Shown here one piece after another: positions 1-64,000 of a stretch of DNA of 64,000 nucleotides (position 1 is the stretch's first letter; every line of letters begins with the position of its first letter). The notes beneath the pieces were generated by a model. The model saw nothing but the letters and a program-made list of their open reading frames with translations. It was not told the origin of the DNA and did not search any database. The stretch is from positions 1,240,001 to 1,304,000 of the forward strand of contig OX359197.1 of NCBI GenBank assembly GCA_947172415.1, read 5' to 3'. Source of the DNA: Chondrosia reniformis. Taxonomy: Eukaryota; Porifera; Demospongiae; Chondrillida; Chondrillidae. The translations under genes were made by a program, and so were the position numbers.

Positions 1-905
1 TTTCATAGCATACTTGCACTGTTCATGCTTAGATATGAATGTCTCATAGCTATATATAACGGCATAGCATCAATCTGTGCAACCAGTAACTGCCACATTA
101 GTGACTATGTAGTCCCCTCATAACCTTTGCTATTTTCTCTCATATATCCTCTTATTTTTATTATATAGTATTATATCTAGTTGAATAATTTGCATCTCAT
201 GCTGTCTGTTTAAATTCCCTTGTGTCTAGGTGCATCGTTGTTTACATGCTTTATTGCTTAATAATATTATCATGCATTCTGCATAATATCAATGTGCACG
301 CTCCATGGAATTGATGAAAAGTATCATTAAATTATGCATTTAAAAGGCTCTACGTATGCTTTGTTTAGCTGTCATTGATCACGGAGGAACAACCTTGACT
401 ACAGAACTTAGCTATACTTTGTTTCGATCCATGTAATTGTTGTGTTTCTCTAGAAACTGTCCAAGATGAAAAACAGACAAAAGCAGCCAGTAACTATGAA
501 AATCCATATGATGTTTTGGATTTTGAAGACCAATTGCCAAAGATGTACATTGAAAAGAGTAACTCGCATGTTTCTGACTCATTTCAATCACAGTATGACT
601 TTGAGAGATATGTAGAAATGACTGGCAGGAGAGCATCTGATTTAAATTGGGACTTTGATGATCCAAGAGTCTGAGCCCTAAGTGGCTTGTAAAACACCTC
701 ACAACCTGACTATTGTGCTTTGTGATTTGCTAAACATTCCAAAGATAATTATAAATTGTATACACATACATAATATATACCTCTTTAATTTCAAAATCAT
801 TAAGTTAAGAATGTAACACTTTTGTTATGATAATTAATGTCTTAAAGTTAAACTACATAAAAGTTAAACTACATATTATATTATTACATTATCATTCCTT
901 TTAAT
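1..905. repeat. Mosaic duplicated block
   Basis: Bases 1 to about 383 match 13880-14265 with scattered differences. Bases about 397-905 match about 20477-20978 almost base for base; in the exon part I see one substitution (G versus A in the stretch after AAAAACA). The two source segments are about 6.2 kb apart in the other copy, where the intervening DNA holds a collagen-like gene and most of a plexin-like gene. This block is therefore either a copy with a deletion, or an ancestral arrangement into which the other material was inserted. The unequal divergence of the halves points to separate events or gene conversion. Confidence 0.85.
454..674 (+). pseudogene. Isolated terminal exon of the plexin-like gene
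   Basis: This exon begins after TTTCTCTAG and reads ETVQDEKQTKAASNYENPYD... to DLNWDFDDPRV and TGA. It is the same acidic cytoplasmic tail exon as 20530-20750, differing by a synonymous base. It needs one base from an upstream exon (phase 1), and no partner exon is visible in the preceding 450 bases. It is probably an orphan exon left by the duplication, unless the gene starts outside the window on the left. Confidence 0.65.
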
Positions 906-1089
906 TGCAGGTTATTCACTTATAATGTTATTCATAAAAAGTGTAATATTATTATAATTAATTCCTAGGAATAGATATATACAATGGATAAACGAATAAC
1001 TATATATACATGTATAGTTAATACAATTACAGGATAACTTCGTATATTGGTCATTAGATTATTCATGCCATGAATACTGTAAAAGAGCC

Positions 1090-1096
1090 TATATAA
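1090..1096 (+). promoter_or_regulatory. Possible TATA box for the unknown multi-exon gene
   Basis: TATATAA lies 88 bases upstream of the ATG at 1184, in the short-range TATA-to-ATG layout seen at other genes here. This DNA is very AT-rich, so the match alone is weak. Confidence 0.3.
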
Positions 1097-1183
1097 CCCA
1101 AGTGGATTTAGGTCGAAGGTCATCATTCTCTAGATTGGGAACAGAGGGGATTCAGTGTGTAAGCGTTTTGCAGAACAGGCAGT

Positions 1184-4100
1184 ATGGAGGTAAATTAAAA
1201 CGTTACTTCTGGCATTTGGATCTACTAGCTATAGAATAGTACTTCTGTATGGATATTTAGGGTAAATACATTTTGTATAAACGACCTCGAAGCGGAGCTG
1301 TTTTCGGAATTCGAAGTCGATTGATTTTGATCGTCGATCACCGAAATTCACTATGGACATCGACCAAACGTAAATCTGGTGAAGCGTATTTTAATTCATG
1401 TTGGCTTCCCTGGGCATGTAGCTATATGCTGTGTCTCAAGTTTTCAGAAAATTCATTGCTCCTATTGAGACGTTTTTCGCCCCTTATCGAAAATCTATCG
1501 ATTCGTATATATAAATTTTAAAATGATCGGACGATTTTGTAACTTTGCGGCTGGTATCGGGCTAAACAACATCAAATGCAGTCAAAACTTATAGTCTTAG
1601 AAAAGTGTTTGTTAATTGTGATATGGGGACCCTTAAAAGTAATGTAACATGGACCTACAGTCCATTAGGTGTAAAAATGTTATTACAGACTTTCCGCTAA
1701 TAATATATTAATGGGTGAATGATTCTCATTCAACTTTGCCTTTGTACTACGTATTATACTAATTAACCACTAATTCCTACTTCTTGTAGACAAAGAGTAC
1801 TGTAGGATTTAAAAGACAACATATGAATGGTTTTGTTTGAGATGTAGTGTAAAAGGTGCATATAAAAGGTGTAATTATACTGTTGGAGCAGTCTTGATGT
1901 AGCATACACAATGATATATAGACTACTATAGAGTACTATAATATATACATGTCAAGGATTCACAAAGGATCAAGATTCCCAGGGTCACTGATGAAGGGCG
2001 GAATTCCCAGAAACAGCTGTCTGGCCCAGTGGAGCAAAGGAAGAAAGAGAAGACTCTTGTATCCTCATTCCAAGCTCTCACCAGGATTATAGTTCCCTAT
2101 AGGCTTTTTAATTTTTGCAGAGTAGCATAGCATGTAGGAAAATGTTATTCATGTATGAATTACTATATATGTACATGTAATAAAGCTGCCCATGCTAGTT
2201 GAGTGTGTATTGTATCATATCCTAATGACACATTTGTGAACTTCTAATTAACTTAGTATATACTGGTAGTCTTAAGGGTGCATGATATGATTTGATGTGT
2301 TGTAACTTGTTATTGCTGTCTGCTGTAATTTGTAATTGATAATTATTTTTGAATCGAATTCTTGAAAACATTGACTTGATCGATATTTTATCAAATTTCT
2401 GGTGCAACCCACTGCTGTATATACATAGGTGTAAAAATTTGAGCTGCTGTAATATCGTATATATTAGCACACATACATATATAGTTAATGAAATGATTCA
2501 TTTTTGGGCTTGGGCTTAAAATACATGTAAAATATGCATTTGCTGTACATGTGCCAACTAGTATGGATGTTCAATAATTATTGATAAAACTCGTGACACA
2601 ACTCAAGCTATACCCATAGGTAGCATATGTAGGGCCATGTATATAAACATTCCTCATCATCTTATATTACTTAGAGTAAAAAAACAGTGCAGTCTGAATA
2701 TCAAGACTTTGCATTTAAGTGTTCTATAACCTCAACAGTAAGTCAATTATGTCAGTCATTATATACCAATTAGTCCTTACATTATTATTATTAGTGACTC
2801 ATGGCATATATATACGTATATTTATACCCTCAAGAAAGATGCTATATTTATATATAGAAAGAGAATCATAGAGTTGTACATGTATATAGTGCTACTGATT
2901 TATATTAAATACATATAATAGTGAAGCATGCCCCCAAATTGGCCTTGTGTTTCTTAACTTATAAAGTTCATACACACAACACTTCAATTATAATAATAAT
3001 TACGTATGTGTGTCTATAATATACCCATATGTCCAGTGGAGAATTCGAAGAGAAGGAGAAGGAGAAAAACACTTGTATCCTCATCCAAAGCTCTCAATAT
3101 AAGCTTCTATAGTTCTATGTAGTTAGATGTAACATATAAGAAAAAAGGTGTGTTAGATTATTAAAACAGATTATGAATGTGTAGACATTTCTATATACGT
3201 ACTTACTTAGTACATATTGTATAGTACATATTGTATAGGACAATTTACTGCCTTAATTCCCTAACATTTACTAAAGTTCAACACGCAATCTATTCCCAAT
3301 ATACTCCAGGAACCCAAAGAAGAAAGATTATCCAATGCACCACGAGTACCTGAATGGACAGACTTTACTTGTCTGTCTGAAAATAACCAAAAGTTTGTCA
3401 AGGATAGACTACCAATTCTCTTTAAAGACGATCCAGATGGAGTTAGTTTTATTGTTACTTCACATAAGTTGTGCCTTTCCTTTGAATGATCTCTTCATCA
3501 CTCTATAGAAAAATCTAAAGGCAGGAAGTTTGTTAGTTTCCGAAGAGGATTCTCAGAGCCTTCCTAATCAGACTTTCATTAATGATGTAAGACATGAGCT
3601 TCATGGCACTACTAATGCTATTGAAAGATGGAACATTAGGTCTGGAGGGAATTTCTGGAGTCAAGGTATTACATGTATATATGGGCATGGTTTTACAGTA
3701 CATGACACATGCACCTAGATTTAGATTTAGCTAGAGAGTTAAGGAATTATATATAGAAGAAGACAGAGACTCCCAAGGTCACTGATGAAAGGTGGAATTC
3801 TCAGAAACAACTGTTTGCCCTATGGAAAAAGGGAGAAAAGTATATTCTCATCCATTTTTTTTAATAATTATAAGTCTATATTTGAAAATAGTCCATTCTA
3901 TTTATATTTTTCTATATCCAAAAAATTACTATAGAGTACATGTACTCCTATTAATGTGCAGACCCTTTAGAATATGCCGCACCACACACACACTTACTAT
4001 GGTTAAACACATAAAAAGGCATAAATAAGGGTCTATATACTGATTAAATGGGATGGATGCATATGGTCAGGGTGAGGATATATAAATGTATATACGTACA

Positions 4101-4582
4101 TAATAATTTCTTAAAGATTCAGTTATATTCCGTATTTAGATACTTTTATACATGTACGTATATGTAGCAAATTTTATTTTCAAGCCAATGAACAGGAAAA
4201 ATGATCACACAGTGACATTTGAGCTGTATTCCCCCTATGGTGGAAGAAGAGATTTGGGCATAATAGGGAAAAAAGGAGAAAGAGTTAAACGCTACCATTT
4301 TCAGCAAGTATGTATCACAACCGCTGCTTTTCTATGAATACCAATTTTATTAATATGTAGATTTGTGGATTCAGTGGAATTACTGCTCTCTCCCTTACGT
4401 ATAATGGGAAAGATGGGACTCTGACAGATACAAAAAATGGAGAGAGTATCCAGTTCAATACGGCTGAAGGTGGACCTGTTTACACTACTGAAGGCGATTC
4501 ACCTCCATCACAGGGGAAAGTTACATATCTTATTGGTCCCTTTCTCACTGAAGACACCTCAGTACAACTGGCTATTCTCTGA
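1184..4582 (+). CDS. Unknown intracellular-type protein, multi-exon
   Basis: I assemble exons 2675-2737, 3310-3441, 3509-3665, 4168-4307 and 4361-4582. All have AG/GT borders, and their phases agree at every junction (0, 0, 1, 0); the last ends in TGA at 4580-4582. A minimal first exon ATGGAG at 1184-1189 before GTAAAT has the right phase but is uncertain. With it the product is 239 residues. Readable parts are EWTDFTCLSENNQKFVKDRL, INDVRHELHGTTNAIERWNI, NDHTVTFELYSPYGGRRDLG and ICGFSGITALSLTYNGKDGT. There is no signal peptide or membrane segment. The second half looks rich in beta strands. I do not recognise the family. R1 repeats lie in its first and fourth introns. Expression and the true start are unproven. 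Confidence 0.6.
1955..2150 (+). repeat. R1 interspersed repeat with hammerhead core
   Basis: This is a full-looking member of a family found at least ten times in the window. Order of parts: a leader ending CAAGATTCCCAGGGTCA; a hammerhead-like core; CCCAGTGGAG with purine-rich AAGAAAGAGAAGA; then CTCTTGTATCCTCATTCCAAGC and TTCCCTATAGGC; then TAGCATGTAGGAAAATG. It has no coding capacity. Other copies or fragments lie at about 3030-3160, 3750-3860, 19685-19770, 30410-30530, 30715-30860, 31140-31380, 35140-35290 (minus), 42690-42800, 43080-43240, 59735-59900 and 60340-60580 (minus). Confidence 0.8.
1982..2027 (+). ncRNA. Type I hammerhead ribozyme motif in R1 copy
   Basis: Stem I strands GGGTCA (1982-1987) and TGGCCC (2022-2027) pair over six positions, with one G-T. 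Between them come CTGATGA (1988-1994), a stem II of GGG/CCC closed by an A-A opposition (1995-2009), GAAA (2010-2013) and a very short stem III ACA-GC-TGT, ending in the cleavage triplet GTC (2019-2021). All invariant catalytic positions of the hammerhead core are present. The weak points are the short stem III and non-standard base of stem II. Minimal stem III is typical of hammerheads in Penelope-like elements, which may act as dimers. Activity is inferred. Confidence 0.7.
3750..3860 (+). repeat. R1 repeat fragment with decayed hammerhead (3776-3821)
   Basis: The fragment has CTGATGA at 3782-3788, GAAA at 3804-3807 and a GTT triplet in place of GTC. Stem I (AGGTCA with TGCCCT) keeps five of six pairs. 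It sits in the intron between the third and fourth listed exons of the unknown gene and is truncated soon after the purine-rich part. Confidence 0.6.
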
Positions 4583-5477
4583 AGACATCTGAAGTCACAT
4601 TCATAGCTTAGATTTGATAATATAATATATACGTATAATACTGTAGTATTAGCTTAGACTTGAAACTTCTATATGTAGTGAAACTGTAGAATCCACTTCT
4701 ATGTAAATATATAATGTAGATGTAGATAGTTCATTATATACTAGCTGTGTAATATACGTACGTAAAATAGGGTAAACCTTTTGTGCCATTGATCCTTAGC
4801 TTTAATTGCGTTATAGCAACTGAGGATTACTGACTATGCTACCTACTGTATTATGTGAATGAAGCATTGAATATGAAATATGACCTATTTCCTGTAAACA
4901 CATGGCAGTAACCAAAGTTTTAAATGTCTTAAAGGAGAATAAATGCACAAGAATAGGCAATAAGAAAAGGAGCTAGGTGTGAGGCAAAATATGTACGGTA
5001 TTTCTGTTAGTGAAATAAATTAGTGAGGGGGTGTGACATTGATATGTTAGCAATAAATGAAATTTCGTCATATGTTTAAAACTTTAGTTAGTATATACAT
5101 GTACACTAAAGGGAACACAAATGAAGTGTTCAGGTCTTTGCAAATGTGCATGACACAGAATTGATAAATATGGAGCGGGATGTTTCTACTAGTTAAAGTG
5201 TAAAAATAACACAACACCAGCATATGTTTTTGGGTATACCTGGACATTTGCACCTCAAAAAGTATTTTTTGATGTGACAGTCTAAATTTTTAAATAGAGA
5301 AACACTGTTAGTTCTTATATTGCTTGGTAATGGTATAAAGTATCAGCTAATCTAATCTATACGTACGTACATACATGCTGTCAGAATATATAAATGCAAT
5401 GATTATAATTATTACATCCTCCACAAGCAATCTTTTAACCACAATCTTTTAACAGCAATCTTTTATTTTCCACTCTT

Positions 5478-5560
5478 GTCATCAACTAATTGTTTCATAA
5501 GGTTAGCTCTAGATTTGATTTGTTGCAGGGACTGTTGACAGTGAAACGTAAAATACAGTT
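5478..5560 (-). pseudogene. Decayed exon fragment, ITIH-C-like gene relative
   Basis: The plus-strand text runs parallel to 7634-7730 (CATCAACTAA / CATCCACTAA, TTAGCTCTAGA / TTTGCTCTAGA, GGGACTGTTGACAGTGA / AAGCTGTTGACAGTGA) with indels that break the frame. It is a relic of a duplicate of the neighbouring secreted-protein gene. Confidence 0.55.
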
Positions 5561-5758
5561 TAATCTACCATATACAGCCTGAATTGTTGATTAATAGGAT
5601 ATACAGTGTGAATTTGTTAATAACAGGAAGTGGCTACTCAAATGCCATGCAGAGTATAAATCAGTCATCACCTCGGACTTCCTAAAGGATATAACTACTC
5701 TACCTTGACTTTACCTTAGCCTTGTATTGTATTCTGGCCACCCTCCTCACCTATGGGC

Positions 5759-5765
5759 TATATAA
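5759..5765 (+). promoter_or_regulatory. TATA box candidate
   Basis: TATATAA stands 53 bases ahead of the ATG at 5818. The spacing is nearly the same as at the minus-strand gene at 8139. Confidence 0.35.
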
Positions 5766-5817
5766 CTATTACACAACTAGTACACTTTGTACTAGGCGTC
5801 TGTGAATTCTCCTAGCT

Positions 5818-6006
5818 ATGAATACAATTAGTAACATGATCCTATATTTGTTACTAATTTGTACTTTACACTGGTCAGACTCAAAGATATCACCTTTCCT
5901 GAAGCACTACACCTTTGTAGCCAACATAGAGGGAGCTAAACTATATAAGGTTTCTGACAAAGGATTTAGCAGCCAAAAAAACCCAGCAAATCTGTTTAGG
6001 GAATAA
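5818..6006 (+). CDS. Possible small secreted protein or first exon
   Basis: A 62-residue frame opens with MNTISNMILYLLLICTLHWS, a good signal-peptide shape, and ends at TAA after KNPANLFRE. The mature part holds ISPFLKHYTFVANIEGAKLY and no cysteine. It may be a complete small secreted peptide. It could also be only the first exon, with a weak donor such as AAG|GTTTCT inside the frame. No relative is recognised. The TATA box just upstream and the lack of any following exon are the only context. Confidence 0.35.
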   Translation: MNTISNMILYLLLICTLHWSDSKISPFLKHYTFVANIEGAKLYKVSDKGFSSQKNPANLFRE

Positions 6007-6082
6007 TAATTAGTGACCTCATGTCAATGTGCAAAACAAATTAGGTATATGATAAGGAATATTTGTTGCCATCATGATAATA

Positions 6083-6211
6083 GAGAAATTCTAATGAGCC
6101 TCAGCAACAAATTGAACATTTCGACACTCATCATTCATTGCTGATGAAGACCTTCTGGTCGAAATGCTCAATTTATAATAATTATGTTGCTGTGGCTCAT
6201 TAGAATTTCTC
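6083..6211 (+). repeat. Palindromic element with hammerhead-like core
   Basis: About 26 bases at 6083-6108 are inverted at 6186-6211 (GAGAAATTCTAATGAGCC and its complement). The centre holds CTGATGA (6141-6147), a GACC/GGTC hairpin and GAAA, flanked by ATTG and CAAT that can pair as stem I. The cleavage triplet reads GCT, so the ribozyme core is probably dead. The same design recurs at 38998-39060, 39741-39886, 42482-42638, 42995-43075, 54539-54677 and 58040-58190. Confidence 0.65.
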
Positions 6212-6907
6212 CATCATATACATACAAATATGAATGTGCAAATACTTTCCATTGTATTATGAAAGGGCGTATACGTATACGTATGAACCATGCATAAAAG
6301 AGCTATATAAAGAAATTCTAATTGGAATAATTCACTGTTCACACACAACCCCTACTATTACAGGTATGCATGCATATATATACGTATAAATCAGGGCTGC
6401 TGGGGGGACTATAGGATTGATTTTGCCCCCCCTAGACTATTGGAAAGTTAACATAAACTGCTTCGACACCCTTATATCATTGCTTCCCCTAAATTTTTAA
6501 AATTTTCAATTTGCTCTGCCACTTCCTGGCCTTAAGTTTGGCATATGACCCTGTATGCCCTGTATATATTCATCTTGTTCTTGATATTTTAAGAATTATG
6601 TTACCATGCATATGCATACTTTCATTTTGTGTTTATTTTATAACTTTCTCAAATTGCATATCTTATATTTATATATTAATATAGGTGAATTCAGTAAATG
6701 TAAGAGATGCATGATCATTGTACATGTTTCATACATTTTGTGCATATACAATACAGGACAGTACAGTATTAAGTTTAACTCAATTAACAATGTTATCAGA
6801 GATAATATGGACGTTTAAGATAATAATTATGTTGATGTATGGAAATATAGTTCTCTTGAGCTTGTAGAATGGACATCATACACTAGTCACGTTTATGGTC
6901 AAAATCT
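6212..6907. other. AT-rich spacer, nothing recognised
   Basis: Contains TATACGTA-type simple words and short chance frames only. It is presumably the 3' flank of the minus-strand gene that ends at 6908. Confidence 0.5.
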
Positions 6908-8139
6908 CTATTTTCCATATGGTCTGCTATCATCATTATCAAGAGTTTCACATTGACCACCTTCCTTGTACTTTCTGTATTTGAAATCTATGGTGCTAAG
7001 ATGATCCATTTTGTAGTCAGAATACCTCCCTTCTATCACATTGCCATTATCAGGATCTTTGGAGGTGCTAGAGCCTTGACTGCTTCCTGCATACAGGCAA
7101 GGTAGTCCGTTACCGTCCCACTGGATCTGCTCTAGCTCTGCCAGGAAACTCCTCACAATATCTCCCTTGACAGGATCAAGGATTTTAACTTTGTACATCT
7201 TATCCTCAGCACTCATTTGGCGACCTCGATAAGGACCAACATAAGGTTCTTTAGTCATATTGATATTCCAAAACTGACCTAACAAGCAAGGTACAAATAA
7301 TGATCCATGTTATATATGATTTATAAAATTGTATATGTAATACAAATGTGTATATCTTACCAAGTAGGCCATGTGAGGTTGATCTAACTCCATCAACATA
7401 GGTTACTTGAAGCTCAAGTGCCTCTTCGCCTTCTGCTTGGGAACAGGAAATGGTCAATGTCATTCCAGGCAGTCCATCTTCAAGACAATTGGGTAGAGAT
7501 ACAAAAATTTTGTTGCCATGGTTACTTGCCTGCACACGAATGCCATCAGAATCAAAGGTTCCATTCAAAGGGTTCCCATCAACATAGACATGACAATGGT
7601 GACGCTTCACTTTAACTCTATGACATTCTCCACTCTCGCCATCCACTAAGACACTGATTGCTTTGATAAGATTTGCTCTAGACTCCATTGTGGTCTTGTT
7701 ATAAAAGCTGTTGACAGTGACGCATCGATCTGATATGAGATTGTAGGTGTAGCCAGTCTTCCCTTGCACTTCATAGCAGAGGGCTCCTTCAGTAAAGTCG
7801 GGTTGGTCACTGTAATCATTGTCCGATGGAAGAGGTACAGTGAATACAGCATCTCCCATTACAACAGCTTTATCTACATCATAGTCTATTGGTACTATTG
7901 GAAAAGGAGGCAGACCATTAATTATGCAACCTCATTTCCACCATTGCATGACTACAGTGGCTATTAAATAAAATATATATCTAAAATATTTTGGATGATT
8001 TGATAGGGTGAAATCCAGGAGTGTGAATTATCACTAATTCACCTATTATGATAAATACTTTCAACATACCTAATTCTGAATTGCAAACAGCTAGAACTGA
8101 CAGGATTACCACGGTGACAGTTGGTAGGAAAGTTGTCAT
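6908..8139 (-). CDS. Secreted protein with ITIH-C/VWD-like domain
   Basis: Three exons on the minus strand: 8139-8070, 7894-7361 and 7278-6908. Both introns are phase 1 with GT-AG ends, giving 324 residues. The start MTTFLPTVTVVILSVLAVCN is a signal peptide. After it, residues about 50-200 read ALCYEVQGKTGYTYNLISDR, then VKVKRHHCHVYVDGNPLNG, GNKIFVSLPNCLEDG, and HGLLGQFW. This order (cysteine, G-K-x-G, LISD, V-x-V-D-G, final H-G-L-L-G) recalls the C-terminal domain of inter-alpha-trypsin inhibitor heavy chains and VWD modules. The tail is hydrophilic with TIDFKYRKYKEGGQCETL. The assignment is by pattern only. A decayed relative lies at 5478-5560. It probably acts outside the cell as a matrix or adhesion protein. 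Confidence 0.8.
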
Positions 8140-8198
8140 CTTTTTAAAATGCCCTGTTTACTGAATTAAGCTGTCTGGTGCTTCAAATACGTCCGTTT

Positions 8199-8206
8199 CT
8201 TTTATA
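8199..8206 (-). promoter_or_regulatory. TATA box of the ITIH-C-like gene
   Basis: TATAAAAG on the minus strand lies 60 bases upstream of the ATG at 8139, a convincing core promoter for that gene. Confidence 0.6.
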
Positions 8207-8534
8207 CTTGCTGAGTCAAACCTTTCAGCCAAGTAGTGACACTATATATATAATTTTAACCACAGAGGCATGCATATGGCTTTATGACATAGATACACTG
8301 TACTAAGCAGCAGTGTAAAGTAATGCTATAGATATATTTTACATGAATAATGGTTATCATGGGTATTGATTGTGGGCCAACGTTTTTATTAATGACTATA
8401 AGAGGAATGTATGTATTTATATCTGAAACCTTGAAGAGTTTCATCATTATAGAATGGCTGATCCTGCATGCAAAATTGTTCTCTTTACATAGACACACAG
8501 GAGACTTTTCCTCATTCATTTTCATCATTCCTCA

Positions 8535-9065
8535 TCAACAAGGGTTAGTCTTTATTTTCGCTTTTCTTCTTAAGTTGTGTGGTTCTTTCTGTATAATCTT
8601 GGCATTCTCCCGTGAGCTGCTGTGGAGTGTGTCCTTGACATGCACAGCAATGGAATTGTTGTTGTCACTTCTTTTGACTGTCCTTTGATGTTCCTTGAGC
8701 CTTTTATTGAGAGTCTTGGAGGTTTCACCAATGTAGATGTCTCTGCATTCACAGGGTATCTGGTAGATGACTCCAATTATCTGGTCAAGAGGAGTTGGTG
8801 TTTTCACCCTTGTCAGCAGAGAGCACAGTGTTGAAGGTGCCTTGTGTACTACCCTAATATTAAGCTATCTGCAGATCCTCTGGAGATTTTCACTGATGCC
8901 TGTGATATATGGAAGGCAGAGGATTTTTTCTTGTTCTTCAGTTTCTTCTTCAGCATCCTTCTTACTTCCCTTCCACGTGTCCCCTAGGGTAGTCATTGGC
9001 CACAAATGTGTCCTCAATGTCTCATTGAATAGGGTGGCCATGGTTTTGACCAACCATATACGCAC
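8535..9065 (-). mobile_element. Penelope-like element, GIY-YIG 3' end
   Basis: On the minus strand the frame reads ILCLPYITGISENLQRICR, then a TAG at 8867-8865, then in the same frame a stretch ending TPTPLDQIIGVIYQIPCECR and DIYIGETSKTLNKRLKEHQR. The G-V-I-Y...Y-I-G-E-T...RLKEH pattern is the GIY-YIG endonuclease with the CxC linker typical of Penelope-like retroelements. The LPYI..S..L segment is the end of the thumb region. The reverse transcriptase core is missing, and the in-frame stop shows decay. The stretch is a 5'-truncated dead insert. Confidence 0.85.
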
Positions 9066-9069
9066 TTAA

Positions 9070-10192
9070 AGAGTACTATATATATATACCTTACTCTCTG
9101 ATACTTCCTCAGTGAAACTATATATATACTTATTCAAAGTTGGTGTCATATGCCAGATTCGAATAGTCAGTATTTATGTGATACAGGACAAAATTGTATT
9201 ATATATACTGTATATAGAATTATTTTTTCTTTTGCTATTTTTCTTGTATCATAGTGAATTCAAGTTATATATATATGATATCTATCTTTTGATGACAACT
9301 AAATATAGGTATTGAAAAGTTGGTATTGGTCATTACTCTGTTCACAACCAGTGAAGTTTCTTCAAAGAGTGCCGTATACCTGCATGACCACTTTGAAAGA
9401 TTTCTTAGCTATGTACATATCATACAAAGCTAGTTAATACATACCATATATATTTATATAGCAATAATTAGATCATGAGCTGCTGGCCATTATATATAAC
9501 CACTAGCATAAGCTCAGACAGGAGCAATCATTATAACGATCTCTTGTAATTGTGACATTAAATCCAGTTCCAAGTTATGGTCCTCCAAAGTTATGGGCCA
9601 TTGCTGTATTACAAATATCACTGTACTCTATATATTACGTACATGGAGGTAGCAGGATAGTTTTATATATACGTGTATGTACAGTTTATATTAGATCTGT
9701 AACTACTGAAGGGCGCAGTCTGTGCTTCCGCGCTGCCTCTCCTAGATTGTACTGCATCACATGTATTACAGTATGTACTGAATTAAGAGAGTCAAAAAGG
9801 GAATCAACAAAAGGTATTATACAATTCTCTGCTGTACTACCCAACTCTTTTTTGCTTTATAGCACTACAACCAATAATGGTATGAAGCCATATGTTTATA
9901 TATTAACATGAGCTAAACAATAACCTAGCAGTGAATGTACAGTTAATCCTTAAATTTGGATATATCTTCCTACGTATATATACATAAATATATATAGCTA
10001 ACTATACAAGCAAATGACCTTAGAACCAACCCATTTCCAGAAAGAGGGGCTAAGCACATTCAAAATTTACTTTACATCATACATTGCAGCTGTGTATAAT
10101 ATACGAAGTTGCATCTAAATGATTCATTCAGCGCATGTACAATTCTACAGTTTTTCTAGCTATCTCAAAATTATCTCTGTTAGTAGTAGTAA
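9070..10192. other. Spacer with duplicated flank and a collagen-gene relic
   Basis: 9096-9205 resembles 12418-12540 (CTTCCTCAGTGAAACT, TTCAAAGTTGGTGTCAT, TGATACAGGACAA). Together with the relics at 9496-9640 and 13177-13276 this shows an old duplication of the collagen-gene neighbourhood. The remainder is AT-rich with no supported gene; a 119-codon chance frame at 9552-9911 covers the relic and is not taken as coding. Confidence 0.5.
9496..9640 (-). pseudogene. Decayed fragment of collagen-like gene
   Basis: The plus-strand text TAACCACTAGCATAAG..CAGACA, GATCTCTTGTAATT and ATTACAAATATCACTGTACTC parallels 10518-10695 in the intact gene (TAACCACTAGCGTAAG..CAGACA, GACCTCTTGTTATT and CCACAGATATTACTGTACTC) with gaps and frame breaks. 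It is the same orientation as the intact minus-strand gene. Confidence 0.55.
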
Positions 10193-11275
10193 CTAGTAGA
10201 CATAAATGTCCAATGTTTCCAGACCTATGTTGTCAATCTGGCTACTCACTCGTTCAACTCCACACCAGCGTACTTCTATATCTTCAGTAGTAGGATTGTC
10301 CAGTGCTACATTAAACCATGGTCTTCCATCGTCAGGACAACAGTTGCTACCTTCATAACAATTGCCTTGCCACATTGTGTAGTTGGTGAACCACTCACCA
10401 AAAATTGGGGGAGAATACTTTGTGGCTGATTCACAGAAATAGTTGTTTCCAACAAAGGAAGGAGGCTGTTGTCCACTTGGAGCACAAGGACAGTTGCCAC
10501 CATTACTTGGGGTTTCTTGATAACCACTAGCGTAAGTCCAGACATGGGTACGATTATTAGGAGGACCTCTTGTTATTTCAAGACCAGATACATATATATC
10601 ATTAATGGATTCAGTTGTTGCTGCAAATGCAATTGTATCTCCTCCGCTGTGAGCATACCCCACTGCTCTACCACAGATATTACTGTACTCTACACCTTCA
10701 GATGGGTAATATACAGAATTGCATGGTTGAGTAGAAATAGTGCTGTTATGTCTGCCACACATAGTTGTACCATTGACTTCATACTTAGTAAGATTACTGG
10801 GACAGGTATCTGATACACTGGTATCCAGATAGGCTATACGCATAACTCCTCTCACTCCACATGCAGTGGTATCCATATCACAGTAGACTTGTTGAGGAGA
10901 TGATTTAGTGGAGATCCAATAGAGACCAGAAGGACAAAGGTTATTGTTCTGGTAGACATCACGGCAGGAAGAAGCAGACTGGTCTTGAGTGGAGCCAATA
11001 CAAGGAGAACTTGATGGAGAAGGACTTGGTGAAGGTACATAGTAAGTAGTGGTCTCTACGGGAGTTTCTGTAGTTATATAAACTGTTTCAGTGACTGTAG
11101 TAGTAGGTTTGCACTGATTGGATGAACCAGGAGGACCAGGGGGACCAGGAGGACCAGGGGGACCAGGGGGACCAGGGATGATATGCAGTGATGGAAAGTT
11201 ATGGCATTTTCCTTCATTTGAATGAGCATTTACATAAGCAGTCAATGCTAGTACTAGTACATACAGCAGGAACAT
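10193..11275 (-). CDS. Secreted short-chain collagen-like protein
   Basis: A single-exon frame of 360 residues. Residues 1-17 (MFLLYVLVLALTAYVNA) form a signal peptide. Residues 34-51 are five perfect Gly-Pro-Pro triplets. A Thr/Ser/Pro linker follows to about residue 90 (VPSPSPSPSSSP). The fibrinogen-like start SCRDVYQNNNLCPSGLYWIS leads into a cysteine-rich C-terminal domain with YSNICGRAVGYAHSGG, THVWTYASGYQE, NCPCAPSG, FVGNNYFCES and TEDIEVRWCGVE, ending LDIYVY. This layout matches the collagen-like proteins with a conserved C-terminal trimer-type domain known from sponges and cnidarians. It shares the whole C-terminal domain with 14887-16390. It is probably an extracellular matrix component. 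Its collagen part is too short for a long fibre. Confidence 0.9.
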   Translation of the reverse strand: MFLLYVLVLALTAYVNAHSNEGKCHNFPSLHIIPGPPGPPGPPGPPGPPGSSNQCKPTTTVTETVYITTETPVETTTYYVPSPSPSPSSSPCIGSTQDQSASSCRDVYQNNNLCPSGLYWISTKSSPQQVYCDMDTTACGVRGVMRIAYLDTSVSDTCPSNLTKYEVNGTTMCGRHNSTISTQPCNSVYYPSEGVEYSNICGRAVGYAHSGGDTIAFAATTESINDIYVSGLEITRGPPNNRTHVWTYASGYQETPSNGGNCPCAPSGQQPPSFVGNNYFCESATKYSPPIFGEWFTNYTMWQGNCYEGSNCCPDDGRPWFNVALDNPTTEDIEVRWCGVERVSSQIDNIGLETLDIYVY

Positions 11276-11384
11276 CTTACAGCTACAGGTGGAGCTTGGC
11301 TGATATATCTGAGATTGCTGTATTCCCTCAAGATACTATAACTGTTTGATTTGTTCTCTGAAGCAGAGAATGAAACTGGACTCA

Positions 11385-11392
11385 TATTTATA
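11385..11392 (-). promoter_or_regulatory. TATA box of the collagen-like gene
   Basis: TATAAATA on the minus strand, about 110 bases upstream of the ATG at 11275. Confidence 0.5.
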
Positions 11393-12739
11393 CTCTTCTA
11401 AGGAATTTTATTAATCATGGAGTGATTTCTGTACGGGCCCTAAAGGGAAAACTATTTTATAATTAGGGGCTGTGTGTATATTGCTTTCCAAAGTGCACAC
11501 ACCTTCTATATGTATGCATGTTCCCACTGTAAATTCATGATTAGGGGGTACCCCAGTATATCTTATATCTTATCTTATCTATGGAACCTCCTTCAATAAA
11601 TTGAATGTTTGACATAGACAGACAGTTTTAATTCTATTTGCTATATATCAACATCTTTATATAGCTAATGTAAATATTTTTTGGGGCGCCCTTATAACAG
11701 AAATTTATGAACGTATGGCTTCTGTGTATATCTGTCACCAAAATGGCGGACGCTCGGCTGGCTTTCGTTTTCTAGCTTAAAATTAACGTTCTCTTCCTTA
11801 GTGCCGAACATAGAACAAGCGAAAAGGATTTAAAAACCACCTTTACTAATACTATGTAACGTAAAGCATGCACAAAACGTTTTCTACGAGATATGGCCTT
11901 GAAATTGGGGGCAATCAAGCAACGACCGGACTATACATTCATACTATATGCATTGTTACTATATTATAACTTGCTCACAAGGACAATTGGTGATCCTTAA
12001 CATATATATGGTACAAGTAATAGGGTCAGATGTAATTATATTAGTTACAGTCATCCTCAAATGCAAAATGCAGTGCGAAACATCCATCAGATGAGTAGTA
12101 TACCATCTATATCCCAGACACTGTCAGAACACAAAAGCAGGTTCATATTGGCAGGTAGGACTTGATAGAAAACCATGCATTTAAGCTCTTTATATCCCAT
12201 AGGCAGAGCAAATTTGTGAGATTGGATGATGTCACAAGCAGTACAGTCTTACACCCTGGATCAATAATGTTCACTGGGGAGGGGGACGATAGAAGGTAGA
12301 TGTAGGTATGTAAAAGTGAGTGATTACATACGAATAACAGACTCTATATATATGAAAAATTTAGCATTCATGCAAGACAAGCTTATAATTATGATATTTT
12401 GAATTATTAAAATATTAACTACTTCCTAAGTGAAACTGTATATGTATATAATTAGTTCAAAGTTGGTGTCATCTATTTATTAAGGCACTTTGAATAATAT
12501 GTCAAATATTTAGCATTAATATGATACAGGACAAGATATAGACTTGTTACGATTCAGTTAAAATTCAACATTAAGAAATAATAACCCCTTATATACCAGA
12601 CCGGATATAATCACCAGATCTACGTATCTACGTACCCACCTACATAAACAATTATCTGTAATTTAAACCTTTATTAGTGTCTCATGGGCCCAGCTGGCCT
12701 AGTGCTAGTTTCTTTTGTATGCACGTGTCACTTAAATAA

Positions 12740-12873
12740 ACTGTTTTTATTATTATTATTATTATTATTATTGCCACTCAGAAGGGGAACGCGATGTCCA
12801 TCATGTCAACAATGAACTAAACAAATTTATATTTTTATTATTATTTATCCATTATCCATTATCCATTGTAAAG

Positions 12874-12906
<33 letters not shown>

Positions 12907-12958
12907 TATTATTATTATTATTATCATAAAATTTAAATTTACAATGGATAATGGATAA

Positions 12959-12993
<35 letters not shown>

Positions 12994-13000
12994 CATTATT
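12740..13000. repeat. ATT/TAA microsatellite with large palindrome
   Basis: Runs of (TTA), (TAA) and (ATT) surround TCCATTATCCATTGTAAA near 12850 and its inverted partner TTTACAATGGATAATGGA near 12938-12955, giving an inverted repeat of more than 60 bases per arm when the microsatellite runs are counted. The low-complexity poly-isoleucine frames over it are not genes. Confidence 0.8.
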
Positions 13001-13176
13001 ATATACATATATAAGTCAGAATCATCAAGATTACGACTATTATATATGCCCAACAAAGTGACCAAGTAATTCGAGAGTGTGGACATGTCATATATATGGC
13101 AGCCCCACGAGTTTTAACTTGTTACTTGTTAAGATTAAAGACATTATAGATATCTGCAAAATGTACATGACTGTAG

Positions 13177-13276
13177 ATCTTGTCATTCCTACCAATGAAG
13201 ATATAGAAGTACGCTGGTGTGGATATCCAAATGATAATGACAATACAGGCTTGGAACTTTTGGAACTATTTACATA
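13177..13276 (+). pseudogene. Decayed C-terminus of a collagen-like gene
   Basis: The plus strand reads VIPTNEDIEVRWCGYPNDN and then a tail with GLELLELFTYI. This parallels NPTTEDIEVRWCGVE... GLETLDIYVY at the end of the intact minus-strand gene. No upstream domain remains in frame. It is an inverted partial copy. Confidence 0.75.
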
Positions 13277-13879
13277 TATATTAATGCAATTTCTCAGACT
13301 GATCATATTAAATCGATTTTGCATACCCTTTATTATGCATTTTGTGCAACATGCAATGTCATCATTTAATTCATTTGTTCCCTCAAAATATGTCAGATAA
13401 ATCAGAAATCGGATAAAAAGTATCTTCTATATTACCGTGTATATATATATGTACCTATATGCTTCACTATACATAGATAGAATATACACATAATATATGG
13501 AACATCAGTCAGTTTACCTTCCTCACTTGTAAAGAAAAGCATGGAGTTACACTGTATAATTGAACAATTTGGTACATGTATATAAGAGGATAATATAAGT
13601 ACATGCAGATAGTAAAGGTTTTAGAGAGTTCCATTTATTTAGTAACCTGCAGCTTACAAACTCTTTCCTTCACCATCTTCAAATAAATCCACTTTTCTCT
13701 TGTCACAAGCTTCCTTAATTAAAGGAGAGTGTTACTCCTTTGGGTTCGATAAGTGACCTCATGTACATCCCACCACTAATTCAACATAAACCATGTATAG
13801 TTTGAGTTAAACCAAGTATAAACACTAGACTGGCCAACCTAGGGTAACCGGCTCTAAAAACTTGGATGTTAAATTATAT

Positions 13880-14265
13880 TTTCATAGCATACTTGCACTG
13901 TTTATGCTTAGATATGAATGTCTCATAGCTATATATAACGCATAGCATCAATCTGTACAACCAGTAGTAACTGCCACATTAGTGACTATGTAGTCTCCTC
14001 ATAACCTTTGCTATTTTCTCTCATATATCCTCTTATCTTTACTATATAGTATTTTATCTAGTTGAATAATTTGCATCTCTTGCTGTCTATTTTAATTCTC
14101 TTGTCTCTAGGTGCATCGTTGTTTGCATGTTTTATTGCCTAATAATATTATCATACATTCTGCATAATATCAACGCTCCATGGAATTGATGAAAAGTATC
14201 ATTAAATTATGCATTTAAAAGGCTCTACGTATGCTTTGTTTAGCTGTCATTGATCACGGAGGAAC
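13880..14265. repeat. Second copy of block 1-383
   Basis: Aligned to the start of the window from TTTCATAGCATACTTGCACTG to GATCACGGAGGAACA, with several substitutions and small indels. Non-coding. Confidence 0.85.
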
Positions 14266-14273
14266 ACCATTCA

Positions 14274-14480
14274 CTAATGGTGGCACTAGATTCAATAATG
14301 AATACCAAGGGGGTACGTCGACACTATTCACTAGTGAATACTGTCCTAGGAGGGACACTATATTCACTGAAATTTAAGTAACTTAACCATATATACATTT
14401 CTGTGTTTGGGCGCACCATTCCTACTTCAGCTTGGTGTGCCCAAACACAGAAGTGTATGGTTAAGTTACTTAAATTTCAG
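14274..14480. repeat. Nested palindromes, MITE-like
   Basis: Short palindromes CCATTCACTAATGG and TATTCACTAGTGAATA are followed by a roughly 50-base inverted repeat. The left arm is GAAATTTAAGTAACTTAACC...TTCTGTGTTTGGG and the right arm ends CTTAAATTTC. The CCCAAACACAGAAGTG part recurs alone near 28035. The design is that of a foldback or miniature transposon. Confidence 0.65.
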
Positions 14481-14886
14481 TATATATGCAACTTCTGTAT
14501 GATTAGCCTTATCATGTAATCACTGTCTTGTTTCGATACTTTTTGCAGATGCATTAGTGAACACTGCCATTCCTACATCTAACATCATTTTTGTAAATAT
14601 TTTTTAATATTTATTTGTAAATTAATGTTTTAATTCTTAGACTACTTATTACATGTGCTTATATATACAGTATATATATATATGGAAAACTACAGTACAT
14701 CCACACTTATGGATTTTCAAACATATTTGTACTGATTCAAGTTCCTGTTTTGTGTTATAAAATTATACTGAAAATGTGCATGTCCTAATATGGTAAAATT
14801 TAATGAAGCCAATTCCAATTAGAGGAAGCTTTATTATAAGGTTAAAGGTTAATTGTTAATTGCTTTGCTACAATACTTACAGAAGA

Positions 14887-16390
14887 ATGAGAGAAAACAA
14901 AGTCTTTCTTGCAATAGTGTTTGCCTTTGTCTGCACCTATCAGTTATGTGAACCTCAAAGTGCTAAAACTGTAAACTTGACAGTATGTGAAGGTCCTACT
15001 AACTTTACCATAGCTCCCTCCAATAAAGAGACTATTGTAGTGATACAAAGTATATGCAGCGAAATGAAGGGAGAAAAGGGTGAGCAAGGACCTAGAGGAC
15101 CAGTAGGGCCAAGGAAGGGCATACCTGGAGACAAAGGTGCGAAAGGTGAGCCTGGTAGCAATAAGGGACAAAAGGGAGAGAAAGGGATAGTAGGCAAGAG
15201 TGTCAAAGGTGGACCTGGCGAGAAGGGATCCAGGTAAGAGAGGAGAAAAGGGTGTCATTGGAAATGGAGGACCTAAAGGTGATCAGGGATCAAGGGGAGA
15301 AAATGGTAATGACGGAAGGCAAGGAATAAAAGGGAATATGGGAGAGAAGGGACAGAAAGGTGAAATTGGTGCTACAGGTTCAAAGGGAAGTCTGGGGAGA
15401 GAAGGCTATGCAGGCGCTAAGGGAGAAAAGGGAGATAGGGGTGATAATGGTTATGGAACAAAGGGTGAGAAGGGTAATATAGGACTTACTGGACAAAAAG
15501 CAGAAAAAGGTTCAAAGGGTGAACCTGCCACACTTCAGAATGTTTTAGATTCCCTTTATGATTTGGGTACCTTAAATTGTAGATCTGGAAAGATTACTGG
15601 GGCTTCCTGTAAAGATATATTTGACAATGATCCGACGTGTAGACCTGGATATTACCAAATAGGAGATATTACAACTGGTTTGTTTTGGCAATACTGCAAT
15701 GAGAATATAGTACTATGTGGTAGTGAAGGGGGTTGGAGGCTAATGGCTAATATTAACATGACCAATCCGGAGGCAAACTGCCCCTCCTCTCTTAGAGTGA
15801 TCACTAGCACCCACCCACCCAGAAGAGCATGTGCTCGTACTGTCGATTACGGTTGTTCTGAAGTGACATTCCCGGTACACGATCTACAGTATACCGAAGT
15901 GTGTGGGCATGTAAGAGGATATCAGCACGGTAACCCGGATGCGTTTAGAAACTATGGGCAGAAAACCTGGTATGCTGATGGAATAGCCATAACACATGGT
16001 ACTCCAAGGAAACATCTTTGGTCTTATGTTGCAGGTGTGGCAGAGGACAGTTTTTATCTTGATAATGGCTGTCCATGTGCTGTAAATAGAACATTCAGCT
16101 ACTTGAAGCCATTTATTGGAAGCAATTATTTCTGTGAATCTGGAGTAACTCTTTCAGTTATAGTGATGGATCAAAAAGGACATCCACAGAAAACCTATTG
16201 GAATGATCCTTTGTGGGACGGTCAGGGTTGCCCCACTAACAATCAATGTTGTGCTCCAGGAAATTATGGCTGGTTTTATAGAAATTTGAATAATATGACT
16301 TCAGAAGACATCACTGTTCATTGGTGTGGAGATGAAAATAGAGGAAAAGAGGATGTCTATACTGATATAGTAGAGATTTATGTTCGCTGA
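14887..16390 (+). CDS. Secreted collagen-like protein, frame-shifted
   Basis: I place the start at ATG 14887 (MRENKVFLAIVFAFVCTYQL, a signal peptide). A leader with SICSEMKGEKGEQGPRGP opens Gly-X-Y repeats. The frame ends at TAA 15235 but continues from the +1 frame near 15229. It runs through about 35 more Gly-X-Y triplets to GSKGEPATLQN, then the cysteine-rich C-terminal domain: SCKDIFDNDPTCRPGYYQIG, YTEVCGHVRGYQHGN, KHLWSYVAGVAE, FIGSNYFCESG, DPLWDGQGC and SEDITVHWCG, ending VEIYVR. The Gly spacing around the break (GEK-G..PGKRGEK) is restored by two extra bases, so a 2-base loss in a C run at GGATCCAGG is the simplest cause. It could be a real null allele or a sequence error. Its partner is the gene at 10193-11275. 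Confidence 0.8.
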
Positions 16391-17612
16391 ACATATATAC
16401 CTTGTTACACAACAGTATACTGAGTCTAACTTTATAGCTAACTAATTACTACAGTATGAATAGGTCTAGCTAGTATATACGTATATAGCATGAACGTTAA
16501 GAAGGTCATCACACTGCTTGTATACACATGTATGACTGCATTCCCGATGCATAATATTTGGTAATTAATTATATAACAAATGATCAATTATTATACCAAT
16601 ACTCTAAAGTATAGCATGTAAGAAAAATGGTGTGTTGATTATTATGCATTTACAGCAAAATGTACCATGATGGTTTATTGTAATGTAGCGGAGAAGAAGA
16701 AAAGTATCCTTTGCTGCTAATTATATATAAGTATACGTATGCACAATCAAATGAGCATTAACATATACGTATATATATATCATGCATGGTCAGCCAAGTT
16801 CTGATCTGCAAGATGTTCCTACTATATATGTATATACGTAAGTACTAGCATTAACTACTATCTCAGATTGTTTTTCTCACTCCTACGCCATACACCATGT
16901 TTGGTAAGAGATAGTGCAAATATATTAAAACTTAGTGGTCATCAAGATTTGCAATAAAAATGCCTATATATATAGAAAGTATTTGTTGTCCCATTGATCT
17001 CCATTATTTGCATATATATTACATTATTTTGTCATGTTCTAAGAAATAAAAATAAAAATAAAAATGATTGATATCAAATTCAATACATCATTATTTCCCC
17101 AACAATGTAGCACAAAATGAGAATTTGAGGAACTACGGACACAGGAGTGGTAAAATCTTATAGTGAAACTACCATGCATGAATAAAGTCCTGGTAAGGTT
17201 AATAAGGTTAATATATAAATGTGGAAATATATGGGATGATTAGCAACGTGGTTTTTCCTGGACCAATGATCAAAAATAATTTGACTACATGAGAAATATT
17301 TTCTTGATAATATTTAAGTTCTTTGATAGCTGACTTCTTGACAGTGATGGCGGATAGCTAGTACTTGATTGTAACTTTAATATAATATAGTCACTTGGAT
17401 CTCTTATAATTGTAACTTGTACTATGTGTATGTATGTATATACATGGTCAAACAACTATAATTAAGTGGCTAGTTTATTGATAATTTTCACTTCTAAGAG
17501 CCCGTGCCTAAGAGTGTGTGTTTGCATGCATGTACTTGTGTGCATGTGTGTTGAATTCCTCACTATACATATGCAAGCATAATTATTATATATTCTACTG
17601 TATTTTATATAG
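16391..17612. other. AT-rich spacer, nothing recognised
   Basis: An R1-like tail fragment (AAGTATAGCATGTAAGAAAAATGGTG) lies near 16612. I looked for earlier Sema-domain exons of the following plexin-like gene and saw none I could support. Confidence 0.45.
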
Positions 17613-18180
17613 ACATTTACAAAGTACAATTTATCTCAATGTAAACTGAGTGGCATATCTTCATTTAATCGTCATAAAGTTGGACCAAAAAGGTTGACAA
17701 ACTCCTATAGTGATCCACCAGGGCCTTGCCTAGTAATGCCTCTTCATAAGGAGACTCCACTGCTTACCTTATCAATGATATCTGTTACAGCATCCATTGC
17801 TGTGAGGATAGACAGTGCAGTAGTTGTCCTTGTGGGCACACAACAAGAAGTTAGAAAGGTAACTACATATATATGTATATATGCTACTTGTGTGATGACA
17901 GCGTGTAATATGTAATATATGTATATACATATTGATGAATCTATAAAGTGTATACAGTATATACGTATGTTCATAAGATTTTGCATTAACACACAGAGAC
18001 AACTTGAAGTAACTGTTATATTTATGTTTAGATGATAAATGCAAACCTCCATCTATATTTACATACAGTACGTTGGTGTATGTATCAATATAAAGTCATT
18101 GACAGTACGTGGTTATATATGTATTTTACATACACATTATACAGTATACAGTGTGCAATTTAAGCACCCCTTTGAACAAT

Positions 18181-18214
18181 AAAAAATCTGGACACTGGGA
18201 GAGCCAGATTTTTT
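18181..18214. repeat. Small perfect hairpin
   Basis: AAAAAATCTGG and CCAGATTTTTT flank a loop of about 12 bases, in an intron of the plexin-like gene. No function is evident. Confidence 0.5.
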
Positions 18215-19008
18215 CGTATAAGTTTACGTACATGTCCAGGTACTGATTGGGTTAAAGTATGTATGTATGTACATGTAATTTATATGAAGTGATAGGGAGT
18301 AATTTTAGTTATGTTCATTATGATAGCTCCAATAAACTTATCTATCATTTTATTTTATATGTACAGTACAATTGTTAATTTATATAGTATACCTTACACT
18401 TCTATTTATTTATTTATAGCATATATACCACTTTCCCATTGAGAAATGCTCAAATTTTACAGACTGTGCATCTTGTATTACAAACAGAGGTAAACTTTGT
18501 GGCTGGTGTTCGCTTGAAAGCAAATGTTCCAGAAGATCTAAGTGTGCTAATAATAACTATTTGTTTCGTTGGGTTCAGTTACAGCTTCAATGTATATATA
18601 ATTGTAGAATTAGTTTTGGACAGTGCAAGTGGCTCATATGCCTATATATTCCCAGCAGATGCAAAACAGATAGTAAGAATAATCAAAAAACGTAACATGT
18701 GTGCATGTACGTTATTTCTAGCCTTCATTTAGTATACGTAGTTTGTAAGGTAATGACATATAAGTAGCTTACTATATATGTATGTATCACTTCTGTTGTG
18801 AGTATATACAAGTTGAATTATAAGTGTATTGTATTGTACTGGGTAATGATTAACTGTTAAGCAAATATTATGTGTATACTATGACATAATATATTTTATA
18901 ATGTTATACATAGGTGATAGTTTTAGGAATATATAGAATAGTAATGAACTGTTAACTCTTAATGATCATCTGTAGATCTTCAACACAGGATTGTTCTCTC
19001 ACACACCT

Positions 19009-19041
19009 CCTCCTCTTCCTCCTCCTCCTCCTCCTCCTCTG
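19009..19041 (+). repeat. CCT repeat acting as polypyrimidine tract
   Basis: A run of (CCT)n is followed by GTTCACCGTGTCAATTAG and then the SSCFANTTTES exon. It would serve as the polypyrimidine tract of that acceptor. Confidence 0.5.
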
Positions 19042-20750
19042 TTCACCGTGTCAATTAGGGACATTGGGCAGAAAGTAGCTGTTTTGCAAATACCACTACA
19101 GAGTCAGATGTACTAGAGTGTTACCCTCCACTCTAATCTGGCCACTACTGCTTATATCCATTTGGGCATACCCCCTTAGGTCCCGGCTGACAAAGTAGCA
19201 CCAGCGTAGAGCACACCCCCACACACATACACACACTATTTGTGTATATGTACTAAGAGAGTAAATACGTTTAATACAGTACCACTGTATTGATTTAATG
19301 ATGTCTGTATATTGTACAGAATGTTCCAAAGGACTGTCCCCAGCTATTCCCCAATCCACTCTCCACTCTTGGTTATCCAGTTCACAGTGGAATGGTCTCT
19401 TCAAATAGAACCCTGAATCTCACTGTCCGAAATCTTGTGAATTATAATGTGAGTTTTCCTATAATAAATTTAAAAGTACACATATACGTACATACATATT
19501 ATTTCAATAAGGTTTTTAAAAACTTAAATGTGAATGGTCTTTTACTTAATATGAACCAGTAACCAGTCAATTACAGCATAGATATACGTAATTACATTTC
19601 TTACTTATAATAACTGCTTCAGATAAACAAGAATTTATCCTTAAATACATATACTTTTCAAGAAGTACATACGTATAAGTGAATACAGTACCACCGAAAA
19701 CTCTTGTATCCTCATTCAAAGCTCTCACTAGCTTTAGTTCTCTATAGGCCTTTACTCTAAAATACGTATGTATACACAGTGAATCACATTCTGAATCAAT
19801 ATATGTGTAGCGGCTTCACTAGCTGGTTCAGTGTTTTTCTATAGTGTTTACTGGTACAAAGAAACTGCTATATACAAAAACAATGCCATATTTATATGTA
19901 CAGTTTTACATTCACATTTCATTATGGCCTTTGCACAGCGTTTATTCAATTAGCCCCTCCTTTATACAGTGTGTAATATATCTTACTGTGTATATATTCT
20001 GTACATACTGGCCATTGACCTTTGTTATGTATTCTAGTGTCTTATGTAGTCAGCAAATACTGTAATTCCTTACTGTACGTAGGTTCATATTGGCTCAGGT
20101 GAAGGCATTTTAGTGGAGGAAATTGGTACAGTCAGGTACAATTCAAACTTTATTAATATCCTGATGTCAAGTCTAGCCTCCATCACACTGACTGTCATAG
20201 TGGTGGTTATAGTACTCATCGTAGTGTGTTTGTTGTGTCACTATAAGAAAAAAATCCAAGAAACCAAAGTGCAGGCATATTAGGGAAATGGAGCAATTTG
20301 AGTTGCAGAAGGAGGTTCTTAACCAGCAAGTAGAAAATGTATTATCACAAATGCATCTCAATTACATGGTTGGTAAAGAAGCATAACATTTGATGAGACT
20401 GTAATAAAACCATACACATTGTGGGAATGTATATATCATAATCAGGACACACCTATTATATACATATGTTAAATATACAGAACTTAGCTATACTTTGTTT
20501 CGATCCATGTAATTGTTGTGTTTCTCTAGAAACTGTCCAAGATGAAAAACAAACAAAAGCAGCCAGTAACTATGAAAATCCATATGATGTTTTGGATTTT
20601 GAAGACCAATTGCCAAAGATGTACATTGAAAAGAGTAACTCGCATGTTTCTGACTCATTTCAATCACAGTATGACTTTGAGAGATATGTAGAAATGACTG
20701 GCAGGAGAGCATCTGATTTAAATTGGGACTTTGATGATCCAAGAGTCTGA

Positions 20751-22040
20751 GCCCTAAGTGGCTTGTAAAACACCTCACAACCTGACTATTGTGCTTTGTG
20801 ATTTGCTAAACATTCCAAAGATAATTATAAATTGTATACACATACATAATATATACCTCTTTAATTTCAAAATCATTAAGTTAAGAATGTAACACTTTTG
20901 TTATGATAATTAATGTCTTAAAGTTAAACTACATAAAAGTTAAACTACATATTATATTATTACATTATCATTCCTTTTATATACATACACATGATGAATT
21001 GCATGCATATATAAATATGTATATAGCATTTTTTACTGTGGAGATCTTTATATATAGTATCCATACAGATACGTATGGCATTACACAATCAAACCTATTT
21101 GTGTAGATTGGAGACTGATAAAGTAATGTTACTTGATCCATATAAACATTACTTGGTCCATATTAACTTTAATAAGAAAGCTTTATTTTAGTCACAAAAT
21201 TGTGGATCATTGAAACAAGGAATTCGAAACTACTATATTTGTTCATTTTGTTCATTGACTTAAAATAAGAGAAAGTTTACATTCAAATAATGAAGTTTGT
21301 CAGCAGACAGTTAAAATATAGTCACTGTTGGAAACTTTAAATGACAATCCAATGAGATCATCTACATAGTTTACAGAGTCTGTTTCTAGCCACTTTTCAT
21401 CAAAATGGATTCAATCTGCACATGTAATATATACAAGAGCAAATCAAATCTGATCAAACATACATATATATATATAGCAAGCTAAACACCAATGTACAAA
21501 TATTCCAAGTCACAATGACAACTGTAGGCCCTGGAACAACTAGCTTTTAAAATTGCTGCATCTAAACATAATATTATGAGGGACAGTGGAAGCTCAAATG
21601 ACCAGTCAGAGAGTGATATGGCCATGTATATACAGCAGGACACAATTAAAGAATAAAGCTATAGCCAGCTTGAAAATGACAAATCAAATTAGGCCAAAAA
21701 CCTGTGTCAAATTAGGCCAAGGCCTTCCTGTTTTCTGGATGAATTCTAATTCCAGTAAATCCATAAGGGTTATATACAACTTACTTTAAAAAGAGCCTGC
21801 ATGCATCTCTCCACTCAGTATATATAGTGAGTGCAATATGCTATTCAGGAGTTTAGATATGTTCCAAACAGTGCAGGCCTTTAAAGTATATATATTGGGA
21901 CTCCTTGATGAACTGCAAGCAGTATGAGAGAGAAAATATAAAATAGAATATTTAGAGTTTTATATACATAATGGTAAATCTGGATCTGAACTCACTTGAG
22001 AATAATTCATCTTCAGTTTGGTTTTGTACTCCTCTTAGTA
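20751..22040. other. 3' flank of plexin-like gene, AT-rich
   Basis: To about 20978 it repeats the start of the window. After that I see only simple words and short chance frames. Confidence 0.5.
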
Positions 22041-22053
22041 TCAACTTCCAACC

Positions 22054-22356
22054 ATGAAAAAGTTGAATCCGGGGCACACCACGCGGAGGTGGGAGTACAT
22101 CGTGCCCCCCACTCCGCCCAGTAGTGCTCCACGTTCTCAGCTAGGAGGGGAGGAAGATGCGCGGGAACGGCTCGGCGTACCTAGCCGCCCTGTGACCAGT
22201 TACTAGATCAAGGTACAAATGCTACGTGTACAATGACCCGACCCTGGCGGACCTCAAACCTTCTTCATTGAGAATCATGACACACCGGCGTAGCACCAGA
22301 GAGCAGTGCGTCACTTTACCTCAAATCAGACCTGCCTTCGTCTGAGATAGGGACCA
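22054..22356. other. GC-rich island, left border of the repeat locus
   Basis: The base composition is far richer in G and C than anything around it. On the plus strand a 50-codon frame (22054-22206) starts MKKLNPGHTTRRWEYIVPPT and ends RPVTSY; GC-rich DNA opens such frames by chance. On the minus strand, TTCCATTCCTTTAG followed by TGGTCCCTATCTCAG (from 22356) and GAG|GTAAAG (22320) make a well-formed 37-base exon. I favour an exon of a minus-strand, probably non-coding, transcript. Confidence 0.35.
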
Positions 22357-22448
22357 CTAAAGGAATGGAAAGGATATCATACTAAACATGGTAAACTTAA
22401 GCATGTACATTACCTACGAGTAAAATTGTCAGGTAGAATGTACACAGT

Positions 22449-25400
22449 CTAACACACTATGCATGGTAGGGGAAAATTAATAGGACATGACAACCAGCTC
22501 AAATGACTATAAACATGACCAAATAGACCAGAGACAACTCGCACAAAGTGATTAGGGACTGCCACAAGCAAGCTCATAGTTGTAAAATCCAAAAACAGAC
22601 CAGGAACAGGAACCACCTGCTCAAAATGACAAGTTGAAATTGAAGTAGATGAAGTATAGTCAGGAATTAAAATGGTAAAACCTGTATATAGAATGTAGGA
22701 AATACTATAAATACAACTAAATATTGTACATGTAAATATGGCAAACCTTTGAAAGACAAGATCAAGTGCTGGCATATCGATATCTCTATTTCTTTAGTTG
22801 AATTGTTTTGTAATTTTGTTATTTTTACTCTTGCTCCTGGCATTACATCAATGTATGAAGAATAAAATTTTACATTCAGAGATGAAATTTGGGACTGCCA
22901 GTTGAAATTTGCAAATTTTATGATAAATAGGCTATCCAGCTCAAAGTATAAGAAAAAAGTAGAAAATTTGCCAAGTCATCTATAAACCTTGCAGAACCTG
23001 TAGAATGTAAAAATACTATAATGCATGAAACTGAATAATGTACATATATAAATATGTCAAACCTTCATGACAAAGATCCAGCTGGTTGCTTGATATCTAT
23101 CTTTTCTGTTCTGAAGTTAAATTGAATTGATGTGATTGACTGATGTGTTCTGAAGTTAAATTGAATTGATGTGATTGACTGATGTGTTCTGAAGTTAAAT
23201 TGAATTGATGTGATTGACTGATGTGTTCTGAAGTTAAATTGAATTGGTGTATCTTTCCATTCTGGATGTTATCTTTCTGTTCTGAAGTTGAACATATTAG
23301 TAGACTTAATGTATCTTTCCGTTCTAAAGTTAAATTGATATTTTGGTTCGGAATTTACATTACTCCATTTTATCAGTGGCAAACTATCTTTACAGTTTTT
23401 TGTAAGTTTCGTGATTTGTACTTCTTGCTACTGGCACAAAGTTGAAGTAGAAAGGATGTTATTTTAAATTCCAACGATAAAATTAAGTGACTATTCAAAG
23501 TCCTCCATGTATTCTTCCTATAAAGCAAATTGCCAATCCTGCTGAATTTATATACCAAATGTCTTATTAACGCAAAACTGCCAAATACCAATCTTGATAG
23601 TGTATGATGCCAAATGCCAATCTCTTCAATGTCTTGAACAAACTGTTGCAATGTAAAATGCAAATCCAGCAAACTGTTGCAATGCGTGCGCAAAAGTCCA
23701 ATCTTGCATGTCTTAAGTGAACAATTGACAGCCAGCTCCAAGCGGCAATTCAAATAACAGAACGACAGCCAGCTCAAAGCGGCAATTCAAAAACAGAACG
23801 ACAGCCAGCTCAAAGCGGCAATTCAAAACAAGAACGACAGCCAGCTCAAAGCGGCAATTCGAAACAGAACAGACAGCCAGCTCAAAGTGGCAATTAAAAA
23901 AACAGCCAGCTCAAAGTGGAAATTAAAGAAAACAGAATAGACAGCTAGTTCAAAGTGGCAATTCAAAAAAACAACAGCCAGCTCAAAGTGGCAATTAAAG
24001 AAAACTGAATAGACAGCTAGTTCAAAGCGGCAATTCAAAAACAGAACAGACAGCCAGCTCAAAGTGGTAATTCAACAGCCAGCCAGCTCAAAGCAGCAAT
24101 TAAACACAGAACAGACAACTAGTTCAAAGTGGCAATTCAAACACAGAACAGACAGCCAGCTCAAAATGTTAACTTAAAAAACAGACCAGGGACTGCCAGC
24201 TCAGTGGCAAGTCAAAAATGGAATCGGGGCAGCCAGTTCAAAGTTGGACATCCAGCACAATTAAGTCAAAGTTGAAGAAAAAGTCCAAAAATTGTCATAT
24301 CAAATGGAAAACTTGCATGTGCAGAACCTGAAGAATGTATAAAATATAATAAATAGAGCCGAACAGTGTGCATATATATAAACATGTCAAACCTTTAAAA
24401 GATTGCTTGTTGCATCTTTCTGTTCTTGAAGGTAAATTTCTGTTCGTTAAGTTGAAATTTCTGTTCAAGTTGAAAAATTGTCCGTTGAAAAATTGTTCAG
24501 TTAAAATTTCAAAATTTCAGTTAAGTTGAGTTGAAATTTCTGTTGAAGTTAATTTGAAATTTCTAAGTTATGTTAAATTAAATTAAGTGACCATTCTTAA
24601 GTCATCCAGGCCCTGTTTTCTTCTTGAAGCAAACTTAAAATTAAAATGCAAAAATGCCAATCTTGATGAATTGTTAGAATTAAAATGCAAAAATGCCAAT
24701 CTTGATGAATTGTTAGAAATAAAATGCAAAAATGCCTTTGTGCTGAATTGTTAGAAATAAAATTCAAAAATGCCAATCTTGCTGCATTTTTAAATGCAAT
24801 TTACTGAGTATTTAAGCCAAAAGCCAATGTCTGAGCAAACCGTTGCAATGCACAAGGCCAAATTAATCTCGTATGTATGCCTCGGGTTTACTAATCGATC
24901 AATATATAGCCAGCTCAAAGTGGCAAGTCTTTTAAACAACAGCCAGCTCAAAGTGGCAAGTCTTTTAAACAACAGCCAGCTCAAAGTGGCAAGTCTTTTA
25001 AACAACAGCCAGCTCAAAGTGGCAAGTTAAAAATAGCTAGGATATTAAGAACTATTTTAAAGTAACAAGTCAAAAACACAGACCATGCACTGCCAGCTCA
25101 GTGGCAAGTCAAAAATGGAACAGGGCAGCCAATTCAAAGTTGCAACTCCACAGAAACTTGGACATCCAATTCAAATTATGTCTTAGAAAATGAGTCCCGA
25201 AAGATTGCATTTCAAAGATTGCAGAACCTGCAGTAGAATATAGAAAAATAATATAATACAACCGAATGTACGTATATATAAATATGACAAACCTTCAAAA
25301 GGCGACGATCTGGCTGCCTTGCAATTGGTGATAAATTACTGTTCTGAAGTCATGAATTGAAGTTCAGTTGATTTTATGGTTCTGAAGTCATGAATTGAAG

Positions 25401-26040
25401 TTCAGTTGATTTTATGGTTCTGAAGTCATGAATTACATGAAGTTCAGTTGATTTTTTTAAATTTTCTTTACTCTATTTGAACACTGGCATCCAATCTTTT
25501 TGCAGTTAAGAGTTGTAAGTTATTTTTTTCATTTATGTTGCAATTTTTACACTTGCTGCTGATATTACATTGACTTCAGTATTTTTTCTTACAACGCAAA
25601 TCTTGAAAATGCAAATCCTGAAAAAATGCAAATCCTGAAAAAATGCAAATCTTGAAAAAATGACAAATCTTGAATCTTGAAAAAATGTTAACCTAAAAAA
25701 TGCCAAACTTATCTTACCTTTACTCCACATATATACTACCCTTAAAATACATATACAAAATCTTATGAAAAAATGCTAATCTTGAAAAAATGCCAATCTT
25801 GAAAAAATGCCAATCTTGAAAAAATGCCAATCTTGAAAAAATGCCAATCTTGAAAAAATGCCAATCTTGAAAAAATGCCAATCTTGAAAAAAATGCCAAT
25901 CTTGAAAAAAATGCCAATCTTGAAAAAAATGCCAATCTTGAAAAAAATGCCAATCTTGAAAAAAATGCCAATCTTGAAAAAAATGCCAATCTTGAAAAAA
26001 ATGCTAATCTTGAAAAAATGCCAATCTTGAAAATGTCAAA
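22449..26040 (-). repeat. Higher-order tandem repeat locus with splice-site cassettes
   Basis: Four copies of a unit are recognised by the plus-strand phrase ACCTGNAGAATGTA...ATATAAATATGNCAAACCTT at about 22680, 22991, 24321 and 25221. Between them are local arrays: a 37-mer (23108-23260), a roughly 30-mer with CAGCCAGCTCAAAGTGGCAA (23720-24240 and 24905-25030), a 39-mer (24640-24790), a 38-mer (25330-25450) and a 17-18-mer AAAAAATGCCAATCTTG (25600-26030). On the minus strand each unit has a pyrimidine-rich stretch ending TACAG, TGCAG or TTCAG just before GTTCTGCA or GTTTTA, a conserved 3' splice site. Repetitive minus-strand frames such as FSRLAFFSRLAF are by-products. Confidence 0.75.
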
Positions 26041-26209
26041 CTTACCTTAACTCCACATAGATACTACCCTTAAATCACGTACGCAAAATCTTACTGTCAA
26101 TATTATTAAAAGCTAACAAATACACATCCAACAAACTTCCTGTGCAAACCAATGCAAACGTAAAATACCCAAATGATAACCAAATTCAAGTGTATGCAAA
26201 TGCAATTAC

Positions 26210-26558
26210 CTTAAAACGGGCAGCCTAAAACAGGGACTCCGGTCAGAGCTTCTCTTCGCCGAGTCGGTGGGTACTGGTCCCACGCACTGCTTCCAGACCA
26301 TCAGCCTCGATCTTCGGGAGAACAAACGCACAAAGGCGAGTTTGTAGGGAGGAACAACCCCGGATCCTAGGCCATATTGGAGAAGACCATCCCCCTCAGA
26401 GAAACCTCAGGTCCTTCAGCAGCACATGGTCCCATGACCGTACTCCAAGCCATGGTTGTCGCACCAAATTCCCGGAGGCTGGCGAACCGTATACTCCGGC
26501 GCTGGAACGGAGTGGGGCCCGAAGGCCAAAGAATGAAATTTGCTAGGGTCTATTTATA
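26210..26558 (-). other. GC-rich island with minus-strand TATA box and donor
   Basis: On the minus strand TATAAATAG (26558-26550) is followed by about 310 GC-rich bases ending CCCGTTTTAAG|GTAATT (junction 26210/26209). This is the layout of a first exon. Its frames are short (MAWSTVMGPCAAEGPEVSLR, then a stop soon after). A plus-strand frame at 26377-26559 lacks an ATG. Together with the island at 22.1-22.4 kb it brackets the repeat locus, which may be one large intron or a series of alternative exons. Confidence 0.4.
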
Positions 26559-26559
26559 A

Positions 26560-28690
26560 TAAACGACTTTTTTGCGAACAATCTTCCGGTGGCAAGTTCG
26601 AGAACAATGGGTACGTGTAGTACATCCATTCAGCTATTCAGCAAAGAATAGTCAAAACAGCTCAGCAAAACCTTCCTCCATAGAAAGAACATCTTCAGGC
26701 GAAAGTCACAACAGCTCAGCCACGAACTTCTCTATAGACTCATTCTTCCGTAGTATACATCTATTGTACCTAGTACAACAGCATGTAATCAATTGCGATC
26801 GAACACTCTATACACACACATCTAGAACAAGTTATATAGAACATTAATATTCTATAAGTCCATATACATCGCAGAAATTCAAACATTAAGACATGTACAG
26901 TTTGATATTTGCACCGTTTACTCTATAGGTACGTACTCTTAAGATGGAGCAGTGTACAGATCGTTTTTAAGCTCGATCATAAGCAAGTTACAAAATGTAT
27001 TTTGTTCGCATCTTTGTAGCTTTCGTATAATGCATATATAATTTGACATTGTAACTCTTTCAATTTACCACTTTAATTGCTACATTTTATAGTGAGCATT
27101 GCAAAATTCGAAATCAATGTGTACAATAACATCCGCAATCTACGTAATACGGGAAGATCTATATAGAATGATGCATTGGAGATACGTCTACTGGCAACGT
27201 GATGATAAGATGGCAGCCGTCAAGTGAAGGTACGGCTTTATTAAAAATTTTACTTTTGCGATAACAGTTGTTTAGGAACCACAGTCCCAGCTTTCATTAT
27301 ACTGTCAATGGCGTTAATAAAGCACTTCTTAAGTCGTTTGAAAGATTTTGACTGAGAAAATAGTGTACGAAATGATGTGAGTCGTATTTTATTAAAACTA
27401 CGCTGTATGTAGCTACATTGTATGTGTATATAAGACAAGTCCAGACCAGCTAGTTATAACACTTGATTAATTATGTACACTTTCAGGTTGTTGTCATGGT
27501 AATTTATACTTGTATACTTTGATAATTTTCCTTCAAGTCAGAGTTATCTATCTCAGTCCAGGCAAATGAAAGTACATATTTTCAGCCATTTCCATTCTTA
27601 GGATCTACGTAGCTACTATAAAGGAATTTATGGTCGATGTAGTCAAAGGAATCCTGAAAGTGTTTCATACAGTTTGCCCATAGTATAGCCACTACAAACT
27701 GTATGAAAACATAGCATGACCACCCTATTCAATGTATTTTCATTACATAAATCAGCAACAAAGCAATTTTGCAGTCATTTATCCATGATTTTCTAGATGT
27801 CAAAGTGTGTTTCAATGTCCTCAACCTTTGCATTGCAATATGGTCAATAATTTCTGAAATTGTTTTCTTTATTTTAAATGAATAGTACTAGCATGTGAAC
27901 TTATGCAAGTTCTAAATTGTGAATAATTTTTACTAACTAGGGAATAGGCTACCCAAAGTTTTAATAAATTTCTGCCAAACCTATACCATCCCTGCTTCAT
28001 GCAGCTATCAAAACCTATCATTCTTGGTGAGCCCAAACACAGAAGTGATGTGTATGATTAAATATTTTAGTATGCCACTTCTGTATTGTTAGACTTACCA
28101 CAGGATCAATGTCTTGTTTTGTTAAGTGTTTTGTACCAGTCTATCTTGCAGCACTGCCATACCTATACTTCTAGATTTAGTTTTTAATATTTACTTGTTA
28201 TTTTTGTTTATGATTGCCTACCCTGTTAAAAAGAAAGTGAGTTATTCACACTATGTATGGTAAAAGTGATGAATACTGCCACAATAAGTTGATCTAGTTG
28301 AGAATATCTCACTATTTTTAACAGAGTATTGTTAGATAGATATAGAATGTTCCAGTTGGCATTGTTTTAGGACAAGCTCAGCACAAGTCATGCCATATTT
28401 AGTAGTTCATTTTCAGAATAACAGCCAAGCGGCGCCATTAGAATTGGAATAGCAGTGATGCAAGCATTTGCTGTGAAAACAATTAGGTTTTCCAGTGCCA
28501 TTCTTGTTGTTGTACTACATTTTCCAGCTGAATGGAACTGGGGTTGGTGCTGCAGGGAAGCATTTGATGCTAAAGGAGTGATGGTGTAAAGGAGTTGACT
28601 ATTTGTTGTAAAGTAAAAATTCCTGACACTGTCTTCAATTGTGTATGTACCATCTGAAGCATTTGTTCATAACTTGTCTCCTTTGTTTTC
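26560..28690. other. Mostly non-coding, low-confidence exon
   Basis: A Ser-rich plus-strand frame at 26572-26847 has no ATG near its start. A small inverted repeat lies at 27663-27708 (TTTCATACAGTTT / AAACTGTATGAAA). A CCCAAACACAGAAGTG fragment of the 14.4-kb palindrome lies near 28035. Nothing else is recognised. Confidence 0.4.
27250..27351 (-). CDS. Possible terminal exon, unknown
   Basis: After TTTTCTCAG on the minus strand an open stretch of 33 codons reads SKSFKRLKKCFINAIDSIMK then AGTVVPKQLLSQK and TAA. The acceptor is good and the peptide is basic and protein-like, but I cannot find the preceding exon. No family is recognised. Confidence 0.25.
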   Translation of the reverse strand, partial: SKSFKRLKKCFINAIDSIMKAGTVVPKQLLSQK

Positions 28691-28699
28691 TCAATTAAA

Positions 28700-28990
28700 G
28701 AAGGAATTAAGAAGAGAGGAAAATGAAGGAAGAAGAGGAAAGGAAAGAGAAGGAAGAAGAGGAAAAGAAGATGAAGGAAGAAGAGGAGAGTAAAGGGAAG
28801 AAACAAGAGAAGAGAAAAATAAAGGAAAAGGAGGAGAGGAAGGAAGAAGAAGAGAAGAACAGGGACAGTCCTACATATTGCTGAATAGAAGTGAGCTTAT
28901 ACACTCTCATATTATGTTAATAGTTATGGACAACATCTACATTACAGAATCTAAAAAGAGGAAGATCAGATTGCCTGATGAGCTGTAATA
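28700..28990 (+). other. Purine-rich tract, possible Lys/Glu-rich exons
   Basis: An almost pure GA tract (28700-28870) can encode MKEEEERKEKEEEEKKMKEE and continues to a TGA. At 28948-28988, after CATTACAG, a short stretch reads SKKRKIRLPDEL then TAA, which looks like a nuclear-protein tail. Low complexity makes both calls weak; no joining donor is clear. Confidence 0.3.
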
Positions 28991-29429
28991 TCATCGAAAA
29001 GGCCGACAAGAAGCAACACTACAGTACCAGGGTTTAGAGTAACTTTATGCCCTACAGGGAATATTTTAGATGATGATGTATATAGAACAGTGATCATGAA
29101 CTACAAACTACGTACATTCATGCTGTTCATTGTTAGAACTAAATATATATGATGTACATGATGGTCACACTATAAATGGTGGTATGAATTATTTGTATTT
29201 ATGGGCACATTGTGTATGCTAATTTTGTTCATAGAGTCAAAGTGAAAGGGTAAGAGGGTAAGAAGAACTTGAAAAAGATCAAAAGCGGAGGAAGGAAACA
29301 CTGTGCATGAATATTCTATTAAATATTAACGTTAACATTTTCGAAAATTTGCTTCATAATAATTACTAAACAAGTTTCTATAGATTTATTAAAAATTGCT
29401 ACAGTCACTTTCAGCTACTATATACTGTA

Positions 29430-29940
29430 TATATATATACTGTATACACTTTATAGATTCATCAATATGTATATACATATTACACGCTGTCATCACACAA
29501 GTAGCATATATACATATATATGTAGTTACCTTTCTAATTTCTTGTTGTGTGCCCACAAGGACAACTACTGCACTGTCTATCCTCACAGCAATGGATGCTG
29601 TAACAGATATCATTGATAAGGTAAGCAGTGGAGTCTCCTGATGAAGAGGCATTACTAGGCAAGGCCCTGGTGGATCACTATAGGAGTTTGTCAACCTTTT
29701 GGTCCAACTTCATGACGATTAAATGAAGATATGCCACTCAGTTTACAAGGAGATAAATTGTATATACTTTGTAAATGTCTAAAATACAGTGGAATATATA
29801 ATAATTATGCTTGCATATGTATAGTGAGGAATTCAACACACATGCACACAAGTACATGCATGCAAACACACACTCTTAGGCCCGGGCTCTTAGAAGTGAA
29901 AATTATCAATAAACTAGCCACTTAATGATATACTATATAT
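29430..29940 (-). pseudogene. Inverted copy of the plexin-like Sema exon
   Basis: This is the reverse complement of about 17460-17960, including both flanking intron pieces. The exon equivalent is 29530-29778 with SVTASIAVRIDSAVVVLVGT intact. A 4-base gain near its start (TATATACAATTT for TACAATTT) and loss of one A create an early stop, so it is not a working exon. Substitutions such as K to Q and V to I indicate a fairly recent copy. Confidence 0.8.
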
Positions 29941-30172
29941 ATGCATATACATGTATTGCACAAGATGATCCAATAACAATACAGTGTATATATGTAACTA
30001 GACATATATTTACAGCGACTTGTGGTTTCTGCTTGACCTGGTGTTTCCAGATCTTGAACATGTGTCACTTTAAAAATTAAACATGATTATTAAATTTTTA
30101 ATAAGCTCCTAAATTACACTAATTTGAACAGTTTTCAAATGCCAAAATAAACATGCAATGTAATAAATAGTG

Positions 30173-32732
30173 TTAACTGGGAAACTTTATGTTCGGTAGC
30201 TTGATTCCTCCAGTTTGTAAGTTCTTGACAGCTGATATTGCTCTGTTTGGAGCAGAGCTGACAGCACTCTACAACAAAGAAGAGGGAAATTAAGAGGTAA
30301 CACAAATCTTTATCTACAAGGCACACATGTATTTACAGCAACAAGTGTACTGCGTTATCCGATTTGGCAAACATTTTGATTTTATGAACACATCAATGTC
30401 TGATAATTATAAAACAGGGTCACTGATGAAGGGTGAAATTTCCAGATACTGAGAAATAACTATCTAGTCCAGTGGGAAAAAAAGATGGTTTGAAACTGTA
30501 TCCTCATCCGCAGCTACATATATAAGTTACAAGTCTATAGGAAATTGTCTATTCTAAGTATGTTTCTTTAGCCTTACATTGATATATCAACTATAGGAAA
30601 AAAGAATACGTATATGTATACATGTATAAACTGTAATTTCCTTTAATAGGAACATTGAGTACTATTAATACATTAACTTTCTGAGGACCAAAAGAGTGCA
30701 AAAGATTTCTTATTGTAATGTAGTGGAGAAGAAGAAAAGTAAGAGGAGAAACCTCTTGTATCCTCACCCAAAGCTCTCACTAGGTTTAGTTCCCTATAGG
30801 CCTTTTACTCTAAAGTAGAATTTAGCATGTAAGAAAAATTGTGCATCGATTATTCATGCACACACCTTTACAACGCCAGTGACATTTCCTTCAGACTTTT
30901 CCAGTTTATTTTGTGCTTCTACGTGAGTCATGATCTCATTGTGACTTGTCTCCAGTACCATTCCTCCCATGCATATCTCTTGTAGGATATTGTGCACTTT
31001 ATCTACATGGAAGATGAGGTCCAACTCGCACACATTCTCAAACACCTTGTCCAGTGTCTCCACAAAAACCTACATACACAATGAAAAATAAAAATGAAAT
31101 GGTATATCGGGAATTGCATGCGAGGGAAATACATAGGATTCACAGAAGATCAAGATAAAGATAAAGAAAAAGACAAAGACTCCCAGGATCACTGATGAAG
31201 GGTGGAATTCCCAGAAACGGCTGTCTGATCCGGTGGAGAAGAAGATGAAAGAAAGGAAAAGAAGAAAGAAAAGACTCCTGTATCTTCATCCAAAGCTCTC
31301 TTCAGGTTTAGTTCCCCTATAGGCTCTTTTACAGAATAGGCATAGCATGTAGGAAAATGGTATCTTAGATTTTCATAGATTGTGATTTACCCAAATTACA
31401 GGTAAAAGTAAACATTGTGGTTAAAAGAATGTGAGATGAGGCTTTAGGTGTGTGGACTATTATACAGAATTACTGAGGTACCAAATCAATGCATGTCAAA
31501 AGATAGCTAATGTGGGCAAAACTTGCAACCTCCATTCTTTAGACACATGTATTCAATTCCTGATATATGGTAACATATTCTAGGAACACAAAAATACAGG
31601 ACCCTATGTCTCTTTCAAGTGACGTATTATGGCATTACTAGTAGTTTATTACCACAATGCTATAGTACCATAATGCTGTAATACCACAGTGATAGAGTAT
31701 CATAATATTATACCACAGTCATAGAGTACTATAATATTATACCACAGTCATAGAGTACCATAATATTATACCACAGTCATAGAGTACCATAATATTATAC
31801 CACAGTGATAGAGTATCATAATATTATACCACAGTCATAGAGTATCATAATATTATACCACAGTCATAGAGTACTATAATATTATACCACAGTCATAGAG
31901 TACTATAATATTATACCACAGTCATAGAGTATCATAATATTATACCACAGTCATAGAGTATCATAATATTATACCACAGTGATAGAGTACCATAATATTA
32001 TACCACAGTCATAGAGTACCACAGTGATATAGTACTAAAGGGCTCGACTTTCGGCAGGTACAGGAGGCTCACCTGAATGAGGTCAAGGATACCAAGTTCA
32101 CTTTCAGAGTTGTCCACGCAAAACACAAAGTACAGTGTTGCGTAATGTCTGTATATTAGTTTGTGGTCCCCAGAGCCAAGTAGACTACAGAGAGATGACA
32201 GCTGTAGACAACTGCAATTCATGTCCATAAGCCATATTCATCATAAGTACATAAATTCCGCCATTTTTACAACACCAAAATGGCGGACCTTTCTTTAGCT
32301 TCTAAACACACGATTTTTAGTAGGGTGGCGATCATTTGTATATAATTAGACTACTGATAAGATTATTGTAAACATGTTTCTGGCACTTGAAGACATATCC
32401 TGTTTCTTTAGCTTACCTTTGTTGAACCTCAATAAAGTTACAAGCAAGATCATCTCTTCGTGAAACTTGATGAAAAATCTCTTTTATTATGTGCTGCTGT
32501 TCTTCTTCCGACTAAAAATGTAAAATAATGCAAACAGTCCTGTTATGCAATACTTGTGATTCGTCAGAAAAGATGCAGTTGGTCAATGGTGGATATGATG
32601 GGAGAGAATGTAAAATATCAAAGCTTGGCATATGAAATATGAAATAGGGCATTGTCAACTTACGTAATGCCCAAAGAACTTTAACAGGCGAGGCTTGCCC
32701 TGGTTGTTAAACACTAGGATAGCTTTAATCAT
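30173..32732 (-). CDS. AP3S1/AP3S2: AP-3 complex subunit sigma
   Basis: Five exons: 32732-32664, 32511-32417, 32184-32073, 31069-30866 and 30268-30173. Phases agree at every junction (0, 2, 0, 0) and the total is 191 residues, the usual size. The start MIKAILVFNNQGKPRLLKFF, the core GSGDHKLIYRHYATLYFVFC, ESELGILDLIQ, VCELDLIFHVDKVHNILQEI and MGGMVLETSHNEI are near-identical to animal AP-3 sigma. The tail AISAVKNLQTGGIKLPNIKF is the sigma-3-specific extension. It is the small longin-fold subunit of the AP-3 adaptor, which sorts cargo from endosomes to lysosomes and related organelles. It is divergently paired with pyruvate kinase. Introns hold R1 repeats and a tandem array. Confidence 0.96.
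31140..31380 (+). repeat. R1 repeat, well preserved, in AP-3 sigma intron
   Basis: The order of parts is as in the 1955-2150 copy, from AAGATAAAG...GACTCCCAGG through TTCCCCTATAGGC to GGCATAGCATGTAGGAAAATGG. It lies in the intron between exons 3 and 4 of the minus-strand gene, so it is antisense to that transcript. Confidence 0.8.
31186..31231 (+). ncRNA. Type I hammerhead ribozyme motif, covarying copy
   Basis: Stem I GGATCA (31186-31191) pairs with TGATCC (31226-31231) in six Watson-Crick pairs; the copy at 1982 has GGGTCA with TGGCCC, so both strands changed together. CTGATGA is at 31192-31198, GAAA at 31214-31217, and stem III ACG-GC-TGT leads to GTC at 31223-31225. This double change is the best evidence that the fold has been under selection in the family. 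Confidence 0.75.
31640..32035. repeat. Tandem array, about 29-base unit
   Basis: About a dozen copies of a unit like ATACCACAGTCATAGAGTA with (C/T)ATAATATT, in the AP-3 sigma intron close to the donor of exon 3. Confidence 0.85.
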
Positions 32733-32839
32733 CTTCGGGGGGCTTTTAGCTCTAGTTTATCACGTGACAGGGTTGTATTGTAATGAATATGCTTTAATAT
32801 TTCCCGTGTTTTCCACGAGCTTGAAAGCGCGAAGGAGAA
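32733..32839. promoter_or_regulatory. Divergent promoter of AP-3 sigma and pyruvate kinase
   Basis: The two start codons are only 107 bases apart in opposite directions. The interval lacks a TATA box and holds TCACGTGAC at 32760-32768, an E-box like the CLEAR/USF/TFE site, and TTTCCCG near 32800. Shared regulation is inferred; 5' UTR lengths are unknown. Confidence 0.6.
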
Positions 32840-40740
<7,901 letters not shown>

Positions 40741-40886
40741 TGTTTCTAGGAACTCCGAGTGACTAACTTGATAAGTAAACTTTTAGGTGTTTGAAGCTGA
40801 CTCTTAGGTGTTTTGCCATATTATGTTACCTTCCATTGTTCAACTTACTATGTATGTAGTTATTGATGACACATTAAATGTCACTA

Positions 40887-40892
40887 AATAAA
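40887..40892 (+). terminator. Poly(A) signal of pyruvate kinase
   Basis: AATAAA, 147 bases after the stop codon at 40740. Confidence 0.55.
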
Positions 40893-41255
40893 GGTGTTTA
40901 TGTCTGTTGAGACTATATACGCTGTACATAATATCAATATTCCTCTGGCCTTGGATTGCACAAAGCACATAATATAGTGCATATGTATATAACATGCATG
41001 AGGTACAATAACTACATATGTAAAAAAGAAAAAATAAGTTATTTTGTATAATGTATCTCAAATGTTTTGCCAGTCCCTGGGAATATCAAGTTTAACATTG
41101 TGGTTTATTATATAATTTTGTAGACTTGTGACAGCCTTGAATAATTTTATTAATCAGTGTCAGCAGTGACTTTGATGGAATCTGAAATTAAAGAAATAAG
41201 TTCTAATTTCTAATAAATTCGAATTCTCTAAATTGATGGATATAAAACATGAAGT

Positions 41256-41912
41256 TTAATTAAAATATTTGGCCCATCCACCGTAGATGAATTCAACTGG
41301 ATACCCAGTGGCTTTAAAGACTTTGCTAGAGAACACGTACTCCATGTAGGTAGTGAGAGCGCCCGCCTCACTAAATGGGTTGAACTTGAGGAAATGTTCG
41401 GACACTGCCTTGATATGATATAAACGCGGAGCCAGCATACAGTCTGCCACCGTCCACTGCTGCTCAAAAAACAGAGGACCCTTCCTCTTTGAAAGGTAGT
41501 CGTTAATCTTTTTGACTTCCTCGATAAAAACACGTTTCAGTTCTTCTGTCTGACTAGCGTCCTTGTTTTTGGCGAAAGCGGAGAAAGTATTAAAGATGTT
41601 ACCCGATACATCAACCGCCTCCTTCCATCCCTCAGGCTTCAGTGAAGGCTCTGAAAATGTTTCGTCTACAAAGTCCACAATGGCAGCTGAGTCAGCAATG
41701 ACAGTGTCACCGGCTTGAAGAACTGGTACAGTACCGGAAGGATTTATTGTCAGAAAATAATCAGGTTTGTTTTTAAGATCTATAAAAATGAGCTCAGGAT
41801 GAACGCCCTTAATTTCAAAGGCCATGTTGGCTCGTTGAGTGAAGGGACAGTCGCCAAGAACATTGTTTCCTGGTCCTCCTTTTGCATAAAGCTTATAAAT
41901 TACAGCAGCCAT
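41256..41912 (-). CDS. DHAR/CLIC-type glutathione transferase
   Basis: A single-exon frame of 218 residues. I use the ATG at 41912 (MAAVIYKLYAKGG) because the frame upstream has no other ATG. The thioredoxin-fold half has the active-site motif GDCPFTQR (Cys22), then FIDLKNKPDYFLTINPSGTV with the cis-Pro VPVL, and the D-S element VIADSAAIVDFV. The helical half has LFFEQQWTVADCMLAPRLYH, where the Asp is the conserved N-capping residue. C-P-F-x-Q-R is shared by dehydroascorbate reductases and CLIC proteins; the NPSGTVPVL phrase leans to DHAR. Likely role is glutathione-dependent reduction or S-thiol exchange in the cytosol. Lack of introns may reflect retrocopying or gene style here. Confidence 0.88.
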   Translation of the reverse strand: MAAVIYKLYAKGGPGNNVLGDCPFTQRANMAFEIKGVHPELIFIDLKNKPDYFLTINPSGTVPVLQAGDTVIADSAAIVDFVDETFSEPSLKPEGWKEAVDVSGNIFNTFSAFAKNKDASQTEELKRVFIEEVKKINDYLSKRKGPLFFEQQWTVADCMLAPRLYHIKAVSEHFLKFNPFSEAGALTTYMEYVFSSKVFKATGYPVEFIYGGWAKYFN

Positions 41913-42481
41913 TTTCCTGATTTCCTTGAATGCGTCATAATGACGGTTAGGAGAAAACAAAATGGCGTTGTTGAGGCAAGCTCTTTTGAGAACGTCTTTG
42001 GCAAGACAGACTTGGATACCTCGAAGATTTGGCGGGCATATGTCTAATGCTCCTGGGGAAGTAAGCTAAACGATAATTCTGTTTTCTCCTCTAATTATAT
42101 TAATTTGTTCTTCTGCCCAGAACATGCCTTTTCAAACAAAGAACAAAACGCGTCTCTTGTTTAGTATGCTTCTCTTTCTGGGGACCCCGTTTTCTTTACC
42201 ATTTATCATGGTCAGATTCCAGCTGAACAAAAAGGCTACATAACTGTACACAAGTTTAACTCCAAGTTTACACTCTATATTATGTTCTTCGTAACCAGAC
42301 TACACAACACTTAATTGGTTCATTTAACTCGCGTGTTGTACGATGTTTACTTAATTGTATACTTAATCCAAGAAGTCCATCAATAATTTGTGTAGTATAT
42401 TATTATCTGAGTTCTACATGCGTTTTACTATTTTGCCCCATACAGCACTGTATGCATACAATATATACATAGATATACATT

Positions 42482-42638
42482 TAATCCAGAGGTATTATTG
42501 AATTAACAACAGCAACATAAATTATTGATAATAGGACGTTTTAACCCGTAGGTCTTCATCAACAAACAAGACCTATGGGTTGAAACGTCCTATTATCAAT
42601 AATTTATGTTGCTGTTGCTCAATAATACCTCTGGATTA
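42482..42638. repeat. 72-base-arm palindromic element
   Basis: Arms TAATCCAGAGGTATTATTGA... and its complement surround a loop of about 11 bases (CATCAACAAAC). Both arms carry the GACCTAYGGGTT / AAACGTCC words of the hammerhead-like family, facing each other. The left-arm complement has TTGATGA, one base from CTGATGA. Confidence 0.8.
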
Positions 42639-43459
42639 TATCATGATCGCAACAAACAACCCTTATCACTTCATAGATATGTATAGTTAAAGCCAATATT
42701 TACCTGTATCTTCATCCAAAGCTCTCTCCAGGGTTTAGTTCTCTATGTTGGCTTTCTTACAAGAGTAGGCATAGCATGTAGGAAATGGTGTGCATATTTG
42801 ATTTTTTAATGTGTAGTTAAAGCCAATATTTAGCCTACAGTTTTTTTGCTGAAGTGAGCTGCCTTCCTTTCCTTCCCTTTGGTCAGCTGTATATGTATGT
42901 ATACATATGTAGCTGCAGAAATTTTTGGATCTTCAAATTACTGACTACTAAAATTGACTCTCTGGAGATTCAAGTTTGCAGTTTTTTAGAATAGCTTTAT
43001 TATTGTTGATGAAGACCTCCAGGTTGAAATATTCAATCATTGATTCAACAAGTGTTGCTGATGCTCAATAAGTCATGTATGACCCAGTGGAGAGGAAGAT
43101 AAAAGAAGGAAAAAGAAGGTAGAAAAGACTCCTGTATCTTCATCCAAAGCTCTCTTCAGGTTTAGTTCCCCTTATATAGGCTCTTTTACAGAATAGGCAT
43201 ATCATGTAGGAAAATGGTATCTTAGATTTTTCATGCAGCGTATACTCTACCATTTTATACATTCTTAGTGCAAGATTCAGTGAAATCTCTCTTCTTTGGA
43301 TGTTTATATATGTTGTCAAAAGATGGACCAGTTGTACATTTTAATCTGTACATATTCTACTGGCAAGACAACTAACAATGTTTATAAAGTGAACACTATA
43401 CCAAGTAGTAAAGTTCAAAGTTCAAAGGTGAAACCCCACTAGGCTACTAATTATGTACA

Positions 43460-43740
43460 CTAATAAAACTATACATTCCTATACTACACTATACATTCCT
43501 ATACTACCCTATACATTCCTATACTACTCTATACATTCCTATACTACCCTATACATTCCTATACTACCCTATACATTCCTATACATTCCTATACTACCCT
43601 ATACAGTCCATACTACCCTATACAGTCCATACTACCCTATACAGTCCATACTACCCTATACAGTCCATACTATCCTATACAGTCCATACTACCCTATACA
43701 GTCCATACTACCCTATACAGTCCATACTACTCTATAAACT
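43460..43740 (+). repeat. 19/20-base tandem array
   Basis: First TATACATTCCTATACTACCC, then TATACAGTCCATACTACCC, about fourteen units in all. Confidence 0.9.
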
Positions 43741-44361
43741 CTATACAAATCCTATATGACCAGATAAACCTATACAATCCTCTACGAACCTTTACAATAT
43801 TATACATTGACCTATAATTCTATATAAACAAATATGCAACCCTATATACGAGCTATACACCTTATATACAATCTTGTTTCTAGCCCTTAGCATGAAAGGC
43901 AAATTTAATATTAAGAGTCACTTTTACTTATCCAATTTAGTATTATGATGCATACCTCCCTTGCAAAAAAGTATCCTTTAAAAGATTTATTAATAAATTT
44001 TGTGCTTTCACTGTTTTTAATTTGGTTGGAACTTGTTGTTGGTATAGTTCAACTGTTGTTCATTACTTGAAAGGAAATCCATAGTATAAAATATATACAT
44101 CTACATTTAACAACAGTAATAGTGGCAATTATATACAAATTCCTTTGTACTACTTGCCACTGGGGACTGGACTTTGTGGGAGTGGGAGTGAGAATTCTGT
44201 TTGGGGGTGTGGCCGTACAAACCGCATCAGTGTGTAAGTGAATATCTTTTAGCAATTTTGTACACTTTAGGGTACACTAAAGACTACATTTCTTGTAACA
44301 TAGTCAGTGTTTTTAGATCTTTTAAGAGTAATTTTCTTGAAAATTACAGCTTGAAGAAAGA

Positions 44362-46083
44362 ATGTTTGTTGTTCTGCTTCTCTTTGAGCTCTCACTTCTT
44401 CTTCTTCGTCTGAGGGGAGAAGTGTTGATTGAGAGTAGCGCGTGTCGCTATCTTGCCAACCTCCAGCAGCAGCCACCGACTGAAGGCATTCGAGTCGGCC
44501 CAGTCGAATTCGCCTACATTGAAGATTTAGGAGGATATCAGGTAGACGTAACGTGTGAAAATGCTGCTCCCACGGAAAATGTGTCTTGGTGCCTACTTTT
44601 CACCAATTCCAGCTGCACCTGTCTGAAACAGAACTCGGCGCTTGATGTCTATTTCAGTGATAAGAAACTTACGTGGAATTTTAATAATGATAGTTATTAC
44701 ACTTATGTAGGGACAATGGTAGCTTGCTTCGTGAAATCCGAAGAAGGAGGCCGATTGATTTACGCAAGGTTTGCCAGCGGCGTCACGCCGCGAATCCTTA
44801 CCAAAGACAATTGGTTGATTTCTGTTTTATCGATTCTGTTTGGCCTCATTGCAACTCTTATATTCACCCTTCCGTGTTGTTTAACCTCCTGTTATTCCTC
44901 CAGTGGTAACTGTTCACTGATTAAAAGTGAGGGAAAGCTAAAAATAGTTAGACATTCGACCAATATAAAGTGGAAGAGCGTATACACACTGCCATCGGGC
45001 AAATATAACCGAATAAATCCGACCAAAGGCAAGTTTGTAGATGTGTGGATAGCAGAAATTAAGCATTCTTCCATCACTAGAAGTGGGGGCAATATTGCAT
45101 GTGTGAAGGCTTTCAATCAGGATCGAAATCACCACTATCTAAGTGAGTACCAAAATAAAGTCAACTTAAAACTATCTCTACCTTTCCATAAAAATATTGT
45201 CAACCTTTTGGGTGTCATTGACGACAACCCACATGCCTATATAGTTGAATGGGCCTCCTACGGAACACTCCATGCCTTTCTACAGAATAAGGAGTATGCC
45301 ATGCGCACACAATCTGATTCAGCTTGGCCAAGATTGGATGATGGAGGAAGGCTTCATAATAGATTAGCCAGACACCAGGAAAGCACTTTGAATACATCCT
45401 CCGCATCTAAATCAGTCTTCTCGAATTCACTAAATAGTCCTTTATCCAATGAAGACATTAAGAATTTTGCATTGCAAATCCTGGAAGGTTTACAATACTT
45501 GGGTGAAAAGAACCGCATTGTTCATCGCAAACTGACCACAGAATGCATCTACATTGGAGAATGCTTTACCCTTAAAGTTGGTGGATTTGCTTCACAAAAG
45601 GTGGATGAATCAAAAATCAACTTTACTGAATTTTCTCAAAAAAGGCGCATGTCAGAGATAGAGCCAAAACTTACTAGTAAAACTGCATGTGGTCGTGCTT
45701 TAGCCAAGTGGGCCCCACCAGAGGTCATCTTAAGGCTGCAGTACTCTCTAAACAGTGATATTTGGTCTTTTGGGATGACTGTATGGGAAATTGCTGCTTA
45801 CGGTCAAGTGCCTTTTGAAGATATACCAGTTCAGGTCCTTCCAACACGGATAAGCATAGGTACAAGACCAGCCTGCCCTGATTATCTGTCTACTGAAGTA
45901 TATAAGATACTCCAATGCTGCTGGAGATCTCAGCCTCGAGACAGAATCACGTTTAATGACTTGGCTGACTTCTTTAGTGGCAGCAGAGATGTCACAGAGG
46001 CGACTGCACTTGCAGTTTTTGAAAGCCAAAACACCCTTGCACCACTCCTTGAGGATCAAGAGGAAGATGATGATGTGTTTTAG
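44362..46083 (+). CDS. Receptor tyrosine-kinase-like pseudokinase
   Basis: A single-exon frame of 573 residues. A hydrophobic start (MFVVLLLFELSLLLLRLRGE) is the signal peptide. The ectodomain (about 21-150) has six cysteines and no domain I recognise. The transmembrane segment is about 151-173 (WLISVLSILFGLIATLIFTL). The kinase domain (about 205-540) has the VAIK Lys (IACVKAF, K249), NIVNLLGV, VHRKLTTEC in place of HRDLAARN (residues 388-395), VGGFA in place of GDFG (406-410), WAPPE, and SDIWSFGMTVWEIAAYG. It lacks the catalytic Asp and the metal-binding Asp, and the Gly-rich loop is poor, so phosphotransfer is not expected. It may act as a signalling scaffold or ligand sink. The C-terminus is acidic (EDQEEDDDVF). 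Confidence 0.9.
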   Translation: MFVVLLLFELSLLLLRLRGEVLIESSACRYLANLQQQPPTEGIRVGPVEFAYIEDLGGYQVDVTCENAAPTENVSWCLLFTNSSCTCLKQNSALDVYFSDKKLTWNFNNDSYYTYVGTMVACFVKSEEGGRLIYARFASGVTPRILTKDNWLISVLSILFGLIATLIFTLPCCLTSCYSSSGNCSLIKSEGKLKIVRHSTNIKWKSVYTLPSGKYNRINPTKGKFVDVWIAEIKHSSITRSGGNIACVKAFNQDRNHHYLSEYQNKVNLKLSLPFHKNIVNLLGVIDDNPHAYIVEWASYGTLHAFLQNKEYAMRTQSDSAWPRLDDGGRLHNRLARHQESTLNTSSASKSVFSNSLNSPLSNEDIKNFALQILEGLQYLGEKNRIVHRKLTTECIYIGECFTLKVGGFASQKVDESKINFTEFSQKRRMSEIEPKLTSKTACGRALAKWAPPEVILRLQYSLNSDIWSFGMTVWEIAAYGQVPFEDIPVQVLPTRISIGTRPACPDYLSTEVYKILQCCWRSQPRDRITFNDLADFFSGSRDVTEATALAVFESQNTLAPLLEDQEEDDDVF

Positions 46084-46642
46084 GATGTCAATCAATTTTA
46101 TAGCATTACACAAAACAATTGTGGTTTGATAATTGTTGTTCCCTTGATACATGTGTGAAACATGCATGCAGATATAAAATTGAAACTTTTGTAACAAGCA
46201 TTGTATCTGCTTTCTGGTAAATGCGTTGTATTAATTTTTTAATAGTGCAAGTACGTATACCTAGGCCTGTCATGTAAATTAAAGTGTATTCCAAAATACT
46301 GTACATATCTTGCAAAATATTATATATGTATATACTACGTATAGGATCTGTATATATACGTGGGTGTAATAATGTATACAAAATTATAATATACGTATAA
46401 TAATTATGGATCTAAACAGCCACTTTAAAATTTCTTGCAGAATTTTTAGAGAATACCTAGCTAGACTATACAAAACATTTGAAAAAGAAATCATTCAAGT
46501 CATAAAAATCATGTAGTTACATGTCAATGAAAGAAAACACATATATTTAATTAATCTCAGAGTCTCTTGCCGTGGGATAATATTGCAGAGACATTGTATT
46601 ATATGTATACAATTTATTACAGACATACATATAAAGTCAATA
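46084..46642. other. 3' flank, AT-rich
   Basis: Nothing recognised beyond simple sequence. Confidence 0.5.
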
Positions 46643-47474
46643 CAGTGAAACCTCCGAATAACGGACACGCTCGGACCCACCATCTTGTCCTTTATTCAGA
46701 GGTTGTCCTCTTCTCGGAGGTCGGCCCATAATCACCCTCTAAACAACTAATTGTGTAATAGCAACTAGCTACCAGTTATATATGTCATGCGCAAAGTCTG
46801 CGCAAAGCGTTAATCCACGGTTTGCGCAGGCCAATCTGTGGATTGTCCGAATCTGTACTTTGGGCATAACATATATAGTGACACTATATTACGGCTCATG
46901 ATCAAGATCCAAGAGATGCAATAAATACACACCAACAAGTTATAGGAAGCTACAAACACTAACATTTTACTAACATAACGGTTTACTAACTTAAAGGTTA
47001 TGCTGGGCACGATCCTCAGAAGCAGGACTTCCTATTAGATGGTTTGGTACGAGTGGTTTTAGGACAGTTAAAATGAACAACTACCAAATGGATAAATCAT
47101 TCGCTTAGATCAATCAGGTTTAAGGCCACTTTTATCGACCTTTGAATAGTTGAAAAAATAGGAGCGCAATTAGCTATTTTATGTAGTTAGATACTTATGA
47201 CTTACGTTAATTTTGTTCACTGTACCATATTATCGGTTTATCGTATTAGTTTCGTCTCGTCTTTAGTTTAACTGTCCGCTTTCGGAGGTCAGTATGTATT
47301 GTCAGAGATCAGTCTGAGGCTTGGTCAGTGTCCGTTGTCCGGAGTTCGGAGGTGCCGCTACTCGGAGGTTCGGAATGTACTAGTTCTATGGGAAAGTCAA
47401 TCGGGGGCGTAAGATTTGTCCGCTGTACAGAGGTTGTCCGCTTTTCGGAGAGTCCGCTATTAGAGGTTTTACTG
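46643..47474. mobile_element. Pogo/Tigger-like non-autonomous DNA transposon
   Basis: The left end CAGTGAAACCTCCGAATAAC and, in complement, the right end CAGTAAAACCTCTAATAGCG are imperfect terminal inverted repeats of about 25 bases, flanked on both sides by TA. Internal pieces repeat TTCGGAGGT and TTGTCCGCT. The CAGTGAAACCTC start and TA target site are those of the pogo/Tigger branch of Tc1/mariner. There is no transposase frame. Confidence 0.7.
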
Positions 47475-47842
47475 TATTCCATATATGTATATATGTACAA
47501 TTTTACCCAAAAAAACAATAAAATCCAATGATCATAATCAGTTACATGCAGTCTACAATAAAATAATCTCAAACCTTCAAATATCATTTATTTATACAAG
47601 TGATATGCTGTATGCTGCTACATACATAATAGTGTGAAGTCTGTTTTGTGTGTTACAAAATGTTTAAGACAACAGTAAAAACGTAATACTACAAGTATAT
47701 CTCTTTACAAGTAAGAAAGCAATATTACAATGCCCTAAAATTATAGTAAAGTACGAGTCCTTTGAAATGCCAGAAATTGGGTGATATTATAAGTCACAGG
47801 TTATGGGTCCATCTGGAAACAGACAGTTAAAGCAGCTCCCAG

Positions 47843-50800
47843 CTAGACATCCGTAGTTCTGTCCTTTGACCTTCCAAATCCTAAAAGTATTTTCCGTTTT
47901 CCTACTTCTTTGGTTGGTTTTGAGGAAGCCTCCATTTTTGGAGATGAATGTACTCCATTTGAATGAGAGGGACTGCCTTCCTTTGTACCTCTCTTTGCAA
48001 AGTCAGCAGCATGCTGGCCTTCACTAATCTGTCTGGGATGGTCTAAACCTCTAGAGGGATTACTTGCTACTAAATCTGAAGATTTCTGTTTCTTGTGGGA
48101 ACTCTTGACTGGAATGTTAACATAAAAGTGAGATAAATGAGTGTCTTCATCATCGGAGTCCAAGTCAGCTTGGTTGTGGTGGATTACAGATTCATCTTCA
48201 CCAGCATTGCTCACCATTTCATCTATGTCATCTGACTTGGTTGCTAGGTGAAGAGCAGCCTGTGATGGAGATACAGGCTGCACTTCTTCAATGGTGGCAG
48301 GAGGAAGTCGAGTTTGCTTATTAGGTGCTTGTGATTGACCTGGAGCTGATGAGATTCTCTGAAAAGTTTTGGGTGGCAGTTTCCTTGCCTTTTCTTTCTT
48401 TTTGGTCAGATCATGAGTATCATTGCGAGTTCTCTCTACCTCAGCAAATATTACTGTCTTCTGTTCTTCAGATTTCTTTGACGGTTTATTTACCACTTCA
48501 GTGTGTAGCGAGCGAGCCCTAGACATCATCACTTTGGCCTTAGATTGAACATCATGAGTACTACTATCTATCTCTGATCCTGTAGCGGGCTTGTCCTTTG
48601 GCAGTGGCATGGGAGGTTTAGAGGGTGTGATGTCAGACTTACTGGAACCACTCATGCTGCTCTGACTATATTGCAAGAGGTTACTAAGTGCCTTTCCTGC
48701 ATACTCGGCAATCTTCTTATGTTCCAGGTCCTTCAGCCGGAGAAGCTGTTTCGGAACTCCAAGTTGCCACATAGCTTTCTGATCATCAGGACAATGAGAA
48801 GACAGATTGAGGAGGATTCCGCAGGCATTCTGGACCATCATAGTGGTTTGTTGTGTCTTCAAGTGGTCACATAATTTGCGGTAGCAGCCCGCCTCCCTTA
48901 ATCTGGCTCTCTGAGATGGGTCATGTGATATCACGGCAGAGAGATTGCACAGGATGCCACCAGCATTCTCCACTATAATTTGATTATTGGATGGATTTGA
49001 ACCCCTATAGTCAAGTAGCTGAACTAGGAAGGGCACTGCTACAGGGGAGGAACAGATGGACTTTCTCATTCCAACAGAATGGGCAGAGAGGTTCCATAAG
49101 GCACTGGTGATATTCTGGATGGTTGATTCCTTCTTGACTCTATCCAAAATTTCACACAGGATATTGGCTATGGCATGGTCTGCAATGACTGCTTTTACTT
49201 CATTAGGGGCTCTCCAGGATAGATTACGGAGTATCTGTGCGGCATTGGCTGTGACTGTCTCACTGCCACGTCTAATTTCATGTACCAAACTGGGGAAAAA
49301 CTCTGGAATCTGGCAAAGGGTGGTTTTGCTTTGTACATCCCCATAAGTCAAGTTGACCAATATGCTAAGGGCAAGTGCAATGGCTGAGTTTGAATGAAGA
49401 ATGCCAACACTATTTGGATGGTTAGCATAAAATCTGGCTAGCTTAAAGTTGACAATTAACACTTCTGCAACTGCTTGTAGCGCTCCTAATGAGAGAAGAG
49501 CTGGTCGATAGTCGTCCTTGTCATATGATTTGGCATTTAGCTTCTTAAGAACATACTCAGCTTTTTTCTCACAATGCTTTTTACACTCTTCTAAGCTCTT
49601 CTCTTCAATCTCCTCTCCTAATTTGAGATAGTGCAGTAGCTCAAACAAGCTGTCAATATGATCGCGGAGATACACTAGGTATTTAAGGACATTCTTTTCA
49701 AAATCTTGCTTGTCGGGCTCCCCTCCTACATCGATTATACGCGTGAGAATACTCTGAGCCTTTTGTCTAACTGCAATATGTGACTCTTCTTCCTTCCTCT
49801 CCCAGTTGTAAATTATCTCCAAGAGAAGATTGATGCAGCCACTTCTTTTCATTCCCTGGCAGGTTGCCTCAGAGGCTGCCAGCCTTTCCAAAATACTCAA
49901 CTTGTGTTCATCCGGTTGTTCCTTCGAGGTGACTAGAGAGAGGAGGAGATAAATGGTGTCCCATCCTTGTGGTTCACCTTTTCCATCAAACTTGCGGTGT
50001 TTGTCCGGAGTATCACAACTCTTTGATCTAGTTCTGTGGAGGACTGGTGGGTGGTGCAGATGATCGTAATGACCTCCATCACTTCCACTCTCCTCCTCAA
50101 GATGTGGGTATTCATGGATGGGAAGAGGACGAGAGAGACCAGGATGTGCAGCACTGCGGGATCTAAACAACTCCTTTCTGCTTGAGTGACGCAACCACTG
50201 TCTGTTCCTGGCAGAGTGGGACTGGTAATCAGGTTCTGGGTAGTCGTTGGCCCAGACTGGCCCCGAGTGTGTGCGGTGGGAAGGAATTGGCGGTCTCGGT
50301 CTAGGTATCCGATGAGTGGATTTGGAAGATGAGGAAGAGTGTGTGGATTGGGTGGACCTACTCACAATGGATGACACCTCACTGGCAGGTCCAGAGCGGA
50401 GTCTTTCGTGAACAATGGAGGGATAGCTACCAGCCTCACTGCTAGATTCATAGGCAAGATGATCATAGTGCTGATTCTTGTGCTTGTGGTAAGCATGGTG
50501 CTCATCAGGGTAGTGTAAGGACCTGAGGGAGTGGGGATCATGGGCAATTAGGGTAGATTTGAGAACATCTTGAATTTCCTCAGGAGATTTACAGGAATTA
50601 TCCTCCATGGAAACAGATCTCGGTAAAGTGCGGTTTGACGGTAACAGTAGGCTAGGGCTCTCTAATGGGGCACTAGGATCAGAGGTAGTTTCCGTGGATG
50701 CAACACTAGCCGACCTCTGACCACCATAGCCTTTTCTGTGACTGCTACCCCTGATGCCAGAAGCATTGTCTGATGAGTAATGATCAGTAAACATTCCAGA

Positions 50801-50926
50801 ATCTTGCCCTGTGCTACGCACAGTTGGAGCATTATATGCATCCCTGCGATCTTGATGACCACTACCGTCACTGCACACGCTGCTATGCTCACTCTGTTCC
50901 AGAGAAACACCTGTATCTTGTGACAT
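47843..50926 (-). CDS. APC: APC (adenomatous polyposis coli) homologue, short form
   Basis: A 1027-residue frame in one long exon. Residues 1-315 are Ser/His-rich and disordered. About 320-755 are armadillo repeats with APC hallmarks: ILVNLTYGDVQSKTTLC, ILRNLSWRAPNEVK, KKESTIQNITSALWNLSAHS, GGILCNLSAVISHDP and ACGILLNLSSHCPDDQKAMW. The rest is disordered and basic to acidic, with FYVNIPVKSSHKKQKSSDL (933-951), which faintly resembles a 20-residue beta-catenin-binding repeat, and it ends KDRTTDV, a class I PDZ-ligand form like the end of vertebrate APC. Clear 15- or 20-residue repeats and SAMP motifs are absent. A splice acceptor (CTTCTGTAG) lies just upstream, in frame with VTQGG-M, so 5' exons may exist. 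Role: Wnt/beta-catenin regulation or polarity. Confidence 0.92.
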   Translation of the reverse strand: MSQDTGVSLEQSEHSSVCSDGSGHQDRRDAYNAPTVRSTGQDSGMFTDHYSSDNASGIRGSSHRKGYGGQRSASVASTETTSDPSAPLESPSLLLPSNRTLPRSVSMEDNSCKSPEEIQDVLKSTLIAHDPHSLRSLHYPDEHHAYHKHKNQHYDHLAYESSSEAGSYPSIVHERLRSGPASEVSSIVSRSTQSTHSSSSSKSTHRIPRPRPPIPSHRTHSGPVWANDYPEPDYQSHSARNRQWLRHSSRKELFRSRSAAHPGLSRPLPIHEYPHLEEESGSDGGHYDHLHHPPVLHRTRSKSCDTPDKHRKFDGKGEPQGWDTIYLLLSLVTSKEQPDEHKLSILERLAASEATCQGMKRSGCINLLLEIIYNWERKEEESHIAVRQKAQSILTRIIDVGGEPDKQDFEKNVLKYLVYLRDHIDSLFELLHYLKLGEEIEEKSLEECKKHCEKKAEYVLKKLNAKSYDKDDYRPALLSLGALQAVAEVLIVNFKLARFYANHPNSVGILHSNSAIALALSILVNLTYGDVQSKTTLCQIPEFFPSLVHEIRRGSETVTANAAQILRNLSWRAPNEVKAVIADHAIANILCEILDRVKKESTIQNITSALWNLSAHSVGMRKSICSSPVAVPFLVQLLDYRGSNPSNNQIIVENAGGILCNLSAVISHDPSQRARLREAGCYRKLCDHLKTQQTTMMVQNACGILLNLSSHCPDDQKAMWQLGVPKQLLRLKDLEHKKIAEYAGKALSNLLQYSQSSMSGSSKSDITPSKPPMPLPKDKPATGSEIDSSTHDVQSKAKVMMSRARSLHTEVVNKPSKKSEEQKTVIFAEVERTRNDTHDLTKKKEKARKLPPKTFQRISSAPGQSQAPNKQTRLPPATIEEVQPVSPSQAALHLATKSDDIDEMVSNAGEDESVIHHNQADLDSDDEDTHLSHFYVNIPVKSSHKKQKSSDLVASNPSRGLDHPRQISEGQHAADFAKRGTKEGSPSHSNGVHSSPKMEASSKPTKEVGKRKILLGFGRSKDRTTDV

Positions 50927-51044
50927 ACCACCTTGAGTTACCTACAGAAGAACAGGTTAACCACATCATTGTTTGGGTTTAGAAGCTACTAATATGTAAA
51001 TAATTAAGACCTGTTTCCAACCCATTGTCAAAAATATAGATTTA

Positions 51045-51375
51045 TTCCATGTTTAAGAATCCCTTTCAATACAATATTAACAACAATGAAAAGGTAGTTT
51101 ACATGGGGCTGGAGGTACTGTAGGTATTCCATGTTTAAGAGTCCCTTTCAATACAATATTAACAACAATGAAAAGGTAGTTTACATGGGGCTGGAGGTAC
51201 TGTAGGTATTCCATGTTTAAGAGTCCCTTTCAATACAATATTATTATAACAACAATGAAAAGGTAGTTTACATGGGGCTGGAGGTACTGTAGGTATTCCA
51301 TGTTTAAGAGTCCCTTTCAATATAATATTAACAACAATGAAAAGATAGTTTACATAAGGCTGGAGGTACTATATA
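51045..51375. repeat. 82-87-base tandem repeat, four copies
   Basis: Unit begins TATTCCATGTTTAAGAGTCC and ends GGCTGGAGGTACTGTAGG. The third copy has a 5-base insertion (TTATA); the fourth is the most diverged. Confidence 0.9.
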
Positions 51376-51869
51376 TAGGTTTTATGTAGGCCTTTCTATT
51401 TTAGGCAGGTCTTGGGCAAGCAAACATTTGTGAAATGAACAATACACAGCATCCCACAAAGGTGTATACAAACAATCTATCTAGTTAACTTGTAAACAGA
51501 TGATTATCACCCTGTACCTCAGAGGGTGTATCAGACACACAAACCACCCATTGCCCAGTATTTCTTATAATGTGAACTACTAGCACATACATAATATATA
51601 GCTGAATTGCTTTTATAAATAACCATCTATCTCTGGTTACTAATTAATCATAAGTTCATTCAATGTCAAAATCATCCTATCTACAACATATATGTACATA
51701 TACAGTACATAAAAGTCTCATATACGTACATACCATGGATCAATGAAGAGAAATACACTTGGACAAATTCATGGATTTATACACATACGTATATTCATCT
51801 GATTAGGCTATAGACTGTACTTTATAATTGGAGCATTCAGCAAGAGAAATTCAAAGAAAATATTCCATA

Positions 51870-52015
51870 TGAGCAAGTTTAAGTTAAGAATTTTGATACT
51901 GTGTGGTGTAAGTTTTAAGTTAAGAATTTTGATACTGTGTGGTGTAAGTTTTAAGTTAACCATTTTGATACTGTGTGGTGTAAGTTTTAAGTTAACCATT
52001 TTGATACTGTGTGCA
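51870..52015. repeat. 35-base tandem repeat, four copies
   Basis: Unit like AAGTTTTAAGTTAA(C/G)(C/A)ATTTTGATACTGTGTGGTGT. Confidence 0.9.
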
Positions 52016-52356
52016 GACATTGCAATTTGAAATTCATAGATAATGTAACAAGGTAAAATATTTGAATATGGAGAATATTGGATATGCAAATTGAAAGATG
52101 ATCCATGAGGTGCATTGAAAACAATTAACTATACACAAGGGATCCATTGGTTAAGAAGGCCTTTCCATTAAAAATAGGATTCATGGGTTACTGCAGCTTA
52201 ACCTGCCTAGATGAACCACCTAACTCCATTTTGGGACAATAATAATTCTGGGTGGATATAACAGCTTGATGAGCCTCAGTGAATTGCCTGATTCAAATTA
52301 GTATTAATTAGTTTGCATGGTATAGGATGGAAAACATGGAGGAAACATCACTGTGA

Positions 52357-52427
52357 CAATCACAGCTCAGTGGCAGAGCACTGGTGATCAAGCCCAGCTC
52401 TCCTGGGTTTGATTCTCAGCAATCGCT
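52357..52427 (+). ncRNA. tRNA-like sequence, likely pseudogene or SINE head
   Basis: An A-box/D-arm AGCTCAGTGGCAGAGC (52364-52379) and a B-box/T-arm CTGGGTTTGATTCTCAG (52403-52419) stand at tRNA spacing, and both arms fold. The anticodon arm is imperfect and the acceptor ends do not pair, so this is not a working tRNA. Confidence 0.55.
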
Positions 52428-54538
52428 CTCTTCTGTGCTTTCCCTCCGAATGAAACAGTTGTGGTATGATTATCACGTTGATTATTCATATCCTATGACA
52501 CTGCCATTAACACAAATGAGAACACATCCAAATATGGTGATTAATCGCACTCACATCTCAAACAATATTTATATGAAAAGGGAGGACAAGAGTTAGGCTT
52601 TCTTAACACCATGAGTCTATTCACACAATACTTTAAAAGGTAGACAATTAGTCAAAGGATACTCTACGTAACAATACAATGGTTAACTGCATAAATTTGT
52701 GACACAATATTGTTTTAAATATTTGCATCAGGAAAGGAGTTATCCCACTATCTCAAATGGCATATCAAGTGCCCAGACAGCCAAAAGAGGATTGATCACA
52801 GGCTGTGCCTTGGTCTCACATTAACATTTGGTTCTCACAGCTTGCCTTTGACTAGGTATCACAAATTCCTACACTTTTATCACAAATACCACATCACATG
52901 TGGCAGATTTGCATACCTTCTAGTATTCCAGAATACACAAATATGTGTGTATTTATACACTCTATGGTGTGGGCATACGGCAGTGTTCTCACTTAAGACA
53001 AAGGAAGTCCAATCATTCTGATATGACACTTTCATTCAGTAGACAATCCTATACAGCATTTTCTACAGTGTTTATACTATGTTAGCTTGTATCTATATAT
53101 GTTAGCAACTGAAGTAATACTGGGTATTTGTTGCAAACACTATGGCAGATGAAAGGGATTTCTTCTAACTGGGCACCAAACTTATATTTCAGATGGTTTG
53201 TGTTTAGTCTTTTGAGGGTCTAGATGAGCCATATGAAAGATAACACTAATGATTTATTTCTACTTATGTTGGCAACGATACATTTCATTGGCCAAACATT
53301 ACTGTCAAAACATACATGTTCAAAGTAGGTGTAGGAATGCTTAGGTAACCATAGCAACAGGGTTACCTTTACAATTTGGTAAGGGAAGTAAAGTATAAAT
53401 CAATACACACTCTTAGTCTATTACAGGAACTAAAGTGACCATGTCATATAGTGTGTGCCTGGTGGTTTATTTAAGTGGCAAACTGCCCAACTGTAACATG
53501 AGAGGTACATAATTTATGTAGGCATACAAAAATAATGAATACCATGCCTTTCTACAATCCTTAAGTGGAGTGAGGCTACCGAGAAGTAATAGATATTAAG
53601 TATTGTGAATGTAGAAACATTTGTTCAACTACTAGTAATATGACATCTGCCAAGAATTGATAAGTAAAACTGTGGTTATGTTAAGGTGGGTTAAATTACC
53701 AGGTGAGCACAAGAGCCAACAAGTGATACAAAAGCCTAGACCAGGTGTACTAAGTGAAATGGCTGAGACTTAGCACTAATGGTTCAAGGTACATGTCCAG
53801 GTACATACGTATGTATGTATGATGTCAAAATAAAATACAATTACTTTCGGTTACATACCCACTCATTAACAAATCACTAGTACTTAGTTTGTACTAGAAA
53901 CAAGACACTTTTGAAGTGCATCAAGCTGAAAATGAAATGTTCCGATAATTAGGGCAAAGTGGCAAAGTATACTTTTAGGCTGATCACATATAATATTTAT
54001 CATGCTGTATCAATGGCTAGAATATTATCCACACTGGGTAAGGCTGGAGAAGGCAACTTTGACACTGTTTACCTTCCCAAATTGAGAATGTAAACTCAAT
54101 GCGATTTCAGAGGACTGCAAAAAATGTGTAATTGCCAACAATCCCTCTCTACTTCTACAACACATGACCCAGTTTGAATATAATAATATAGAGCACTGTA
54201 ATCCAGTACCCAATGTAACTGTAAATAGGTTAGGTAATTGGAATAAAGGGTGTGTGGGTGTTTTCCCTATGTATACCCACTTCAAAGGCCATGCTTCAAT
54301 GTGCTGCCACATAAACTACATGTCTAAATTCATTATCTGTGAACTACATATAACCCTTAAACATGTGACACTGAAGATGAGCAATCTCTACCAGCTACGG
54401 ATAACACATTAATGCATAGGGATTGGCTATTATCTTCTTCTAACCGGAACCCTGTTTTACACCAACTAACAATGCTAACGAAATAACTTACAAATGCTTT
54501 TATAATAGAGTAAGGATTCCTTCTAACTGTGTTGAACT

Positions 54539-54677
54539 TATCTTTTGAAAGGATCATCTTTGATGACCAGTCACTGAAGAAGACCCTCAGGGTCAAAATG
54601 TCTGACAGCCAAGAAGAAACAACAAACTGCGTCTTTAGACGCTCTAAAATTCGAAAGATGATCTTTTCAAAAGATAA
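54539..54677 (+). repeat. Inverted-repeat element with hammerhead-like core
   Basis: TTATCTTTTGAAAGGATCAT is inverted at 54652-54677. The centre has stem I GTCA (54570-54573)/TGAC (54603-54606), CTGAAGA (54574-54580), a GACCC/GGGTC hairpin and a GTC triplet (54600-54602); GAAA has become AAAA. A partial relative without the core is at 61935-62010. Confidence 0.7.
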
Positions 54678-57600
54678 ATGCTTTTATCTATTCAATTATT
54701 ACAGCAAAATCTTTACCAGATCACTACACTACATGTTAACTGGTTGAAGAGAACCAGTTGATCTAATACAAATCCTACATTCGTGCTGCCTTAGAACTTT
54801 AATCATTAATGAAGAAGTAAAGATATGCAATATGCACTTTACAGTACTATACATGCATGCAAACATGTGCTGTTAATAATAGTGTTTCCATCCATATTGG
54901 GATAATAACACACTACTGGCCAAAAACAAACCACGGTAATCAAATACCAGGCAAGTATTTTCTTTATACAATTACTTAATTACTGTTTTGCAATAACAAG
55001 CATTGTTTGATACAAAAATAACAAAACCTCCAAAGGCTGTAACAGAGTCAGTAGGGCTGTCACAAAGTACATACTGCTGTATGTACGTATGTACATTCTG
55101 TATTAGAATTAACACAAGAAATATTTCTTTTGGAAAATATATTTCTATCAAAACTCTCCCTTGGTTGCTAGGAGACACAGTAGGTATAGCGCATAACCCA
55201 TGTACGAACATGCGTCATGTAACACTAGTACTAGTCCTATGGGTGCCTATTATCATATACGTACAGTATGTAAATAACATTCACAGTTCCACTATATAAC
55301 CTGGATAGCAAGTGGAAAATGAAAAGGATTATCGCAATCATAAAGTAGAAACAGTAATTTTATTCCTGAAAATTTGACTAATTTAAAAATCTGTGTTTAT
55401 TTCTAATTTCCATTTGTTGTTCTAATGTATACAAAGTAAATAATGTATTGACAGGAAATTACGGGACACAAGTTTTCTCTCACGATAATGAAAGCTTCTG
55501 AAATTAGCAATATGATCTATGCACTTACAATGCTATAGGAAGCATTGTACGTATACATTACATTCCTATTGAATAATGGAAATATGCCAATTAAGATTAC
55601 AATTACCTTTTAGCTTAGAGTACATATGTATGTATCAAGAAGGAGATATTATATACGTATTACACTTAGGCTCAGGTAACACTTGGTATCCACAGCATAA
55701 AGTTTTCCAATATGATAGTACTTCTTGAGTAAGTACAATAATTAATAATATGGGATATACTTCTGTCCAGAAAAAAAATATTTTCTATCAATAACTTTAT
55801 AACAGATTCAAAACTAAAACACGTTGTTTAGCCGCCCTATACGTACGTAGATTGCTTTAAACTAAATTCATCTATTACAAATAATTCATCCTGAACTTAG
55901 TAAGCCGGGCATATAGAATTTGATCATTCTCTATTCACTAAGTAGAATTGCCTATTTTCATTCGACGCAGGGTAATAGTAAAAGTTAAAGGTTTAAAAGA
56001 TATGCAAGATAAATAACTGTATGTTCTACATTACTACAGCATACAATTCTGCAGACTACATACTACATAAGTAAATAGTATAGTATGCATATTAATAGTA
56101 AAATATAGATTCTCTGATAGTGTGATAGCTCTTAATCCTTGGTATTGTGGTGCTTCACAATGGTAGGCAACTAGTTAAGGGACAAGATAGAGGTGGAACT
56201 AAAGAACTTAGCTAAGACTGTGTTAGATAACAACTGTACTTTACTTACTGTACTTTAGGGATATCCACATATTAGCTAAAGTGTAAACTAACACAGAAGT
56301 GACTTGCAACACAAATACTTACCATTATATTGCTGTAATATGAATTTTGCCAAGGTTCAATTGCCATCATTTTGGACAAATAATTACAATGCCTTGTTAA
56401 TTCTCCCAAGGCTGAAACACTGAATAAGGAGTACAGCCCTTTTCTTTTATATACACACACAAGGCTAACTAGCAAAGTGTGGGGAGCTACCTTAGACAGG
56501 CTGAAAGCTAAACTGAAAAACTGAGCCTAGAGGTAGCTTTCAATCCTATTATAGTTCTACGTGTGGGCTGTCCTGCCTCCCCTGACCATTATACCATGTA
56601 TAGCAATATATGAATAGTTGTGGTTTACTGAGGAAGCCATTAGTGATCAGGGCAGCCCTCCCTCGAACATCCCCCATGCTCTGACAGCTGGATCAAGGTA
56701 CTAATAAATGTGAACTATTGTTAAAAATATAAAATGCTACTTACGACGCTATCAAATGTTTTTAACAAAGGCAATATATAAAATGCCAGACACTGGTCAA
56801 CGTAACATGACAGGAAAAGAATTAGAAGATAAAGAACTTGCCAAAGCTATAAAGGTTTAAGAAGTTACCCTGTTTTTGTGTAAGTTTAAACACTTAGGAT
56901 ATCAGTAATGTAATAAGTCAGAACAAGGCAAGTGATTGGGAGGGCAATTAATAACACATGCTAAGAAGAACTAAATGAAAACACCAAATCTTAGATCAAA
57001 GCATCACATACCCGACAATACTGAACCTTTATAGTCGTACGTACATTTGAAGGTTTTATTAATCAAACTGCATGAGCTAGGAATAATTATACGCAAGGAT
57101 GGATTATGGGATGTATGGGTGGATGGGGTAGATAAAACCATAAAATGTATGTGTATGTCTCTAGCCACAAGGTTTCATAAATTAGTTGAACTTTGCATGT
57201 TTTCACAGTTAAGGTTCGTTAATTCTGGTCTGAAGTTTGAGAGAACAAACCCACATTGATGGTTTAGGAAGAAAGATGCATTAAAAGGGTAACATTATAG
57301 CCAAAACTGGCATAACCTCACTAATAGTAGACAAAGCATCATACAAATATAGAAATTGTTGTCCCTGTGATAGCCATATTAACATTTAAACAATAATTGA
57401 TTTTCAAAGTATATATATACAGTATAAGTTTTTGATTCAACAAGATTATGAAAACTAATTAGTGCTTTATCATGTGATTCATTTAGCCACCGAAGGAACA
57501 ATTATTGATTGAGCAGAGTTGTAGTTAAAGCTCCAGGAGGTTGCATTCCCTGCATAGTTTGACTTGACCTTAGATTGTGACCATAAAAGGCAGTATGCAA

Positions 57601-58039
57601 TAATTTCAATCTATGTACTTTGTAGACACAGTGATTGACAAGTACAGAGGAACTGATGAGTTTTGAGATTAAATTGCTCAATCTTGTGACATCTACATAC
57701 AGATTCTTATTAGGTGGTGTCTGCATGTAAAACAGACATGATTAAACAGGATAAGACTACAGTCTGACCTAGAGGTTATTAGAAACAAACATGATTTCAT
57801 TAGGCAATTATATTTGCATACTTTTGATGTTAACTGTATATTTATAGCACATTCCTTGTAGTAAATAATTAATACCACATGCATATACGTAGAAGGAAAT
57901 AGCCTCCTTATCTCTCTTGAATAGTCATAGAGGTGAAGTCAAGCATGCTATTTTTATTATGAGAATTTTTGTCCTTGCAAGATTATCATTGCAGCTATAA
58001 TCCTTTTAAGACAATGATAGACATGATAAATTAACTTAA

Positions 58040-58190
58040 AAACAAGATACATTGATGATAGGGATTTCTTTCAAATGTGCCAAACATATTGAGGTTGCTG
58101 AAGAAGACCCCCAGGGTCAAACGTCCAGTTTCTCAAGAAACCAAACTGTACATCTTTAGATGCTCAAAAGACTAAAGAAAAACAGTCTTA
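58040..58190 (+). repeat. Hammerhead-like family member
   Basis: CTGAAGA, a GACCC/GGGTC hairpin, AAA then CGTC. The G of the GAAA box is lost. GGTTG before and CAGTTT after the core can pair with wobble pairs. Confidence 0.55.
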
Positions 58191-59734
58191 AAGATGCATT
58201 GTGGCTGGTAAGATCAGGGTAATGGTAATTCAAAGGAAAGCTTATCAATCTCTTACTGAATGCCCAAGCAATCTAGAAAACATGGTAACTCATAGACACT
58301 TACATGTACAAATATGTCCAGTATGGGTACTGGTGTATACGTATACTGTACATATCTAGCTAATTCTCGAGTTTACTCATGGTGCTGAAATGTATGAGGT
58401 AAGAAATGCTACTATATTTAGCCACCAGCAATGACATAATCAAATGAAAAACATTTAAAATGACAGCTCCAATATCCTGTGGCTTGGTGTCTCCCACACC
58501 CCCTCCCACAGTCCAAATTATACAATTTTGTCAAATCCAGTTCCTCATTAATCCCATAGTTGTAAAACTGCTTGATCATGGATTCACTTAGGGGGTGCTA
58601 CTAATTGATTTCATCAGTATTGAGCAACTATAAACAGTAGTATTTCAACAGAACAATGATGAAATAAAAACCTTAACTTATGTCTAACTGATTCCAGATA
58701 AGAAATTATCTTCTTTTATATAACATATCAACATTATGTTAATTTTTGACATTAAAAACCACATTAAAATGCAATTGTATAGACAATCCATTGAAAATTA
58801 CAAAATTGAACAAAATGCTGGCAAGCAAACAAAGATAATCACAGATAACATTTGAAATCAGATGAGTTTAATTTTGTAAAGTGGTTCAAAGGTGTCAATA
58901 CACATTGGTTGTCAAGGTTACTATAGCCATACGATGACGGTGTCCTTATGTAAACTACACAACAAAGATGTGAATACTAGCACCTTCTAGTACATTGTCA
59001 TTTCAATATAACAAGTTATCATCATGAGATCATCAACCAAGAAAAATATACATTCTATTCAACCTCACCAATGATCCTTTTATATAATGTACCTGTTATA
59101 AAGTACGTATGCAAGGTTAATAAATTTAAAGTAGGTAGTCCTTACATGTGGACATATACGTATCTTATACACATGTATTGAAGAGGCATTTGAATTTATG
59201 ATCTTTTGGCATATTAACTGTGAGTAAGCTGCTGGGTGTATGTGAGTGACAAAGTTTGAAGAAAATGTTGGGAAAAGTTGGAAAGGTAAATGCCCTTTTC
59301 ATTTGGATGATGAAGCCATAATTGCTTTTGGAGGAGCAGTGTAGGCTGAAGAAATAAAATTTATCTGTGTTCCCTACACGAGGTAGGAGTGGAAAAACTG
59401 AAAATTTGTATATTTGCTGTGACACATTTTATTCAATTAAACACTTTTACTATATAAAAGAAATAGTATGATCTAACTGTGATATCATGGAAAACTTTCC
59501 ATGTTAAGGGGCAAAGGATATATCCTCTTGTAGCTTAGAAATGAGTTTCAGGTACATCTTGGGTTCTTGATTTCATATCAAATAGACAATGTGGCCGTAT
59601 AAATCAACACAGAGTTGCCCCTCACTGCTGACCTTGAGTGACCCGGTCCTGATGTAACTACATGCTAACACAGGAGGTCAAAGTACTGGAATCTCTCCCA
59701 GAGAGGTCACATGCCTGTGTTTTACCCAGGTTGA

Positions 59735-59900
59735 GTAGATAAATGAGATGGAATTCCCCAAAACAGCTGTGTCCAGACAAGTTGAGCAGAAGAGAAGTAG
59801 AAGGAGAAACTCTTGTATCCTCATCCAAAGCTCTCACTAGGTTTAGCTCCCTATCTTTATGCTAAAATAGATGTAGCATGTAAATGGTAGATTATTAATG
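59735..59900 (+). repeat. R1 repeat lacking the CTGATGA part
   Basis: From TGGAATTCCCCAAAACAGCTG through CTCTTGTATCCTCATCCAAAG to GTAGCATGTAAATGG. Confidence 0.75.
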
Positions 59901-60339
59901 TGTATAATATATTCTAATGCCATGGCCATGTCTCCTATATTACAACAGTTAAAAATATTGCCTAAAGTACTGTATATACGTATGTATATATACGTATATA
60001 CAGGAGAAGATGTGACAGGGGCTTTGGACTAGCAAGATTAGGTGAAATTTTCCCATCTGGTTGGATTATAGTGAAATCTGCCTAATTCAGCTACTTATGT
60101 AGGGTACCTAATTTTACTGGCTGAGGATTAGATGGATGACCACATTATCGGGGCTTAAAATAAAATGAAATAATGAAATGTTTAGAAACGATTGAAACAA
60201 CCACTTTAAGCAAGCAACCCATCCTAGGATGACTACTCAGGCTTAACAGTGTAGTGTCCTTAATTATTAGGTAAACATACTGTATGTACATACATACATA
60301 CGTATTTAGGAATACATGTTTGGAAAATTTATAGATATT

Positions 60340-60580
60340 CTAAAACACCATTTTCAACATGCTACATCTACTATAGAGGAAAAGGCCTATAGGGAACTAA
60401 GCCTAGTGAGAGCTTTGGATGAGGATACAAGAATCTTCTCCTTCTTTTTCTCTTTTTTCACTTCTGGGCCAGATAACTGTGTCTGGAAGTTCTGCCCTTC
60501 AACAGTGACCCTGGGAGTCTTTGTTTTTCTCTTGGCCTTTTGTGAGTCCTTATGTATGATTAACGTGCAAGTCAGGATGT
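60340..60580 (-). repeat. R1 repeat, minus strand, with mutated hammerhead
   Basis: In complement: CCCAGGGTCA, CTGTTGA (for CTGATGA), a GGG hairpin, GACA (for GAAA), ATC, TGGCCC. Stem I is still pairable although the catalytic boxes are lost. The 88-codon frame over it is a by-product. Confidence 0.75.
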
Positions 60581-61320
60581 AATACCAAAACAGGCTGTTT
60601 CTGATTCCAGGTGAAACCTCATGACATATCTACGTATTTATATCTGTCACCCAATTATCACTCCTTAGAATGCCTTACATTCTGTGCAGCCATTTATTGT
60701 GTATATGTACATATGAACAGCCCATAACATAACATTGGTGGAACAGCATAATCCTGTTATACGTACATATTTCTGTTAAGCAGGGCCAGGTAATCATTCC
60801 TGGTTAATCAGGGTGCAACAGGAATTATTGTACTTCATATTTATGGGTATATCAAGTTACAAAAACTACTCCTAACTTGTATCCTGCACATTTCAATGGT
60901 TCTAGCATACACAAACTTCTGGATACCAACGATACTTAAAAGTAGTTATCACAATAACTGTACAAAGAACAATAAGACCTTTACACTAACAAAAAGTGTT
61001 TATCCATCCATGCACTATTATACTGTACATTAAGTGAAGTGGCAAAAGATACTACAACCAGTAGGGTGTAGTCAATAACCCTTATCACTCAATAAATATC
61101 AAAGGAGAGTGCATATTATCTGTCCTTTGAACTTTAAGGTATTAGAACAAATACAACCAATACATGGAAATTATTGGCATTCTTTTATAATGATTAATGC
61201 TGAAAGCACCACTGAGTATTCTACATAGACAATTGATGATTTAAAAACCCAAATTCTTAAACTACATGTGAAAAACTAAGAGTAGTGTTACTGCGGTCAT
61301 TATACGTACGCACTATGTAC

Positions 61321-61381
61321 AACAAATGGTATAGGGGGATTTTACATCATTGCCATGCAAAATTCCCCTATACCATTTGTT
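61321..61381. repeat. Near-perfect 23-bp hairpin, 15-base loop
   Basis: Arms AACAAATGGTATAGGGG(G/A)ATTTT and complement, one G-T pair, loop ACATCATTGCCATGC. The size is that of a small-RNA precursor or a tiny foldback element. No second copy is visible in the window. Confidence 0.75.
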
Positions 61382-64000
61382 AGACATTTTGTTTAAGATA
61401 ATTTTTATCAGAAAATGAATAGTCAGTACAATACAGTACAAGTATACGTGCCACAGAAATTGAGATATAAAAATAAACTTTGGTGTACGTATGTACATAT
61501 GTATAATTATAAAAATGACTTTAGGCATCTCATCCTAATTATTTGGTTATTCAAAAGTTCAAGTAGTAAATATATACAATTCAACCATAAATGAGTTATA
61601 TTTAAAATATACATATAACAAATATATCATATTGCCACAGGTGTCAAAGGTTACACAATGAGAAACATTAACATACGTACGTACGTACATCAAGTTCTTA
61701 TACGTACATAATGGGTTATATATACTAATGATATTAAATCTTTATAGATATAATTACCAGTAAACTGTGGGTTCATGGTGTCTGGTTTATTTATTGCCTT
61801 TCTGAATGGAGTGCATAAACCTTGATACAATAGCAATAATGTGTACAAGTGTATGTTGCATAACTTTCTCAGAGTGTTACCTTACGTACGTATAAAGTTG
61901 ATACCAGACAGACACATACGTATGTAAAAACAATTTCTTCTAACTGCATTGAATTTATCTTTTGAAAGGATCAACTTTTAGAGTGTCTAAAGATGTTGTT
62001 TCTTCTTTATAATCGATTATTAAATAATATGGAATAAGTTGCATAATCACAATTAAAATATGGAAATATGCTAATATAAGTGTAGTACAATTAGGATATC
62101 TGTGGTCTGCACTAATTAATCAGTTAGTAATGATAAATTCGTTATTCAAACATCGCATGCACTATACAAGAATGATTGTAGTAGGTGAAACAGTATCAGG
62201 AACTATGAACTCTAGTCTCCTCAGTTCCTAGACAGGCCATAGATATACCGCCTACTCAGGATGATGCAAACCAGTGTATGTAATATGGATAACCAGTGGA
62301 ATCAATTAGAGGCCCTCTAAACAGTAAGCCTTAAGGCATATGAATAATAATTGGAATTGACACCTTCAAGGTGGTGTTGCCAAGATAAGGAGCTCATACT
62401 ACACTAAATGTATTCTTTGCTGGAAACCCATTCTCATAGTCAAAATACTTTCACATTAGATGCTGGAAGGAGTGGAGACAGAATGCATACACAATCAGCC
62501 AAATCTTTCTGTCTCCCACTCCCCTCTCCCACCAAATGAGACATTCTTAACTACCAAATCAGGAGTGGCAGGAAATAAATATGCTAATCCTGAATAAATC
62601 ATTTTTTATGTACACTATACAGATTTTATGTGCTCCATCATAAGTGAATAGAAAACTAAATATTAGGAATTATGGCCTTTAAATGAGCAGATAAACAAAG
62701 AATTAAGTTTTGGCATAGAACAAAGTTTGTATGATTCTTTGTAAATTGATCATTTGCCGTTTTGCCGTTAGTTCAAGAGTACAACACTTGTTGAAGAGAA
62801 TATGTGTGTACGTACACTGACAGATTGAGATAAGAAACTGTAGCTACGTATTTTTACAGTACATAGTGACAATAACCATGGTGTCCCTCAATTACATGAT
62901 ACACGTATATATAAAAAGACTTATTCAAAAAGAAATATTCCTAAAATGCTAATTTAGTCTGGGAAATTAATTTATCTACTATCTTGGAGCAGATATAATA
63001 CATAGGATAATGTAGGGTGCAAGTACAAATTAGCTAATAAATCAGACAGACAGTCAGGAACAACCATAACTCAGTACCTAAGGTCACACACTACAGTGAC
63101 TGGAAAGGACCTATTAGTGTCTGGCAGTTACACAAGGAGGCATCCAATATAATAGGATGTATGTATGAAGTGATAGGGTATGTACGTATGTATGTCATTA
63201 TTACAGTGACATACATAACTACTAAACATACTAGTAATCACATGCATAGTCCCACATATAGACAAATTTAATAGTACAGTGTTCCCCAACACAAATGTTT
63301 CTACATACGTATGTGAGAGATGGAAAAAGCTACGTATAGTAGCACTTCACACAAGTGTAATGACCAATAAATTAAATTGGCCATTCTACTAAATACTTAA
63401 GTTGGTATTACTTAAATGCAGAGAGATTACTTGGTGATAAGCAAATAATCGCTGGAACGTATTATAACAATTATGATTATTTTGTATATAGAATTCTCAC
63501 ACTCCAAAGGAAATGCTTTATTCAGAGCCTCCTTTATACATTTCAGATTATACTTACTAAAGTCGCATGCCTTGATTTACAGGAAAATATGCACAAGGAC
63601 AAATTGTTGTGCACTTCAAACTCTATAGCACTCACAGTGGCTGAGGCTATGTTTGAGGAGGGAGCTTATAGGAGGGATGTACTGAGATAAAAAGCTGACT
63701 GTCATTTGAATGACATCGCCTTAGGGAATTCTTGTACAGAAAAATTGCTTTGCAAGAATGTATTAAAATGTTACTATATATAGTATTGACTAAACTTTAT
63801 CATTTATCAGTTGGGGTCATCAAAGTATATACAGTACTTGTATTTAGTTGCTGAATAAACAAATTACCATGTCAAAGCTTAATCCATGATATGACCATAA
63901 TTACAATATGTAACAATAAGGGGTTAATTAGCACCTAAAATCCAAGTTTAAAATTCGTAACTAAGAAACAGTTCAGCAACTTGAATTAGCTTATATACAG

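Follow-up and report, generated by a model that had tools for sequence, protein, structure and literature searches.

Copies of the R1 repeat in the window and in the genome

The window, 64,000 nucleotides of chromosome 9 from the kidney sponge Chondrosia reniformis, contains a number of copies of a dispersed repeat of about 200 nt, here called R1, of which the copy at 1954..2153 carries the letters of a minimal type I hammerhead ribozyme. A BLAST search with the flanks of this motif returned the query and 11 further places in the window, which bears out the earlier description of a dispersed repeat with at least ten copies. The features of the motif-bearing copy and the other R1 copies in the window are the following (kind of evidence in brackets where several kinds or placement by eye apply; consensus positions refer to R1):

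1954..2153, plus strand: R1 copy bearing the motif, from AAGGATTCAC to TTATTCATG (letters, BLAST, alignment)
1982..2027, plus strand: minimal type I hammerhead motif (letters, chance descriptor, dimer fold)
2021..2022, plus strand: predicted cut GTC^TGG, consensus 80/81 (layout; 5' ends of other copies cluster there)
3030..3096, plus strand: R1 copy (TGTCCAGTGGAG) starting, with a one-base gap, at the predicted cut (placed by eye)
3755..3838, plus strand: 5' part of an R1 copy with a diverged motif, stem III ACAACTGT and GTT at the cut
19696..19753, plus strand: 3' part only, from about consensus 106
30415..30449, plus strand: R1 piece, CTGATGA present, GAAA side disrupted
30722..30858, plus strand: R1 copy truncated at about consensus 83-95
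31157..31376, plus strand: R1 copy with its motif at 31186-31231 and stem III strand ACGGCTGT
35122..35280, minus strand: R1 copy starting at the predicted cut TGGCCCAGTGG, following unrelated sequence
42703..42804, plus strand: 3' part only, from about consensus 114
43080..43235, plus strand: R1 copy of a young subfamily, starting at the predicted cut TGACCCAGTGG, following unrelated sequence
59750..59854, plus strand: R1 copy truncated at about consensus 58
60335..60551, minus strand: R1 copy whose core is damaged (CTGTTGA, GACA)

The genome searched (assembly odChoReni1.1; 117,379,552 bases in 15 contigs) yielded 3249 first-look R1 candidates, 40 of which were scored. A first alignment comprised 30 copies, and a later collection, drawn from all loci and the window, comprises 128 distinct copies: 98 include the 5' part and core, 29 consist of the 3' part alone and one of the 5' part alone. 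The 3' end, which includes TTAGATTWTTCATG, is constant, reading TTAGATTATTCATG or TTAGATTTTTCATG, with at least 11 of 14 letters matched in 63 of 115 copies. Like a SINE, R1 is short, dispersed and non-autonomous, its copies sharing one 3' end and varying in 5' truncation. In 39 copies, direct repeats in the flanks show a weak excess in length (mean 5.28 versus 4.54 in shuffled sequence, the former reached by 0 of 200 shuffles); few are long. By eye, R1 has an A-box-like stretch at TGGCCCAGTGG and no clear B box.

R1, at about 200 nt, has no conserved frame, and the reverse transcriptase with GIY-YIG frame of Penelope-like elements (PLEs) is absent from it. An open frame in the consensus initially suggested a coding exon with an eIF4G-like motif. 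This was rejected: Pfam gave 0 families and PDB a single match at E 0.15, an insert in the purine tract puts the young subfamily out of frame, and many of 150 scored protein matches contain stops. The open frame fits a T-poor purine tract as its cause.

With regard to insertion sites, R1 copies favour alternating TACATGTA-like sequence; their 5' flanks often terminate in CATG or CATGT, and their 3' end continues into CATGTATA. Separately, a stretch of about 62 kb holds four occurrences, 94-100% identical, of the motif-bearing copy with its flanks (G000:C9:1179549, 1190747, 1218934 and 1241960), a local segmental duplication that extends into the window.

The hammerhead layout, its conservation and its predicted fold

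The motif at 1982-2027 reads GGGTCA-CTGATGA-A-GGG-CGGAATT-CCC-A-GAAA-C-AGCT-GTC-TGGCCC. Stem I is formed by GGGTCA (1982-1987) and TGGCCC (2022-2027), six pairs with one U.G among them, and stem II by GGG (1996-1998) and CCC (2006-2008); CTGATGA occupies 1988-1994, GAAA 2010-2013 and C 2014, and stem III consists of two pairs, with AGCT at 2015-2018 followed by GTC at 2019-2021. The strand at 2013-2020, ACAGCUGU, is palindromic, that is, self-complementary. These letters contain CUGANGA, GAAA, UH at the cut and the stems in type I order with the ends in stem I, so that the complete type I layout with a tiny stem III proposed in the earlier note is confirmed, and its coordinates and its remark on an unusual A.A opposition are both correct. 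This opposition (1995/2009) is step 10.1/11.1, which in hammerheads is usually an R-Y base pair; in R1, it is A.A in 88 of 94 copies and paired in 1 of 94, with no G-C.

These 94 copies were aligned through the core and were chosen partly by core-containing queries, and are therefore a biased set. Within it, the columns of CTGATGA, GAAA and GTC have 88-98% consensus, a core conservation that supports the hammerhead claim. CTGATGA, GAAAC and GTC are all intact in 45 of 94 copies, and 39 of 94 combine the core with at least five stem I pairs and three stem II pairs. No stem covariation was found in the 94 copies (pair 43-84 is GC in 70, AC in 14, GT in 6 and AT in 2). The window copy at 31157..31376, with an entirely Watson-Crick stem I (GGATCA/TGATCC), had suggested stem I covariation, a suggestion that is unsupported across the 94 copies.

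The covariance models, run over both the window and the genome, count against the hammerhead claim. Rfam gave zero matches at the gathering threshold over the 64-kb window and no hammerhead at E<=10 on either 601 nt or 59 nt around the motif. Genome-wide, RF00163 produced at least 73 scored matches, at least 51 of them over the cut-off, and RF00008 at least 46 scored matches, none over the cut-off; among the matches listed for either model, none lies in the window. With at least 73 other sites listed, RF00163 is functional on this genome yet blind to R1.

How often such a layout arises by chance was gauged with a relaxed hammerhead descriptor that tolerates a mismatch in the basal pair of stem II. 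It found 2 sites in the window (both strands, 128 kb) versus 3 across 549 Mb simulated with matched dinucleotides, and a chance origin of the motif is unlikely. As a monomer, the R1 motif has a folding energy no better than that of shuffles (z +0.54). As a dimer, the lowest-energy predicted fold of the window or the consensus motif is a double hammerhead with an 8-bp stem III, and the minimum-energy dimer of two Rfam-recognised hammerheads of this genome is likewise a double hammerhead; the monomers of all four motifs favour a similar misfold. Window and consensus R1 both have the palindromic, very short stem III of PLE-type dimer hammerheads, and the same GAAACAGCTGTC is present in the stem III strand of 23 of 23 Rfam-matched loci inspected in this genome. 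According to one review, double hammerheads depend on a stem III loop that is palindromic and, for eukaryotes, on tandem copies (PMC6466107); among the collected loci and in the window, no adjacent same-strand R1 units were found.

One could hold that the motif is an accident in an ordinary SINE with no ribozyme history, a reading in keeping with the lack of an Rfam match and with the unremarkable monomer fold. It would also agree with a comparison of R1 with an Rfam-matched hammerhead element (one locus, L076), in which, beyond short chance matches, homology is confined to two stretches of the core, 13 nt (GAAACAGCTGTCT) and 8 nt long. We consider such an accident very improbable, given the rarity of the layout in simulated sequence, the palindromic stem III with its double-hammerhead dimer fold and the 5' ends at the predicted cut described below.

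One R1 subfamily, of the type found at 43080-43235 in the window, looks young and comprises dozens of near-identical copies: with the 3' query from window 43125-43235, 31 of the 41 matches listed tie in score, just behind the query's own copy. It carries the purine-tract insert and a changed stem I with A.C at pair 43-84, and the predicted fold of its dimer contains no double hammerhead. The A.A step, the absent covariation and the broken stem I pair of this subfamily are real points against present activity. As a separate observation, the near-identity of its members suggests recent activity of the subfamily.

The 5' ends of R1 copies

Most near-full R1 copies (52 of 70, most found by core-containing queries) start at -5 to +4. 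This main 5' end lies about 80 nt upstream of the cut and is promoter-like, with TATAAG beginning 31 nt upstream of position 1 in the minority of copies that have a 5' extension; we infer that it is the transcription start. Copies that start about 80 nt upstream of the cut derive from uncut RNA, and because many copies do so, the hammerhead is not needed for the spread of R1. The candidate put forward in the earlier note, a ribozyme-driven non-autonomous element, accordingly divides in two: a ribozyme-bearing element is supported by the minimal type I layout in a short dispersed repeat and by copies starting at the cut, and 'ribozyme-driven' is not, since 52 of 70 near-full copies start at the promoter-like end. 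For an Anolis PLE, one study likewise describes no reads at its cut site and cutting that is unnecessary in vitro (PMC11167929). The 5' extension, with TTTTTGGCACCAAAA, the TATA-like box and CTAGATTTAGCATAGAGAGCC, was observed at loci L061, L127, L108, L052 and L013.

If self-cleaved RNA is reverse transcribed, copies starting at the cut are expected. Boundaries were scanned in 48 R1 copies found without the 5' part (in the window, with 3'-half queries or incidentally in other loci); a scan with lenient gap costs ran into unrelated sequence and was discarded. In the unedited machine tally of the 48, 16 copies received no call, 15 boundaries fell at or below 15, one at 16-30 and 16 at 31-83. 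Nine of these last 16 fall in the 6-nt bin 76-81 (P 1.7e-5 versus a uniform spread), a bin whose width was chosen after the data had been seen, around a cut site named beforehand; without one match held to be chance, the count is 8 of 15 (P 8.3e-5). The eight machine-called cut-site copies are L094, L062, L103, L106, L092, L033, window 43080 and window 35280 (minus strand), and L091, L109 and window 3030 were placed at the cut site by eye, so that three of the copies in the window (43080, 35280 and 3030) start there. A wider, hand-made and less objective tally has 11 copies at the cut and 11 elsewhere within 31-111 (11 of 22; P 1.2e-7). For this tally, the call at 81 in L106 plus 195 was removed as chance, the three copies placed by eye and further truncations from other scans were added, and L095, L096, L099 and L105, which have internal deletions, were excluded from the truncations. 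Among the best 40 matches of the R1 3' half, six start at the cut (L091, L092, L094, L103, L106 and L109).

At single-letter resolution, the cut-site copies differ. L103 and window 43080 have the machine boundary TGTA|TGR, and their element letters proper therefore start at 81. In L094, L062, L106 and L091, TGTC or CTGTC is retained ahead of TGG, contrary to what an exact cut would give, and the junctions of L092, L109, L033 and window 35280 share no letters at the cut. In six of ten cut-site copies, at least 11 of the 14 letters of the common 3' terminus are matched, and at least those six are therefore bounded copies.

A hammerhead, or a look-alike of one, might be present with the 5'-end cluster arising in another way, from a reverse transcriptase stop at the structure, a second transcription start or joining at short matches. 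The four copies in which TGTC or CTGTC agrees with the letters upstream of the cut speak for such a cause, as do R1 flanks rich in CATG and TGTA, which resemble TGTC, and the fact that the main 5' ends also cluster and owe nothing to a ribozyme. Three points count against it: a reverse transcriptase stopped by stem I would halt short of it, with ends at about 87, versus the observed 81 inside it; the consensus has no TATA-like box 30 nt above 81; and four of the cut-site junctions (L092, L109, L033, window 35280) are without shared letters. We regard this family of explanations as improbable.

The distribution of the cut-site copies was followed on a poorly resolved tree of R1 3' parts (115 rows, 118 columns). 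Ten cut-site copies account for 10 label changes (shuffled mean 9.8), and a topology that unites the ten in a single clade is rejected (AU p 0.0009). The tree thus places the cut-site copies here and there between other R1 copies, with scattered origins, and beyond that spread it tells nothing. Taken with these scattered origins, the cut-site 5' ends suggest that the R1 motif has cut RNA in vivo and that some of the cleaved RNA was reverse transcribed and inserted into the genome.

R1 could also be a relic, descended from a working hammerhead and inactivated by the A.A step and later stem changes, with the cut-site copies dating from an older active phase. This would account for the persistence of A.A in 88 of 94 copies with no covariation, for the mismatched stem I and missing double-hammerhead dimer fold of the young subfamily and for the near-full length of most of the 8 young copies inspected. 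Two observations sit poorly with it: one cut-site copy (window 43080) belongs to the young subfamily itself and starts at the predicted cut despite its broken stem I pair, and the cut-site copies are scattered on the tree, poorly resolved as it is, rather than forming one old clade. On balance, a relic seems to us rather unlikely.

A proposed mechanism and its relation to known hammerhead elements

R1 is a hammerhead-bearing non-autonomous retroelement of a known kind, and the footprint at the cut site is the interesting part. Our main reading, to which we give a probability of roughly 0.6, is that R1 is a non-coding, SINE-like retroelement with a dimer hammerhead whose uncut and cut RNAs were both inserted. 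In the proposed model, the R1 RNA would start near consensus position 1, about 31 nt below the TATA-like box, and carry the minimal type I hammerhead 41-86 nt from its start. Owing to the palindromic stem III strand, two R1 RNAs can pair; pairing in vivo via ACAGCUGU would give the predicted double hammerhead, in which each RNA would be cut after GTC at position 80. The 3' product would begin with TGGCCC and retain the R1 3' end, at which a borrowed reverse transcriptase may start; uncut and cut RNAs would be inserted alike, the cut ones yielding copies that start at the cut site. What the sequences show directly is the motif, the copies, the clustering of 5' ends at two places and the scatter of the cut-site copies; catalysis, pairing in vivo, the promoter and the partner enzyme belong to the model. 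To the fuller claim, that R1 is a hammerhead SINE whose Rfam-missed, dimer-type motif with A.A cut RNA in the living animal and whose cut product served as an insertion template, we would grant a little less than an even chance. If this claim is true, the genome keeps, in its R1 copies, a natural record of cleavage by a class of ribozymes with an in vivo role that has been called a mystery, and hammerheads with A.A at 10.1/11.1 escape current models. If R1 insertions keep the 5' ends of their source RNAs, cleavage would be readable from the genome alone, subfamily by subfamily.

Minimal type I hammerheads are dispersed in animal genomes and occur in the pseudo-LTRs of PLEs (PMC7761336, PMC6466107, PMC11167929). 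R1 shares with the minimal hammerheads of PLEs and Terminons the same core, the very short stem III and the predicted dimer via a palindromic strand. It differs from their carriers in being short, in having no reverse transcriptase frame and in occurring as single, non-tandem copies, and from their hammerheads in the A.A at 10.1/11.1 and in the copies starting at the cut. SMalpha of Schistosoma mansoni is a SINE-like retrotransposon with a type I hammerhead (PMC8490949) and, as far as its description allows a likeness to be drawn, is like R1 a short, non-autonomous, SINE-like carrier of such a motif; set beside that description, R1 stands out by its A.A step, by 5' ends at the cut site and by a TATA-like box upstream in place of clear pol III boxes.

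The non-LTR retrozymes of metazoans are tandem repeats that give circular RNA (PMC7229834). They resemble R1 in being non-autonomous retroelements of a few hundred bases with low GC and a type I hammerhead (PMC7229834); the size of R1 fits, and R1 differs in consisting, among the copies seen, of dispersed single units, with tandem 150-450 bp units absent. The words 'sponge', 'Porifera' and 'Amphimedon' are absent from the text of that paper. The ribozymes at LINE 5' ends (HDV-like and others) are also comparable, in that the cut sets the 5' end of inserted copies (PMC7761336). Theirs is another fold, and in R1 the cut gives a minority end that removes 80 nt, versus the normal 5' end in LINEs. 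Within a partial coverage of the literature, we found neither a description of hammerhead elements with copies starting where the ribozyme cuts nor work linking hammerhead ribozymes with Porifera, and sponge hammerheads seem little described in that coverage.

This sponge also has type I hammerheads that Rfam recognises, for example at G000:C10:5005281-5005325, at C3:1599837 and 1600191 and at C6:4724360 and 4724715 (set L068-L090). Some form same-strand pairs 352-355 bp apart and some opposite-strand pairs; their carrier, a repeat in which its own hammerhead arm recurs in inverted orientation, looks retrozyme- or PLE-like. Pattern matches L001-L007 were dropped as positive controls, as no hammerhead was among their Rfam matches at E<=5 and the pattern gave 7 matches versus 5 for the reversed control pattern. 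GIY-YIG matches number 38 in the genome, in frames of up to 772 aa. Three of them (G000:C6:3935966-3936181, C12:806474-806689 and C2:5829689-5829790) lie in open frames of 742-772 aa and are candidate Penelope-like elements; the GIY-YIG matches are compatible with PLE machinery in this genome.
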